From NCBI RefSeq assembly GCF_022026155.1, contig NZ_CP085041.1, forward strand, positions 1,272,306-1,336,305: a stretch of DNA of 64,000 bases, in the 5' to 3' direction. Source of the stretch: Dissulfurimicrobium hydrothermale. Its GTDB lineage: Bacteria > Desulfobacterota > Dissulfuribacteria > Dissulfuribacterales > Sh68. The notes under the pieces were generated by a model that was not told the origin of the DNA, ran no database searches, and saw only the letters and a program-made list of their open reading frames with translations. A program made the position numbers and the translations under genes. This document shows, piece by piece, positions 1 through 64,000 of this stretch. Position 1 is the first letter of the stretch. Every line of letters starts with the position of its first letter.

Positions 1-1518
1 TTCTATCCTTACATAACCACCATTTTTTTTGCCATTCCGTCCTGGTGGCGGTTTTTGGGCGGCACTTGAAAAGCAGGAAAAGTCTGAATTAAAGCCAAGT
101 TTTTGGTCTTCAGTCCATCTTTTCAGACAATCAGGGTCAAAGAGACTTGCCGTAAAATCCAAGATGACCTTTCCGCTTCTCCAGTTGTGGGGTAGTGCGA
201 TATTGAGTACGCCGGATTCAACGATACCTTTGAGGCTGTCAGGTTTTTTTTCAAAGACGTCCCTGTCGCTTCCCCTCCAGCGGTAGAGTATCTGCTTCAC
301 GTCGCCTACACAGAATAACGATCCACCTTGAGAGAGGGAGTTTTCTATCAGTGGTGCCAGCCCTTGCCACTGGATGAGGCTTGTGTCTTGGAATTCATCG
401 ATCAGGTAGTGAAAGAGCCTTTCTCCAATCCTAAACTCCAGCTCAGAGACGATGAATTTATCGTGCATCTTCTTGACCAATCTGGCGATATCGCTAAAAA
501 AGAGGACATGTGATCGCTTCTTGGATAGGGCCAGTTCTTTCTTCCAATATTTCAAAAGGATTATATATGGAAATGACTCTTCTGTGGCCCTCGAGACAGC
601 ATATCGCCTGACTGTATCCCTTATCTTATGCCATGCCTTCATAAATTCTTTGGTTAACCGACGGCGGTCGCAGCGGTTGCATATGTCCCCCGGATCATCT
701 TTTGCTAGATATTTGCTCGACAGACCGCCCGCTACGTCTCCGCACGCGATCTTATTTAAGGCGTCGAACGCCTTCTTGTTCAGCGTTATCCCTTGGGCGT
801 CGGCAAGTCTCATGATCTCTGCCGCCTCATCGCTCAAGAGGTTTGTCAGGGCATGGATATTTTCTGGACGGCGGCCTTCATCAAGATCGGCCCCATATAT
901 GCATTCTATTTCATAGAGGTCCATGATCTCTTTGAGGATGGCGTCTCTTGGCCACCAGCTTTTATGGTCTTGAAAGGAAAGATAGTGCAGCACTGCTTTT
1001 TTTAGGAAGGCGGCTGCCTTTTCATTCTCTTTGGCAGAGACAAGTAGCACGTCCATGGCGGCTTCATAAAATGGTTTGGGAAATTCAGTCAGTTCATCCT
1101 GTTCCGTAAGGCCTAATTCTTGAGGTGCAGCTTTGACCAGTTTATAGAGGAAGCTGTCGATAGTCTTTATCTGCCATTTATCATAGGCATTGATGATTTC
1201 ATCCACCAGCGCGTGTGCCCTATGTCTTGCCTCGTCTTCGGTTAGATCCGTCAGTTTCAAGACCTCGTCCATTGTCTCGGCATCTCCAAGGGCCATCTTT
1301 TTTAGAAAGAGCAGGATCCGCCTTTTCATTTCGGCAGTGGCCTCCCTGGTGAAGGTGATGGCCATGATGTTTTCGAGTATGTTATGGGGGATCTTGGCTG
1401 AAAGCAGCAATTGGATGAACCTCATGGCAAGGAGATGGGTCTTGCCCGCACCTGCCGAGGCGCTTACGCGTAATATATGCGGAAACTTCAATTCACTGTC
1501 GGACGGGAGCGGATTCAT
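1..1518 (-). CDS. UvrD/AddA-type ATP-dependent helicase-nuclease, N-terminal part (runs off the left edge)
   Basis: The reverse strand is open from an ATG at 1518 to the window edge, giving about 506 residues of a UvrD-family helicase. Motif I (ASAGAGKT) is at residues 20-27, followed by motif Ia (TFTREATAEM). A DEFQDTS Walker B motif is near residue 373 and the motif III region (VGDVKQ..YRWRGSD) near residue 403. The long insert between motifs Ia and II is typical of AddA/RecB-like double-strand-break repair helicases, which unwind DNA ends for recombination. The C-terminal helicase half and any nuclease domain lie outside the window, so AddA versus another UvrD-like type is not settled. The start is uncertain: the frame stays open upstream and no clear ribosome site precedes the ATG. 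It is divergent from the SurA-like gene. Confidence 0.85.
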   Translation of the reverse strand, partial: MNPLPSDSELKFPHILRVSASAGAGKTHLLAMRFIQLLLSAKIPHNILENIMAITFTREATAEMKRRILLFLKKMALGDAETMDEVLKLTDLTEDEARHRAHALVDEIINAYDKWQIKTIDSFLYKLVKAAPQELGLTEQDELTEFPKPFYEAAMDVLLVSAKENEKAAAFLKKAVLHYLSFQDHKSWWPRDAILKEIMDLYEIECIYGADLDEGRRPENIHALTNLLSDEAAEIMRLADAQGITLNKKAFDALNKIACGDVAGGLSSKYLAKDDPGDICNRCDRRRLTKEFMKAWHKIRDTVRRYAVSRATEESFPYIILLKYWKKELALSKKRSHVLFFSDIARLVKKMHDKFIVSELEFRIGERLFHYLIDEFQDTSLIQWQGLAPLIENSLSQGGSLFCVGDVKQILYRWRGSDRDVFEKKPDSLKGIVESGVLNIALPHNWRSGKVILDFTASLFDPDCLKRWTEDQKLGFNSDFSCFSSAAQKPPPGRNGKKNGGYVRIE

Positions 1519-1537
1519 GGTTTTCAACTGTTGATAC

Positions 1538-1565
1538 TTGCAATTAACCGGGGCTGGAATAAAAT
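1538..1565 (+). promoter_or_regulatory. Candidate sigma-70 promoter for the SurA-like gene
   Basis: A TTGCAA box at 1538-1543 and a TAAAAT box at 1560-1565 are separated by 16 bases in the short divergent gap. The ATG follows 44 bases later, preceded by AAAAGGAT. The -35 match is only 4 of 6, so this is a sequence-pattern call. Confidence 0.35.
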
Positions 1566-1609
1566 TTAATTATGTTTTGATCATCAATTTCAAAAAGGAT
1601 AAACAACCT

Positions 1610-2626
1610 ATGAAAAGACTGCAAGACGCACCATTTCCCTTGATCGCATTTTTTGTCACTGTCCTTGTCCTGTTTTTCTGGACCCAAGATGCCCTTTGTG
1701 TGGTTATAGACAGGGTGGCGGCGGTAGTCAATGGGGACGTGATCACCCTCTCTGAGTTGGAGAGATATGCAGAGCCGATACTTAAAAAGTATATGACAAG
1801 TGACATTGCACAGGATGAAAGAGAGGGCAAAAAGGAAGAGATACTCAAACAGGTCCTTGCACAGTTAATAGATGAGCGTCTTGTCGAGGCCGAAGTCAAG
1901 AGACTTGGCATCAAGGTCAGCGACAAAGAGGTGGATCTTGCAATCGACAGGATATGCAAAGAAAATAATATGACTTTGAATGATCTGAAGAACAAACTCT
2001 CTTCCGACGGCATTAAATGGGAGGACTATAGTAACGATATAAAAAAACGCATTGAAAACTCACAGCTTGTAGCTTCTCAAGTCCATTCGAAGATCGTCGT
2101 GACCGATGAAGAGGTGCTTTCATATATTAAACGCAACGGACAAGGGTCTTCCTTTGAAAACAAAGGATCCGGTGGAGACGTATTTTATGTATTGGAACAG
2201 GTGCTGATATCACCCAGAGATCCAGGTGATCCAAGATCAAAGGATGAGGCGCGAAAAAGGGCGGAAGAGGCCCTGGATGCATTAAAGAAGGGCCGAAACT
2301 TTGAAGATGTTGCGCAGGAATATTCATATCCGCCTCTTGATAAGGCAGGTGTCTATCTCGGCACATTTGCAAAGAGAGATATGTCCAAAGAGATACAGGA
2401 TGCGGTCTGCAAACTGAAGGCCGGTCAGTTTACGGGCATAATAAACAGCCCACAGGGTTTCCAGATTGTGGGGGTCAAGGAGATCACCAAAAATCCTGCA
2501 GGACAGATCGATAAAGAGAAGATGGAGACTATCCGTGAGGAACTTTATCGTAAAAAATTGAATGCGAGATTTGAAGAATGGCTGAATGATTTAAGATCAA
2601 AGGCCACTATAAGGATACTCCTTTAA
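1610..2626 (+). CDS. SurA-like periplasmic peptidyl-prolyl isomerase/chaperone
   Basis: This 338-residue protein has a basic N-terminus and a hydrophobic signal segment (about residues 9-29). A SurA N-type helical domain starting IDRVAAVVNGDVITLSELE follows. A parvulin (PpiC) rotamase domain lies near residues 190-293 and contains the typical YS...GG-like region and a conserved SPQGFQIVGVKE end. SurA proteins assist outer-membrane protein folding in the periplasm. Only one rotamase domain is evident, whereas E. coli SurA has two. The chosen ATG follows AAAAGGAT at 1593-1600; the frame is open further upstream, but that stretch lacks a plausible leader. recO starts 14 bases downstream, so the two are probably co-transcribed. 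Confidence 0.85.
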   Translation: MKRLQDAPFPLIAFFVTVLVLFFWTQDALCVVIDRVAAVVNGDVITLSELERYAEPILKKYMTSDIAQDEREGKKEEILKQVLAQLIDERLVEAEVKRLGIKVSDKEVDLAIDRICKENNMTLNDLKNKLSSDGIKWEDYSNDIKKRIENSQLVASQVHSKIVVTDEEVLSYIKRNGQGSSFENKGSGGDVFYVLEQVLISPRDPGDPRSKDEARKRAEEALDALKKGRNFEDVAQEYSYPPLDKAGVYLGTFAKRDMSKEIQDAVCKLKAGQFTGIINSPQGFQIVGVKEITKNPAGQIDKEKMETIREELYRKKLNARFEEWLNDLRSKATIRILL

Positions 2627-2640
2627 CCTAAGATATTTAG

Positions 2641-3420
2641 ATGCACGGGATCTTGAAGACAGATGCGGTTATCCTTTCTGTAAGCGATCTTGGAGAGTCC
2701 GATAGGCTTGTTACCTTTTATACGCCTGGAAACGGTAAGTTCAAAGCTGTAGCTAAAGGTGCAAAGAGGAGCCGCCGTCGTTTTTTAAACGTCCTTGAAC
2801 CATTTACGTTGATAAGGCTTGGTGTTGTGCCGCCCCGCACAGACGGTTTGGGCCATGTAGATGCCGCAGAGGTATGTGAAAGCTTTCCAGCTATCAGGGC
2901 GGATATGCAGCTCTTTTGCATGGCCAGTCTTTGTTGCGAGATGGTGGATAGGTGGACAAGGGAGCTCGATCCGCACAGAGAGGTCTTTCATCTCCTTGTT
3001 TGGTGTCTGAAGGCGTTGGATTCGACATCGTCTCACAAAAAGATCGCGCTATTTTTTAAAGTGAAACTCTTGGGTCTTGTAGGCTATGCCCCTGACTGGA
3101 CAAAATGTTCTATGTGCAAGGACGTTCCGGTAGGTAAAATCGTCCAAGTAACGCTTAAAGATGGCGGTTTTATATGTGAAGGCTGTGCCAACAGGGGGAG
3201 CGAGGCAAGGGTAGTCTCGCTCGGTACGCTCAAGACCCTCCATCACATTCAACAAAGGCCTTTAACTGCACTTGGGAGGCTTATAATCTCCGATTCGGCG
3301 TTGACAGAGGCATGGGCCTTGATCAAGGCGCTCCATTCATACCGTCTGCATATGACCCCGCTTGCATATCATGTTATAGAGGGGTGTGAAAGGCGTTCAT
3401 GGCATTTAGGCGGCCGGTAG
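2641..3420 (+). CDS. recO: DNA repair protein RecO
   Basis: A 259-residue RecO with the N-terminal OB-fold (residues 1-80, starting GILKTDAVILSVSDLGESD), a helical domain and a C4 zinc site at C156, C159, C179 and C182. RecO anneals DNA and loads RecA on SSB-coated single strands in the RecFOR pathway. The length is normal for the family. The 3' end overlaps the convergent BrkB-family gene by 15 bases, leaving no room for a conventional terminator. Confidence 0.93.
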   Translation: MHGILKTDAVILSVSDLGESDRLVTFYTPGNGKFKAVAKGAKRSRRRFLNVLEPFTLIRLGVVPPRTDGLGHVDAAEVCESFPAIRADMQLFCMASLCCEMVDRWTRELDPHREVFHLLVWCLKALDSTSSHKKIALFFKVKLLGLVGYAPDWTKCSMCKDVPVGKIVQVTLKDGGFICEGCANRGSEARVVSLGTLKTLHHIQQRPLTALGRLIISDSALTEAWALIKALHSYRLHMTPLAYHVIEGCERRSWHLGGR

Positions 3421-4266
3421 AGTGCGGCTGCGCCTGAATGAAAACGAGTACGAGACCTCTGCGCCAAAGAGTATCGCCATCCAGCTTATGAGGAGCCATA
3501 GTAGAAAGACAGGTATAGCGCCTATAGATCCATAAAGAATGGAATATATGAAGACCTTTCTGGTGTAGATGCTGTATAATTTCGCCGCAGCGAGCCAAAG
3601 GATGCCGCCGCTCAAGGCCCCGGCAACAGCCGCTTGGGATTCGACTTTCGTGTCAGGTATAAAAAAATAGATGCACCAAAGAAATATCCAGATAGAAAAT
3701 AACGGCGCAAGCCTTAGTAATTTGAATATATGAAGGTATTTTAAGACTAACAGCGCCAGCTCGTGTGATGCGAGAAACGCCCTTGCTATGACGGGCATGG
3801 CGATCAGCATCGGGACAAATGTAAGGGCTGTTAGATATACTATCCCTTTTCGCCAAAAGGGTTTGCGGCTCTTGACCTTCCATATGTGGTTCAATATATC
3901 TTCAAGTTCTATTACAAGCATGACCGCTATAAGAAAGAAGAACAAGAAGCTGAACATACCCAAGGGGGCCTCTTGTGTCTTTTGGATAAGATTTTCTATG
4001 GTCTCGAATACGATTTTTTGGCGGCCTGGTGCAAGTATTTCTGAAAGATATCTGAAGAGTAGTGGTTCAAGATATGTCAGATCGCCGAAGAAAAAATGAA
4101 ATAGCGAGAAGGAAAGGGAAAGGGCCGGGATCAACGTGAAGATGGTTGTATAGGTAAGTGCCTGTGCAGCCATTATACAGCGGTCGTCGATGAATTTTTT
4201 TGATGCCAACTTCAATGTCAGCCAGATATCCTTGGATAGCTGCATCGACATGGCAGTATATCGCAT
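3406..4266 (-). CDS. YihY/BrkB-family inner-membrane protein
   Basis: A 286-residue polytopic membrane protein of the YihY/BrkB family, often mislabelled ribonuclease BN. Visible family features are the early AAQALTYTTIFTLIPALSLS segment, about six hydrophobic helices, and the late GS.GAIPVFLLWLLISWMAILFGAEV segment. The family function is unsettled. The ATG at 4266 is preceded by AAGAGGG nine bases upstream. Start codons five and seven residues further in are possible. It is convergent with recO. Confidence 0.88.
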   Translation of the reverse strand: MRYTAMSMQLSKDIWLTLKLASKKFIDDRCIMAAQALTYTTIFTLIPALSLSFSLFHFFFGDLTYLEPLLFRYLSEILAPGRQKIVFETIENLIQKTQEAPLGMFSFLFFFLIAVMLVIELEDILNHIWKVKSRKPFWRKGIVYLTALTFVPMLIAMPVIARAFLASHELALLVLKYLHIFKLLRLAPLFSIWIFLWCIYFFIPDTKVESQAAVAGALSGGILWLAAAKLYSIYTRKVFIYSILYGSIGAIPVFLLWLLISWMAILFGAEVSYSFSFRRSRTLPAA

Positions 4267-4471
4267 ACCACAAATCCCTCTTGGAAATTTCTAGTTTAGA
4301 TCCCTACACCATGAATGGATATCGTACAAGGTACTGTTTATATCTGACCCTGTGTATTGGGTCAAAGAGCAGGCGGCAAACTTCCGCGAGATACAAAGAC
4401 CGGTTGGCTGTAAGCCGCCCGGCCTTTTGCTTTTAAGAGAAAAAGGATTTTTGTGTGGTCTTTTATATCCG

Positions 4472-7171
4472 TTATATCCGTTGCATCTGTGGACGTTTGA
4501 CATTCAGCCATGTCTTGAAATCGGCGAGTGTCGGAACAGTGCTTGCTACAGATACGATTATCGCCGCCAGATATGGAATGGACTGTATAAGCAATACTGC
4601 GATCCAGGTCAACACCTCAAGGTCGCTGCCGCCGTAGAATACGAAGATATTGCACGCCGCCAGCATCAACAAGAGAAACATAAGCCCTTCTTCGCGCGCC
4701 ATGAGTATTCCCTGTATTAATGGCGGTCTTGATTCGTCCTTTGGGGTTCGCAAAAAAGGCTGTTTGGATGTAATCAACCCGCGGAAGACCGCCTTGGCGA
4801 TCGTGTGCGTCAGGGACATGCCTGCTATAGCAGCCCCTATCCTTTGGGGCAGGGTACATGGAACACGTGTCTTGTACAAGGCCAGGCTGTGCGTGATCTT
4901 GAAGGCGAATATACCAAGGGTCGGGACGATGAATGCCGCAAGCGGAAACTCGAAATATTGCGGCCATACAACCAGTCCAGCGGTCCAGCACAGCCCTGCA
5001 AAGGTAAATATCATGTGTAGGGCGTCGGCAAACCATGGCAGCCAACCCATGGCAAAGTGATATTTTTGGGCCATGGTTAGACCCCGTCCCTTTTTAAGGT
5101 CGGGTACAAGCCACCGCCAATGGTGTTTTATTATCTGCATGGCACCATATACCCAGCGGAAGCGCTGACCCTTATAACCGGCAAACGTGTCAGGCGTGAG
5201 TCCGCGGCCGAAACATTCATTTACATATACAGATTCATAGCCAGCATGGAGCAGTCTCATGCCGAACTCGGCATCTTCGCATATACACCATTCAGACCAC
5301 TTGCCGATTTTATCGATCACCTTTTTCCTTATGAGCGTCATGGTGCCGTGTTGGATAATGGCGTTCCGTTCATTCCTGTGCACCATGCCAATATGGAAAA
5401 AGCCATTGTATTCCCAATTGCACATTTCTTTAAATAGGTTCCCCTCCCATCCCCTTTGGTCCTGCGGGGCCTGGACAAAGCCGACGGACGGCCTGTCAAA
5501 ATGCGGAACAAGCGACCTCAACCAGTTTGGCTGTACTATATAATCGCTGTCTACCACGCCTATGATTTCAGCCTTTGGATCTGTCCGAGTCAAGGCAAAA
5601 TTTAACGCCCCGGCCTTGTATCCAGGCCATCTGCCAAGGTGGAAGAATTTAAATCTGCGTCCCAGATGTTTGCAGTGTTTCTTGACAGGCTCCCACAGCC
5701 TTGCATCATAAGTATTGTTGTCTATTACAAGCACCTCATAGATTGGATAATCGAGCCTCGCCAGGGAGTTGAGCATCTGTATGACCATGTCTGGAGGCTC
5801 GTTGCAGACGGCGACATGCAGTGAGACCATAGGCCAATATCTGTCATTAGATCCATTGTAAGACAGAAAACGGCGCCTCAAATTCGGTTTCCATATCATC
5901 TCTGTCATCTCGAAGCCGTTTATCAGCACTACCATAAGGAGACCGAACTGGGCTGGAAGGAGTACGCCCCACATGATTTCGCTGAACAAGGGGAGATCGT
6001 CCACTATTGGCACAAAGGCCGTCCACGCCATTAAAGAGGCAGCAGCCTGTATCAAAAAGGCGAAGACTGCCTGGCCCAGGGGTCGTATCTCTTTAAAATG
6101 TATGAAAAACCAAAGGATGGGAAAGATGGCCAAGGCGAATGCGAGTCCTGCTTCCATGGGCCAGAGTGGATTCTCAAGGATGTCGCCCTGCATCGGGAAC
6201 TTAGCCTGGCGCTCTACATTAAAGATGCCCCAGTGTGCACCGACAGAGCCTTCAAGTGGGAGTTTCCAGGGCTGATCAAACGCCTCCATTATAAAGTAGT
6301 CAAGTTGTTGTCGGCTTGCCACGTTTAGAAACTCGCGGACGAATTTCGCCTCGTTGATGACGCTTGGTTTTGCAGGCCCGCGCCTGGAGCCGGCGCTTGG
6401 CCAGCCCACCTCGGCGAGCAGTATGTGTTTTCCTGGAAAGGCATTTTTTACCTGTTCATATCTGCTCATGACCCAGTCGACCGCCCGTTCCGCAGGCACA
6501 CGTTCCCAGTAAGGAAGGACGTGTATGGCTATATAATCCACATGTTGGGCAAGCTCTTTGTGGGCAAGCCACACATGCCACGGTTCAGCAGTGCTTACAG
6601 GGACCTTAACCTCTTTTCTCACCCTTTCGATATATCGGATGAGTTCCGGTACAGTAAGGTCTCCGCGCAGCACTGATTCATTGCCCACAATGACCCGTTC
6701 TATATTGTCGTATTTCTTTGCGCTTCTTATTAGGTTCGCTATCTCGCGTTCATTGTTGGCAGGACGTTTGTCAAGCCATGCCCCTGCCGTGACAGTAAGG
6801 CCGTATTTTTTGGCAAGGCGCGGGACCTCCTCCATGCCGTTTATTGATGAGTATGTACGGATGCTCGAGACCTTACCCTTAAGGAGGGCCAAGTCCCTGT
6901 CCATCTCTTTTACTACCGTTGGAAATTTGTCCTTGAACGGGTCTTCCCATTTTTGATAAGGTGAATAAGAGACACCGGCTACGATGCCGTTCCATGGTTC
7001 ATCCTGTACCGGTCGATTAAGTCCGGCCCATAAGAGGAGATTCCCCCCGAGGATGAACAGTAGGATCAATGTGCCCGTCCTTCCTAATTTTTTGCCGCAG
7101 GTCAAGACAGTCCTTGCTATCTTGGCGGATAACTCCTTTAGATGAGGGATCAATAGCATCTTTTTTGACAT
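4472..7171 (-). CDS. Membrane beta-glucan synthase with GH17 and GT2 domains (NdvB-like)
   Basis: An 899-residue protein. After an N-terminal membrane anchor (about residues 32-50) comes a GH17 glucanase-type domain (about 55-320) with the acid/base motif VGNES near 160 and the nucleophile motif AEVGWPS near 250. Several membrane helices follow, then a family 2 glycosyltransferase (about 445-680) with VVDSDY near 538, CEDAEFG, and the QRFRW signature near 667, and further helices. The same domain order occurs in NdvB of Pseudomonas, where the periplasmic GH17 part remodels beta-1,3-glucan made by the cytoplasmic GT2 part. A periplasmic or exported beta-glucan is the likely product. The gene stands alone, with a TetR-type palindrome just upstream. 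Confidence 0.88.
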   Translation of the reverse strand: MSKKMLLIPHLKELSAKIARTVLTCGKKLGRTGTLILLFILGGNLLLWAGLNRPVQDEPWNGIVAGVSYSPYQKWEDPFKDKFPTVVKEMDRDLALLKGKVSSIRTYSSINGMEEVPRLAKKYGLTVTAGAWLDKRPANNEREIANLIRSAKKYDNIERVIVGNESVLRGDLTVPELIRYIERVRKEVKVPVSTAEPWHVWLAHKELAQHVDYIAIHVLPYWERVPAERAVDWVMSRYEQVKNAFPGKHILLAEVGWPSAGSRRGPAKPSVINEAKFVREFLNVASRQQLDYFIMEAFDQPWKLPLEGSVGAHWGIFNVERQAKFPMQGDILENPLWPMEAGLAFALAIFPILWFFIHFKEIRPLGQAVFAFLIQAAASLMAWTAFVPIVDDLPLFSEIMWGVLLPAQFGLLMVVLINGFEMTEMIWKPNLRRRFLSYNGSNDRYWPMVSLHVAVCNEPPDMVIQMLNSLARLDYPIYEVLVIDNNTYDARLWEPVKKHCKHLGRRFKFFHLGRWPGYKAGALNFALTRTDPKAEIIGVVDSDYIVQPNWLRSLVPHFDRPSVGFVQAPQDQRGWEGNLFKEMCNWEYNGFFHIGMVHRNERNAIIQHGTMTLIRKKVIDKIGKWSEWCICEDAEFGMRLLHAGYESVYVNECFGRGLTPDTFAGYKGQRFRWVYGAMQIIKHHWRWLVPDLKKGRGLTMAQKYHFAMGWLPWFADALHMIFTFAGLCWTAGLVVWPQYFEFPLAAFIVPTLGIFAFKITHSLALYKTRVPCTLPQRIGAAIAGMSLTHTIAKAVFRGLITSKQPFLRTPKDESRPPLIQGILMAREEGLMFLLLMLAACNIFVFYGGSDLEVLTWIAVLLIQSIPYLAAIIVSVASTVPTLADFKTWLNVKRPQMQRI

Positions 7172-7545
7172 GGGTTGTTCCGTTTCTATGGGTTAGTTTG
7201 ACCGATTGGTCATAGAGTAACGATCTTGAGATGTGAATTTATCTTAGATGTTAGATCTAGTTATGGCGTCTTTTAAAAAATTTTTCTTCTAGTATAATTA
7301 ATGTAGGTCCAATGCTAGCACTTTTTTAAAACTTGTCCAGTGGTTTTTTTTAATTTGTTTGGCTTTAGGCATATCTAACATATCTAAATATCCATATTTA
7401 TCCATATTCCGGCAGAGTTTGTTTATCTGTTCAGAAAAAGGAAATTGTTTTAGTTTCGCTGGTTCTCAGTTTACTGTAGACAGGTTTGTATAGGAATAAC
7501 AAGATATTTTTTTTATGATAGGCCCTTTATTAAGGAAGGCCATTG
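7172..7545. other. AT-rich divergent intergenic region
   Basis: This 374-base gap separates the glucan synthase and the terpene-cyclase-fold gene. It is AT-rich, with short direct repeats of CATATCTAA/CCATATTTATCCATA around 7369-7410. A TATAAT at 7294-7299 on the plus strand lacks a good -35 partner. No open frame with a ribosome site is seen. Confidence 0.5.
7199..7212. promoter_or_regulatory. TetR-type palindromic operator candidate
   Basis: TGACCGATTGGTCA has perfect 5-base arms (TGACC/GGTCA) around GATT. It sits 27 bases upstream of the glucan synthase start, where a repressor would block transcription. Many TetR-family operators have this TGACC-N4-GGTCA form. No regulator gene lies nearby. 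Confidence 0.4.
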
Positions 7546-8373
7546 ATGCCGAATCATTTATTAAAAACAATTGACATCTTGCCTTCTGTCTCTTCTTTTG
7601 TATTGGCAAGGCGTAAGGATACTGGCGGATTCGCTGCTACTCCGAGGCTTCCAGCCACTATCGAAGATACATATCACGCCGTCAACATCTTCGGGCTTAT
7701 CGACAAATTTTACCGCCATTGTACAGTGACCCCAGATTATTACCCAAAAGAAGACGGCGCCCTTCTGCGCTATTTTTCCATCCCTTTCCATTCGCTTCCC
7801 GACGACCCGAAGACCGTTTTCCGGTTCCTCAAATGCCTTCGTATCATCGGCCTCGATATAGACGACGACGCCATTTTATCTTATGTGTCTGCACAGCTAA
7901 ACACGCCTTTTTCCCTGCAAAGATGGTATTATCTTGCAAGGATATTGAATGAGGTGCTGGATGCAGGATCAGCATTTGTCGGTATCGTTTCAAAAGGTCC
8001 TAGGTATTTTACATGGCGGACTGTTGATGAGGCGCGTATGGGTCTATATCTTGCGAGGATAGGTTGCGGAATCGAGCTTGATGAAATCAAGATGGCCCAA
8101 TGGCTCAAGGATTGTCAGAATGAAGACGGTGGTTTCGGTTTTTTACCACAAACTACATCTTATATAGAAAATTGCCATTTTTGTCTGGACACCCTTTTAT
8201 CTCTCGGTGTTGCCCCGAAAGACGCGGATGCCGCATTCGATTTTATAATGGGCTGTCATACAGCGGTTGGTGGTTTTGCCAGAAAGGGGGCGGCCGCTCC
8301 TTTTCTTGACGCAACATGGCACGCCGTGGCAAGTCTTTCGCTTATTGCATTGAGCCGTTGGTTGAGTAAATAA
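7546..8373 (+). CDS. Prenyltransferase/squalene-cyclase-fold repeat protein
   Basis: A 275-residue protein with repeats of the terpene cyclase/prenyltransferase alpha-barrel fold. These are TGGFAATP..EDTYHAVNIFGL at the N-terminus, QNEDGGFGF..Y.ENCHFCLDTLLSLGV near residues 188-220, and VGGFARKG..FLDATWHAVASLSLI at the end. No DxDD cyclase motif is visible, so the enzyme activity is unknown; it could be a binding or structural protein. The ATG at 7546 follows TAAGGAAGG six bases upstream; an adjacent TTG at 7543 is less likely. copA begins 25 bases downstream, suggesting co-transcription. Confidence 0.7.
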   Translation: MPNHLLKTIDILPSVSSFVLARRKDTGGFAATPRLPATIEDTYHAVNIFGLIDKFYRHCTVTPDYYPKEDGALLRYFSIPFHSLPDDPKTVFRFLKCLRIIGLDIDDDAILSYVSAQLNTPFSLQRWYYLARILNEVLDAGSAFVGIVSKGPRYFTWRTVDEARMGLYLARIGCGIELDEIKMAQWLKDCQNEDGGFGFLPQTTSYIENCHFCLDTLLSLGVAPKDADAAFDFIMGCHTAVGGFARKGAAAPFLDATWHAVASLSLIALSRWLSK

Positions 8374-8398
8374 CAATAAAATTAAGGAGAATTGAGCC

Positions 8399-10792
8399 AT
8401 GGATGAATTGAAAGGCATAAAAATAGATGCCTGTCCCCATTGTGGGTCTGGCAGGCTTCAGAGTCCAATGGCCATGAAGGGGCCTGCTGTTTCAGCTGCT
8501 ATAGATCCTGTCTGTGGTATGACGGTGGATCCCGGTAAAACACCATTTAAATACATCTATGACCAAAAGACCTATTATTTTTGCAGCAAGGGCTGCGAAA
8601 TAAAATTCGCCAAAGACCCTGATATGTATCTTGACCCGGACCGCAAAAAAAGTGGGATGGAAGAGGCGCCGCCTTGCGCTATCTATACCTGCCCCATGCA
8701 CCCCGAGGTGAGACAGGCAGGGCCGGGGATATGCCCGAAGTGCGGCATGGCACTTGAACCGGAGACCTTCAGCCTTGAGGAGGAAGATGATTCGGAATTA
8801 AAAGACATGACCAGGCGTTTCTGGCTTGCACTGGTCTTTACTGCGCCCCTGTTTGTAATAGCCATGTCCCATATGGGTCACGGCATGTCTTTGGGCGGGT
8901 TTCTGCCCATGGCCTTAAGTCCGTGGGTCGAGCTCATCCTTTCAACGCCGGTCGTCTTTTGGTGCGGCTGGCCCATTCTGGAGAGGGCCTTTCAGTCTGT
9001 AGCAAGCCGCAATCTAAATATGTTCACTCTTATCGGGATCGGGGTCGGTACCGCATGGATTTACAGCCTTGTCGCAACCCTGGTTCCGGATATTTTCCCT
9101 CCATCATTCCGCACGGAAGGCGGCCAGGTCCCTGTATATTTTGAGGCAGCTGGTGTCATAACGACGCTTGTCCTTCTCGGCCAGGTGCTTGAGATCAGGG
9201 CCAGAAAGGGCGCAAGCGGTGCGATAAGGGCGCTTCTGGGGCTTTCTCCCAAGACGGCAAGACTGGTGCGCCCTGACGGTTCTGAAGAAGATGTGTCCCT
9301 TGATGCAGTCAGAATCGGAGACCGCCTGAGGGTGAGGCCTGGCGAAAAGATACCTGTGGATGCAAGGGTTGTTGAGGGCGCAAGTCATGTGGATGAGTCC
9401 ATGATTACAGGTGAGCCCATGCCGGTTGAAAAAGGGGCCGGGGACAGTGTGATAGGCGCGACCATCAACACCACCGGTACCCTCCTTGTCGAGGCGGAGC
9501 GGGTGGGGAGCGAGACACTGCTTGCGCAGATCATAAAGATGGTGGGTGAGGCCCAGAGGAGCCGCGCCCCTATCCAGCGGGTTGCTGATATGGTTGCAGG
9601 CTATTTTGTGCCCGCAGTGGTACTCTCTTCTGTTATAACATTTGCGGTCTGGGCCCTTTTCGGGCCAGAACCTCGAATGGCCTACGCCATCCTGAACGCC
9701 GTAGCCGTTCTGATTATAGCCTGCCCGTGCGCCCTTGGCCTTGCAACGCCCATGTCCATAATGGTCGGTACAGGCCGGGGGGCGCAGGCTGGGGTCCTTA
9801 TAAAAAATGCCGAGGCCCTTGAGGTCATGGAGCGCGTTGACACCCTTGTTGTTGACAAGACCGGGACCCTTACTGAAGGGAGGCCGAAGCTCATGGGCGT
9901 AAAGGCCTTGGAGGGTTTTGATGCAGATGATGTCTTAAGATGGGCCGCCGGGCTTGAGCGTTCAAGCGAACACCCGCTGGCTGATGCGATTATTAAGGGG
10001 GCGATGGAACGCGGCCTTGAGCCGGCAGATGTTGGCGATTTTAAGGCCGTTCCTGGTAAGGGCATAATCGGCAGGATCGGCAGCAGAGAGGTCGCGCTTG
10101 GAAATCAGAATATGATGGCAGGGTTAGGCCTTGATGTGAGGCCGCTTTTTGATGAGGCCGAGAGGTGTCGCACCGAGGGTGAGACAGTTATATTTGTGGC
10201 TGTGGACAGGCGTCTTTGCGGGATTTTGGGTGTGGCCGACCCGATAAAGGCGACAAGCGCCGAGGCCGTAAGGGCGCTTCGTGAGGACGGGGTCGATCTG
10301 GTCATGCTCACTGGGGACAGCCGCACCACGGCTGAGGCCGTCGGACGCAGGCTTGGCATAGACAGGATTGAGGCAGAGGTCCTGCCGCAACAAAAAAATG
10401 AGGTGATAAAGAGGCTTAAAGACCAGGGCAGGATTGTAGCCATGGCGGGCGACGGCATAAACGACGCCCCGGCTCTTGCTATGGCTCATATCGGGATAGC
10501 AATGGGCACAGGGACGGACGTCGCGATGGAGAGCGCAGGCATAACCTTGGTAAAAGGCGATCTCATGGGTATCGTAAAGGCAAGGAGGCTGAGCCGTGTA
10601 ACTATGCGCAATATCCGTCAGAATCTGTTTTTTGCATTTATTTACAACTCCCTCGGCGTTCCGGTCGCGGCAGGTGTGCTCTATCCATTTTTTGGCATAC
10701 TCCTGAGCCCAATGATCGCAGCCGCGGCCATGAGTTTCAGCTCGGTGTCCGTCATTACCAATGCCTTACGGCTTAAGAGGCTCGATATCTGA
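8399..10792 (+). CDS. copA: Cu(+)-exporting P1B-type ATPase with YHS and heavy-metal-binding N-terminus
   Basis: A 797-residue copper-exporting ATPase. The N-terminus carries a short CPHC motif (residues 12-15), a YHS domain (about 36-80, DPVCGM...FCSKGC) and a heavy-metal-binding motif (YTCPMHPEV...CPKCGM, about 97-117). The usual ferredoxin-like GMxCxxC domain is absent. The core has TGE near 337, the membrane CPC motif near 441, DKTGT near 486, the HP motif near 523 and GDGINDAP near 683. FIYNSLGVP and [15 protein letters not shown] near the C-terminus match the Cu(+) subgroup. It exports copper from the cytoplasm. The start follows AAGGAGAA. No copper regulator or chaperone is adjacent. 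Confidence 0.92.
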
Positions 10793-10990
10793 TGAACTCG
10801 CTGTATAACTTAGGATTTCGGCTTGATGCTGCGTTGCTTGTTGGCGAAAAATGCTCACATACAGAGAGGGTAGACACAGGGGTCTGCCTTCTACATGTTT
10901 TTTGTCTTCCTCGCGCCTTGTCTGAAGCCGAATTTTCGTTTTACAGTGGGTTCCAGCCATCCCAATTTTGACTTTTTACGGGTCTATCAT
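10788..10990. repeat. Possible degenerate inverted-repeat element between copA and pilD
   Basis: The gap holds no gene. Its right part (10969-10989) matches the right end of the elements at 13635 and 25345 at about 17 of 21 bases. Its left part (TGATG...TCGC) resembles their left end weakly. Inside, ATTTCGGCTT and AAGCCGAAT form a separate inverted pair. It may be an old diverged copy. Confidence 0.25.
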
Positions 10991-11005
10991 ATCTGATCCG
11001 CAGCA

Positions 11006-11791
11006 CTAACCTTGCGAAAGATTGAGATACCATGCGGTGAGTTCGTTTCCGTAGAAGATGGTGATCATAGCTGCCAATGCCAGAAAAGGGCCATAGGGTA
11101 TGGCTGTACGTCGCTCGGCCTTTTGCATGAGGATGAGAACGATCCCTGTCACCGATCCAAGCCCCGCACTTATAAATACCACAAGCGGTATGGCCTTCCA
11201 GCCCAGAAACGCCCCTATCATCGCGAGGAGCTTTATGTCCCCGCCGCCCATGCCTTCCTTGTGCGTAAGGAGATAATAGCCCCCGGCCACCAGATACAAC
11301 ACCCCTCCTCCCAAAAGTATGCCGATAAGGGAGTCATACCATTTAAGATCGGCTAAGAAGAAAGATGAGATTAGACCCAGGGCAATCATCGGCAGCGATA
11401 AGACATCCGGTATTAGCTGGTGCTCAAGATCAATAAATGTGATGATAATCAGTGTTGCCACAAAGCATGAATAGATGAAAAAGTCCGGGGTCAAGTTGAA
11501 TTTTCGCCATAGCAGCAGGATTGTCACGCCTGTAAGCGCCTCTACAACAGGATACTGGAATGATATCCTTGCGCCGCATGAGCTGCACTTTGCCCTCAAT
11601 ATAATGAAACTCACAATTGGGATGTTTTCCCACCAGGTAAGTCTGTGTCCGCATTTCATACATGCCGAACCAGGTTTGACAACAGATCGCCCTTCCGGAA
11701 TGCGGCAGATACAGACATTTAAAAAACTTCCTATGCAAAGCCCAACTAGAAAGATAGAAATTTGCAACAATATGTCATTTAAATGGTTCAT
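11006..11791 (-). CDS. pilD: Type IV prepilin peptidase/N-methyltransferase
   Basis: A 261-residue A24 aspartic peptidase that cleaves prepilin leaders and methylates the new N-terminus at the inner membrane. The N-terminal GSFLNVCICRIPEG segment and two CxxC pairs (CMKC and CSSC) mark the methylase/zinc region. The catalytic aspartates lie in FIDLEHQLIPD and GMGGGDIKLL. About eight hydrophobic helices are visible. It starts 6 bases after the lepA stop and is probably translated from the lepA message. The pilM-Q operon lies on the other side of lepA and would use its product. Confidence 0.93.
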   Translation of the reverse strand: MNHLNDILLQISIFLVGLCIGSFLNVCICRIPEGRSVVKPGSACMKCGHRLTWWENIPIVSFIILRAKCSSCGARISFQYPVVEALTGVTILLLWRKFNLTPDFFIYSCFVATLIIITFIDLEHQLIPDVLSLPMIALGLISSFFLADLKWYDSLIGILLGGGVLYLVAGGYYLLTHKEGMGGGDIKLLAMIGAFLGWKAIPLVVFISAGLGSVTGIVLILMQKAERRTAIPYGPFLALAAMITIFYGNELTAWYLNLSQG

Positions 11792-11797
11792 AATCTT

Positions 11798-13594
11798 CTA
11801 TACCTTTAGCACATTTAAAAATGCCTCCTGTGGTATTTCAACCTGCCCCACCTGTTTCATACGTTTTTTACCCTCCTTTTGTTTTTCAAGAAGTTTTCTT
11901 TTTCGTGTTATATCACCTCCATAACACTTAGCTGTAACATCTTTTCTAAGTGGTGCTATACGTTCTTTGGCTATGATCTTATTACCTATTGCGGCCTGAA
12001 TTACAACCTCAAAAAGTTGTCTTGGTATTTCTTTTTTAAGTCTTTCAACAATATCTCTTCCTCGGTAGTAGGCTTTATCTTGATGCGTTATAATAGAAAG
12101 GGCATCTACCGGCTGTTTGTTAATTAGTATGTCCATCTTTATGAGTTTTGCCTGCCTATAATCTATAGGTTCATAGTCTATAGAGGCATAGCCCCTTGTG
12201 ATTGATTTTAAACGGTCGTAGAAATCAAGTACTATTTCGTTAAACGGCAATTCATACTTGAGTACAACCCTGCTTTCCGTGATGTAGCGTATGTCGATCT
12301 GCCTACCCCTCTTTTCATCGCAAAGTGACATAATGGGACCGACGTATTCCCTTGGTAGGTATATTTCCATTCTTACATAAGGTTCGGCGATGAACGCTAT
12401 CTTGTCTGCCCTCGGCATCTCAGCCGGGTTGTGTATGTGCAATACCTCTCCACTGGTGAGATGAACGTCATATGAGACTGATGGGGCGGTGCTTATGATC
12501 GGCAGGCCATATTCCCTTTCCAGGCGTTCCTTGATTATCTCCATGTGCAATAGGCCTAAAAAGCCGCATCTAAAACCAAAACCAAGGGCGGTTGAGCTCT
12601 CCGGCTCGTATGAAAAGGCTGGATCGTTAAGCCAGAGTTTTTCAACCGCTTCTTTCAGTTGATCATATTCAGCCGAGTCTACTGGATAGAGGCCACAAAA
12701 GACCATGGGCTTTACAGGTTTAAAGCCAGGAAGTGGTTTAGCCGCCTGGCGCCTATCTTCTGTTATAGTGTCACCGATCTTGGTGTCTCTCACCTGCTTT
12801 ATGGCCGCGGTCAGAAAACCTACTTCACCCGAAGAAAGCGTCTCTACATCCTCTGGGTTTGGGGTGAATACCCCTAGCCTTTCTACCTCGTATGTTTGAC
12901 CTGTGGCGAGCATGCGAATGCGCATCCCGCGCCTGAGCACCCCGTCAACTACCCTGATGAGCACCACCGCGCCTTGATAAGAATCAAACCAGGAATCGAA
13001 GATTAGGGCCCTCAAAGGGGCATTGGGATCACCCTTCGGCGGCGGGATCCTTGCCGCGATCGCTTCGAGTATCTCTTTTACACCGAGCCCGGTCTTTGCG
13101 CTTGCCATAAGGGCCTGGGATGAGTTAAGCCCAATGATGTCTTCTATCTCTTTTGCTGTCTTTTTGGGATCTGCGCTTGGCAGATCTATCTTATTCAGGA
13201 CCGGGATGAGCTCCAGGTCGTTTTCAAGGGCAAGATAGACATTTGCAAGGGTCTGTGCCTCCACGCCCTGTGTGGCGTCAACAACCACTAGTGCACCTTC
13301 ACATGCGGCAAGACTCCTTGAAACCTCATAGGAAAAATCTACATGCCCTGGTGTATCTATAAGATTAAATATATAATGATGGCCGTTGTCAGCCTTGTAA
13401 TTCAGCCTTACGGTCTGAGATTTTATAGTGATGCCCCTTTCTCTTTCAATATCCATCTTGTCAAGGTATTGTTCACGCATCTCTCTTGAGGTTACTGCGC
13501 CGGTGATCTCCAGGATCCTGTCGGCCAGTGTGGATTTTCCGTGATCTATATGTGCTATGATGCAAAAATTACGTATGCATTCAAGATCTGTCAT
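11798..13594 (-). CDS. lepA: Elongation factor 4 (LepA)
   Basis: A 598-residue ribosome-associated GTPase. G1 is AHIDHGKS near residue 15, G2/G3 are RGITI and DTPGHVDF, and G4 is NKIDLP. The C-terminal EF4-specific domain is complete and ends with [23 protein letters not shown]4 remobilises stalled ribosomes. It is the first gene of a lepA-pilD unit. The upstream gap contains a mobile inverted-repeat element. Confidence 0.97.
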
Positions 13595-13634
13595 GGTATC
13601 ATCCCTTTACTTTTTATTTGGTGAAGGATAAATT

Positions 13635-13793
13635 TTGATGGCGTCGCAGAAAGTCGCCGAGTGCCGTGCTGCGCTACAGCTTTCGTCACTGCGGTGCACA
13701 GGAAGTACGCCTTATTTCTTAGGATCTGCGCGTCTTGCATTTGACGATTTTTGCTTAGTTATAGTATATAACGACTTTTTACAAGACCATCAA
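13635..13793. repeat. 159-bp inverted-repeat element, copy A (MITE-like)
   Basis: The ends TTGATGGCGTCGCAGAAAG.. (from 13635) and ..CTTTTTACAAGACCATCAA (to 13793) are inverted repeats of about 22 bases with roughly 18 matches. The interior has no usable gene. The same sequence occurs at 25345, so this is a dispersed element. It separates lepA from pilM. The flanks AAATTT/AATTTTT extend the symmetry; a target duplication is not clear. Confidence 0.75.
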
Positions 13794-13894
13794 TTTTTAA
13801 AGATTAGAAAATATTTGCCGAATTAGAATAAAAGACAATAACATAAATATAAAAAAATAATTTAGACAGTCGCCATGTCTAAGTGCTGGTCATT

Positions 13895-14977
13895 ATGAAA
13901 TTGCCGTCATTGCCGTTGAGTTTAATCAGAAAGACCAAAAGCCATGTGCTTGGTGTTGATATAGGTTCTCATTCCATAAAGATAATCGAATTGGTTGCAA
14001 GCGGCGACAAGGTCATTCTCAAGAAAATGGGACGTGCACTTGTCCCGATTGGTGCAATTAAAGACGGTATCATAGCAGAAGACAGGGCGGCACTGACAGA
14101 TGTCTTGAAGGCCCTTTTGGACAACCTCAAACCAAAATCCAGACTCGCGGCCACGTCAATCGCGGGCTATTCCGTAATCGTCAAAAAGGTTCGTGTCCCG
14201 TACACAGATGAAAAAGAGATAGAAGAGAATCTTGATATAGAGGCCGAGAACTACGTGCCGTTTGAGATAACCGATGTCTATATGGATTTCCACATGCTCA
14301 GATCATCCGATGCGGAAATCCCAAGAAAGCAAGGGACTGAGATATTTCTGACAGCGGCAAAGAAGGAGATAGTCGACAGTTATGCGGCCTTGATGCAGGA
14401 TGCTGGCCTTACGCCAGCAGTGGTTGATATAGATGCATTCGCCTTGAGCAATTCTTTTGAAGGCGTTTACAGTGTAACTGATCCGGTGTGTTTAGTGGAT
14501 ATAGGCGCCCGCAAGACAAATTTAAATATAGTTAACCATGGGATACCGCTTTTTGCGCGAGACATATCGATGGGCGGTGCACAGATAACAGAGGCCTTTC
14601 AGGAGGCGGGTGGGATTTCATTTGAGGAGGCTGAAAAGATCAAGATGGCTGGAGGTCCTGAAGAAGGGATTATGAGGCAGTTTTCCCTTATAGTCGACGA
14701 GATCTGCAATCAATGGGGCCAAGAGATAAAGAAGATACTAGATTTTCACTGCTCCAATTCGCCTGAAGAAGATTGGCCTGGACGTATTTATTTAAGTGGC
14801 GGGGCCTCGCTCATGAAGGGTTTGCCAGACAAGATATCACAGATTACCGGCCTTGAGACCTTGGTGTTCAATCCGTTTCAGGGCGTGGTTTTTGATAAAT
14901 CAATAGATATCGACTATGCATATTCAATAGCGCCTCAAATGGCGATAGCCCTTGGGCTCGCGCTTAGGGATTCATAA
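13895..14977 (+). CDS. pilM: Type IV pilus assembly ATPase-like protein PilM
   Basis: A 360-residue actin-fold cytoplasmic protein that binds PilN at the inner membrane in the pilus alignment complex. Visible motifs are LGVDIGSHSIKIIEL (phosphate 1), the phosphate 2 segment CLVDIGARKTNLNIV and the adenosine loop IYLSGGASLMKGLPD. The chosen ATG gives MKLPSLPL; an upstream in-frame GTG at 13883 is possible, and neither has a strong ribosome site. pilN starts 2 bases after the stop. Confidence 0.92.
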   Translation: MKLPSLPLSLIRKTKSHVLGVDIGSHSIKIIELVASGDKVILKKMGRALVPIGAIKDGIIAEDRAALTDVLKALLDNLKPKSRLAATSIAGYSVIVKKVRVPYTDEKEIEENLDIEAENYVPFEITDVYMDFHMLRSSDAEIPRKQGTEIFLTAAKKEIVDSYAALMQDAGLTPAVVDIDAFALSNSFEGVYSVTDPVCLVDIGARKTNLNIVNHGIPLFARDISMGGAQITEAFQEAGGISFEEAEKIKMAGGPEEGIMRQFSLIVDEICNQWGQEIKKILDFHCSNSPEEDWPGRIYLSGGASLMKGLPDKISQITGLETLVFNPFQGVVFDKSIDIDYAYSIAPQMAIALGLALRDS

Positions 14978-14979
14978 AG

Positions 14980-15576
14980 ATGATAAAGATCAATCTGCTA
15001 CCTGTAAGAGAGTGGTGCAGAAAAGAGTCTGTCAGGAAACAGGTATCAATATTTTCACTTTCCTTTATTCTGCTCTTGACCATCCTCGGTGGGATATGGA
15101 TAACCATTCAAGGCCGGCTGAATTCGCTTAGACAGGAGCTTAATTCATTGACCGAGGCAAAGGCGCATCTTATCTATGTAAATAGGGCATTAGTCGAGGT
15201 GGAAAAGAAGCGACAGATCGTTAAAGAAAAGTTCAGCGCGATCGAGGCATTACAGAAAGACAGGACGAGGGATGTTGAGGCCTTGGACAAGATGGTTGGG
15301 TCGATACCCGTAGACAGGCTTTGGCTGACAAAGATATTTCTAAATGATCAGATAATGAAATTGAACGGCGTGGCAATGGACAATCAGACGGTAGCCCTTT
15401 TCATGAAACGTCTTGAGACCGTGCCGATGTTTTATGCGGTCAACCTTACAGATACAAAACGGGCTGATTATCAAGGCCATAAACTTATGGATTTTGAGAT
15501 CCAATTAGGCGTCAAGACGGCAAGAGATATGCTTCAAAAGGACAAAGGCAGGAAAGAGGATAAGAAGGGAATATAA
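14980..15576 (+). CDS. pilN: Type IV pilus inner-membrane protein PilN
   Basis: A 198-residue bitopic protein. It begins MIKINLLPVRE, the conserved PilN peptide that docks in PilM. A single membrane helix (about residues 24-43) and a periplasmic coiled-coil/ferredoxin-like domain follow. It bridges cytoplasmic PilM and periplasmic PilO/PilP. It abuts pilO directly. Confidence 0.92.
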   Translation: MIKINLLPVREWCRKESVRKQVSIFSLSFILLLTILGGIWITIQGRLNSLRQELNSLTEAKAHLIYVNRALVEVEKKRQIVKEKFSAIEALQKDRTRDVEALDKMVGSIPVDRLWLTKIFLNDQIMKLNGVAMDNQTVALFMKRLETVPMFYAVNLTDTKRADYQGHKLMDFEIQLGVKTARDMLQKDKGRKEDKKGI

Positions 15577-16326
15577 GTGAAAACAGGCAAGATAAAATTT
15601 GAGATACCTCAGAGGTTTCTGCAATTTGTTTTAAACCTGGAACTATGGCAAAAATTGGTGATCCTGGCAGGTTCCTGGGTGATTCCGATAGCGATTTTTT
15701 GGTTTTTCATCATCTCCGGTGACCTCCAGGAGTTGACGAGATTGTCAGAAGATATCCCCAGATTAAGAGATGAAGTCACAAGGCTTGAGATCCAAAAGGC
15801 GAAGATCCCTCAGATCGAAGAGGAGCTCAGGTCGATGCAGACCCTTTTATCCGAGGCCTTGAGGCTCTTGCCCGAGAAGAAAGACATTCCATCGGTATTG
15901 ACCGAGATATCAAACTTGGGAAACGACGCCAGGCTTGAATTTAATCTCTTTAGTCCGCAGACTGAGGTTTTGGAAAGATTTTATGCGGTTATACCTGTCA
16001 AGATGGAATTCACTGGTTCATTTTTTGACATTATGGGATTTTTTGACAAAGTAAGCCGCATGGGCCGGATAGTTCAAATGAGAGAGATAAGCATGGACAA
16101 TCCCAGACAGGGTAGAGATGTCTGGAGCCTGAAGGGTCAGCGGCATCCAGCGCACCCTGGAGATAAAGCGGACAGCGCCGCCGACAATGCCTGGGTTGAG
16201 ACCCAAGGTGGCGGGGGGTGGATTGTTGATGTGAAATGCCAGGCGGCAACCTTCCGTTTTTTGAGTGAAGATGAACAAAAGGCTATTGCAGCCGCAGCCA
16301 AAAATAAAAAAAATAATGGCAAATAA
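15577..16326 (+). CDS. pilO: Type IV pilus inner-membrane protein PilO
   Basis: A 249-residue bitopic protein with a helix at about 27-47, a coiled coil (about 50-90) and a periplasmic domain ending with a C-terminal extension rich in Ala and Lys. It pairs with PilN and binds PilP. It starts with GTG immediately after the pilN stop, preceded by AGAAGGGA. Confidence 0.88.
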   Translation: MKTGKIKFEIPQRFLQFVLNLELWQKLVILAGSWVIPIAIFWFFIISGDLQELTRLSEDIPRLRDEVTRLEIQKAKIPQIEEELRSMQTLLSEALRLLPEKKDIPSVLTEISNLGNDARLEFNLFSPQTEVLERFYAVIPVKMEFTGSFFDIMGFFDKVSRMGRIVQMREISMDNPRQGRDVWSLKGQRHPAHPGDKADSAADNAWVETQGGGGWIVDVKCQAATFRFLSEDEQKAIAAAAKNKKNNGK

Positions 16327-16347
16327 CAAGGGTGACAAGAAGTAGTC

Positions 16348-16893
16348 ATGGATAAAAGACACATAGGTATACATACTAAGGGGCTTCTTGCGGTTTTGGC
16401 CGCGGCTGTTTGTGTATGGATGTGTGCAGGCTGTGAAAGTAAACCTACTATAGTCGTTACCCAGGTCCATCCAAGGAAGGCGAGCTCAGCGGATTTGAAG
16501 GATATGGAGGAGAGGCTCCGGAAACTGCTTGCGCCGCTTCCATACGCCTATGACCCAGAGGGGAAGCCCGATCCCTTTCAACCGTTTATCAGGGCCCAGG
16601 TTGCCAAGAGAGGGGTTGAGAAGGCCTGCGCGACACCACTTGAGTGCATGGATTTAGGGCAGCTGAACCTGACAGCGATTGTCACTGAAACCGGCGGTAA
16701 GAAGATAGCGATGGTACAGGACGCCTCAGGAAAGGGATACATCATAAAAAGGGGGGTTAGGATCGGCTATAATAAGGGTGTCGTAAAGGACATCCTTTCA
16801 GACCGGGTGGTAGTTGAAGAGGAAATCGAGGATATGAGAGGGCGGCCGCTTGAAAGAGAGAGGGTTTTGCCACTGCATCCGGAGGGACAATAA
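16348..16893 (+). CDS. pilP: Type IV pilus lipoprotein PilP
   Basis: A 181-residue lipoprotein with a signal and a lipobox ending MCAGC (lipidated C29). The C-terminal beta domain (about 95-175) shows the PilP pattern LGQLNLTAIV..GKKIAMVQD..GKGYIIKRGVRIG. PilP links the PilN/PilO complex to the outer-membrane secretin. Its stop overlaps the next start by one base (TAATG). Confidence 0.9.
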   Translation: MDKRHIGIHTKGLLAVLAAAVCVWMCAGCESKPTIVVTQVHPRKASSADLKDMEERLRKLLAPLPYAYDPEGKPDPFQPFIRAQVAKRGVEKACATPLECMDLGQLNLTAIVTETGGKKIAMVQDASGKGYIIKRGVRIGYNKGVVKDILSDRVVVEEEIEDMRGRPLERERVLPLHPEGQ

Positions 16894-18065
16894 TGGTTCG
16901 GCAAATGAGGGTACGGTTTTTTTTGGGTTTTCTGCTCATGATCTCCCTGATGTTCGATACGCCTCTACATGTAGGTATGTCGGCTTTATATGCCCAGACA
17001 CAGGCTCAGACAGATGTCTCATCGTGGCTGAATGACCTGCAGAGACGTGCACCCCAGGGATTGGACAACCGGCAGAATGTCGATGGTGTTTCGCCAGCAC
17101 CCAATCCCGTAAGGTCTGCTGCGCTCATAAGTGTTGATTTTTATAAGACTGATATACATAACGTATTCAGGCTTATCGGCGAGGTAAGCGGCAAAAACAT
17201 AGTTGTTGATGAAGATGTAAAAGGTGACTTGACCCTTTCCCTACAAAATGTGCCGTGGACATTCGTATTGCAGGTCGTTAAGAGCCTCAAGGGGCTTGAA
17301 AGCATCGAACGTGATAATACCATCATGATATATCCTGCGGGCAAGAAAGTTGCGTGGGTGGGCGAGAGTGGCATGTCGGGGCTCGGGAGTCTGGATATGA
17401 CGCTCAAGTCTATGCCGGCGAACAGGCTGGTTGTGGAGTCAAGAGCTGGATATCAGACCCCGATGGGCCAGATAACAAGGGCGGAAGGGCTTGTCAAAGA
17501 CGCCATCGAGGCTGAAAGGCAGGGTGAGTTTGATAAGGCCTTTGAATTGTATAAAAGCGCATCTGATATGTGGCCTGAAAATACAAGCCTTGCCAAGAAG
17601 GTGGCTTCAATGGCGCTTGGCCGTGAAGACGATGAGCTTACAGGATTGAATTATGCAAGAAAGGCCTTGAGCTTTACTCCTAAAGACAGCGAGGCTGCAA
17701 CCTTTGCGGCTATAGCCCTCGCCCGAATGGGGAAAAATACAGAGGCAAGGGCCTATTTTGAAAAGGCGATCAGCGTTGACAAACCCTCTCTCAAGACGCT
17801 TTACAACTATGCAGTGTTTTGTTTTTCCCAAGGTCTTTATCGAGATGCCCTTCGCGTTATTAACCGTATTGAGAATAACTATTCGATTTCTCCCGAGATG
17901 ATGATGTTGAAAGGCGAGGTCTATGAAGGCCTTGGCAGTACCAGGGAGGCGATCGCCGAATACAGGGCGATTATAAACGCTGGACATGGGGTCCCTGATG
18001 ACATCTCGCAACAGGCCAGGGCGAGACTAGATCGGCTTACAACCCACGCAGGCGGATTTCATTGA
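16893..18065 (+). CDS. Secretin-N-like (STN) domain plus TPR periplasmic protein of the pilus operon
   Basis: A 390-residue protein with a hydrophobic export segment (about 7-30). An STN/secretin-N-type domain spans about residues 75-150 (SVDFYKTDIHNVFRLIGEVSGKN.., then VPWTFVLQVVKSLKG). At least four TPR-like helix pairs cover about residues 195-385. The STN segment closely resembles the N0 domain of PilQ, yet no secretin domain follows. The position between pilP and the secretin suggests a pilotin or secretin-assembly role, comparable to TPR accessory proteins of MSHA systems; this is inference. The start follows GGAGGG. Confidence 0.8.
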   Translation: MVRQMRVRFFLGFLLMISLMFDTPLHVGMSALYAQTQAQTDVSSWLNDLQRRAPQGLDNRQNVDGVSPAPNPVRSAALISVDFYKTDIHNVFRLIGEVSGKNIVVDEDVKGDLTLSLQNVPWTFVLQVVKSLKGLESIERDNTIMIYPAGKKVAWVGESGMSGLGSLDMTLKSMPANRLVVESRAGYQTPMGQITRAEGLVKDAIEAERQGEFDKAFELYKSASDMWPENTSLAKKVASMALGREDDELTGLNYARKALSFTPKDSEAATFAAIALARMGKNTEARAYFEKAISVDKPSLKTLYNYAVFCFSQGLYRDALRVINRIENNYSISPEMMMLKGEVYEGLGSTREAIAEYRAIINAGHGVPDDISQQARARLDRLTTHAGGFH

Positions 18066-18092
18066 ATCTTTAAGCGGTTTGGAGGATTGGGT

Positions 18093-19991
18093 ATGGGAGA
18101 AATCCATTTTAAATTTAAAGAAAGGCCGGCGGCAAGATACAGTCTTATTTTTTTATGTCTGTTTTTTGTGATGATTGCCTATGGCTGCGCAGTAAATACA
18201 GACAGTGTGCAGAAGAAACCCTTTGCCGCTGCAGTGGACATAGAGCAGGTTGCAATACCGCATAGTGCTAATGCGGCAGATGGTTCGTCTCTCGCCGCCG
18301 GTGCCCATAATACAGGTGGTGCGGCGGCTAAGGTCTATCGTCCTGGTGTGATGTGGCAGCCTGCGTATTCCGTCGGAGATGTCGCAATCCAGACAAACGA
18401 GGCCAAGCTCTCCGCCATGCCTGTGGGTGCAGATATCCACACGAGGGGCGGCAGAGTGAGGTTGGGCGATGCAGTAAGACAACTTGCCAAATTAAAGGGT
18501 ATGAGCGTCAATTGGGCGAGCGACGTCAATCAGGATCTACCGGTCGAGGTCAACATCAATGCCGATGATGACTTCTGGAAGGCCCTTTCAGGCATATTGA
18601 GACAGCTTGATTACTTTTACGAGTTCAAAGATAACACGATAACAGTAAGATATAAAGACACAAAGAGATTTTATCTACCCATGCCGTTTATGGAAACTTC
18701 ATACAAGACAAGCGTAGGTGGGGATTTGTTGGGTGGTGCAAGTGTCTCTGGTGGCAGCCAAGGCGGTTCGGGCGGCGGTGATAAACTGAAGGCCGTGCTT
18801 TCTTCTGAACATGATAGTGATAAGGTGGATATCTGGGTGTCTATCAAGAAAAATCTTGACAAGATACTCAATCTTGCTACTGCGCAGGCCCAGCAAAAGA
18901 TAGGCGGCGAGCTTACGCCTGAAGAGGAGGACAGGATCAGGGCGCTTTGCGAGCAGCAGTTTCCCCAAATGCCGGCTGAACAGGCCTTGTGTCTTGAGAA
19001 GGCTAGGTCTGAAAGAAAGATGGCCTTTTTGATTAAGGGGTCCGAAACGGACTCTAGTAAACAAAAAGTAAAAGTCAAACCAGGTGATGCTACGGATAAA
19101 CTCGGCGAAAGGGAAGGATATTATTATACAATAGATAAACCGCTCGGCATTGTCACCGTCACGGCACCTAAATCAATACTTGAGCAGGTTGAAAACTATT
19201 TCAATACGCTTAAAAAAGAGATGTCCAGACAGGTTGTTATAGAGGCGAAGATCGTCGAGATATATCTCAACCAAAATTCTCAGCAAGGCATCGACTGGAC
19301 TGGCCTTCTTAAGAATTCGCCGTTTGATTTCAAGGTGACATTCGGCAATGGCGGTGTTGTTGTCCCAAAACAGGGTACGAAATTTATCGGCAAGCTTACA
19401 ATGGGAGACAAGGCCTTCACCCTTCTCCTCAACGCCATTGGAGAATATGGTCATACGAAGGTCCTGTCCGATCCAAAATTGACCTTGATGAACGGCCAGA
19501 GCGCGATGATGACCGTCGGTACGAGCATAAGTTATCTGGCAAAGGTCACTTCAACCATAAACAATAACATCGGTGGCGGCGGCCAGACCACCTATACGAC
19601 GGAGACTGGAAATGTTCTTTCAGGTGTCGGATTGGGTGTAATGGCCAATATTTCATCGGATGATGAAGTGGTTTTGCAACTTACGCCTGTAACCTCAAAA
19701 TTGGAGAAAGACCCTCCGGATCAGGTAGTTATCGGGAGTCAGGCGACAGGTTTTGCACAAGTCGGGCTTCCCAGAGTTTTTATGAGGGAATTGACCACAG
19801 TGGCCCGCGTGAAGAACGGCCAGATACTAGTCGTTGGCGGTCTGATCGATGAAAATATAGAAACCAATAACAGCGAAGTCCCTTTGCTTGGCGATGTGCC
19901 GCTGATCGGCAGGCTGTTCAAGAATACTCAAAAAACTACGCAAAAAAGGGAGCTTGTCATTTTACTGAGACCGGAAATCGTGAATCTTTAA
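18093..19991 (+). CDS. Pilus secretin (PilQ/MshL family)
   Basis: A 632-residue outer-membrane secretin forming the pilus exit channel. It has a lipoprotein-like leader with a near-lipobox AYGC (C32). An STN/N0 domain spans about 120-195, and a Gly/Ser-rich linker lies around 205-225. A Cys-containing helical insert follows, then an N1-type domain (YYTIDKPLGIVTVTAPKSILEQV). The secretin domain starts VVIEAKIVEIYLN and ends with PLLGDVPLIGRLFKN. There is no AMIN domain, so it resembles MshL more than classical PilQ. The ATG at 18093 follows GGAGGA; an in-frame TTG at 18087 is too close to that site. Confidence 0.88.
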   Translation: MGEIHFKFKERPAARYSLIFLCLFFVMIAYGCAVNTDSVQKKPFAAAVDIEQVAIPHSANAADGSSLAAGAHNTGGAAAKVYRPGVMWQPAYSVGDVAIQTNEAKLSAMPVGADIHTRGGRVRLGDAVRQLAKLKGMSVNWASDVNQDLPVEVNINADDDFWKALSGILRQLDYFYEFKDNTITVRYKDTKRFYLPMPFMETSYKTSVGGDLLGGASVSGGSQGGSGGGDKLKAVLSSEHDSDKVDIWVSIKKNLDKILNLATAQAQQKIGGELTPEEEDRIRALCEQQFPQMPAEQALCLEKARSERKMAFLIKGSETDSSKQKVKVKPGDATDKLGEREGYYYTIDKPLGIVTVTAPKSILEQVENYFNTLKKEMSRQVVIEAKIVEIYLNQNSQQGIDWTGLLKNSPFDFKVTFGNGGVVVPKQGTKFIGKLTMGDKAFTLLLNAIGEYGHTKVLSDPKLTLMNGQSAMMTVGTSISYLAKVTSTINNNIGGGGQTTYTTETGNVLSGVGLGVMANISSDDEVVLQLTPVTSKLEKDPPDQVVIGSQATGFAQVGLPRVFMRELTTVARVKNGQILVVGGLIDENIETNNSEVPLLGDVPLIGRLFKNTQKTTQKRELVILLRPEIVNL

Positions 19992-19994
19992 GAG

Positions 19995-20024
19995 ACCCCC
20001 TGCTTCCCTTTTAAGACAGGGGGT
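19995..20024 (+). terminator. Hairpin after the pilus operon
   Basis: Perfect 8-base arms ACCCCCTG and CAGGGGGT with a 14-base loop begin three bases after the secretin stop. No T-run follows, so it may terminate weakly or protect the 3' end. Confidence 0.5.
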
Positions 20025-20416
20025 ATGTCTGGGGTGGCATTTAATTAAACAGCAGGTGTGGCAGGTCATTTATGTGGCAAGGCACCAGTCAATGTCTGGA
20101 TAAATCCCTCATCAGGTATCGTTGAGGTCAAGGCATTCCCTGTTCAAACCCTTCGGGCGCAAACATTTCAGCTATACACAGAATCATGGATGCCTGCCTG
20201 CCGGCAGACAGGATTGATGCCATTGCCTTGCATCATTAATTCAAAAAGCGCTATATTAATTTATAAATAAAGGTGTTTTATTTTTATTGGCATGTTTCAG
20301 CTGGGAGTGTTAATTCTCTATCTTTAAAATTCAAATAAATACATTAATCAAGGTACTTTAACTTATTGACAATTTAGGACGTTGCTGTTTAATATTTTTT
20401 AAATTTCAGGTGAATT
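20025..20416. other. Gene-free region upstream of nikR
   Basis: About 390 bases with only a 70-codon open frame of unconvincing composition. The region is AT-rich towards nikR. A short GC-rich palindromic patch (CCTGCCTGCCGGCAGACAGG, about 20192-20211) is the only structure apart from the promoter. Confidence 0.5.
20366..20394 (+). promoter_or_regulatory. Candidate nikR promoter
   Basis: A perfect TTGACA (20366-20371) is followed after 17 bases by TTAATA (20389-20394), or after 18 bases by TAATAT. The nikR ATG lies 22 bases further on. No palindromic GTATGA-N16-TCATAC NikR box was seen. Confidence 0.45.
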
Positions 20417-20860
20417 ATGGGTGAGTTGACAAGCGACAGATCCATAACGAGATTCGGCGTCTCCATACCATCAGATCTCATTAGAAATTTTGATGATTAC
20501 ATTAGGGCACGTCAATACAGTAACAGATCTGAGGCGATTCGCGACCTTATTCGGGAAAAATTGATAGCACAGGAATGGGAGAGGGAAGTACAAGGCAAGG
20601 AGGTGGTCGGGACCATCACCTATGTCTATGATCATCATAAGCGGGAACTTGTAAATTCAATCGTTGATATTCAGCATGATTTTTCGGAGCATGTCATAGT
20701 ATCGCAGCATGTCCATTTGGATCACAGTAATTGCCTTGAGGTCGCCATAGTCCGCGGCAAGGCAGGGGCCCTGGAAGGCCTTGCCGATAAATTGAAGGCC
20801 TTGAAGGGTGTCAAACATTGCAAGCTCACCATGACTACTACAGGGGCTGATCTTAGTTAG
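20417..20860 (+). CDS. nikR: Nickel-responsive transcriptional regulator NikR
   Basis: A 147-residue NikR. The N-terminal ribbon-helix-helix DNA-binding domain is at residues 9-50 (TRFGVSIPSDLIRNFDDYI). The C-terminal ACT-like domain carries the nickel ligands H87, H98, H100 and C106 with the same spacing as H76, H87, H89 and C95 in E. coli. With nickel bound it represses nickel uptake genes. No nickel transporter or hydrogenase lies in the window, so its targets are elsewhere. Confidence 0.93.
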   Translation: MGELTSDRSITRFGVSIPSDLIRNFDDYIRARQYSNRSEAIRDLIREKLIAQEWEREVQGKEVVGTITYVYDHHKRELVNSIVDIQHDFSEHVIVSQHVHLDHSNCLEVAIVRGKAGALEGLADKLKALKGVKHCKLTMTTTGADLS

Positions 20861-20878
20861 TTGTGTCCCTGACGATCC

Positions 20879-20947
20879 GTCATTTCCGCGAAAGCCTGGA
20901 TCCATATTTGTTGATCTTCATTGGATTTCTGTTTGTGCAGAAATGAC
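20879..20947. repeat. Short inverted-repeat sequence between nikR and gyrA
   Basis: GTCATTTC (20879-20886) and GAAATGAC (20940-20947) flank a 53-base spacer. The left part, GTCATTTCCGCGAAAGCCTG, looks like a worn copy of the widespread extragenic repeat containing CGCGAAAGCGGGAAT. The rest of this 228-base gap shows nothing further. Confidence 0.35.
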
Positions 20948-21088
20948 AAATCTAGATTTTTAGAGGTCCCTTTGGGATATTTTACGGCATGTCCTGTTTA
21001 TTTACCGGCAGAATATATCTTTCAGATTTTAACAAAATGATCAGTCACAAAGGTCGAGTCATATTTTCACGATTCAGGAGCCATAGAG

Positions 21089-23545
21089 ATGCATGAACAG
21101 GGAGAGTTTTTTGTTGAGCAGAAAAAGACCCGAGACATCGCGGATGAGCTGAAAAAGTCGTATCTGGATTATTCAATGAGTGTAATCATAGGACGTGCAT
21201 TGCCTGATGTAAGAGATGGGCTTAAGCCTGTACATAGGCGGATATTGTATGCCATGTCCGAGCTCAGAAATGATTACAATAAGCCATATAAAAAGTCGGC
21301 AAGGATAGTGGGTGATGTCATAGGTAAATATCATCCACATGGCGATGTCGCCGTCTATGATACTATCGTCAGGATGGCCCAGGGTTTTGCAATGCGTTAT
21401 CCGCTGATAGACGGTCAGGGCAATTTCGGTTCCGTCGATGGGGATGCTCCTGCAGCCATGCGTTATACAGAAGTACGATTTGCCAAGATCGCTCATGAGA
21501 TTATGGCAGATATAGATAAGGAGACCGTTGATTTTGTACCGAATTACGACGATTCCTTGAGAGAACCGGTTGTGTTGCCTTCCAAGGTCCCCAATCTCCT
21601 TGTAAACGGCGCATCAGGCATTGCTGTCGGTATGGCCACCAACATCCCGCCCCACAATCTCGGCGAGGTGGTGGATGGCCTCATAGCCCTTATAAAGAAC
21701 CCTGACATAACCATCTCCGAACTCATGGAATATATCCATGGCCCTGATTTTCCGACCGGCGGTTTTATCTGTGGAAAGGCCGGCATGAGATCGGCCTACG
21801 AGACAGGCAAAGGCGTTATAAAGATCCGCGCCAGGGCCTTTATTGAGCAGGTCGCAAAGGGAGGGCGTGAGAATATTGTTATCACCGAGATACCATATCA
21901 GGTCAACAAGGCCAAGCTGGTCGAAAAAATAGCAGAGCTCGGGCGCTTGAAACAGGTTGATGGCATACATGATGTCCGCGATGAGTCCGACCGGGATGGG
22001 ATGCGGATAGTAGTGGAGCTCAAAAGAGACGGGGTGGCCCAGGTGGTTTTGAATCATCTTTACAAACATACCCAGATGGAGACAAGCTTTGGCGTCATCT
22101 TGATCGCTATTGTAAACGGAAGGCCGGAACTCCTTGATCTCAAAGGGCTCTTGACCCACTTTCTCCAACATAGGAAGACCATCATTATAAGGCGTACTAC
22201 ATATGAACTAAAAAAGGCGCAAGAGCGGGCCCATATACTGGAGGGGCTTAAAACAGCCCTTGAAAACCTAGATGAGGTTGTCGGTCTGATCCGGGCATCG
22301 AAAACCCCTCAGGAGGCGAAATCAGGCCTTATAGAGCGGTTCGCCCTCTCACTTATACAGGCGCAGGCCATCTTGGATATGAGGCTTCAACGTTTGACCG
22401 GTCTTGAGCGCGATAAGATCCTTGATGAATATGCCGCGATACTTAAAGACATAGAGCGGTATAAGGCCATTTTGGCGAGTGACGCTCTTGTGTTGGAGAT
22501 CGTCGAGGAGGAACTCAAGGCGTTAAGGTCCGAATATGGCGATGCAAGGAAGAGTGAAATCGTCGACGATCCTGAAGAGATCGATATTGAAGACCTGATA
22601 GTCGAGGAGGATGTGGTTGTAACGCTATCACATGGTGGTTATATAAAACGGAATCCGGTAAGTCTATACAGGAGTCAGAGGCGCGGAGGAAAGGGGGTTG
22701 CCGGGGTATCCTCCAAACAAGATGACTTTGCCGAGCACCTTTTTGTTGCATCCACACATGATTATTTCCTGTGCTTCAGCAATCTGGGCCGCATATATTG
22801 GATAAAGGTCCATGAGATACCCGAAGGGTCCAGGGCCAGTCGCGGAAAGGCGCTTATCAATCTCTTACCCCTTGACCAAGGGCGAAACGAACGCATAGCT
22901 GCCGTCATACCCGTAAGGACATTTGAACCTGACCGTTTTGTAGTGATGGCTACGAAGAAGGGTTTGATAAAGAAGACCAGGCTTGATGAATTTTCAAGGC
23001 CCAGACCTTCCGGCATCATCGCCGCAGTGATAAATAAGGATGATGAGCTGATTGCGGCGGATATGACCGATGGAAAGGCGGATATCTTTCTTGGGACAAG
23101 GGAGGGGTTTTCCATAAGATTCCCCGAAAACGACGTGCGGCAGATGGGACGTACTGCGGCCGGCGTCAAAGGGATAGCCCTCAAGGATGGCGATCATGTC
23201 GTTGATATGGTTATCATTTCAGGTGGCCGCGGCACGCTTATGACCGTTACCGAAAACGGCTACGGTAAGCGTACAAGCATTGAAGAGTACAGGGTGCAGT
23301 CAAGGGGCGGCAAGGGTATTATAAATATAAAGACTACAGATAAAGTTGGAAGCGTTGTAAATGTCTTGATGGTTGATGATACAGACGAGCTCATGCTTGT
23401 TGGTACAAGCGGAAACATAATACGGATCAGGGCGTCTGATGTGCGTACGATAGGGCGCTCTACCCAGGGTGTGCGCCTCATCCAGCTTGCAGAGGGCGAT
23501 AAACTTGCGGCTGTAGCCAAGCTTGCTGAACGGGAAGGGGAATGA
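21089..23545 (+). CDS. gyrA: DNA gyrase subunit A
   Basis: An 818-residue GyrA that cuts and reseals DNA in the gyrase heterotetramer. The N-terminal winged-helix/tower region has [21 protein letters not shown] and the catalytic Tyr in AAMRYTEVR. The GyrA box QRRGGKG is present and the C-terminal beta-pinwheel is complete. In the quinolone region, [10 protein letters not shown], the position equal to E. coli Ser83 is Val (residue 87); Asp87 is kept as D91. It overlaps gpsA by 4 bases. gyrB is not in the window. Confidence 0.97.
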
Positions 23546-24570
23546 AGAGGGTCGCCGTGATAGGTGCGGGCAGTTGGGGTACGGCCATCGCCGTGCTTCT
23601 GGCCGGGAAAGGGTTTGACGTGATGCTCTGGGCCAGGAATCCTCAACTTGCTGAGATCATGGCCAGGTTCAGAGAAAATCCTGATTATCTCCCAGGCATC
23701 AAGTTTCCTGATCCGCTATGCGTCGCATCTGATCTCTCAAACGCCTTGCTGAATAGGGACCTGCTTGTCTTTGCCGTACCGTCTCATGGCCTGAGGATGG
23801 TTGCAGAGGCTGTTTCCGATGTGTTTAAAGAGATCCCTATCCCGCGTCTCCCGAAGGCCGTTGTCTCTGCCGTAAAGGGCATAGAAAACGAGACGCTCCT
23901 TACAATGACCGGCGTTTTGACAGAGGTGTTCTGTTCAGCCTTTTACGGCAGGTTCGCTGTGCTTTCCGGGCCCAGTTTTGCAAAAGAGGTAGCTGCTTCT
24001 GTGCCTACCGCTATAACGCTTGCCTGCCGTGACAGACACCTTTGTAAGGCGCTCCAGAGCTTGTTTTCTACGGAGACCTTCAGGGTCTATACAAGCCAGG
24101 ATGTGACTGGCGTGGAGCTTGGCGGCGCCCTTAAGAATGTGATGGCTATCGCCGTAGGCATCTCGGACGGTATGGGCTTCGGGGCAAATACAAGGGCCGC
24201 GCTCATCACAAGAGGACTTGCGGAGATGACCCGCCTAGGGGTGCGTCTCGGGGCGAATCCCTTGACATTCGCAGGGCTTGCTGGCCTTGGAGACCTGGTA
24301 CTGACCTGTACTGGGGATCTGAGCAGGAACCGACAGGTCGGCTTGAAGTTAGGCCGCGGCATGTCTATAGATGTAATACTTGATGAGATGAAGATGGTGG
24401 CGGAAGGTGTGAGGTCCTCCCGCTCCGCCCATGCCCTGGCCGAAAAATATGATATCGAAATGCCTATTACTGCTCAGGTCTATAGTGTAATTTATAAAGG
24501 CAAAGACCCGCGAGATGCGGTAAGAGAACTCCTTTCAAGACCGCTCAATGAAGAATTGGGTGGCCTTTGA
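23542..24570 (+). CDS. gpsA: NAD(P)-dependent glycerol-3-phosphate dehydrogenase
   Basis: A 342-residue enzyme that reduces dihydroxyacetone phosphate to sn-glycerol 3-phosphate for phospholipids. The Rossmann motif [12 protein letters not shown] is at residues 6-17. The GPSFAKEVA and [17 protein letters not shown] segments carry the catalytic lysine region, and [18 protein letters not shown] completes the signature. The ATGA overlap with gyrA indicates translational coupling. Confidence 0.96.
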
Positions 24571-24604
24571 TCCGGCCGGGCCGGCCGGTCGTCAATAAAA
24601 GTCT

Positions 24605-25342
24605 ATGGGCGAGAGGCGTATCTATCGTGCATTCATGACGAGAGAAGGTCTTGTTTCCTTTGAGGTGCGTCATAAAGAGACAGATCTCCATATACAGACC
24701 GGAAAAGACCTATCCCGTGAAGTCTCGGGCTGGGTGATTGAGGCAAGACTTTTTATCGAGGAATACGGGGCAAGACATCCAGGTTTTTTTAAGAGCTATA
24801 CGCCCGTTCCTGAAGACCCATTTGCCCCGCCTGTTGTCAAAGAGATGATTGCCGCCGCTAAAACGGCAGGGGTCGGTCCGATGGCGGCAGTTGCAGGTGC
24901 TGTGGCTGAATATGTCGGGGTGAGATGCGCTGATTTTACATCAGGAGAGGTTATCGTGGAAAACGGTGGCGATATCTTTATTTGCATAGATAGAAGGCCC
25001 CTTATTTCGGCTATCTGGGCCGGGAAGTCTCCATTGAGTGGAAGGATAGGGCTGAGGATAATGCCTGAAGCGACTCCGCTAGGGATTTGCACCTCATCCG
25101 GTACCGTTGGACATTCGAGGAGTTTTGGAACGGCCGATGCTGTGACCATACTGTCAAGATCAACGGCGCTCGCAGACGCTGCAGCGACGGCCGTTGGAAA
25201 TATGGTAAAGACCGAGATGGATATAGATGCCGCCCTTGAATATATGGGCGGGATCGAAGGGGTCATGGGCGGAGTGATAATCAAGGGCACAAGACTTGGG
25301 GCATGGGGTGAGGTGGAGCTTGCACCAGTTTCAGCTTGTTAA
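24605..25342 (+). CDS. UPF0280 family (ApbE-like fold) protein
   Basis: A 245-residue member of UPF0280, distantly related to the ApbE flavin transferase fold. Typical segments are VGPMAAVAGAVAEYVG, VENGGDIF, a central SGRIGLRI and GICTSSGTVGHSRSFGTADAVTIL with ALADAAATAVGN. The biochemical role of UPF0280 is not established. It probably ends the gyrA-gpsA unit. An inverted-repeat element starts three bases after the stop. Confidence 0.85.
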   Translation: MGERRIYRAFMTREGLVSFEVRHKETDLHIQTGKDLSREVSGWVIEARLFIEEYGARHPGFFKSYTPVPEDPFAPPVVKEMIAAAKTAGVGPMAAVAGAVAEYVGVRCADFTSGEVIVENGGDIFICIDRRPLISAIWAGKSPLSGRIGLRIMPEATPLGICTSSGTVGHSRSFGTADAVTILSRSTALADAAATAVGNMVKTEMDIDAALEYMGGIEGVMGGVIIKGTRLGAWGEVELAPVSAC

Positions 25343-25472
25343 TGTTGATGGCGTTGCAAAAAGTCGCCGACTGCTGTATTGCGCTGCATCCGTCGTCACT
25401 GTGGCGTATAGGAAGTACGTCTCATTCCTCAGGATTTGCGTGCCTTGCATTTGACGATTTTTGTTTAGCCAT

Positions 25473-26362
25473 TCCATCCCCTCTAATTATTTACCTATCA
25501 GGAGTTACGGTTTATTTTATGGCAGGTTGTTTTTGAGCAGGTTAAAAGAAGAGATCAGGATGGGGGTGTGGGATGACAATAAGACTGCATAAGAATGCCA
25601 GGACAACGCCCATTATAAGAAAAGAGATCAGACAGTCAGGGCTTTCTGAACGCGCCTTGGCCAGACAGTATGGCATATCCCTCTATACCCCACAACCTGA
25701 GGGCTGTGCTCAGTCCTGAACAGGAGATAATAGCGGTTGAACTGAGAAAGACCCTTTTGCTTCCGCTGGATGACCTTCTGGTGCCTGTGCATGAGTTTAT
25801 AAACTCCCATGTATCAAGATCCGGTCTTGATCGGTGTCTGAGGCGTTATGGCGTCTCCAATCTGTCTGAACTTAAAAAAGTATGACAGATGAAAATCAGC
25901 CGGAATCTGTTCGCGGCCATAGACCGCGTCACCAGATGGGTATATTTTGAGGTATTATCTGATCTGCCTGTGCGTTGCACGCAGACAGGTAAATCTGCCT
26001 CTTCATCCCTGTCTTTTATGAAGAGGCTTATAAAAAGGCGCCATTTAATATTAAAAAGGTACTTACTGATAATGGCAAGGAGTTTACTGACAGGTTTTCC
26101 TGTACTGGGGAAAGACAGCCTTCAGGAGGACATGAATGCGATAAGGTCTGTCTTGAAAGCGGGATAGAGCATAGCCTGATAAGGCCGCGTCATCTACAGA
26201 CCAATGGAATGGTTGAACGGTTCAATGGACGTATTGAGGAGATAATCTTACAGACGAGATTCAACTCAGCAAAAGAACTGAGGGACACCTTAAATCACTA
26301 TCTCAGAATATATAATAATCAGATACTGCAAAAATCTGTATAATCTCACGAGAGGCGACAGA
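25473..26362 (+). mobile_element. Degenerate IS481-type insertion sequence (890 bp)
   Basis: The insert is bounded by direct repeats TAGCCAT (25466-25472 and 26363-26369), a probable 7-base target duplication. The ends TCCATCCCCTCT and, inverted, TCTGTCGCCTCT match at 9 of 12 positions. The transposase inside is broken. This is a dead copy that entered an older small element. Confidence 0.75.
25573..26343 (+). pseudogene. Broken IS481-family transposase
   Basis: The ATG at 25573 reads MTIRLHKNARTTPIIRKEIR with SERALARQYGIS, a transposase helix-turn-helix start, and then hits a stop. The coding continues in another frame at about 25700 (LSPEQEIIAVELRKTLLLPLDDLL..RSGLDRCLRRYGVS) and again from 25889 (AIDRVTRWVYFE). 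After a further shift comes VLTDNGKEFTDR..NGMVERFNGRIEEI, ending at 26343. The three acidic residues of the DDE core can be recognised in these pieces. At least three frameshifts and an internal deletion after the first helix-turn-helix make it inactive. Confidence 0.85.
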
Positions 26363-26415
26363 TAGCCATCTCATATAATGACTTTTTACGAGATCATCAA
26401 TGTTAAGGAGATTAT

Positions 26416-27189
26416 ATGATAGAACTTATTGTGCTTGGCTCAGGCACGTGTGTACCTTCCGCTAGGAGGGCCGGGCCGTCGGCTTGCCTCATGGCCAGCG
26501 GACAGACATTCCTGATTGACAGTGCAGCCGGGACGCTCAGGCAGCTGGCCAAGGCCGGTATACCGCACGATGCAATTGACACAGTCCTTTACACCCATTT
26601 TCATCCGGATCATGTGGGCGAGTTCGTCCCGTTTATCTTTGCCATGAAATATGCGCCTGGTTATAAAAGAACGGCCCCTGTCAAGATATTTGCTGCCCGT
26701 GGGTTTGAAAAGTTTTATGCAGCCATGAAAGAGGCCTTTGGGAAATGGGTTGAGCCCAAAGACGGACGTTTGATGGTTGAGGAGCTTCCATGCGAGATGT
26801 CGGCCGCTATTCAGCTGCCGCCCTTTGTCGTACGTTCCGCCCCTGTGGAGCACACCCCCCAGAGCCTTGCATACCGTATCGAGTGTCCTGATGGCAAGGT
26901 TGTTGTCTTTTCGGGCGATACCGATATATGCCATGGTATTGTAGAGCTCGCAAGCGGGGCGGATTTATTGGTGTGTGAATGTGCGGCACCTGAAGGGTTC
27001 AAGGTCGGGGGCCATCTCGTTCCGTCAGAGGCCGGGCGCATCGCCGCGGAAGCCGGTGTAAAGGCGCTCCTCCTTACGCATTTCTATCCTATCTGTGATG
27101 AACATGATATCATGGGTCCATGCAAGGCTGTCTACGACGGCGCCGTGATTCTGGCTGAAGACCTCATGCGTATCGTGATGGACTTTTAG
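26416..27189 (+). CDS. Metallo-beta-lactamase-fold hydrolase (RNase Z-like)
   Basis: A 257-residue MBL-fold protein. The metal motif THFHPDHVGE is near residues 60-69, a third-site GDTD near 165 and a late LLTHFYP near 216. The N-terminal ELIVLGSGTCVPSARRAGPSA resembles tRNase Z-like enzymes. The flexible exosite arm of true RNase Z is not evident, so the substrate is unknown. A good ribosome site (AAGGAG) lies 7 bases before the ATG. It is convergent with otsA. Confidence 0.83.
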   Translation: MIELIVLGSGTCVPSARRAGPSACLMASGQTFLIDSAAGTLRQLAKAGIPHDAIDTVLYTHFHPDHVGEFVPFIFAMKYAPGYKRTAPVKIFAARGFEKFYAAMKEAFGKWVEPKDGRLMVEELPCEMSAAIQLPPFVVRSAPVEHTPQSLAYRIECPDGKVVVFSGDTDICHGIVELASGADLLVCECAAPEGFKVGGHLVPSEAGRIAAEAGVKALLLTHFYPICDEHDIMGPCKAVYDGAVILAEDLMRIVMDF

Positions 27190-27221
27190 TATGGCGGTTG
27201 GGATCGAAGACAGCACTAGGC

Positions 27222-27233
27222 GACCATATGGTC
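27222..27233. other. 12-bp perfect palindrome between convergent genes
   Basis: GACCATATGGTC lies at the convergence of the MBL hydrolase and otsA genes, covering the last bases of otsA. It is too short and has no T-run, so it is at best a weak stem. Confidence 0.3.
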
Positions 27234-28710
27234 ATGGAACCTTAGCTGCCAGGGAAGTGGTTTCCTTGTTTGTAGGTCTGCTTGAAGGGTGTTTGGAAAG
27301 TGCAGTTTCGAGATAATTCTTGACCCACCAGAAGATATCCCTTTTTTTTATTGATGCCCTCAGTTTTTTCATCCTGTCCATCTTTTCTTTTTCATCCATA
27401 TAAAAGGCGCTGTGTATTGCATCCGATACCCCTTCGATATCATATGGGTTAACTATTAATGCCCACTGATGCAATTGGGATGCAGCGCCTGCGAACTCGC
27501 TCAAGATGAGTACGCCGCGGTTTGTATAATTGCAGGCACAATATTCCTTTGCAACCAGATTCATGCCATCCTTGAGCGGTGTTACCAGGGCGATGTCCGC
27601 CAATCTGTAATAGGAAAGGAGCTCGCATCGGTCCAGGTGCCGATACAAATAATGAATAGGGACCCACCCCGCCTTGGTGAATTCGCCATTGATTTCGCCA
27701 ACCATACGTTCTATCCTCGCCTTGAGCAGGCCGTATTCGGGGATATTCTGTCTGCTTGGTACAACTACCTGGACTAGTGTGATCTTTCTATGCAGATCCG
27801 GATATCGCCTGAGGGCGTTGCGCATGGCTTCAAGCCGTTCGGGTATGCCCTTCGTGTAGTCCAGACGATCCACCCCCAGGATCACCTGGCACTCTGGCAT
27901 CGCCTCTTTGAGGTATTGCACCCTTTCTTTGGTCTCGCGGGAGGCAGCATCCCTTGCAAAGGCCCCGAAGTCTATGCTGATGGGGAACGCACCGATCCTG
28001 ACTTCCCTTCCCCCTACCGTCGTTATTGCAATATGGGCTTCCCAATCTATGTCTATATCAGGATAGAGCATGTGTATACAGTTTACAAAATTTCTTCTGT
28101 CTCTGGCGGTCTGAAAACCGATTATGTCATAGTTGAGCAAGGCTTTTAATATCTGACCCCTCCAGGGCAGTTTGATGAATATATCCACAGATGGAAAGGG
28201 GATGTGAAGGAAAAAACCTATTTTTCTTGATGCGTCGGCTTCTTTTAGTTTTTGGGCAGTCAATATCAGATGATAGTCATGGACCCAGACAAAATCATTC
28301 TCATCTGACAAGGCGGCGATCCTATCGGCGAATTTTTTATTTACCTCGATGTATCGGTACCAATATTCAGGTCTGAAATTGCACCTTGTCTGCAGATCGT
28401 GAAAAAGAGGCCAGATGATCTCATTCGAAAAGCCATAATAATAGTCTTTTATTTCATCGGCGGTAAGCGGCACTGTATGGAGATCAAAGCCTGAATCGGC
28501 CGAGGCCGTTTTGATGTGCTCCATAATTTCCTGATCTCCTATGCCCCCTGACCATCCTATCCATATACCTCCCTGATCCTTCAGTACAGGTGCGAGGGCC
28601 GTGACTAACCCGCCGCTCCCTGGCCTGATCTCCCAGCCGGCGGAGGTCTTCTTGATGGAAACCGGCAGGCGGTTGGAGACCACAACGAGTCTTTCCGGAG
28701 TGTTTGCCAT
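27232..28710 (-). CDS. otsA: Alpha,alpha-trehalose-phosphate synthase (GT20)
   Basis: A 492-residue GT20 enzyme that joins NDP-glucose and glucose-6-phosphate to trehalose-6-phosphate. Visible features are the N-terminal VVSNRLPVSI and GSGGLVTAL, WVHDYHLIL near residue 145, GVDRLDYTKGIPERL near 275 and DGMNLVAKEY near 375. The length is normal. Glucosylglycerol-phosphate synthases share this fold, but the adjacent OtsB and TreT-like genes favour trehalose. It is last in a four-gene operon, 6 bases after otsB. Confidence 0.9.
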   Translation of the reverse strand: MANTPERLVVVSNRLPVSIKKTSAGWEIRPGSGGLVTALAPVLKDQGGIWIGWSGGIGDQEIMEHIKTASADSGFDLHTVPLTADEIKDYYYGFSNEIIWPLFHDLQTRCNFRPEYWYRYIEVNKKFADRIAALSDENDFVWVHDYHLILTAQKLKEADASRKIGFFLHIPFPSVDIFIKLPWRGQILKALLNYDIIGFQTARDRRNFVNCIHMLYPDIDIDWEAHIAITTVGGREVRIGAFPISIDFGAFARDAASRETKERVQYLKEAMPECQVILGVDRLDYTKGIPERLEAMRNALRRYPDLHRKITLVQVVVPSRQNIPEYGLLKARIERMVGEINGEFTKAGWVPIHYLYRHLDRCELLSYYRLADIALVTPLKDGMNLVAKEYCACNYTNRGVLILSEFAGAASQLHQWALIVNPYDIEGVSDAIHSAFYMDEKEKMDRMKKLRASIKKRDIFWWVKNYLETALSKHPSSRPTNKETTSLAAKVP

Positions 28711-28716
28711 ATTTTT

Positions 28717-29517
28717 TCACCTCCTGCACATCTCTTCCCAGTACGATAAAAAATCGATCAATTCATCAGGCGGCGAGATCCAGAGATCGGCGGCCGTTTC
28801 CCTATATTTCCGTCTGACTAAAACCCCTAAGCCCTTTTCCTTGATGGCCTTGAATGCGTCTTCGTCGGTGAAATCATCCCCGAGATATGCAACAGCCGCA
28901 TCCATACCGCCTTCTCTCAGAACGGCATTTACAGCCCTGCCCTTATCTGCGCCCCTGGTTCTGAATTCGATTCCTCCGTCGAATAAATGTGTCTCTAAAT
29001 CGTCTTCCCGTTTATTATTCTTGATAAGTTCCAAATACTTGTCTTTTATCTCAAGAATGAGCCTCTTCGCATCATCCTCCTCCATCCCTCTTGTGTGAAA
29101 GGCGAGACAGCCTGGTTTCAGTTCTGTTTGGCTTTTGTATCCTTTTAAAAACAGCCAATTATAAAGATCGGTCACGAGTTGTTCGGTCTGTGGCGGAACG
29201 GGATTCCGCTCATATATTCCGTCTTTGTCCAGTCGTTCCATGGCGTGAGCCCCCCATATTTCAGGGAGCGGATGTATGTCTATGAGCGAGGCTATGTCGC
29301 TTACCGTCCTTCCGGTCACGAGGACTACCCGACATCTTGGAATGTCCATTATCCTTGTTAGTGCATCTTTAACGCCTGAGTACGGCATAGCCTTGTCCCT
29401 TTCCAGCCTGAAAGGTGCAAGGGTCCCGTCGTAATCCAGCATCAGGATGCGGTTGCCGCTCGATGCCAGGCGCCCCCAGAATGAATCGATTGATAGGCCA
29501 TCGTTTAGCAATTTCAT
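28717..29517 (-). CDS. otsB: Trehalose-6-phosphate phosphatase
   Basis: A 266-residue HAD-superfamily phosphatase that removes phosphate from trehalose-6-phosphate. Motif I is MLDYDGTLAPF near residues 26-36, motif II VLVTGRTVSD, and motif IV YLGDDFTDEDAF near 217-228. The start overlaps the end of the TreT-like gene by 4 bases (ATGA), so translation is probably coupled. Confidence 0.9.
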   Translation of the reverse strand: MKLLNDGLSIDSFWGRLASSGNRILMLDYDGTLAPFRLERDKAMPYSGVKDALTRIMDIPRCRVVLVTGRTVSDIASLIDIHPLPEIWGAHAMERLDKDGIYERNPVPPQTEQLVTDLYNWLFLKGYKSQTELKPGCLAFHTRGMEEDDAKRLILEIKDKYLELIKNNKREDDLETHLFDGGIEFRTRGADKGRAVNAVLREGGMDAAVAYLGDDFTDEDAFKAIKEKGLGVLVRRKYRETAADLWISPPDELIDFLSYWEEMCRR

Positions 29518-30755
29518 AACGTCATGTCTATCCTATCGCTAAGTCCGTTCATCAGACTGATCATCAATGTGAGATATTCCCTGACATGGCGGGTGATCAA
29601 AAAATTCTCATATACAAACCGATGAGCCTTTTCGCCCATCCTAGCCATTATGTCTCTATGAGATAGCAGGTAACGTATGCGGAGCGCCGCACCTTCGGGG
29701 GTTTTGACCCTAAAGCCTGTGTAGTGGTCCACTACCTGTAGTTTGATGCCACCGGTGTCTCCGGCCACAACGGGTTTCCCCTTCCACATGGCCTCTGTCA
29801 CAGTGAGGCCGAAGCCTTCTTTCAGGGATTTCTGGATGATGATGTCGGCAGCCCTTTGAATGGCGTTTATGGTCCTGTGTGCATCGGGCGGAAGCAAGAG
29901 GATGTGTATGTTAGGGTCGCCGTTTGCGGCCTCCATCACCTCTTTGAACACTACTTCTCCCTCAGGGTCGTCTGTTGCACCACCCCCAGCCAGCACCAGC
30001 TGACAAGGCGTCATCTTGTGTACCTGTTTAAATGCCTGAATCACCCCAACTGGGTCTTTGAACCGATCGAAACGGGACACCTGAACAAGAAGGGGAAGGT
30101 CTCTTTCGAGTCCAAATCGTTCGAACACGTTTTCAACCTCCTTGTCAGGCAAGGGTATATTCTTGTCGCTGATCGGATCGATGCTTGGCGCGATGATGTA
30201 TTGCGTATGCGGGAGCGGCTGGGCGAATTCGGGCAGCGAAAAGATGCTGGCGTCATAGCCGCCTACCCAGTTTTTCAGATATTTCCAGACCGGGCGGTAA
30301 GGCCTGCTGCAGTCAATGTGGCATCTCCATACCCACTTACCGCGTCTCTCAGGCATGTAATTCAACAGCGCGGCAGGCTGCGGGTCGTGTATTATCACAA
30401 AGTCCGCATCGGAGAGCAAGGGCCTCAATTCCTCGGCGTTTTCTTTATTTACCCTTTCGTATGTCTTGAGGAGCCCTTCTTTGACGCTTATTTTGTAGCC
30501 CTGAAGCGCGTTGTGAAAGCCCTTTGTGCACTGGAAAAAGTCAGCCGTTCCCTTTATTACGGCCCATTTTACATCAAGATCAAGGGCCTCCATCAATGGG
30601 ACCATCTTCCTCAAGATTTCTGCTACACCCCCTCCTTCCTTAGTGGAATTGACATGGACTATCCTTTTTCCTTTTATCTTTTCTGCAATCTGCAGGAGGT
30701 GCCCTATTGCATCGTAGCCTGCGGCCTCTGCATATTGTTTTAATAGATCATTCAT
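29514..30755 (-). CDS. TreT-like trehalose-forming glycosyltransferase (GT4)
   Basis: A 413-residue GT4 glycosyltransferase with VHVNSTKEGGGVAEILRKM near the N-terminus, the VIIHDPQPAALL segment, and the C-terminal KEGFGLTVTEAMWKGKPVVAGDTGGI donor site. This pattern fits trehalose glycosyltransferring synthase (TreT), which makes trehalose directly from NDP-glucose and glucose. Together with OtsA/OtsB the operon would hold two trehalose routes. Another disaccharide product cannot be excluded. It starts 9 bases after the DUF5752 gene. Confidence 0.8.
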   Translation of the reverse strand: MNDLLKQYAEAAGYDAIGHLLQIAEKIKGKRIVHVNSTKEGGGVAEILRKMVPLMEALDLDVKWAVIKGTADFFQCTKGFHNALQGYKISVKEGLLKTYERVNKENAEELRPLLSDADFVIIHDPQPAALLNYMPERRGKWVWRCHIDCSRPYRPVWKYLKNWVGGYDASIFSLPEFAQPLPHTQYIIAPSIDPISDKNIPLPDKEVENVFERFGLERDLPLLVQVSRFDRFKDPVGVIQAFKQVHKMTPCQLVLAGGGATDDPEGEVVFKEVMEAANGDPNIHILLLPPDAHRTINAIQRAADIIIQKSLKEGFGLTVTEAMWKGKPVVAGDTGGIKLQVVDHYTGFRVKTPEGAALRIRYLLSHRDIMARMGEKAHRFVYENFLITRHVREYLTLMISLMNGLSDRIDMTL

Positions 30756-30764
30756 TGTTCGTAG

Positions 30765-31424
30765 TTACCCCAAAAAATATTCTGTGAAGATCCTGCTTAA
30801 TTTTTCTTTTATTTCATTTAATGAACTGAAATATGGATCTATTGACATTATCTTAAGCCTAAGATCGTTATATCCATCGCCCCATGCCATGAGCCAGGCG
30901 CTGAAGTCATCGGATCTGTCCGGCGTCCGTCTCCTAGCATCTATATAGTGATAAAAAATGCTTCCGCGCCCCATTGCAGGTACGGTCTGAACAAGTTCAG
31001 CGGGATGATTTATCATGCGATTGGTATCGAAGATGATTATTTGAGATTGTATGAAATAAAACATGTCGTCCGCCTTTGCCCAGGGCACGTATTCAGATTC
31101 ATCCAGATATTCATCGATGACCTCCAGAAGCTCCTGTCTCAATGCTTCGATATCGGAGTAATCCGTGGGATCTATTACGCTGAGCTTTTCAGCAAGGGCC
31201 TTTACGTGCAATCCCCTGTATATCCAGGCGGCAAAGTCGTTATTATACTCAGGTTCGTCAAAATGTGGCTGCAGGAATCTTCCCCAAAAATGGTTGTATA
31301 TGCTGTTTTTGGGGGCCTTTGAAAGGCAATCCCTTAGCTCTCTGAGATTCTGTGCCTTATAACCAGTAGAGATACCCACGAGCGCGCAATCCATGATCCT
31401 GAAGGGTTCATTTTTTGTTGGCAT
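30765..31424 (-). CDS. DUF5752 family protein, first gene of the trehalose operon
   Basis: A 219-residue soluble protein that I assign to DUF5752 from its two similar halves. The first carries NSIYNHFWGRFLQPHF..NDFAAWIYRGL and the second GSIFYHYIDARRR..DDFSAWLMAWGD. Each half therefore has a YxH/HY motif followed by DFxAW, suggesting an internal duplication. No catalytic motif is recognised. It leads the operon with TreT-like, otsB and otsA, and a trehalose-linked regulatory or accessory role is inferred. The ATG follows GAGGGG. Confidence 0.7.
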   Translation of the reverse strand: MPTKNEPFRIMDCALVGISTGYKAQNLRELRDCLSKAPKNSIYNHFWGRFLQPHFDEPEYNNDFAAWIYRGLHVKALAEKLSVIDPTDYSDIEALRQELLEVIDEYLDESEYVPWAKADDMFYFIQSQIIIFDTNRMINHPAELVQTVPAMGRGSIFYHYIDARRRTPDRSDDFSAWLMAWGDGYNDLRLKIMSIDPYFSSLNEIKEKLSRIFTEYFLG

Positions 31425-31652
31425 AAATCCCCCTCTGTCTACACATTTTTATATCATCATTACGTCTAAGCAATATTGCTTCCAAATACTTAATAATGTA
31501 GCGATGTGTCAATTAGCTTCATCGTCCAAAAATATTTATCATTTTTGTCTAGCTAGTATCCATATCCTTTCCTTATGAGATATTTGATTTATTCCAATTG
31601 ACTTATGTGGTTTTAGTGGGAACCAAAGTTACGGTATAATATCAATATAAAG
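31425..31652. other. AT-rich gap upstream of the trehalose operon
   Basis: About 230 AT-rich bases with no credible gene. A TATAAT (31633-31638) faces the IS3 relic. No clear promoter for the trehalose operon could be picked out. Confidence 0.4.
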
Positions 31653-32110
31653 GTGTCAACATGGATGGGATTCCGCAGCGGTTTGTACGAAGTTTCGAGA
31701 GAAGCGGTTAAGCTCATAACAGAGGGTGGGTTGAGCATATCTGAGGCAGGTCGCAGGTTATTAGTATCCTCTTCGACAATTGGATATTGGGTCGCCGAGA
31801 ACCTGCTCAATCGGCAATTCAAGGCTAGGGCCCCGAACCAGATATGGCTTACAGATATTACAGAAGGCTGGCTTTATCTTGCAGGTCACAAGGACTTCTT
31901 TCGGAGAGATTGTGGGATATGCCATGGGTCCACGGAAATACCGTAAACTGCTCAATCAATTATTAGATTATGAAGGTATCGATGAGTGAAAAGGGCGATT
32001 GTTATGATAACGTCCCTATGAAGAGTTTCTGGGGTACCCTTAAAAACGAGCTTGTCCATCATTGTCAATTTGCAACTAGGAGGGAGACATGGACTGAAGA
32101 ATTAATATCT
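31653..32110 (+). pseudogene. IS3-family transposase remnant
   Basis: Fragments of both IS3 proteins run together. The orfA piece is SREAVKLITEGGLSISEAGRR. It runs into orfB pieces QIWLTDIT and EGWLYLAGHKDFF, then (shifted frame) EIVGYAMGP and RKYRKLLNQ, and finally GDCYDNVPMKSFWGTLKNE with the last catalytic acid. The middle of orfB, including the second Asp region, is missing. The element is dead and abuts the 3' end of the DUF342 gene on the other strand. Confidence 0.8.
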
Positions 32111-32140
32111 TTAAGCATCATTACAACTTTTAGAAGTTTT

Positions 32141-33862
32141 TTAAGACATATCTTTTGATGATATCAATCCTTTGTCAGGCACATAGAATAAAGAAATGTC
32201 AATCTGCTCTTTAGCTATCTGTGGCCTGCATCCGAATTTTAGTTCTTGATCGTCGCATTTGATTATAATGAGACCAGATGTAAATATATTACCTTTTATA
32301 TCAGCCTTGATATTTTTTAATCTATTTGAGATATCTTTTTTTTGATTAGTGATAGTTTGAAATTCAGTCTGTGCTGTATTATAGCCATCCAATAGAGGAA
32401 TTAGTTGCATAGTTTTTTTGGTAATGTTATAAAATTGATGTCCATATATTTTAATCCAATTTTTAACTTCTTCAGTTACCTTAAATGGAGAATTATAACC
32501 TTTAACCATTCCTATTAAAATATCTAATAGTGAAATAAGTATTTTTTTTTGTTGTTTGTCTGTTTCTGTAATCATCAGTTTGATTTTTTCAATCAGTATA
32601 ATTATCATTTCACGTATATCTTTTATTATATTTTCCAGTAAAGCTAAAATTTTCGATGCTTTTTCATTTAATTCTCTCAGTTCATTAAAAATAGTCTTTC
32701 CTAGATTTATTTCTACTATATTTCTTATACTTACACCATTCATCTCAATTTTTTCTGCTATAATTTGTAGATATGCACATAGAATTTCTGTTTTGTCTTC
32801 TTTTTGTAATATTAGATGTCTTGTAGTAATTTTGGAATGTACAATTTCTTTTGTAATTTTAATCATTTTTTCTGCTTGCAAGATTGCATTTGAAACTATT
32901 GCTATATCTATTAAGTTTCCTGCCTTTGCTTCAGTTTTAGCAAAATTTGCCTTTATTATTTTAGATGCTTCTATTTTTTTGCACTCTATTGCTCCATCAA
33001 CTGTTAAATTGCCATTTACAAAAATTGAAATTGGACCGCGAATGTCTCCTTGGACAAACATGTCAGCCATTGATGTTATTTCGTCTGGATAATCTACTAT
33101 ATTGGCTGGCGTTAGATTGAGCGGTAGGATTTTTATGTGATTGAGTATTGATATCTTGGTTAGGTTCTGAGGTCTTCTTAATTTGTCTTTAAATTCAGCA
33201 AATATAATGCCATGATTCAGTGAATATACTGCTGTACATGAACGGTCTTTATCTTGGGATGCACAGGTTTTTTCGACGATACCTTCACCTAATTCCAGCA
33301 TAAACGGTTTGCCTGGTTTCGGCAGTATAGGAGTGCCGAAGACGTCCAGGCCTGGCGATCCAGCGGTTGGTCCATAGATATTGAGAAGCAGTTCATTTCC
33401 TTTTGTCTGTGGTAGATATTGAAGATCTTTTAAATCAAATGCGCTGTCTCCTTTAAAAGATACGGCATTTGGCATGAAACTATAGTCAAAATAGATAGCC
33501 GCCTCCCCATCCTCTCCGTTTGAAGGCGGCTCGCCAGTGATGGTCAGATTTCTTGCCGTCACCACGCAATTTACATTTATCGTTCTGAAGCGCGGCAGGC
33601 CTTTTATTATGGTATCGACCTGGAAGACGAATTTTTCTTGGGCGCCTGACCTTATTTTTTCATATATTTCCCCTGGCATGTCTATGTTGAATCTCTTCAA
33701 CACGATCCTGATCGCTTCTGCCAATATGGCTTCATCGAACATGCCGACCGGTGGAAGGGTCATAAACGAGGCCTGGATGCTTTCATCAACAAATACCTCA
33801 AGCATGGTATCTGAGATGGCGTCTGCAAGGTATGCCGGAGATTTGAGCAAGTCGTCTTTCAT
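32141..33862 (-). CDS. FapA/DUF342 family polymer-forming-like protein
   Basis: A 573-residue protein with the DUF342 (FapA) core at about residues 150-360: PTAGSPGLDVFGTPILPKPGKP, then a right-handed beta-helix stretch (DMFVQGDIRGPISIFVNGNLTVDGAIECKKI...). A long helical, Ile/Lys-rich C-terminal part (about 400-530) is probably coiled coil. The family is of uncertain function; members affect flagella or surface assembly in some bacteria. The ATG at 33862 overlaps the upstream radical SAM stop (ATGA). Bases 32160-33260 are strikingly more AT-rich than the 5' part and the neighbours. Confidence 0.8.
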   Translation of the reverse strand: MKDDLLKSPAYLADAISDTMLEVFVDESIQASFMTLPPVGMFDEAILAEAIRIVLKRFNIDMPGEIYEKIRSGAQEKFVFQVDTIIKGLPRFRTINVNCVVTARNLTITGEPPSNGEDGEAAIYFDYSFMPNAVSFKGDSAFDLKDLQYLPQTKGNELLLNIYGPTAGSPGLDVFGTPILPKPGKPFMLELGEGIVEKTCASQDKDRSCTAVYSLNHGIIFAEFKDKLRRPQNLTKISILNHIKILPLNLTPANIVDYPDEITSMADMFVQGDIRGPISIFVNGNLTVDGAIECKKIEASKIIKANFAKTEAKAGNLIDIAIVSNAILQAEKMIKITKEIVHSKITTRHLILQKEDKTEILCAYLQIIAEKIEMNGVSIRNIVEINLGKTIFNELRELNEKASKILALLENIIKDIREMIIILIEKIKLMITETDKQQKKILISLLDILIGMVKGYNSPFKVTEEVKNWIKIYGHQFYNITKKTMQLIPLLDGYNTAQTEFQTITNQKKDISNRLKNIKADIKGNIFTSGLIIIKCDDQELKFGCRPQIAKEQIDISLFYVPDKGLISSKDMS

Positions 33863-35607
33863 GATGTTTTGCCAATCTGGGGACCGATGGCGGCAGACCC
33901 ACATGCGCCGCATCTTTTACAGGCAGGGGGATTGCAGAAACCTGTTTGCCTGGCCGCTGCAGCCTTTCTCCATTCCATGGCAAGATAATCCTTCCTTACC
34001 CTATGTTTGATTATCTCCCATGCCAAAATGGCACCTATCTCCCTGCCGCTAAGATATTTTTCGGCAAACAGGTCATTTTTGTTTAATATCATATGCAACG
34101 AGGTCCTGGAAAGCGCTATTTCTTTGACAACTGGTGCAAGCAATCTGTCCCCTCTGCTCAGGAGGGCCTGGAGTCTTGCGTTTTTAAAAGGCTCCATACG
34201 TATAATAACATTCGGAAGCCTTAATCCGTCTTTTAGAATCCTGATCCTTTTTATCATGGTCTTTTCATCGGCGAAGGCCGCCCATTGAAATGGAGTCCAG
34301 GCCTTTGGGACAAAAGCGCTCACGGATACGGTTATATTGCCAAGCCGTTTGTTGGCCTGGCCAATTGGCCTCATGGTCAAGCGTATCCTGTCTACGAGTT
34401 CCACGATGGCCAGCGCATCTTCATCCGTCTCAAACGGGAGCCCAAGCATGAAGTAGAGCTTAAGGTTCGGCACGCCGCCTGAGGCTATCGCATCGACAGC
34501 TATAAGTATCTGGTCATCAGTAAGATTCTTGTTTATCGTACGCCTCAAGGCTTCGGATCCGGCTTCTGGTGCAATGGTAGCCACCTTGGCCCCTGATGCC
34601 CTGAGCAACCTTACAAATGACGGAGTTACAGCGTCAGCCCTCAATGATGAAAACGAAAGCCTTAAGCCCTCTGACGTAAGCCGCTCGGAAAGCCATTCTA
34701 TCTCATCCAGCCCTAGATATTCAAGACCTACTAGTCCGATATCCTTTGCATCTTTGCGTTGCGCAAGGGCGGAGGCTACCGCCTCCATGGGCCATCGGCG
34801 CGGTGGACGGTAGACAAACCCTGCGGCACAGAATCTACAGCCCCGTCCGCAACCCCTTGAGACCTCGACCATGAACATATTTGGAAAGGCCGAATCGGAT
34901 GAGATGATCTGGGTGTGCGGTGCGATCTCGGGCCTGTCAAGAAATACGGCAGGGGCGACCGGTATATTAAAGCCGTCCTCATGCCCCCAGCCTGTGAGTG
35001 CGCCGTCCTTGTGGATAGGCGTGTATGCCTGCGGGACATAAACCCCATTCATGCGCGCAGCCAGTTCCCGCAGTCGTTCTCTTCTTGAGGCCTTGGCATC
35101 CTCAAGCGCAGTCAACACAACCGTAAGTTGCGGGGTCATGGCCTCTATATCTCCGAGCAGAAATATGTCTATAAACGCCGCTACCGGTTCTGGATTTATG
35201 ATCGTTGCAATCCCGCCAGCTATAATGACAGGGTCTCCTTCGCCTCTTTCATTGGAATCTAACGGGATGCGGGCAGAGGCCAAGGCCTTTACGAGATTTG
35301 GATAGCTTGACTCAAAGCTTATCGAAAAGACGATTATCCTGAAGTCTGTAAGCGGTCTTCCTGATTCCTCTGAGAGCAGGGCATCATTTAGTGGGTCAAA
35401 CGGTGGCCCAGGCACGAAAAAACGTTCCGCTACTACTCGATCATCGCTATTGAGTACGCCATATACTGTTTGGAGGCCCAGGTTGGCCATGCCCAGTTGA
35501 TAGGTATCTGGGAAGACCAGAGCGATAGGCGTCCGCCCGGTTCGTTTTTTGCGGATCGCTCCCTTTTCAATCCTCTTCGTCTTGTTCCATTTTTGCGAGG
35601 TCTTCAA
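33859..35607 (-). CDS. B12-binding-type radical SAM protein (TIGR03960-like)
   Basis: A 582-residue radical SAM enzyme. The N-terminal part (about 28-190) is a cobalamin-binding-like Rossmann domain (IALVFPDTYQLGMANLGLQTVYG). The cluster motif CGRGCRFC (Cx3Cx2C) lies near residues 253-260, followed by a TIM-barrel with EAGSEALRRTINK. A Cys-rich C-terminal tail (CNPPACKRCGACG) could bind another metal centre. The family is unassigned functionally, with a partner protein in many genomes. The start overlaps the end of the preceding gene by 41 bases; no closer alternative start fits the domain. Confidence 0.85.
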   Translation of the reverse strand: MKTSQKWNKTKRIEKGAIRKKRTGRTPIALVFPDTYQLGMANLGLQTVYGVLNSDDRVVAERFFVPGPPFDPLNDALLSEESGRPLTDFRIIVFSISFESSYPNLVKALASARIPLDSNERGEGDPVIIAGGIATIINPEPVAAFIDIFLLGDIEAMTPQLTVVLTALEDAKASRRERLRELAARMNGVYVPQAYTPIHKDGALTGWGHEDGFNIPVAPAVFLDRPEIAPHTQIISSDSAFPNMFMVEVSRGCGRGCRFCAAGFVYRPPRRWPMEAVASALAQRKDAKDIGLVGLEYLGLDEIEWLSERLTSEGLRLSFSSLRADAVTPSFVRLLRASGAKVATIAPEAGSEALRRTINKNLTDDQILIAVDAIASGGVPNLKLYFMLGLPFETDEDALAIVELVDRIRLTMRPIGQANKRLGNITVSVSAFVPKAWTPFQWAAFADEKTMIKRIRILKDGLRLPNVIIRMEPFKNARLQALLSRGDRLLAPVVKEIALSRTSLHMILNKNDLFAEKYLSGREIGAILAWEIIKHRVRKDYLAMEWRKAAAARQTGFCNPPACKRCGACGSAAIGPQIGKTS

Positions 35608-37396
35608 ATCTTATATCCATGCCCAGTATGCCAACGATTTCGTCTTCGTTGTTCAATATGGGCGCTGAGACGGTTATGCATAGGGCACCTGTGATCTTTG
35701 AGGTGTAAAAGTCAGAGATATAGACCTTACCGTTTTGCATGGGTTCTATGAACCATGGGCGGTCGGAGAAGTCCTCGTCAAGCCTAAAGGTTGCATATTT
35801 AGCCCTGTATTTTAAGTGGGTGATGTTACGCGTGATCTTCTTGCCATCGGCATTAACGACATAGAGAAATTGGATAAACGGATAATCGTCTATGACCTGT
35901 TTCAGAGTTGGTTCTATCCGTGCAGGATCCATTGACCTGATCTCCGGTCCTTCCACAAGTGAACCTATAAGGTGGAAGGCAAGGTCATGGGCCTCTGCCT
36001 TGAGTTCATCAAAGTCTGATTTAAAGAGTTCCGGGATATATTTCCTTGCCAAGACCTCCATTTCCTCGTCAGACATCGATGTAACCCTGCCCTGTTCATA
36101 TTGTTGCATGATCTTTTTATATATTTTAACGACGCCAGGGTGTTTTTTGTCCACCATCTTTTCATCAGTGACCCCTAGCCTTGTATTGACCCAATGGGCT
36201 ATGCCGGCCGTGCCGGCCTTGTCGGAAATGTTAACGGAGACCGGGCGACCCAATATCTTGGCTGTGTCGAAGATGTTGTATATTTCTTCGTTTTTCAAAA
36301 GGCCGTCGGCATGGATGCCTGCACTGGTCGTATTGAAATCTGCCCCGACAAGGGGATAGTTTTTAGGTATATGTACGCCCAATTCCTTTTCAAAGTAACT
36401 TGCCATTTCCGTTATAGCCAGGGTGTCTATTCCGTCATCTGTGGCCCTCAGGGCCATTCTTTCTATCAGAAGCGCTTCGATAGGCGTATTGCCGGTTCTT
36501 TCTCCGAAACCGAGGAGCGTCCCGTTCACTGCCTCGCAGCCATAGAGCCATGCCGTCACCGCATTTACAAATCCCTTATGGAAGTCGTTATGGCCGTGCC
36601 ACTCAAGGAGTGCACCTGGGACCCCTGCATCGTCGATCATAGCCCTCGCAAGGCCAGCGACGCTTCTCGGTAAGGCGGCCCCTGGGTATGGCACACCCAG
36701 ACCAAGGGTATCGCAGAGCCTTATCTTTATATCTATCCCGCTTTCCTCCCTTAGTTTCATAAGCTCGATGGCGAATGGGACGCAAAAGCCATAGATGTCG
36801 GCCCTGGTTACGTCTTCAAAATGGCATCTCGGCCTTATCCCCAACTCCAAGGCAGCTTTTACTATGGCAAGATATGAATCCAGCGCCTCCCTCCGGGTCT
36901 TGTTGAGTTTTAGGAATATATGATAGTCGGAGGCGGATGTGAGTATCCCAGCCTCCCTCAGACCCATATCTTTTACGAGTTTGAGGTCTTCTTTTTTCGC
37001 CCTTATCCAGCCGGTTATCTCAGGGAACTCATAGCCCTTTTCAAGACATTTTGCGACCGCCTCCTTGTCTTTGTTTGTATAGAGGAAGAACTCGGATTGC
37101 CTGATTATGCCGCGCGGTCCGCTGAGCCTCTTTAAAAAGTCGAATATCCTGCAGATTTGCTCCACTGTGTAGGGAGGGCGGGCCTGTTGCCCGTCCCTGA
37201 ATGTCGTATCGGTGATGAGCATCTCTTTAGAAGGGGATGGAATGAGATATTTGTGTTCGAAATCAATGCGGCAGACCTCACTGTAAGGGAATATCTCACG
37301 CATGAGATTGGGTTCAGACACATCCTGGAGCCTATGGCGCCAGTGTTTGCTGTGCACATGATCCAGCAGTCCGCGATCAGGATTCCATTTTGCCAT
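35567..37396 (-). CDS. HMGL-type (Re-citrate/homocitrate synthase-like) enzyme fused to a C-terminal Cache domain
   Basis: A 609-residue protein. Residues about 55-350 form an HMGL-like TIM barrel: LITDTTFRDGQQ (62-71, catalytic Arg-Asp), RCHFEDVTRAD, LCDTLGLGVPYPG, and the metal HxH in WHGHNDFHKG near 264. Homocitrate and (Re)-citrate synthases share this pattern. Residues about 470-609 look like a Cache sensor domain (FLYVVNADGKKIT..RPWF..GKVYISDFYTS..CITVSAPI..DEIVGILGMDI), which is normally extracellular but here lacks membrane helices. Citrate formation from acetyl-CoA and oxaloacetate is the leading guess. The ATG follows AAAGGAGGTG inside the aspS end. Confidence 0.8.
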   Translation of the reverse strand: MAKWNPDRGLLDHVHSKHWRHRLQDVSEPNLMREIFPYSEVCRIDFEHKYLIPSPSKEMLITDTTFRDGQQARPPYTVEQICRIFDFLKRLSGPRGIIRQSEFFLYTNKDKEAVAKCLEKGYEFPEITGWIRAKKEDLKLVKDMGLREAGILTSASDYHIFLKLNKTRREALDSYLAIVKAALELGIRPRCHFEDVTRADIYGFCVPFAIELMKLREESGIDIKIRLCDTLGLGVPYPGAALPRSVAGLARAMIDDAGVPGALLEWHGHNDFHKGFVNAVTAWLYGCEAVNGTLLGFGERTGNTPIEALLIERMALRATDDGIDTLAITEMASYFEKELGVHIPKNYPLVGADFNTTSAGIHADGLLKNEEIYNIFDTAKILGRPVSVNISDKAGTAGIAHWVNTRLGVTDEKMVDKKHPGVVKIYKKIMQQYEQGRVTSMSDEEMEVLARKYIPELFKSDFDELKAEAHDLAFHLIGSLVEGPEIRSMDPARIEPTLKQVIDDYPFIQFLYVVNADGKKITRNITHLKYRAKYATFRLDEDFSDRPWFIEPMQNGKVYISDFYTSKITGALCITVSAPILNNEDEIVGILGMDIRFEDLAKMEQDEED

Positions 37397-37397
37397 A

Positions 37398-39200
37398 CTA
37401 CACCTCCTTTTTGTCTGGATTCCAACCCGGCCTGAGATAAAGCTCGGCAAGCTGAGTCATGCTCACCTCTGCAGGTGCATGGGTGAGTAGGCACTGGGCC
37501 TTTTGGGTTTTAGGAAAGGCTATTACATCCCTTATGGTCTCCAAGTTTTTCATGAGCATCACAAGACGGTCAAGGCCAAAGGCTATACCGCCGTGGGGCG
37601 GCGCACCGAATTCAAGGGCCTCAAGGAGAAATCCGAACTTGTCCTTCGCCTCCTCTTCAGGTATCGAAAGTGCCTCGAATATCTTTTTCTGAAGCGGGTA
37701 TTGATGGATGCGGATACTCCCACCCCCTATCTCAATACCGTTGAGTACCAGGTCATAGGCCCTTGACCTTACAGACGCCGGGTCCTTTTCAAGGATATCT
37801 ATATCTTCGTTTTTCGGTGCGGTGAATGGATGATGGACTGCGACGAAACGTTTTTCTCCCTGATCATATTCAAACAACGGGAAGTCGGTCACCCAGACAA
37901 AATCAAAAACCTCTTTTGGGATGATCCCCCTCCGCCTTGCGATCTCAAGCCTGAGTTCGCCAAGGACTTTATATACGACAGGCTTCTGATCGGCCCCGAA
38001 AAACAAGATGTCTCCGGTTGCAGCGTCGAGCCGCGACTCTATCGCACGTTTTTCGTCTTCGGTGAAAAATTTTGCAATCGGGGATTGCCATGAACCATCT
38101 TCTTTTATCTTTACCCACGCAAGTCCTTTCGCGCCGAATCCCTTTGCGAATTCTGTAAGGTCATCCAGATCTTTTCTTGAGATATCCGTCATTCCTTTCC
38201 CGTTTACGGCCTTGACCACCCCGCCTGATGCTGTTGCGTTTGCAAATACGGAAAATCCGCACCCTGCTGCTATATCGCTTATATCCCTCAGCTCAAGACC
38301 GAAGCGGACGTCAGGGCGATCGGTTCCGAAGCGCTCCATGGCCTCGTTGTATGTGAGCCTTGGAAAAGGCGTCGTCAACCTTTTCCCTGTGGTTTCTCTG
38401 AATATGTGAGAGATCAGGCCTTCTATGAGGACGATGATGTCTTCCTCATCTACAAAGGAAAGTTCTATATCGAGTTGAGAGAATTCGGGCTGACGATCGG
38501 CCCTTAGATCTTCATCCCTGAAACAACGTACTATCTGGTAGTATCTCTCCAAACCGGCTACCATGAGCATCTGTTTGTAAAGTTGCGGCGATTGCGGAAG
38601 GGCATAGAAGCAACCCGGGTTCAGTCTGCTCGGGACAAGATAATCTCGGGCGCCCTCAGGTGTGCTCCTGGTCAGGACGGGCGTTTCAACCTCGATAAAG
38701 TTATGGTCGTTTAGATATGAACGCGCGGCCTGGCATACCTTGTGGCGGAAGATGATGTTTTCCATCATCTTGGGCCTCCTGAGGTCTAGATAGCGGTATC
38801 TGAGCCTCAAGGTCTCTGATGGCTCTGCCTCATCGTCATCCAGTGGAAACGGTGGGGTATTGGATGTGTTCAATATCCTCAATTCGTTGCAGGCTACTTC
38901 TATCATGCCGGTCTTTATCTTAGGGTTTTCCATCCCCTCAGGGCGCCTTCTGACCTTGCCCCTCACTGCTATTACATATTCGCTCCTGAGCCTGTGGGCC
39001 TTTTTATGGGTCTTGGCGTCCACCTCGGGTGCAAAGACCACTTGGGTGATGCCTGTCTTATCTCTTAGGTCGATAAATATGAGCCCTCCGTGGTCCCTCC
39101 GCCTCAGGACCCAGCCCATTAGCGTCACCTCCTGATTAAAGGCAGCCTCCGTGAGGCTCGAACAGTCGTGGGTGCGTTTAAGCCCGTTTATAGAATCCAT
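37398..39200 (-). CDS. aspS: Aspartyl-tRNA synthetase
   Basis: A 600-residue bacterial-type class II synthetase. The anticodon-binding OB-fold is at residues 1-120 (GWVLRRRDHGGLIFIDLRDKTG). Motif 2 is in RCFRDEDLRADRQPEFSQLDIE, a GAD insertion domain follows, and motif 3 is GIAFGLDRLVML. Whether it also charges tRNA-Asn cannot be read with certainty. The ATG is preceded by AAGGAGG; an adjacent TTG is possible. One base separates its stop from the next start. Confidence 0.96.
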   Translation of the reverse strand: MDSINGLKRTHDCSSLTEAAFNQEVTLMGWVLRRRDHGGLIFIDLRDKTGITQVVFAPEVDAKTHKKAHRLRSEYVIAVRGKVRRRPEGMENPKIKTGMIEVACNELRILNTSNTPPFPLDDDEAEPSETLRLRYRYLDLRRPKMMENIIFRHKVCQAARSYLNDHNFIEVETPVLTRSTPEGARDYLVPSRLNPGCFYALPQSPQLYKQMLMVAGLERYYQIVRCFRDEDLRADRQPEFSQLDIELSFVDEEDIIVLIEGLISHIFRETTGKRLTTPFPRLTYNEAMERFGTDRPDVRFGLELRDISDIAAGCGFSVFANATASGGVVKAVNGKGMTDISRKDLDDLTEFAKGFGAKGLAWVKIKEDGSWQSPIAKFFTEDEKRAIESRLDAATGDILFFGADQKPVVYKVLGELRLEIARRRGIIPKEVFDFVWVTDFPLFEYDQGEKRFVAVHHPFTAPKNEDIDILEKDPASVRSRAYDLVLNGIEIGGGSIRIHQYPLQKKIFEALSIPEEEAKDKFGFLLEALEFGAPPHGGIAFGLDRLVMLMKNLETIRDVIAFPKTQKAQCLLTHAPAEVSMTQLAELYLRPGWNPDKKEV

Positions 39201-39245
39201 CAAATCCTTGCGCCTCCTTGCGTTGCAGAGTCGTCAGTCGGCCGT

Positions 39246-40580
39246 TTATTTATTAATTTCATTCGTATCTCTTTTGTTGCTGGCGTGAAAGCCGTTTCTG
39301 CGCGGTGTTATGATTTTTGCCTTTTTTATCTTTAGTGTAATTTCATCAACTATGTTATTATCTATTTGTATTTCCTGCTGTTCATGGGAGACAAGATTTC
39401 TCAAGATCAATTTCCCTGAATCTATCTCGTTTTCCCCAATTATAAGAACGAACCTGGCGCCTAATCTATCGGCGTCTTTGAGTTGAGACTTCAGCCCTCT
39501 GTCTTCCTCGTAAACGGTTTGTACCTCAAATCCCATCCTTCTTAAGGAATTTATCCATGGAAGGGCCGTTCGTCTCGCCTCTTTTCCAAGGGCAGCTATG
39601 AAAAGATCGATATTTTCCGGTGCGGCCTTCCTACCGGACACCATCAATGCTAGACGTTCTAACCCTATTGCCATCCCTACGCCCGGCAAATCAGGCCCCC
39701 CAATGGTCTTTAAAAGTCCATCATATCTCCCGCCGGCTGCAACGGCGCCCTGGGCCCCAAGGGCAGACGAGACTATTTCGAATGTGGTCCTTACATAGTA
39801 ATCAAGCCCCCTTACTAGATAGGGATTGACCGTAAACGGGACATCAGACAGGAGCAGGTAGTCCGACACCGCCTCCATGTGTCGTGTACATGCTTCACAT
39901 AGATGATCTCTTATGAGCGGCGCAGGCTTTAATGCAACCCTGCATCCCTCTTGTTTGCAATCGAAGACCCGCAATGGGTTGGTCTTGCTCCTCCTTTGGC
40001 AGTCGGGACATAGATCTTTTTGTACTTCGTCAAGAAAATCGTCGAGTGTCTTTCTGTAGGTAGTTCTACAGATACGACAGCCAAGGGAATTGATCTCGAC
40101 CCTTACGTCATCAACTCCGAGTTGTTTTATGACCTCCCAAGGTGCGGCAATCACCTCGGCGTCTGAAAGCGGCGCATCAGTTCCGATTATTTCTGCATCT
40201 ATCTGATGGAATTGTCTGAGTCTGCCCTTCTGAGGCCGCTCATGCCTGAACATCGGGCCGATGGTGAAGAGTTTCAAGACCTTTGAAGCGGTATAGAGTT
40301 TGTGTTCTATTACTGCCCTGATAATACCTGCGGTGGCTTCTGGTCTAAGGCTTATGGAATCGCCATTTCTGTCGGAGAAGGTGTACATCTCCTTTTCGAC
40401 TATATCGGTATGTTCTCCTATGCCGCGGGTGAAGACATCGGTCCTTTCAAGTATGGGTACGCGTATCTCTCTAAGGCCGAAAGAGGCCAATACCTTCCTA
40501 GCAGTCGTCTCTATCCCGCTCCATATGCCGCTTTCGTCCGGCAATATGTCTTTAAAGCCGCGTATTGCGTTTATTGACAT
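39246..40580 (-). CDS. hisS: Histidyl-tRNA synthetase
   Basis: A 444-residue class II synthetase. It starts AIRGFKDILPDES, motif 2 is GPMFRHERPQKGRLRQFHQIDAE, and the histidine-binding signature is VRGLDYYVRTTFE. The C-terminal anticodon domain is complete, with about 40 extra basic residues at the end. It heads the hisS-aspS operon; a GC-rich hairpin lies just upstream. Confidence 0.96.
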   Translation of the reverse strand: MSINAIRGFKDILPDESGIWSGIETTARKVLASFGLREIRVPILERTDVFTRGIGEHTDIVEKEMYTFSDRNGDSISLRPEATAGIIRAVIEHKLYTASKVLKLFTIGPMFRHERPQKGRLRQFHQIDAEIIGTDAPLSDAEVIAAPWEVIKQLGVDDVRVEINSLGCRICRTTYRKTLDDFLDEVQKDLCPDCQRRSKTNPLRVFDCKQEGCRVALKPAPLIRDHLCEACTRHMEAVSDYLLLSDVPFTVNPYLVRGLDYYVRTTFEIVSSALGAQGAVAAGGRYDGLLKTIGGPDLPGVGMAIGLERLALMVSGRKAAPENIDLFIAALGKEARRTALPWINSLRRMGFEVQTVYEEDRGLKSQLKDADRLGARFVLIIGENEIDSGKLILRNLVSHEQQEIQIDNNIVDEITLKIKKAKIITPRRNGFHASNKRDTNEINK

Positions 40581-40623
40581 CTATTGATCCTTAATCTCAG
40601 TGTCGCATTTTAAAATAACGAGA

Positions 40624-40649
40624 AAAAGGCCGGGATGCACCGGCCTTTT
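40624..40649 (-). terminator. Rho-independent terminator, probably of the lipoprotein gene
   Basis: Perfect 10-base arms AAAAGGCCGG/CCGGCCTTTT with a 6-base loop. Read on the minus strand it is followed by TTTTTCTC, so it terminates transcription from the lipoprotein gene before hisS. It could also work in the other direction. Confidence 0.7.
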
Positions 40650-40735
40650 GCACTGGTTATTCTGCGCTGATTTGTTGACTGCTGCTTCCGCCTGCGCTTA
40701 GGACGAAGACGTCACCTTTCTAGTAGAGAAATACA

Positions 40736-40772
40736 CATCTGCCTACTTATCATGTTTACAAGCAGGCAGATG
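40736..40772. repeat. 9-bp inverted repeat
   Basis: CATCTGCCT (40736-40744) pairs with AGGCAGATG (40764-40772) across a 19-base loop, in the 3' region of the lipoprotein gene. It has no T-run and may be a remnant repeat. Confidence 0.35.
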
Positions 40773-40793
40773 GCGGCAGGTAGATCAGCTGTG

Positions 40794-41258
40794 CTAATCG
40801 CAGTTCATGGTTTCGTCTACAAGGTGGCCGTTTTCATAGGTTTTGACGGACACACATCGCTTTGTACCATTGTATCTGTTTGTAGGGGTGGCCTCCACCT
40901 TTTGCCAGCCCCCTTCGGAGGTCCGGCGTTCATAAACTACAGGTCTACCCTGATCCCTGGCCTCCATGGCCGCCCTCTTCGAGATCTCGGCCATAGTCCC
41001 GCCGGCAACCGCACCGAGGGCACCTCCTATGACAGCGCCGCGCCACGGATTGCTTCTGTCAAGAAGTGCGCCGGCGGCAGCCCCTATAGCGCCCCCTACG
41101 CCTGCGCCCTCATAGTTTGACTGCGTAGGAGCGCATCCTGCCATGATACTGCATGAAAAGATAAACGCGGTCAGGAAGGACAGGCCTTTGATCCAGCGGA
41201 ATCGATTGACCTTTATTGCCGTAATCAGCCGTTCCAATCTTTGTGTTCTTCCCATCAT
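40794..41258 (-). CDS. Glycine-zipper lipoprotein
   Basis: A 154-residue outer-membrane-type lipoprotein. The signal ends in the lipobox MAGC (C about 44) after an unusually long basic leader. A glycine-zipper segment follows (GAGVGGAIGAAAGALLD..GAVIGGALGAVAGG), of the kind found in OmpA-related or YMGG-like proteins. The C-terminal part has a CVSVKTYENGHLVDE-like beta pattern. The ATG at 41258 sits 6 bases after AGGAG; an ATG at 41264 is too close to that site. Function unknown. Confidence 0.78.
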   Translation of the reverse strand: MMGRTQRLERLITAIKVNRFRWIKGLSFLTAFIFSCSIMAGCAPTQSNYEGAGVGGAIGAAAGALLDRSNPWRGAVIGGALGAVAGGTMAEISKRAAMEARDQGRPVVYERRTSEGGWQKVEATPTNRYNGTKRCVSVKTYENGHLVDETMNCD

Positions 41259-41505
41259 TGTCATCTCCTCTTGTTTTTTGTTGCCCTGTCCAGCGGCGGA
41301 CAGGTTGTCTTTAAATTTTTGCTGAATATGGTGCACCTGCCTTGTGTATAGGCAGGTCCTAACTTAGGATATAAAATTAAACGAATAGGGTTTAAATAGC
41401 AAGATGATGCCGCCCATATTGTTGTCGATCTGCCTCTAATCGACTGAAGCTGACCGGTATCGTTGGGATTATAAGCCATTAATATGACTTTGTTTGAGAC
41501 TGACT

Positions 41506-42138
41506 ATGATACATTACAGACGTAAATACTATGATATCTTTTCTCATTTTTATGACTGGGTTATCAGTCTGCATTCCAAGGACAAGACCCTTTCTCTGAG
41601 ACATTACCTTGCCAGGAGTACAAAGGTCAAGCCTGGGGATCGGGCGCTTGATCTGTGTACAGGGACGGGTGCGGTGGCATCGGTTATGTCGGAATATGTA
41701 CAGGATGGTTTGGTCGTAGGGGCGGATTTTTCTTTCGGGATGTTGAAAAAGGCCATGGAGAAGGCGGACCAAAAAGGTTTGAAAAATATATTTTTTGTCG
41801 TTGCCGATGCGGCTGATCTGCCTTTCAAGGCGAATATATTTGATGTCGTTACCTGTTCCCATGCAATTTATGAATTGACAGGACAGACCAGAGGTTCGGC
41901 GCTGAAAGAGATAAAACGTATTCTGGCGCCTATGGGTCGTTTCTGTATGATGGAGCATGAGGAACCAAAAAGGCCCATAACAAGATTTTTGTATCACATA
42001 AGGCTCCTTTCCATGGGGAAGGAGGGGCGTCGGATAGTTCAAAACGAGATACAGGAGCTGCAGGGTATATTCAGCAATGTCTCCAGGGAGATCACCGCAA
42101 ATGGAAAGACAAAGCTCATCTGTTGTGAAAGGGATTAA
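41506..42138 (+). CDS. SAM-dependent class I methyltransferase (UbiE-like)
   Basis: A 210-residue methyltransferase with motif I ALDLCTGTGAVA near residues 46-57, GADFSFGMLKKA, VVADAADLPF and FDVVTCSHAIYEL. The pattern is close to the UbiE/COQ5 group, but no quinone genes are near, so the substrate is unknown. The ATG at 41506 gives the family-like start MIHYRRKYYDIFSHFYDW; an upstream in-frame TTG is possible, and neither has a strong ribosome site. Confidence 0.82.
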   Translation: MIHYRRKYYDIFSHFYDWVISLHSKDKTLSLRHYLARSTKVKPGDRALDLCTGTGAVASVMSEYVQDGLVVGADFSFGMLKKAMEKADQKGLKNIFFVVADAADLPFKANIFDVVTCSHAIYELTGQTRGSALKEIKRILAPMGRFCMMEHEEPKRPITRFLYHIRLLSMGKEGRRIVQNEIQELQGIFSNVSREITANGKTKLICCERD

Positions 42139-42196
42139 GATTATCTGTTGCCCGGCCGGATCCCCGGCATACTTTTTGATTGAAATCGGGACGATT

Positions 42197-43528
42197 TCAT
42201 GATCCTGTGTCAAGGTGTTCCGTTGGGTGCGTAGGCGGCTTGGAATGTCCATAGACTGAGGCTGGATGGAGTGATGCCGAGACATAATAGCCGCTTAAGC
42301 ACCCAAGGGTAAGCGCCGGCACCAGCGTAAAACCAAATGTCATTTCGCTGACCATAATCACCGATGTGAGCGGGGCATGTGTGACCGCCGCGAGAAAGGC
42401 ACCCATGCCTACGATGGCGTAGGCATTTTCCGAGGCGCCTGACAGTATCATGTGTATACCAGACCCACCTAGACTGCCAAGCGCCGCGCCTACAAATAGT
42501 GTAGGCGTAAACACGCCGCCAACCGCCCCTGAACCGGTTGTTAATATTGTAGCAGCGGTCTTTAGGATAAGGATAAGCAGAACTATGTCCCAGGCATGGG
42601 GTCTATGCAGCAGCGAGTTGATTACAGAATAGCCGTTGCCCCAGACCTCAGGACGTATGGTCGAAAGGGTGCCTACCGCAAGCCCGGCTGTTGCCATTTT
42701 TATCCAGAGCGGCAGGGTTAGATGTCTGAAGGCGTTATGTGTAGTGTCCATAAGGCGGACAAAAACAGAACCGAGTACCCCGGCGCCGATTCCGAGCAGT
42801 GCGACGAGCATCAATTCTGGTGCCGTGGAGAGCTTACCAGGGGCGGCGGCATAGATCGGCCCGACATGGGTAATATGGCGCACCACTAGATCGGATACAG
42901 TGGATGCAAGGAGAAGCGGCCCGAGTCTGCTTATGGTGATGCCTCCGAGCACGATCTCCGCTACAAAAAGCGACCCGGCGATGGGTGTGTTGTAGGCGCC
43001 GGCTACACCGGCAGCCGCGCCGCATGCGATCAAAAAATGGCGTTCGCTAGGGGCGGAATGGAGCCAGTCAGAAATGGCGGATCCGGTAAGCGCTGCAAGC
43101 TGCACCATCGAACCCTCGCGTCCAATAGAGCCGCCCGAGACCACCGATGCAGCCGATGCGGCTGATTTCAGGAGCGAATCACGCGCCGGCAGGTCTCTTC
43201 CCGCGACTATCGCCTCCATATAGTCTGCGCCGTTTTTGCCTTTGCCCTGCCCTGCGAGATACTCCAGGATCAAGCCCGCCAGCAGTCCGCCTATGGCTGG
43301 CGAGACAGCGCGTAGTAGAGGCGGGAGCATGGCTGCATCCGCCACCAGCCCCAGCCGCGTTCCATAGATGCAGGTTTCGCTGAAGATCAGAAGCCAGCGG
43401 AATGACAGTACGGCAAATGCACCTAGTATGCCGACTGCAATCGCAAGGGCAAGCATCCGCAACAGATGTAGATCGGAGGAGGTGTTGTAGGCAGGCTGTG
43501 GAAGATCGGAAGGAATCAAGGCTTTCAA
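42197..43528 (-). CDS. CLC-family chloride channel/transporter without CBS domains
   Basis: A 443-residue polytopic CLC protein. The gating-glutamate motif is GGSIGREGS (E138), and a second pore segment is GGVFTPTLFVGAALG. The first selectivity loop is not a classical GSGIP. It exchanges or conducts chloride or another anion across the inner membrane. It is divergent from a second, larger CLC gene 450 bases away. Confidence 0.87.
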   Translation of the reverse strand: MKALIPSDLPQPAYNTSSDLHLLRMLALAIAVGILGAFAVLSFRWLLIFSETCIYGTRLGLVADAAMLPPLLRAVSPAIGGLLAGLILEYLAGQGKGKNGADYMEAIVAGRDLPARDSLLKSAASAASVVSGGSIGREGSMVQLAALTGSAISDWLHSAPSERHFLIACGAAAGVAGAYNTPIAGSLFVAEIVLGGITISRLGPLLLASTVSDLVVRHITHVGPIYAAAPGKLSTAPELMLVALLGIGAGVLGSVFVRLMDTTHNAFRHLTLPLWIKMATAGLAVGTLSTIRPEVWGNGYSVINSLLHRPHAWDIVLLILILKTAATILTTGSGAVGGVFTPTLFVGAALGSLGGSGIHMILSGASENAYAIVGMGAFLAAVTHAPLTSVIMVSEMTFGFTLVPALTLGCLSGYYVSASLHPASVYGHSKPPTHPTEHLDTGS

Positions 43529-43976
43529 CGTCTATTTGAGTTGAGAAGGCAAAATGCTGCTATTGCACAAGTCTGCGCCCATGATGTGACCCCCACTTCT
43601 ATCTCTGGCATGGCGGTATTTAGATCGGTTAGGTCACTAGCTGATTTCTCATCGTGTATAATAATCATATCAAGATGTCAAACATATATCAGAGGCGACA
43701 TAGACGGTCAAGCAAACCACCTCGGTTTGAAGAACGCGCCTCTTTCAATTGTGTGCCTATCCAAATTAGATCTGTAAAACCTTCTGTGGTGATCTCAACT
43801 GCTCATGGTCCAGATCTCCTGAGACTATGAAAAAGGACAAATTAATTACGCGGTATAATGGGTCGACAAATATGTTTCATGATACCCCAACATTGCTTTA
43901 ATCCTTGACAAAGTTATGTCTATCAATGACTATGATCTCCTTAGATCAAGGGATCGTGATCTGGCTGTGATCTAAA
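43529..43976. other. Divergent CLC-CLC intergenic region
   Basis: About 450 bases with no credible gene. TATAAT occurs at 43854-43859 and TTGACA at 43905-43910, but neither has a well-spaced partner. A nested hairpin lies at 43691-43743. The conserved core of the fluoride riboswitch was not found. Confidence 0.45.
43691..43743. ncRNA. Possible structured leader: nested hairpin
   Basis: Outer arms AGAGGCG/CGCCTCT enclose an inner hairpin CAAACC-ACCTC-GGTTTG. Both stems are perfect. The site lies about 230 bases before the larger CLC gene, so it could be a leader element or a small repeat. It matches no riboswitch that I recognise. Confidence 0.25.
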
Positions 43977-45998
43977 ATGAATCGCCATAGATATCTTTAT
44001 AACATCTTTAATTTGCAGCGCCTTTTAGAGCGTTGGCAGCCATCCGAGTCTATGGTGCTGGGCGGAGCGGCCTTGTTTATAGGGCTTGGAAGTGGCGTAG
44101 GGGTATGGCTGTTTAAATGCTTGATCGGCCTTGCGCACCTGTTCTTTTTTGAAAGATTGGGTTATTTTTTAAATTTTTTGGGTCCGTGGCGTGTGCTTCC
44201 ATTGCCGGTTTTGGGTGGGTTTGCAGTAGGCCTGCTTGTATATTTGGTTGGAGGTCAGAAGCGGTTACAGGGTGTCTCGGGTCTTATAGAGGCGGTCGCC
44301 ATAGCCGGCGGGCGGTTACCCTATATGTTTGCGCCTGTTAAGGCTGTAGCATCCGCCCTTTCAATAGGTTCTGGAGGATCAGTCGGACCAGAGGACCCAT
44401 CGGTTCAAATAGGTGCAAGTTTTGGTTCAATGCTCGGCCAGAAGCTCAGACTCTCGGACGAGCGTATTAAGATACTTGTAGCGGCCGGAGCTGCAGGTGG
44501 GATATCAGCCGCATTCAACGCCCCTATCGCAGGCGTCTTTTTCTCCATGGAGATAGTTTTGGGCGAGATAAGCGGTGGGGCATTGGGCATCGTGATATTG
44601 TCATCGGTGATATCTGCAATCTTTACCCAGTGGGCTAGCGGGCCTGAGCCTGCCTTCCATGTCTTTCACCGCTCAATCAGTGCATTCAAAGACCTCCCGC
44701 TTTATCTTGGGCTTGGCCTGGTTTCAGGTCCTATCTCAGCCATTTACACAAGACTTCTCTATATATTTAAAGACATGTTTTCGGCATGGCGGTTTCCTGG
44801 CTGGCTGAAACCAGCTATTGCCGGCGTGTTTCTGGGGATCATTGGGGTATTTCTGCCGCAGGTCTTAGGAGTAGGCTACAGGACTATAGAAGGGGTGTTG
44901 GGCGGGCAACATCTGGGCCTGTTGCTGCTGTTTGCCATATTGGCCGCAAAGCTTATCGTTACACCTATGAGCATAGCAAGTGGTTTTCAAGGTGGACTAT
45001 TTGCACCGGCCTTGTTTATCGGTGCAATACTCGGGGCGGCATATGGTTCGGTAGCGGATAGTCTCTTTCCGACCCTATTCATAGATCCATCCTCCTTTGC
45101 GATGATAGGCATGGCAGCGCTTCTTGCAGGCGCGGTACATGCCCCCCTGACCGCCATCCTACTTATCTTTGAGATGACCAAAGATTATACTGTGATGCCA
45201 CCGCTGATGCTTGCTGTCGCCGTGAGTTTTTTTGTATCAAGGCGTCTGCAGCGGGATTCGATTTATTTTTACGCCTTTGCAAGGCGTGGGATCCGCATAG
45301 AGCATGGCAGGGATGTGGAGGTGTTGGAAGGGCTTACCGTTTCCCAGATCATGAAACGCGAGATAGAAGTGCTTCATGAAAGCGATTCACTTGCAGCCGC
45401 TTCAAATACCTTTATGCGTTTGCGAACTCATAGTCTTCCTGTGGTCGATTCCGACGGCTGGCTTGTCGGTATCTTTACAATGCAGGATCTGGACAGGGCG
45501 TATGGCGAGGGCAAAAAGAACGTGGGTGAGGCGTGTACAAGGGAACTGTTGGTAACTTATCCCGAAGAGACCTCGGCAGAGGCACTTAGAAAGATGGGGA
45601 TTAGGGATATAGGTATGCTTCCGGTGGTCGAAAAGGGCAATCGCCGGCGTATTATAGGCCTCTTGCAGCGGGACGACATCATTCGGGCCTATAACGTTGC
45701 TCTTACCTTGAGGGCGGAGGGGCGGCATCATATGCAACAGATAAGGCTCGGGGCAGTAAGCGGCGCTACCGTCAGGGAGTTTGTCGTGAGGCCTGGATCT
45801 TCTTGTGCAGGAAAGAAGATCAGCGAGGTAGCCTGGCCAGGGGACGCCCTTGTGGTCTCCATAAGGAGGGGGCACAGGCTCATAATACCCCATGGCGAGA
45901 CTGTGCTCCAGGGTGATGACGTCATTGTGGTGGTGACAAAGGATTCCTGGACCGATGAGCCACAAGGCCAGGTTGATATGTCCATGCCTTGTCGATAG
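43977..45998 (+). CDS. CLC-family channel with CBS pair and RCK_C (TrkA-C) domain
   Basis: A 673-residue protein. The CLC membrane domain spans residues 25-430 with the gating motif GSVGPEDPS (E139) and [15 protein letters not shown]. Two CBS domains follow at about 450-570 ([33 protein letters not shown] and a second copy). A C-terminal RCK_C domain is at about 585-660 ([27 protein letters not shown]). CBS and RCK_C domains bind nucleotides or small ligands and suggest ligand-gated anion transport. GATCT-rich repeats lie just before the ATG. Confidence 0.9.
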
Positions 45999-46024
45999 TT
46001 TTTTTATTTTATCAAGGAGGTCTC

Positions 46025-47818
46025 ATGAGCAGGAATAAGAATAATAAGGTGCTGGTGATCGGAAGTGGGGGCAGAGAACATGCCATTGTCTGGAAACTTG
46101 TCCAGAGCCCAGGGGTCCAGGAGGTATTTTGCGCCCCAGGCAATGCGGGTATCAGCCGGCATGCGACATGTGTCCCCATAAAGTCATCTGATATTGACGG
46201 CCTGCTGGATTTTGCCAAAAGGGAAGGGATAGACCTTACGGTGGTAGGTCCTGAGGCGCCGCTTGCCTGCGGGATCGTGGACAGGTTCAAGGCTGAGGGG
46301 CTTTCCATATTCGGTCCGTCAAGGCTTGCAGCCGAGATAGAGGCAAGCAAGGTCTTTGCAAAGGACATGCTCAGGCGGTTCGGTATACCTACCGGCGCCT
46401 ATAAGGTCTTTAGCGAGCCGGGAGAGGCGGTGCGGTTTATAGAAAGGGAGATGGGAGTCCCCGTTGTCCTCAAGGCCGATGGCCTGGCCGCTGGAAAAGG
46501 CGTAGTAATAGCGAAGACTATCGATGAGGCCAAAGATGCGGTTTCGCTTATCTTGGAAGAGAAGGCCTTTGGCGAGGCGGGTGCCAGGCTGCTGGTAGAG
46601 GAGTTTCTTGATGGTGAGGAGGCCTCGTTTATGGTCGTAACCGACGGAAAGACCGTGATACCCCTTGCCACGTCGCAGGACCACAAGGCCGTATTTGATC
46701 GGGATCAAGGGCCCAATACAGGCGGCATGGGGGCATATTCCCCGGCCCCCGTCATAGATGAGCGGCTCTTCAATAGGATTATGGACAGGATTATGCTTCC
46801 GACCGTTAAGGCGATGGAGTCACTAGGAAGGCTGTTCATGGGCGTACTATATGCAGGGCTTATGATAAAGGATGGTGATGCAAAGGTCCTTGAGTTCAAT
46901 TGCCGTTTCGGCGATCCTGAGGCCCAGCCCATACTTATGCGCATGAAGACCGACCTCTTTGAGCTGCTTATGGCTGCTGTAGACGGCAGGCTTGATGAAA
47001 TGAGGCCTGAGTGGGATCCTAGGCCGGCGGTAACCGTAGTTATGGCTTCGAAGGGATATCCAGGCCGTTATGAGACAGGTAAGGTTATCGATGGGATAGA
47101 AGAGGCCGAAACCTTGGGAGATGTAAAGGTTTTTCATGCCGGCACAGCTGTAAAGGACGGCCGTCTGGTCACTTCGGGTGGCAGGGTCTTGGGCGTCACT
47201 GCCTTGGGTGAGACCATACCCAAGGCAGTGGAGACTGTCTATGAGGCTGTTGCCAAAATTAGTTGGGACGGTATGCATTATCGCCGTGACATAGGGCAGA
47301 AGGCCTTCAGACACCTAAAGGCCCGGGCAAGATCTGCAAGGGTGGCTGTTGTAATGGGGAGCAAGAGCGACATGGAGGTTATGCATAAGGCATCAGAGAT
47401 ATTAGAGGAATTCGGGGTTTCTTGTGAGACGATGGTCCTTTCTGCACACAGGAGCCCTGAACTTGCAGCCGGATACGCAAAAGGTGCGGCTGAAAGGGGT
47501 ATCGAGGTGATAATCGCTGGGGCTGGTATGGCTGCGCACCTGGCCGGGGCCATGGCAGCGCACACAGTACTTCCAGTGATCGGCGTTCCCTTGGACGGTT
47601 CGCCTCTTAACGGCTTGGATTCCTTGCTTTCCACGGTCCAGATGCCGCCTGGTATACCTGTGGCTACCGTGTCCATAGGTAAGGCAGGGGCCAAGAACGC
47701 TGCGTATTTGGCCCTTCAGATACTTGCTCTTAAGGATCATGGATTAAGGGCGGCCCTAGAGGCTTTTCGAAAGAGGCAGGCAGATGAAATAAAAGGATTA
47801 AACAGGGAGGCGTATTGA
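46025..47818 (+). CDS. purD-purE: PurD-PurE fusion: GAR synthetase and N5-CAIR mutase
   Basis: A 597-residue fusion. Residues 1-425 are phosphoribosylamine-glycine ligase ([20 protein letters not shown]-grasp with [37 protein letters not shown]). Residues about 437-597 are PurE, the N5-carboxyaminoimidazole ribonucleotide mutase ([38 protein letters not shown]). The two catalyse steps 2 and 6 of purine synthesis. The ATG follows CAAGGAGG. Its stop overlaps the TTG start of the next gene. Confidence 0.93.
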
Positions 47819-48444
47819 AAGAGGCTGATTTGACAGGCTCCGATCTGGATCGGGCCGTATCAGAGGCTGCGAAGGTCCTTCGCGCAGGCGGGGTTGTAGC
47901 CTATCCGACTGAGACCAGCTATGGTCTTGGTGCGGTTATAGATTGCAAAGGCGCATTGTCCCGGATCTTTGAGGTCAAGGCCAGGAGAAAAGACAAACCA
48001 CTGTTGGTGATAATCGGTGATCCTGCCTTTTTGAGTGAACTGGCCGCTTGTGTGCCAGACCAGGCAAAAATGCTTATGGAGCGGTTTTGGCCCGGACCGC
48101 TCACCATCCTTTTTCCTGCAAAGGCTGGTCTGCCGTGGCCTTTATGCGGACAGACAGGGAAGATAGGTTTGCGTATCTCCAGCCACCCTGTGGCCAGGGC
48201 CTTGGTCAATGAGGTTGGAAGGCCTGTAACAGCTACAAGTGCCAATCGTTCAGGTCTTATTGCAGCAAGGACCGCTCAAGAGGTGGCCGAATATTTGATC
48301 GATCCGGCCCCTGATTATATACTCGATGGCGGTCCAAGTCCAGGTGAACCGCCATCGAGTATAGTGGACGTGACGGTCAATCCCCCGGCTATCATCAGGG
48401 AAGGGGCGATAGGAGCGGAAGATATTCTGGCCTTATGCGGGTAA
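47815..48444 (+). CDS. Sua5/YciO/YrdC-family L-threonylcarbamoyladenylate synthase
   Basis: A 209-residue YrdC-domain protein that makes threonylcarbamoyl-AMP for the t6A37 tRNA modification. Signatures are [16 protein letters not shown], the [11 protein letters not shown] loop, [23 protein letters not shown] and [16 protein letters not shown]. It starts with TTG after AGGGAGG and overlaps purD-purE by 4 bases. The 3' end overlaps the convergent TtcA-like gene by 50 bases. A 16-bp inverted repeat lies inside the coding region. Confidence 0.92.
48318..48363. repeat. Perfect 16-bp inverted repeat inside the Sua5-family gene
   Basis: TATACTCGATGGCGGT (48318-48333) and ACCGCCATCGAGTATA (48348-48363) are exact complements around a 14-base loop. 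The hairpin encodes YILDGG..PPSSIV, a conserved protein motif. Confidence 0.9.
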
Positions 48445-49153
48445 GCGCCTTGGCGATGTTGCCCCTTGCATGGCGGTTCAATCGATAGAAGTTTTCAAGC
48501 AGTCCCTTAATCTCTTCCCGTCTGGTCCTTCCAGAGGAAGGGCAGGCATTTTTTGTAATTGGCAGTCCTAATTCGCGTGAAAGGCGTTCGATCTGCCCCT
48601 TATTGACCAATGCCAGAGGTCTGATGATAGTGATCAGCCCTCCAAACATCTCCTGTCTTGGCACATGCGTGCTCATTTCGCCAATGAAGCTTAGGTTGAT
48701 GAAGAATGTTTCTATCATGTCATCCAGATTGTGACCTAGCGCAATCTTGTTGTAGCCGAATCTTGCAGCGAGTTCAAAAAGACGCTTGCGTCTTAGCATG
48801 GAGCAGATGAAGCATGGGCTTTTGCCGCGGTTTCCAGGACTGTGGGCATATATGCCGAAACCTGTCTCTTCGATATGGTATGAAAGCCCATTCTCGGAGA
48901 GGTAGCGCCACAATGTCTCGACTGTCCCGCCACCAAAGCCCATATCCAGATGTACCGGCAGGATTTCATAGGAGATAGGAGCCTTTTTGAGCCAGTTCCT
49001 TAGAAACCACAGGGTAAGCAGACTGTCTGATCCACCTGACAGTGCGACCATGATGCGATCCCCTTGATGGAGAAGACCGTATCCATGGATGGCCTTGCCT
49101 ACTAGTCGGTTTACTCGGAGAAAGTAGGATGACTTTTCTGTCTTACCAGTCAC
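48395..49153 (-). CDS. TtcA-like PP-loop tRNA-thiolation protein
   Basis: A 252-residue PP-loop ATPase. The P-loop is MVALSGGSDSL near residues 35-45. A CFIC pair near 113-116 and a third Cys in NACPSS near 202 fit the iron-sulfur ligands of TtcA, which adds sulfur to C32 of tRNA. GHNLDDMIETFF is the conserved middle motif. A GTG at 49153 is chosen because GGAGGT lies 8 bases upstream; a longer reading from an ATG at 49222 would overlap the TPM gene by 80 bases. Confidence 0.83.
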   Translation of the reverse strand: MTGKTEKSSYFLRVNRLVGKAIHGYGLLHQGDRIMVALSGGSDSLLTLWFLRNWLKKAPISYEILPVHLDMGFGGGTVETLWRYLSENGLSYHIEETGFGIYAHSPGNRGKSPCFICSMLRRKRLFELAARFGYNKIALGHNLDDMIETFFINLSFIGEMSTHVPRQEMFGGLITIIRPLALVNKGQIERLSRELGLPITKNACPSSGRTRREEIKGLLENFYRLNRHARGNIAKALTRIRPEYLPLLSPLP

Positions 49154-50000
49154 CTGAGGCACCTCCGCCGCCGAACCCGCCCCCACCGCCAAAGCCTCCA
49201 GTATAACCTCCCCCCCATTCACCTGACAGTATCAGCAGAAATACAAAAACCCCTATGACCAGGGCAAGAAGCAGTGAGCCCAAGATGAACCAAACGGCCA
49301 TGGTTGCAACAAAAAAACCGATCAAGCCACCCAGGATGCGGCCTAATATTCTGGCTGTAACAATACCCAGTATGATCATGAACGGGATGATTAAGACGAG
49401 TGTTTGCCAGAATCCTGCCGCACCTGTCTGTGCAGTCGCAGGGGTCTTTTGCATATTAGGCACCGGAAGCGGTTCCCCTTCTATGAACCCAGCCAGTGCA
49501 TCTACTGCTGCCGACAATCCTCCGTAGTAGTCACCGTCTTTGAAACGCGGCGCCATGATCTCGCTTATGATCCTTTTGGCAACTGCATCGGGGATAGCCC
49601 CTTCGAGCCCATAGCCTACTTCTATACGGGCTCTTCTGTCGTTTTTAGCTACCAGTATCAGGACGCCGTCGTCAACCCCTTTTCTGCCAAGCTGCCAGGC
49701 CTCGGCCACGCGGATTGAAAAGGATGCTATATCCTCAGGCTTTGTGGTAGGCACCATCAGGATAGCTATCTGACTGCCCTTTTTCTCTTCAAGTTTTGCA
49801 AGCTTTGATTCGAGCTCCGTCTTTTGTATGTTCGAAAGTGTCCCCGTCAAGTCGGTAACGCGGGCGCTGAGTTCTGGAATGGGCTGGAGTCCCTGTGCAT
49901 AGGCTGCTGCCGAAAGCAACAGCGCAAATAAGGCAAATAAACATAGAAGAAGCCGTTGCGCTGCGATGAAGTGCAGCGCCTTTCGCCTCGATAGGGTCAT
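49143..50000 (-). CDS. TPM-domain membrane protein (YgcG-type)
   Basis: A 285-residue protein with a signal peptide (about 1-35, cut near AYAQG). A TPM domain spans about 45-165 (VTDLTGTLSNIQKTELESKLAKLEEKKGSQIAILMV..DDGVLILVAKNDRRARIEVGYGLEG). Two membrane helices (about 197-245) and a Gly-rich tail (GGFGGGGGFGGGG) follow. The family works with LemA-type partners, with an unsettled role in envelope or photosystem maintenance. It overlaps lemA by 4 bases. Confidence 0.88.
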   Translation of the reverse strand: MTLSRRKALHFIAAQRLLLCLFALFALLLSAAAYAQGLQPIPELSARVTDLTGTLSNIQKTELESKLAKLEEKKGSQIAILMVPTTKPEDIASFSIRVAEAWQLGRKGVDDGVLILVAKNDRRARIEVGYGLEGAIPDAVAKRIISEIMAPRFKDGDYYGGLSAAVDALAGFIEGEPLPVPNMQKTPATAQTGAAGFWQTLVLIIPFMIILGIVTARILGRILGGLIGFFVATMAVWFILGSLLLALVIGVFVFLLILSGEWGGGYTGGFGGGGGFGGGGASGDW

Positions 50001-50656
50001 TTTGATGCGGGTATGGCCTTCTCATTGGTATGGATGTCAAAATCAACCGCAGGTGGTTTGGAGACTGCACCTTCGTTTTCCGGTTGAAAGGTGGGTCTTG
50101 GGGCATATCCGAAGGCCTTGGCAGTTAGGTTGCTAGGAAAGGAGCGTATGGTCACGTTATAGGCCTCTACTGCCTTTATATAGCGGTTTCTTGCCACCGC
50201 TATGCGGTTTTCAGTGCCTTCCAACTGGGCCTGTAGGTCGCGGAAGAGGCCGTCGGCCTTTAGCTGGGGATAGTTTTCGGAGACGGCTAGAAGTCTTGAT
50301 AGGGCCGATGTCATTTCCGCCTGGGCCTTGATGAAGCGCTTGAAGGCCTCTTCATTCCTCAGGAGTTCTTCTGATGCCTGTATGCTTCCGATCTTTGCCC
50401 TGGCCTCTGTGACCTGCGTTAGGACACCTTTTTCATGGGCTGCATAGCCTTGGACGACCTTTACGAGATTGGGGACAAGGTCGGCCCGCCTTTGATACTG
50501 ATTCAACACCTCTGCCCATGCAGCCTTGACTGCCTCATCCTGCTGTTGAATGGTGTTGTAACCGCAGCCGGAGAGCAAGAACAGCAGCGACACCAAAAAT
50601 ACGCAAGATGGTATATGTCTTTTTGTCGATTTTAAGCCTGCAGTCAATTTATCCAT
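49997..50656 (-). CDS. lemA: LemA family lipoprotein
   Basis: A 219-residue LemA protein with a lipobox LLSGC (C31). The helical domain starts YNTIQQQDEAVKAAWAEVLNQYQRRADLVPNLV, the conserved LemA signature. LemA and TPM proteins form a common gene pair. The ATG is preceded by AAAGGAGAT. Confidence 0.92.
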   Translation of the reverse strand: MDKLTAGLKSTKRHIPSCVFLVSLLFLLSGCGYNTIQQQDEAVKAAWAEVLNQYQRRADLVPNLVKVVQGYAAHEKGVLTQVTEARAKIGSIQASEELLRNEEAFKRFIKAQAEMTSALSRLLAVSENYPQLKADGLFRDLQAQLEGTENRIAVARNRYIKAVEAYNVTIRSFPSNLTAKAFGYAPRPTFQPENEGAVSKPPAVDFDIHTNEKAIPASK

Positions 50657-50816
50657 TTTTTATCTCCTTTCGGCATATTTAGAGGCGATTAAGCAGATTC
50701 AAAACAATCTCCAATGTAGGTATGCTTAGCAGGTCTGTCAATAATAAACCGATAAACAGGTGGCAACCCTCCAAAAAGCTTGAATCAAAGGGCCTTATGT
50801 GTTTAAGTTAATCGCC

Positions 50817-51440
50817 ATGATAGCGATTATTGACTATAGGGCAGGGAATCTTGCCAGCGTGGCAAGGGCGCTGACATATCTCGGTTTTACATGTGAAATA
50901 ACCGATGATCGTAAAAAGATCATGACGGCTGATCATATCATATTCCCTGGGGTTGGTGCGGCCGGCCGGGCCATGATGGAGCTTAAGGTTCTCGGTCTTG
51001 ATGATGCTTTGAAAGAGGCCTTTGCAGCCTCAAGGCCTATCCTAGGCATATGCCTCGGCACCCAGATAATCTTTGAATACAGCGAAGAAGATGGAGCCTC
51101 TTGTCTTGGTCTAATTTCGGGAAGGGTCAGACGATTCCCTGATCCCCTTTTTGATGGTAATGCGCGTCTTAAGATACCGCACATGGGGTGGAACAGGGTC
51201 GAATGGATAGGGATGCATCCTGTATTTACGGGTTGTCATGAGGATTCAGAATACTATTTCGTACATTCCTATTATCCTGATCCTGCTGAACAGCGTTTGA
51301 TTATGGGGTTAACTGAATATGGCGTAAAGTTTTCCTCTGCACTGGCCAAGGGGAGCCTTGTGGCCGTACAATTTCATCCTGAAAAGAGTGGTCGGCCTGG
51401 ACTGAAGATATTGGAAAACTTCTGCAAGTGGAGGCCATGA
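50817..51440 (+). CDS. hisH: Imidazole glycerol phosphate synthase subunit HisH
   Basis: A 207-residue class I glutamine amidotransferase that feeds ammonia to HisF in histidine synthesis. The nucleophile is in [12 protein letters not shown], and the His-Glu pair in [11 protein letters not shown]. The oxyanion segment is [10 protein letters not shown]. The ATG at 50817 gives the usual start [11 protein letters not shown] (most families have DYGxGN); an upstream GTG is less likely. Confidence 0.93.
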
Positions 51441-52219
51441 TGCTGAGCAGACGGATCATACCATGTCTGGATGTAAGGGATGGAAAGACCACTAAGGGCA
51501 TAAGGTTTAAAGGTAATGTTGACATCGGTGACCCGATTGCTATGGCCAGGTTTTATTACGAAGAAGGGGCGGATGAGCTTGTTTTTTATGACATAACCGC
51601 CTCAAGCGATCATCGCCCCATCATGATTGATGTGGTACGCCAGGTAGCCGGGGAGATATTCATTCCATTCTCTGTAGGGGGAGGGATTAGAACCGTAGAG
51701 GATATGCGCGAGGTGCTTCTGGCCGGGGCCGAGAAGGTAAGCGTCAACTCCGCTGCGGTAAAAAATCCTGGACTTATAAGCGAAGGCGCAAAGGCCTTCG
51801 GGAATCAATGCATAGTCCTTGGGATGGATGTAAAGCGTGTAGAGACATCTGCAAAGATCCCGTCTGGCTATGAGATAGTCATCAATGGAGGGCGTATTTA
51901 TACGGGGATCGATGCACTTTGGTGGGCTAAAGAGGCCGAAAGGCTCGGTGCTGGCGAGATCTGTCTAAACTCCATAGACGCGGATGGGACGCAGGAGGGC
52001 TATGAATTGAACCTCACCCGGATGATTTCAGAGTCGGTAGGCATACCCGTCATTGCCTCAGGCGGTGCAGGCCACCCTGAACATCTTTATCAGGTCCTTG
52101 CCGAAGCAAGGGCGGATGCCGCCCTTATTGCCTCGATGACCCATTATGGCACGTATACCGTACGCCAGATCAAGGAATACTTGAACGAACGGGGCGTAAA
52201 GGTGCGTATGGTATGGTGA
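51440..52219 (+). CDS. hisF: Imidazole glycerol phosphate synthase subunit HisF
   Basis: A 259-residue TIM-barrel cyclase. It starts [16 protein letters not shown] (catalytic Asp near 11), with [28 protein letters not shown], and the second catalytic Asp in NSIDADGT. It forms imidazole glycerol phosphate and AICAR with HisH. Two ATGs lie 3 bases apart; the one at 51440 has better spacing to GTGGAGG and overlaps the hisH stop by one base. Confidence 0.94.
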
Positions 52220-52226
52220 TGAGACC

Positions 52227-53399
52227 GTGACTTGCATCAGCGTCGGACTCGAACGCCTTTTGTCGGATCCGCCTGGTTGGATAATGGGTCGGCGCTTAGG
52301 GCTTCTATGCAATCAGGCCTCGGTTGACGCCTCGTTGAGACATGCAAAAGACCTCATAAATACCCGTTTTCCAGGGCAACTGAGGGCAATCTTTACGCCT
52401 CAACATGGTCTTTTCGCTGAAAAACAGGACAACATGGTGGAATCCCCCCATGAGAGGGACACAGGATTAAACATACCTGTCTATAGCCTATATAGTGGGT
52501 CAAGGGTGCCTGAGCCGTGGCAGCTTTATGATATAGAACTCTTTCTTGTAGATATTCAGGATATCGGTTGCAGGGTCTATACCTTCATCTGGACCATGTA
52601 TCTTGCCATGAAGGCCTGCGCCAAGGCTGGCATAGGTATGGTCGTCCTTGATCGCCCTAATCCAATAGGCGGTTGTCTCGTAGAAGGAAACCTCCTGGAT
52701 GAAGGGCTTAAGTCATTTGTAGGTCTTGCCCCCATACCGATGCGGCATGGCATGACAGTGGGTGAGCTTGCAAGATTTTTTGTCTGGCTCGAAGACCTTG
52801 ATCTTGAGCTCCATGTAGTCAGAATGGATGGGTGGCGCAGGGACATGGATTTCCAGGATACAGGTCTTCCGTGGATCTGGCCGTCTCCGAATATCCCGAC
52901 TGTTGATACCGCCCTGGTATATCCAGGCCAGGTGGTGCTTGAAGGGACGAATCTGTCGGAGGGCCGGGGGACCACCAGGCCTTTCGAGGTCTTCGGTGCC
53001 CCATATTTGGATATCGTACGGTTCAAGTCCGCTGTCGAGAGGCTGGCACTTCCTGGTTTTGTTCTGAGAGAGCAATATTTTGAGCCAACCTTCCACAAGT
53101 GGGCAGGAAAAAGGTGCCGAGGTTTTCAAATACATGTGATTGACAAGCGCCGTTACCGTCCGTATTTAACTACGCTGTCTATCGTTTCACTTGCAAAGAA
53201 ACTCCATCCCATTGACTTTCAGTGGAGGGAACCGCCTTATGAATATGATTTTGAGCGGCTACCCATTGATTTGATCATCGGAAGCGAGACCGTAAGAAAG
53301 GCGGTCGAGGTAGGAGATGGACTTGAGGGAATCGAATCCCTATGGCATAGGGATATGGAAGAATTCTTGAGGCTGAGGTCGAGATTTTTGCTTTACTAA
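52227..53399 (+). CDS. DUF1343/NamZ-like exo-beta-N-acetylmuramidase
   Basis: A 390-residue protein of the DUF1343 family, whose Bacillus member NamZ removes terminal N-acetylmuramic acid. Visible motifs are LLCNQASVD, IFTPQHGLF, VDIQDIGCRVYTF, VLDRPNPIGG, RHGMTVGELA, WPSPNIPTVDTALVYPG and EGTNLSEGRGTTRPFE. No signal peptide is seen, so a cytoplasmic cell-wall recycling role is likely. It starts with GTG 7 bases after hisF, probably in the same transcript. Confidence 0.85.
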   Translation: MTCISVGLERLLSDPPGWIMGRRLGLLCNQASVDASLRHAKDLINTRFPGQLRAIFTPQHGLFAEKQDNMVESPHERDTGLNIPVYSLYSGSRVPEPWQLYDIELFLVDIQDIGCRVYTFIWTMYLAMKACAKAGIGMVVLDRPNPIGGCLVEGNLLDEGLKSFVGLAPIPMRHGMTVGELARFFVWLEDLDLELHVVRMDGWRRDMDFQDTGLPWIWPSPNIPTVDTALVYPGQVVLEGTNLSEGRGTTRPFEVFGAPYLDIVRFKSAVERLALPGFVLREQYFEPTFHKWAGKRCRGFQIHVIDKRRYRPYLTTLSIVSLAKKLHPIDFQWREPPYEYDFERLPIDLIIGSETVRKAVEVGDGLEGIESLWHRDMEEFLRLRSRFLLY

Positions 53400-53529
53400 T
53401 GCCAAGAAAAGGTGGCAATTTACATCCATGTAATCCCTATGAAATATTCCGTTAATCTTTAGCGTTTATTTATTTAAAAATATAATTTTCCCCATCCTTT
53501 TTTATAAACAAAAGGGCAAAGGAGGCGGT

Positions 53530-53760
53530 ATGTTTGAAGGACTGTTTCAACCCATGCATCTCTTGATAATCTTGGCGATCGCCTTGCTTATTTTTGGGCC
53601 CGGCAAGCTGCCCCAACTTGGTGAGGGGCTTGGAAAGAGCATCCGCGAGTTTAAAAAGGCTATAGAGGATGGAGATAATAATAAGGATAGATCCATGCTT
53701 GAGCCAAAAAAGGAAGATGTGTCGAGAAATGAAGAAACCAGAAATGAAGAAACCAAATGA
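53530..53760 (+). CDS. tatA: Sec-independent translocase protein TatA/E
   Basis: A 76-residue TatA with one membrane helix (about 8-25, MHLLIILAIALLIFGPGKLPQLGEGLGKSIREFKKA). It has the FGPGKLP hinge, an amphipathic helix and an acidic tail with a repeated RNEET. It oligomerises to form the Tat pore. AGGAGG precedes the ATG. tatC is not in the window. Confidence 0.92.
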   Translation: MFEGLFQPMHLLIILAIALLIFGPGKLPQLGEGLGKSIREFKKAIEDGDNNKDRSMLEPKKEDVSRNEETRNEETK

Positions 53761-54478
53761 TATAGTGACGTTTTTACAGGGGGCTGACATATTTGTAACT
53801 ATTGATTTCGACGGTACCATAACCGCCTCTGATATAACCGATGCGGTTATAAAGGAATTTGCCAGACCTGGCTGGGAGGAGGCTGAAAGGCTCTGGGAGG
53901 CCGGGCAAATCGGATCACGAGAGTGTCTTTCCCTTCAGATGTCGTTGATAGACCAGCCGCTTGAAAGGATTATTAAATATGCCTGCAGCCTTCAGATAGA
54001 CCGTTACTTTGCTGATTTTGTCGGTTTTTTGAAGAGGATGGACATACGGTTTGCGGTTATAAGCGATGGGTTTAGATGTATTATCGACAGCATATTCAAG
54101 AAGGCGGGTATTGATGGCGTCCCCATATATGCTAACGATTTGTCGACCTGTGGCCATGGATTGAAGACGATCTTTAATTCAAGTGAAGGTTGCAGGAATG
54201 GCACATGCAAATGCAGAACTGCAGACATGCTTGCCTGTGGGCGGCCGATTATACATATCGGCGACGGCCGCAGCGATTTTTGTCTGGCAGGTAAGGCGTC
54301 TTATGTCTTTTCTAAGGGTAAACTTACTGATTATTGCCGGACGATAGGGATAGCATATTCAGAATTTGCAGATTTTGCCGAGATCGAGAGGGATTTCAAG
54401 GCATTCTTGAAATTTGTTCCTGTCTCAGGAAGAACTACAGATAAAGAAGGGATACAGCCTGGATGCAATATAATATAA
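53729..54478 (+). CDS. HAD-IB phosphatase, MtnX/SerB-like
   Basis: A 249-residue HAD phosphatase (from the ATG at 53729). Motif I is TIDFDGTITASD (D26, D28), motif II VISDGF and motif IV HIGDGRSDFCLA. A Cys-rich patch CRNGTCKC lies between. Phosphoserine-phosphatase and MtnX-type enzymes share this layout. It overlaps tatA by 32 bases; an ATG at 53744 is an alternative. Its end overlaps the aminotransferase start by 16 bases, so it is probably part of that operon. The substrate is unknown. Confidence 0.78.
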   Translation: MKKPEMKKPNDIVTFLQGADIFVTIDFDGTITASDITDAVIKEFARPGWEEAERLWEAGQIGSRECLSLQMSLIDQPLERIIKYACSLQIDRYFADFVGFLKRMDIRFAVISDGFRCIIDSIFKKAGIDGVPIYANDLSTCGHGLKTIFNSSEGCRNGTCKCRTADMLACGRPIIHIGDGRSDFCLAGKASYVFSKGKLTDYCRTIGIAYSEFADFAEIERDFKAFLKFVPVSGRTTDKEGIQPGCNII

Positions 54479-55842
54479 CGAAAAAGGAGCTCCTAGAGCT
54501 CGAGAGCCGCTATTGCTCTTATGGAGATACCGTACACTATTCAAAAGAACCGATCATTTTCAAGAGATGCGAGGGATCGTGGCTCTTTGACATTGAAGAC
54601 AGGCCTTATCTCGACATGCAGATGTGGTATTCGGCCGTGAATTTTGGTTACAGAAACAAGGAGATAGAAGAGGCCCATAACCGCCAGATGGCGACCCTCC
54701 CTCAGGTGGCGTCTCAGTACCTGCACAAAGAAAAGATCATGCTTGCAGCCAGGATCGCCATGGAGACCGAGAAGAGATTCGGAAAGAAGGGTAGGGTGCA
54801 TTTCAATGTAGGTGGGGCCCAGGCCATTGAAGACAGCTTGAAGCTCATTAGAAATTTCAAAGACGGCAAATCCCTTATGTTCGCATTCATGGGCGGCTAT
54901 CATGGCCGCACCCTTGGCGCGACTGAGATAACGAGCAGTTTCAGATACAGAAGGAGATACGGACACTTTGCAAACAGGGCGGCGTTTATCCCATTTCCTT
55001 ACTGTTACCGCTGCTTCTACAAAATGGAGCGTGGAACCTGTGACTATTACTGCATAAAGGAGTTCGAACGTCTCTTTGAGAGTGAATACTACGGCGTGAT
55101 AGACAAAAAAGACAACGAAGTCGAGTATGCGGCGTTTTACATAGAGCCCATTCAGGCGACTGGCGGATATATAGTCCCGCCGCCTGAATATTTCCAGAGA
55201 CTCAGCGAGATATTGAAGAGGTACGGGATACTCCTTGTGGATGACGAGATCCAGATGGGGTTTTACCGCACAGGAAAACTCTGGGCCATAGAGCACTTTA
55301 ACACCAGACCCGATGTGGTAACATTCGCCAAGAGCCTTACAAACGGCCTCAATCCGCTCTCAGGCCTGTGGGCAAGGGAAGAACTTATCAATCCTGAGAT
55401 ATTTCCCCCAGGTTCAACACACTCGACCTTTTCAAGCAATCCCCTTGGCGCCGCTGCTGGTCTCGCTGTTATGGACTATATAAGCCGCAACAATATGGAG
55501 GGGCTTGTCGCCGAAAAAGGCGCATATCTTTTATCCAGGCTTAAAGATCTCCAAAAAAAGCACGCCGTAATCGGAGATGTCGACGGACTGGGTCTTGCTA
55601 TCAGGGTTGAGCTTACCGAAACAGACGGCATTACGCCAAACAGGGTCCTTACCGACGCTATATTCCAGGAGGGCATGAAGGGTGACATAGTACTTAATGG
55701 AAAGAGATACGGCCTTGTACTTGATGTGGGTGGATATTACAAAAACACCTTTACTCTTGCACCGGCCCTTACCATCAGCTATGAAGAGATGGACCTCTTT
55801 ATTGAGCTCTTTGGGTGTCTGCTTAAGCGATGCGGCGCATAA
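54463..55842 (+). CDS. Class III PLP-dependent aminotransferase
   Basis: A 459-residue fold-type I aminotransferase. The PLP lysine is K290 in TFAKSLTNG, the PLP-binding Asp is in LLVDDEIQMGF, and NVGGAQAIEDSLKL and GGYHGRTLGA are cofactor-site segments. C181, C184, C193 and C197 form a Cx2C..Cx3C cluster that could hold a metal, as in several bacterial and archaeal relatives. Class III members usually act on the omega amino group of substrates; here the next genes are ACP and KAS II, which suggests an ACP-linked substrate. Confidence 0.88.
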   Translation: MQYNITKKELLELESRYCSYGDTVHYSKEPIIFKRCEGSWLFDIEDRPYLDMQMWYSAVNFGYRNKEIEEAHNRQMATLPQVASQYLHKEKIMLAARIAMETEKRFGKKGRVHFNVGGAQAIEDSLKLIRNFKDGKSLMFAFMGGYHGRTLGATEITSSFRYRRRYGHFANRAAFIPFPYCYRCFYKMERGTCDYYCIKEFERLFESEYYGVIDKKDNEVEYAAFYIEPIQATGGYIVPPPEYFQRLSEILKRYGILLVDDEIQMGFYRTGKLWAIEHFNTRPDVVTFAKSLTNGLNPLSGLWAREELINPEIFPPGSTHSTFSSNPLGAAAGLAVMDYISRNNMEGLVAEKGAYLLSRLKDLQKKHAVIGDVDGLGLAIRVELTETDGITPNRVLTDAIFQEGMKGDIVLNGKRYGLVLDVGGYYKNTFTLAPALTISYEEMDLFIELFGCLLKRCGA

Positions 55843-55897
55843 GGGCCATACCTGTTATTCTCAACAGGAATTTACTTAAGGAAAGAATTCAAACGAG

Positions 55898-56146
55898 ATG
55901 CAGACATTAGAAAGGATTAAAAAGGTATTTCTCGAAAACTTTGATTTTAAGGAAGATGCGTTAAGACCAGAGATGACCATCGACAGCTTGGGGCTTGACT
56001 CCCTCGACAAGGTTGATTTCCTCTTCGCCCTTGAGAATGAATTTGACATCGACATCCCTGACGGGCAGGTCAAGCTCAATTCCATCCAAGACGTAGTTGA
56101 TACAGTGGAAAGACTTGTTAAAGAACAGCACAGCGAGACGCATTGA
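55898..56146 (+). CDS. Acyl carrier protein
   Basis: An 82-residue ACP with the phosphopantetheine serine S35 in LGLDSLDKVDF. Acidic helix II (FLFALENEFDIDIPD) is conserved. It is not the housekeeping type by context: there are no fabD or fabG genes here. It is followed one base after its stop by a KAS II gene, so it is a dedicated carrier for this cluster. Confidence 0.92.
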   Translation: MQTLERIKKVFLENFDFKEDALRPEMTIDSLGLDSLDKVDFLFALENEFDIDIPDGQVKLNSIQDVVDTVERLVKEQHSETH

Positions 56147-56147
56147 C

Positions 56148-57389
56148 ATGGCTGCAACAATGAGACGGGTCGCAATCACCGGAATGGGGGTCATCTCTCC
56201 TGTGGGGAATACTAAAGAAGAGTTCTTTAACAACCTTCTTGAAGGAAAATCAGGTATCAAAAGACTGTCCGCGCCTTTCGCCGACCTCCTCACCACGAAA
56301 ATCGCCGCTGAAGTCGATTTCAGTCCTGGGGAGTATTTCACTAAAAAAGACGCCAGGACACTGGACAGAGTAAGCCAGTTTGCGCTTGTCGCCGCGTCGC
56401 AGGCCTGGGAAGACGCAGGGCTTGAGCTTGACGAGGAAGAAAAAAAACGCGCCGGCGTATATATCGGGACGGGGATGGGGGGCGCCCGCACCATCGAAGA
56501 TACGTATATGCAGGTTTATAAAAACCAGGTAAAGAGGGTGAGCCCTCTTACGGTAGTCATGATAATGAACAATGCACCGGCCTCTCACTTGTCCATACAG
56601 TATGGATTCAGGGGCCCCTGCCTTACATTCTCTACCGCCTGCTCTTCATCGGCGGTTGCTATCGGCGAGGCCTTTCGGCAGATCAAGGATGGGTACGCCG
56701 ATGTCATGCTCGCCGGCGGTGCGGAATCTCTTCTCGGGTTAGTCATCATCATGAGTTGGCAGTCGATCGGCACCCTGGCGCGCGAGGCGGATGACCCCTC
56801 GACATCGTGCCGGCCTTTTTCCCTGGACAGGACGGGATTTGTCCTTGGCGAAGGTGCGGCCATTTTCGTACTGGAGAAGATGGACAGGGCAAAGGCGCGA
56901 GGCGCCCGCATCTACGGTGAACTCGTGGGCTATGGATCTACGGCGGATGCGACCCATATCGCAAGACCCTCCCTCGAAGGTCAGGCCCGGGCCATCTCTC
57001 TCGCTCTTGCAGAGGCGCGGCTGGGCCCGGGCGACATCGACTATATCAATGCCCATGGAACGGCCACGGTGCTCAACGATATTGTCGAGACCCAGGCGAT
57101 CAAAAAGGTGTTCGGTCAACGCGCCTATGAAATTCCAATCAGTTCCACCAAATCAATGCACGGGCACCTCCTCGGCGCAACCGGCGCTGTGGAGCTTGTT
57201 GCTTCCGTCCTCGCCATGACGTACCAGGCAGTCCCGCCCACAGCAACCCTCATGGCGCCGGACCCAGAATGCGACCTTGACTATGTGCCTGGGAAGGGCA
57301 GGACAGGACAGAATATAAGGACAGTGATGTCCAACTCCTTTTCCTTCGGCGGCACGAACGCGGTGCTTATCGTGAGGAAATATGAGTGA
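56148..57389 (+). CDS. Beta-ketoacyl-ACP synthase II-like enzyme, divergent
   Basis: A 413-residue condensing enzyme with the triad C165 (FSTACSSSAVA), H303 (NAHGTATVLND) and H340 (KSMHGHLLGATGA), and the C-terminal NSFSFGGTNAVL. It condenses malonyl-ACP with an acyl chain. Several sites differ from housekeeping FabF: GAESLLGLVIIMSWQSIG in place of the usual AEA..TP segment, and SFSF in place of SFGF, so a special chain may be its substrate. The ATG at 56148 follows the ACP stop by one base. Confidence 0.88.
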   Translation: MAATMRRVAITGMGVISPVGNTKEEFFNNLLEGKSGIKRLSAPFADLLTTKIAAEVDFSPGEYFTKKDARTLDRVSQFALVAASQAWEDAGLELDEEEKKRAGVYIGTGMGGARTIEDTYMQVYKNQVKRVSPLTVVMIMNNAPASHLSIQYGFRGPCLTFSTACSSSAVAIGEAFRQIKDGYADVMLAGGAESLLGLVIIMSWQSIGTLAREADDPSTSCRPFSLDRTGFVLGEGAAIFVLEKMDRAKARGARIYGELVGYGSTADATHIARPSLEGQARAISLALAEARLGPGDIDYINAHGTATVLNDIVETQAIKKVFGQRAYEIPISSTKSMHGHLLGATGAVELVASVLAMTYQAVPPTATLMAPDPECDLDYVPGKGRTGQNIRTVMSNSFSFGGTNAVLIVRKYE

Positions 57390-58248
57390 CCATAAAATAG
57401 AAATAGATATGAAGGGCGGAGACGACGCCGTTCTTTTGATTCACGGATTGACCGGCAGCCCTTTTGAGATGAAATACCTGGCCCGCAGGCTTAACAGGGC
57501 AGGCTTCACAGTTAAGGGACCATGTCTGGCAGGCCATGGGAAGACGCTTTCAGATCTGAAAAAAAGCCGGTGGCAGGACTGGTACCGAACTGTCGCTGAC
57601 GAATTCCGTGAATTAAAAGAACAGTATGCAACGGTTTCCGTGGCAGGGCTGTGCATGGGGGCGCTGTTGGCGTTGTTCCTGTCAGCGGAGTTTAAAAGGG
57701 AGGTAGCAGCAATCGCCCTCCTCTCGACGACGTTGTTCTATGACGGCTGGGGGCTGCCATGGTACAAATTTCTTCTGCCCTTGGCCTATTATACTCCAGC
57801 CGGATATATTTATTCATTTGAGGAACGCGAACCATACGGGATCAAGAACAAGGCCCTTCGTGTCCGGATAGTGGAACTCATGAAAGACAGCTCGATAGCC
57901 CATTCAAGCGTTCCGGGCGTGAGTATGCGTGAATTGTTCAAGCTGATCAACACGACAAAAAAACTTATCCCTCAAGTAAAGACACCCACCCTTATCCTTC
58001 ACTCTCAGGAGGATGACCTGGCCAGTAAAAAGAACGCGCTGTATGTGCAGAAGAATATCGGCGCCCGTGATGTCCGCATGGTCCTTCTCGATGACTGCTA
58101 TCATATGTTGCCCATTGATAACCAACGGGACGTAGTGGCAGATGAGATTATCACTTTTTTCAAGGATCGCACGGCGTTGAGGAGAAAATCATTTAGAGAC
58201 ACCCGAATAATTTCAACTAAAAACCTGGCATCTTCTAATTTAAGGTAG
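57382..58248 (+). CDS. Alpha/beta hydrolase with a cysteine nucleophile
   Basis: A 288-residue alpha/beta hydrolase close to carboxylesterases and monoglyceride lipases (LLIHGLTGSPFEM near 18-30). The nucleophile elbow is GLCMG with Cys91 where these families have Ser. The Asp in HSQEDDLAS (211/212) and H241 in DDCYHML complete the triad. Cys nucleophiles occur in PHA synthase and dienelactone hydrolase. Acyl transfer or thioester hydrolysis on ACP is therefore plausible. It overlaps the KAS II gene by 8 bases. No signal peptide is seen. Confidence 0.83.
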   Translation: MSDHKIEIDMKGGDDAVLLIHGLTGSPFEMKYLARRLNRAGFTVKGPCLAGHGKTLSDLKKSRWQDWYRTVADEFRELKEQYATVSVAGLCMGALLALFLSAEFKREVAAIALLSTTLFYDGWGLPWYKFLLPLAYYTPAGYIYSFEEREPYGIKNKALRVRIVELMKDSSIAHSSVPGVSMRELFKLINTTKKLIPQVKTPTLILHSQEDDLASKKNALYVQKNIGARDVRMVLLDDCYHMLPIDNQRDVVADEIITFFKDRTALRRKSFRDTRIISTKNLASSNLR

Positions 58249-58275
58249 TTACAAATTTTATAGATATAATTTCTA

Positions 58276-59925
58276 ATGAGCAATTTGCGATCAATAAAAT
58301 TTTTATTACCTCTTATCGTTGCAATCACCCTGTTCGTTTCCTTTTTCAGGCTTGGCGCAACAACGCTTTTTGATGTAGATGAAGCGGTCTTTGCAGAGGC
58401 CACAAAGGAGATGATCAAGACCGGTGACTTCATAACTCCTACCTATAATGGAGTGAATCGATACGATAAACCGATTCTTTTCTATTGGATGATGGCAGCG
58501 TCTTATAAGACATTTGGTATAAACGAATTTGCTGCTCGATTTCCATCTGCCTTAGCAGGTACGCTGTTGGTATTATCTATTTTTTTCTTCGTCAGACGTT
58601 TTATTGGCGAAAAATATGCCGTTTACTCAACCATATCTTTTGTTTTATCTATTTATTTTTTTGTTTATTCTCATGCAGCAGTTACAGATATGTTGCTTAC
58701 ACTATTTATAACAGTTTCCATATTTTCTTTTTATATCTTCAATGCCGATGATTTCAGCGATGGTTCTCATATCTCTCCTTATGTGAGAGCTATGTTCAGT
58801 TATGGATTTTATTTATTTTCAGCCCTTGCATTCCTTACCAAAGGATTGATAGGGATAGTTTTCCCTTTTGGTATTGCCATTATCTATCTGGCAATTACAA
58901 AAGGCCCAAAGGAAATCAAAAGGGTGTTCAATATTAAAGGTATTGTTCTATTCCTAATTGTTTCAGGGCCATGGTATGGCGCCCAATTGGCCATCAACGG
59001 CATGGAATTTGTAGATCAGTTTTTTATAAAACATCACTTCGCCAGATATCTGGATGTTATATCGGGTCATAGGGGACCTTTTTATTATTTTATTCCTGTG
59101 TTGTTACTTGGGTTTTTCCCATGGATTGTCTTCTTCCCGTCGGGCATCAGGGCAGTGATCAAAGACAGTAATCTAACTCTTCTAATAAGAAATATTTTTA
59201 ATGATAAAAAAAGAAAGCCCGTCGACCATAGAGCGTCAATTGGTCTACTTGCCTTCATATGGTTTGCTGTTATATTTTTGTTTTTTTCATTTTCTACGAC
59301 GAAACTTCCGAATTATATCCTCCCGTCTATACCGGCAGTGGCGATACTCATTTCAATAGGTTTGTCAGAACATGATAAATGGGAGGAGTACAGTTACGTA
59401 GTCTTAGGCGTTTTTTCATTTATTGTTGGTATGATTATCTTCTTCTTCAGTAAGAAGTATCTTTTTAAGATAGGCGTTTATGATGATACTACATGGACAT
59501 TAGGAATTAGTTTTCTAATGTTTGGAATGATAATCGTAAGTTTATATAGGCTGTTTTTAAAAAAAACAGTCTTTTTCTATTTATGTACATTGATGACTAT
59601 CTTTTTAATTGTTTTCTCTATCAATGCATTGCCTATTATAAATGAATATCTTCAGGGTACGCTCTATAGATATAGTTTATATATTAAAAAAAATCTGCCT
59701 GCTAATGAAAAAATAATTGTATATGATTTGAATAAACCCAGTATTATTTTTTATTCCGATCATAAAATATTAAGCATAAGAAATAAAGAAGATATGATAC
59801 GTGCTCTTGAAAAGAATGCGCATGCAGTTGTAATCGCAAAGGCAAAAAATATATCAAATCTTACGCAGCTTGGTCTGAACGTATTGAAAAATGAGGGCGA
59901 TTATGCAATTCTTGAAAGAAAATAA
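58276..59925 (+). CDS. ArnT/PMT-like glycosyltransferase (GT39/GT83)
   Basis: A 549-residue membrane protein with about 12 helices. The N-terminal periplasmic loop has DVDEAVFAEATKEM and the acidic/aromatic pattern of ArnT-type enzymes, which move a sugar from a polyprenyl phosphate to lipid A or protein. The DNA is distinctly AT-rich compared with flanking genes. The start follows the hydrolase by 27 bases without a strong ribosome site. The target is unknown. Confidence 0.85.
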   Translation: MSNLRSIKFLLPLIVAITLFVSFFRLGATTLFDVDEAVFAEATKEMIKTGDFITPTYNGVNRYDKPILFYWMMAASYKTFGINEFAARFPSALAGTLLVLSIFFFVRRFIGEKYAVYSTISFVLSIYFFVYSHAAVTDMLLTLFITVSIFSFYIFNADDFSDGSHISPYVRAMFSYGFYLFSALAFLTKGLIGIVFPFGIAIIYLAITKGPKEIKRVFNIKGIVLFLIVSGPWYGAQLAINGMEFVDQFFIKHHFARYLDVISGHRGPFYYFIPVLLLGFFPWIVFFPSGIRAVIKDSNLTLLIRNIFNDKKRKPVDHRASIGLLAFIWFAVIFLFFSFSTTKLPNYILPSIPAVAILISIGLSEHDKWEEYSYVVLGVFSFIVGMIIFFFSKKYLFKIGVYDDTTWTLGISFLMFGMIIVSLYRLFLKKTVFFYLCTLMTIFLIVFSINALPIINEYLQGTLYRYSLYIKKNLPANEKIIVYDLNKPSIIFYSDHKILSIRNKEDMIRALEKNAHAVVIAKAKNISNLTQLGLNVLKNEGDYAILERK

Positions 59926-60565
59926 AATTTTATTCATTCTATTGCTATTGATTTTGCCGCTGTTTTTATTTCATTTTGATAAATTGACAATTGAATCAGT
60001 AAGAAATTTACATGAGAATGATTTAGTTATTTCACGATTGCTTGAGTTAATCGATCCTGTAGTAAATTTTATTGGTTATGGTTTAACGTTGATACTTAGT
60101 GGATTGCTGCTTTATATCGTCGGAAAATTTATCGATAAGAAGCTGTATGAATGCGGAAAGGTCTTGTTTATAAGTTTGATATCTGCCGGTATAGTCGTTC
60201 AAATCATCAAGCACATTATAGGGAGGGCGAGACCAAGATTGACTGATAATCTTGTGTTAATAGGTCCCTCAATTAAAAGCGGATACGATTCATTTCCATC
60301 AGGTCATACTACCCTGGCGTTTTGTTTTGCCTATATACTCTCGAGATATTATCCTCGATATAGGAGTCTATTTTATGGCTTTGCTGTTCTTATAGGTTTT
60401 GAGAGGATTGAAGATACAGCACATTTCCCATCCGATGTGTTGGTGGGGATGGTTGTAGGGATGTTGGTCGGAAAGGCTGTAAGTGCCTTTATTTTGAAAT
60501 CGTCCACACCCCTGCACCTCCATCCTGGATCAGAAGGGCATATTGGGCGTCAAGGCCCATTTTAG
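59903..60565 (+). CDS. PAP2-family membrane phosphatase
   Basis: A 220-residue membrane phosphatase with the three PAP2 motifs KHIIGRARPRL, FPSGHTTLA and ERIEDTAHFPSDV. Such enzymes dephosphorylate undecaprenyl pyrophosphate or lipid A-like phosphates. The ATG at 59903 has GAGGG upstream; it overlaps the GT39 gene by 23 bases. The last 26 residues (from about 60489) run into the antisense 3' end of the next gene, and base composition changes there, suggesting a recombination joint. Confidence 0.83.
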   Translation: MQFLKENKILFILLLLILPLFLFHFDKLTIESVRNLHENDLVISRLLELIDPVVNFIGYGLTLILSGLLLYIVGKFIDKKLYECGKVLFISLISAGIVVQIIKHIIGRARPRLTDNLVLIGPSIKSGYDSFPSGHTTLAFCFAYILSRYYPRYRSLFYGFAVLIGFERIEDTAHFPSDVLVGMVVGMLVGKAVSAFILKSSTPLHLHPGSEGHIGRQGPF

Positions 60566-62213
60566 GAAGTATGACGATGCGGTAATTTCCAAGCAAGGCT
60601 ATCAATAGGCAGGGAGGTTCGATAGTTAAATCATTTATGCTGTCTTTGTCCATTATGACAACACCATTGTTTGATAGAAGGGCAGAGCAGAGCTCCCATG
60701 GTCTGTCTATCTCGTATGTAGTTTTGTTCATATAAAAAGGTATGGCGCCCCTTAATGTGTCGCCAGGCTTATATAGATAGATCGTTTTGTCTTCTAGAAA
60801 TGGCTTGATCATATTGGCAAGGCACATGTAGCATTTGTTTTTGAGGTGCGGTCTTGTATGGAGAATGACTTTGGGGGTGTTGGCTATCACCAGGGCGCCA
60901 ATGGCCATTGAGATCGTCAGGAATGTAAGCCTTGTAAAGTGCTTCTTTGACACAGCTTTGATCATAAACGGTATAACGGCAAGGAAAAAGACGGCCGAGA
61001 TTACTAGATAGGTCTTTACATTTACGTGTAGCCACCCAAGAAAGATCGGCCTTGATGCAGCGAGCAGGATGATCATGAAGAGCCAAGACACGCCCTCCCA
61101 TCTGAGTCTATTGACCCCCTCAAGTCTTTCGTCAAGCCAACCTGCGATCAGGATGGCGGCGGCTCCATAAGAAGGAAGGACATAGCTCACTTCCTTTATT
61201 ACCGGGAACGAGAGGAGGGCTATGGGGAGGATCATCCAGATGATAAGGAAGATGACGGGTTCATGGTTATTTTTCGCAAGTTCGCCCTTGCGTAACCTTT
61301 GTACGTCGCTCCACAATGCAAAGGGCAGGACGACAAGTGCCAGGCCGAACATGTCAGGAAGCCTTTGGATATAGAAATACCACGGCGCCTGGTTTCCGAG
61401 GTCCGTCCAATAAAAATGACATCCAGCCAGTTCAAAATGCCTGTGTATGAATCTCCCGATGATATTGTTTACAAAGTGTTCGTGTAAATAGCAGATCCCA
61501 CCTTCTCTATAATAGAGATAGATCCAGACGGCCATGGGTGCGAGAAAGACAAAGATGAAAGGGGAGGACAATAGCTGTTTCATGGTAGATGTGCGTCTTG
61601 TTGCAAACAGAAAAGCCGCTGTTACGACAGCTGTGTGAAAGACGCCAACTATGCCTTTTGTGAGAAAGGCGCACAGGCTCCCCAGATAAAATATAAAAAG
61701 CGCCAGATTTTTCTTTTTTTCGTCATCTGCCCAGCTCAGCCAGTAAAAAAAGGCCGAGAGGGCCATCACACTGAAGGCCCCTACTCCAATGTCGAGGAGT
61801 ATCCAGTGGCTGTATCTGTAAAACTGCGGCATGGATGCAAGTATCAGGGCTGCAAGTACACCCCTTCGCATCCCTCCCCATTTGAGGCCGAAGAAGAAGA
61901 CCGACGCCAGCATCAGGGCGCCGAGGCCGGCGGATACAGCCCTTGCAACCGGCGGCGTGATGCGGCCTGTCAGCTTGTAGGCTGCGGCGATCATGTCGTA
62001 ATAAAGAGGTGGCTTTTCTAGAAAGGGCAAGCCACACAAGTGCGGGATGACGAAGTTTCCGGTCTCAAGGGCCTCCCTTGCCGACTCGGCCTCTCTTGGC
62101 TCATCAGGCCCCCAGAGATATGGATATGCGACATTTACAGCCATCGCTACAGAAATGGCCAGTAAAAATACATAAAATGCCTTTTTGTCACCTTCTCTGA
62201 GGTGATTGTCCAT
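60489..62213 (-). CDS. ArnT-like glycosyltransferase, second copy (GT39/GT83)
   Basis: A 574-residue membrane protein with about 12 helices. The N-terminal loop has WGPDEPREAESAREALETGNFVIPHLCGLPFLEKPPLYY, the GT39/ArnT signature with its catalytic acids. Its GC content matches the rest of the chromosome, unlike the AT-rich GT39 at 58276. The ATG at 62213 has a weak site (AAAGGG); a GTG at 62222 is an alternative. It lies downstream of pgm on the same strand. Confidence 0.86.
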   Translation of the reverse strand: MDNHLREGDKKAFYVFLLAISVAMAVNVAYPYLWGPDEPREAESAREALETGNFVIPHLCGLPFLEKPPLYYDMIAAAYKLTGRITPPVARAVSAGLGALMLASVFFFGLKWGGMRRGVLAALILASMPQFYRYSHWILLDIGVGAFSVMALSAFFYWLSWADDEKKKNLALFIFYLGSLCAFLTKGIVGVFHTAVVTAAFLFATRRTSTMKQLLSSPFIFVFLAPMAVWIYLYYREGGICYLHEHFVNNIIGRFIHRHFELAGCHFYWTDLGNQAPWYFYIQRLPDMFGLALVVLPFALWSDVQRLRKGELAKNNHEPVIFLIIWMILPIALLSFPVIKEVSYVLPSYGAAAILIAGWLDERLEGVNRLRWEGVSWLFMIILLAASRPIFLGWLHVNVKTYLVISAVFFLAVIPFMIKAVSKKHFTRLTFLTISMAIGALVIANTPKVILHTRPHLKNKCYMCLANMIKPFLEDKTIYLYKPGDTLRGAIPFYMNKTTYEIDRPWELCSALLSNNGVVIMDKDSINDLTIEPPCLLIALLGNYRIVILPKMGLDAQYALLIQDGGAGVWTISK

Positions 62214-62223
62214 ATAACCCACG

Positions 62224-62253
62224 CCCTTTCGATATTTTTCGAAATATCAAGGG
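62224..62253. terminator. Hairpin between pgm and the GT39 gene
   Basis: CCCTT-TC-GATATTT pairs with AAATATC-AAGGG around a TTCG loop, with a 2-base bulge. No T-run follows on either strand, so attenuation or message processing is as likely as termination. Confidence 0.4.
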
Positions 62254-62315
62254 TAAAATTATATCGGCGTAAAATTACTGCTGAATTAAAGTGAAATTAA
62301 AACAGGGTTAAAAAA

Positions 62316-63998
<1,683 letters not shown>

Positions 63999-64000
63999 TT

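Follow-up and report, generated by a model that had tools for sequence, protein, structure and literature searches.

Trehalose operons related to the one considered here have been described in Thermoproteus tenax and E. coli. The T. tenax operon msc-gt-tpsp encodes a mechanosensitive channel (MSC), a glycosyltransferase (GT), and a TPSP, and according to the accessible portion of PMC3634074 the TPSP and GT form a trehalose synthase complex in which the GT is PimA-like. That portion of the paper reports no DUF5752 gene in the operon. The osmoregulatory operon of E. coli, for which the same portion takes the name otsBA from its reference 15, contains OtsB followed by OtsA. Structures are available for two trehalose glycosyltransferring synthases (TreT; EC 2.4.1.245), from T. 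uzoniensis (6zj4) and P. horikoshii (2x6q), as well as for T. tenax OrfY (4cso). In S. acidocaldarius MW001, treT has been deleted (PMC7688234). A full-text search of the open literature found no paper on DUF5752 or T. tenax OrfY; the Kouril 2008 TreT paper lies outside the coverage of that search.

The locus described here lies in a 64-kb window, the whole stretch of DNA that was analyzed. Similar to otsBA, its operon places OtsB before OtsA, whereas TreT and DUF5752, both present in the window operon, are absent from the E. coli operon. Comparison with the available text on T. tenax shows that the window GT4 is TreT rather than PimA-like, that OtsA and OtsB are separate rather than fused as in TPSP, and that the operon contains no MSC gene, so none of these features of the T. 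tenax complex is found. Unlike the two solved TreT enzymes (6zj4 and 2x6q), the window TreT is encoded together with OtsB and OtsA.

Operon Organization and Gene Identities

The four genes are read from the minus strand in the order DUF5752, TreT-type GT4, OtsB, OtsA (Table 1). The ORF coordinates give gaps of 9, -4, and 6 nt, in agreement with the order and spacing in the initial annotation. OtsB matches the Pfam family PF02358 (Trehalose_PPase) at 62.1 bits (cut-off 27) and exceeds the cut-off of the NCBIfam trehalose-phosphatase equivalog TIGR00685 (79.5 versus 68.05). OtsA matches Pfam PF00982 (Glyco_transf_20) at 501.5 bits (cut-off 32.5) and falls slightly below the cut-off of the NCBIfam OtsA equivalog TIGR02400 (556.8 versus 564.85), while scoring only 346.1 against the glucosylglycerol-phosphate synthase model TIGR02398.

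The TreT-like protein matches Pfam PF21269 (TreT_GT1) at 194 bits (cut-off 27) and, in its C-terminal domain, PF00534 at 89.7 bits. Over the aligned parts, it is 49.9% identical to T. uzoniensis TreT (6zj4) and 45.4% identical to P. horikoshii TreT (2x6q). A three-way alignment shows that the N- and C-terminal motifs of the solved enzymes (HVNST-GGGVAEIL, HDPQPA, WRCHID, PSIDP, and EGFGLTV-E) are all kept in the window protein. The suggestion in the initial annotation that this GT4 makes a different disaccharide is therefore unlikely, given the identity to the T. uzoniensis enzyme and the retained motifs. The score against the NCBIfam equivalog NF041139 (TreT_Thcocales) is well below the cut-off (400.8 versus 775); since this model is named for the Thermococcales, the low score rules out that subgroup only.

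Judged from their sequences, the four genes look like an osmolyte operon that would be able to make trehalose by two intact-looking routes. TreT is predicted to form trehalose from NDP-glucose and glucose, and OtsA/OtsB are predicted to use NDP-glucose and glucose-6-phosphate, followed by dephosphorylation. A promoter scan of positions 26900-32300 returned five sites versus 8.7 in shuffled sequences, none of them in the stretch upstream of the operon, and an Rfam search of the window gave no match.

Table 1. Features of the trehalose operon, with coordinates in the window
Feature	Position	Strand	Remarks
DUF5752/OrfY-family protein, operon gene 1	30765..31424	-	219 aa; PF19027, 4cso fold
DUF5752 half-module 1	31101..31403	-	long strand + five helices; H45, NDFAxW
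DUF5752 half-module 2	30774..31061	-	H159, DDFSxW; halves align with each other (hhalign E 4.4e-27)
TreT, trehalose glycosyltransferring synthase (GT4), DUF5752-associated clade	29514..30755	-	413 aa; PF21269, identity, tree
OtsB, trehalose-6-phosphate phosphatase (HAD)	28717..29517	-	266 aa; PF02358 + TIGR00685
OtsA, trehalose-6-phosphate synthase (GT20)	27232..28710	-	492 aa; PF00982
Upstream intergenic stretch, presumed to contain the operon promoter	31425..32140	-	no clear promoter found

Structure and Family of the DUF5752 Protein

The first gene product matches Pfam PF19027 at 272 bits (cut-off 23), with residues 6-213 covering positions 2-207 of the 208-position model. The initial annotation noted two similar halves, and this holds under closer comparison: the halves of the window sequence align with a score of 78, versus a mean of 28.7 and a maximum of 53 in 500 shuffles, and the two profile halves align in hhalign with a probability of 99.7. 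On this sequence evidence, the protein is a true tandem duplication. The paired motifs are H45/H159 and NDFAxW (62-67)/DDFSxW (172-177), and their His and Asp residues are conserved in each half. When 198 genomes were searched with the two half-modules, the only hits outside DUF5752 itself were three weak matches (G145, G105, and G092; E 1.6e-5 to 8.6e-5). The match in G105 sits between a response-regulator domain and PPDK_N. A tblastn search of plasmids and phages with DUF5752 gave no match.

The AF2 model of the protein (pLDDT 94.7) has the fold of T. tenax OrfY over the whole protein (4cso; Foldseek E 1e-12, TM 0.83; VIA Z 21.9, with 208 residues at 2.6 A and the next entry at Z 4.6). The two proteins belong to the same family (phmmer E 7e-24), although they are only about 26% identical. 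Besides 4cso, Foldseek and VIA found no structural relative of DUF5752 above background in the fold library, a result that does not imply a unique fold. The initial annotation, which described DUF5752 as having no known role, is corrected in that a solved homologue exists, deposited as 'OrfY, transcription factor'.

Association of DUF5752 with TreT

The distribution of DUF5752 was surveyed in 297 genomes from the phylum of the source organism (Desulfobacterota). Matches longer than 400 bp were considered substantial, which leaves out seven of the 119 DUF5752 places, and adjacency was counted from HMM places. Such a match occurs in 106 genomes, of which 105 also encode TreT (Fisher p 1.6e-62), and TreT lies directly downstream on the same strand at 110 of 112 places. 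Thus, the occurrence of DUF5752 closely tracks that of TreT-like genes, which the initial annotation had suggested checking, and DUF5752 is not found mostly away from trehalose genes. The two exceptions are a place at a contig end (G006) and one beside TreY and a GlgC-like gene in a genome that encodes TreT elsewhere (G222). Six genomes have two DUF5752 places, every one of which is in an adjacent DUF5752-TreT pair. At 60 measured loci, the TreT start lies at a median of -4 nt from the DUF5752 stop, and 51 of the 60 distances fall between -20 and +30. The E. coli control genome contains no match to either family. The pairing is near-obligate and well supported by these counts.

The association is also visible in a tree and in distance matrices. 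The TreT tree contains 65 DUF5752-linked and 16 unlinked rows, and a single change suffices to account for the association; the window TreT is placed, like 6zj4, on the DUF5752-linked side. Distance matrices from 46 loci correlate far more closely for DUF5752 and TreT (r 0.92; partial r 0.86 given OtsA) than for DUF5752 and OtsA (r 0.68). In 28 of the 110 pairs, a same-strand OtsA gene precedes DUF5752, so the leading place that the initial annotation gave to DUF5752 describes the window operon but not the family in general. Furthermore, no GT20/OtsA is listed for 25 of these 106 genomes, including the single-contig G195 and G214. The pairing counts, the absence of OtsA, the distance matrices, and the tree together indicate that DUF5752 belongs to TreT rather than to a choice between routes.

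Association of DUF5752 with MscS Channels

In 11 cases an MscS gene lies no more than 5 kb from DUF5752, versus 0.57 expected, and ten of these genes are on the same strand. Three genomes of one family (loci L064, L144, and L145) encode MscS-DUF5752 fusion ORFs directly before treT. In these fusions, DUF5752 follows the channel beta domain and takes the place of the MscS C-terminal domain. The fusion comes after otsA-otsB in L064 and L144, such that OtsA, OtsB, MscS-DUF5752, and TreT occur together, while in L145 MscS-DUF5752 and TreT are visible up to the contig end. The arrangement in L064 and L144 resembles T. tenax msc-gt-tpsp, as described in the accessible text, in that a GT4, TPS/TPP, and a mechanosensitive channel share one operon. 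Among the genomes examined, the fusion is limited to this one family, and the surroundings of most DUF5752 loci contain no MscS gene. The genome of the window has one PF00924 match, located about 280 kb from the operon; with no channel gene in the operon, any coupling there would need soluble DUF5752.

Proposed Role of DUF5752

The gene pairing and the MscS neighborhood suggest that DUF5752/OrfY is probably, with confidence that is moderate at best, a partner dedicated to one TreT clade, acting at the protein level and making trehalose synthesis depend on osmotic state. DUF5752 would most likely bind TreT, or a site shared with TreT, and may set the activity or location of the enzyme according to osmotic state, with turgor as the putative signal. 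A tandem AF2 model, in which DUF5752 and TreT were joined by reading the stop codon as Q, gave a pTM of 0.69 and a linker pLDDT below 50 with 8 of 32 rows paired, and consequently shows no confident interface between the two proteins. A dedicated partner would be a concrete, testable role for a function-unknown family that has a solved structure. If one main TreT clade always travels with a partner, assays of the isolated enzyme may overlook how it is regulated.

A more specific possibility, which we hold only tentatively, is that DUF5752/OrfY is a turgor-coupling subunit linking TreT to mechanosensitive channels. Tension sensing would then control both the making and the release of osmolyte, with the fusions as the joined form and soluble DUF5752 acting elsewhere. 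Through the channel fusion, osmotic tension could act on osmolyte synthesis by a direct molecular route.

The name given to 4cso by its depositors raises the question of whether DUF5752/OrfY is instead a DNA-binding transcription factor controlling its own operon. The gene is often promoter-proximal, as 26 examined loci have no close same-strand gene in front. We consider this role unlikely, however, as the domain forms the C-terminus of a membrane channel in three genomes and OtsA precedes DUF5752 in 28 of 110 pairs. The family is also acidic in 70 of 70 members (pI 4.6-6.8), and no shared dyad stood out in the 250 nt upstream of 26 operons, although these are a sequence property and a motif comparison rather than binding assays. 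Apart from 4cso itself, no DNA-binding protein matched clearly in the fold search, which is weak evidence in the same direction.

DUF5752 might also be an enzyme or a chaperone-like assembly factor that matures or stabilizes TreT with no sensing role; the tight coupling and near-constant pairing of the two genes, and the conserved His and Asp residues of the two halves, are consistent with this. This role appears quite improbable, as the channel fusion is hard to square with a chaperone. Additionally, T. uzoniensis TreT, from the DUF5752 side of the tree, has solved structures filed under the name of the enzyme, which would suggest that it can be made alone.

The proposal in the initial annotation that DUF5752 picks the TreT or OtsAB route, for instance through a common complex that retains TreT or OtsA, finds some favor in the presence of OtsA within 8 kb of 69 of the 110 DUF5752-TreT pairs and in the need of T. 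tenax TPSP for a GT4 partner for TPS activity (accessible portion of PMC3634074), but it was dropped as the lead reading because of the DUF5752 genomes without a listed GT20 and is now quite unlikely, as DUF5752 distances track TreT far more than OtsA and as OtsA near the pairs may be OtsB-fused, upstream, downstream, or on the opposite strand. Near-constancy of gene order is confined to DUF5752 followed by TreT.

The Trehalose Operon

The four-gene trehalose arrangement described in the initial annotation is real, as its order and its gaps of 9 (DUF5752/TreT), -4 (TreT/OtsB) and 6 nt (OtsB/OtsA) were confirmed and Pfam names all four proteins. Taken alone, this is an ordinary trehalose operon, though in an uncommon combination; what merits pursuit is the pairing of DUF5752 with TreT, together with the channel fusion.

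Genes of the trehalose operon in transcription order
Gene	Coordinates	Strand	Order	Family assignment
DUF5752	31424-30765	minus	first	Pfam well above cut-off
TreT	30755-29514	minus	second	Pfam well above cut-off
OtsB	29517-28717	minus	third	Pfam well above cut-off; NCBIfam equivalog passed
OtsA	28710-27232	minus	fourth	Pfam well above cut-off

OtsA falls slightly under its NCBIfam equivalog cut-off (556.8 vs 564.85), and the GT4 protein assigned as TreT falls far under that of the NCBIfam Thermococcales TreT model. The GT4 protein aligns over its full length with two solved TreT enzymes, 6zj4 (2.7e-128; 49.9% identity over the aligned part) and 2x6q (5e-110; 45.4% over the aligned part), and it keeps the motifs common to both. 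Given these family matches and the likeness to two solved enzymes, the TreT and OtsA/OtsB routes to trehalose both look intact, as far as activity may be judged from family. A FapA-like protein (PF20250, PF03961; 32141-33913, minus strand) is encoded ~700 bp upstream on the same strand, and a metallo-beta-lactamase-fold protein (26416-27189, plus strand) whose similarity to RNase Z and to a cyclic-nucleotide phosphodiesterase lies below cut-off faces the operon end.

Pairing of DUF5752 with TreT

When one set of 297 genomes from the phylum was searched for each of three families, DUF5752 was found in 111, TreT_GT1 in 120 and GT20 in 125. Retaining DUF5752 matches >400 bp, which dropped seven weaker or partial places, left 112 places in 106 genomes. 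TreT is present in 105 of these genomes and lies directly downstream on the same strand at 110 of the places, so the question posed initially, whether DUF5752 occurrence follows TreT-like genes, is answered in the affirmative. One of the two remaining places is at a contig end (genome G006), while the other (genome G222) is a real exception in which DUF5752 adjoins TreY and a GlgC-like gene (named by eye). The reverse association is weaker, with DUF5752 missing within 3 kb at 35 of 147 TreT places. Among 14 control genomes, DUF5752 was detected in S. acidocaldarius alone; that genome also has TreT, as does T. maritima. The median DUF5752-TreT gap of -4 nt (60 loci) suggests translational coupling. 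DUF5752 is a partner gene of TreT.

A tree was built from 83 TreT sequences (two of solved enzymes, the other 81 from the window plus retrieved loci, a subset of the 147 places). A single change separates 65 DUF5752-linked from 16 unlinked TreT, in a tree with some long branches, two deep supports of 89 and 90 and an unsure exact root. T. uzoniensis TreT is on the linked side and P. horikoshii TreT on the unlinked side. The genome of locus L109 carries one copy from each clade, and only the linked-clade copy adjoins DUF5752. Furthermore, distances across 46 loci correlate more strongly for DUF5752-TreT (r 0.92) than for DUF5752-OtsA (0.68), and the DUF5752-TreT partial correlation given OtsA is 0.86. 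The tree split, matched distances and near-touching genes make the pair one evolving unit, evidence of shared evolution and not in itself of physical contact. An AF2 model of the two proteins in tandem (pTM 0.69) has a low-confidence join and no sure interface, and with eight paired rows is weak either way.

Selection by DUF5752 between the two routes, as initially proposed, is unsupported: DUF5752 goes with TreT, and OtsA accompanies it in 81 of the 106 genomes. Within 8 kb of the 110 DUF5752-TreT pairs, OtsA is downstream in 35, upstream in 28 and on the other strand in 6, with none near in 41. At two loci a divergent 579-aa GT20 adjoining DUF5752-TreT replaces the normal OtsA (L093:3257-4996, minus strand, TIGR02400 only 189 bits; L048:8757-10496, plus strand). 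Proteins of ~1,330 aa that have no DUF5752 neighbour of their own are encoded at L059:3283-7269 (plus strand), L097 (1335-aa ORF) and L098:294-4238 (minus strand). Their first part, which has no Pfam match, resembles by eye a glucosyl-3-phosphoglycerate-synthase-like glycosyltransferase; their last 400 residues are TreT, by Pfam at L059 and L098.

Structure of DUF5752

The two similar halves noted earlier are homologous to each other, and in an AF2 model (70 sequences; pLDDT 94.7, pTM 0.87) each is predicted to form a long strand followed by helices. The description of DUF5752 as having no known role holds for function; the family does have a solved structure, 4cso, which is the only PDB sequence match and the only clear relative found by fold search among solved structures. 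This entry is titled 'The structure of OrfY from Thermoproteus tenax', and a literature search found no open paper on OrfY or 4cso. Its depositors named the molecule 'OrfY protein, transcription factor', a reading against which sequence tests argue only mildly. The DUF5752 frame of genome G017 (L087:7294-7959, minus strand) is broken by a single in-frame TAA, reflecting either a pseudogene or a sequencing error. Distant single DUF5752-like half-modules precede a PPDK_N domain at L095:4006-8304 (plus strand; YYHAQRNDFSTWL), there after a response-regulator domain, and at L094 near 3975-4196.

Mechanosensitive Channels and a Proposed Role

Besides OtsA/B, the recurrent neighbours of DUF5752 are MscS, TreZ and TreY, with glucosyl-3-phosphoglycerate synthase-like and mannosyl-3-phosphoglycerate phosphatase genes occurring occasionally; all of these act in the metabolism of osmolytes or in osmotic release. 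The link to channels was unexpected: among 147 MscS beta-domain places listed for 60 genomes, 11 are within 5 kb of DUF5752, 10 of them sharing its strand, against an expectation of 0.57, with eight families involved and a Poisson value of 3e-11 that is overstated, as related genomes are non-independent. A channel is absent from the surroundings of most DUF5752 loci, and the single MscS-type match of the window genome is away from the operon. At L071 and L088, the mscS gene is immediately adjacent to that of DUF5752 or overlaps with it. At L064 and L144, a single ORF of 468-470 aa comprises an MscS N-terminal part and beta domain and a complete DUF5752, and the gene order is otsA, otsB, mscS-DUF5752, treT; the same fusion at L145 is cut by a contig end. 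All three fusions fall within one family (f59), and that of L064 is the only listed MscS place of its genome.

The simplest account that fits is that DUF5752 acts as a protein-level partner, which would bind TreT and tune it according to the osmotic state of the cell; in one lineage, the proposed partner is fused directly with the tension sensor. Against this account stand the tandem model with no sure interface, the transcription-factor name given to OrfY and the lack of a channel near most DUF5752 loci. The msc-gt-tpsp operon of T. tenax is not the same system, since its GT is PimA-like by the paper's account and the parts of the article covered do not mention DUF5752 (PMC3634074). It is nevertheless a precedent in kind: it brings a channel together with a GT4 protein and trehalose-phosphate enzymes, and the GT4 protein, by forming a complex with TPSP, activates its TPS half (PMC3634074).
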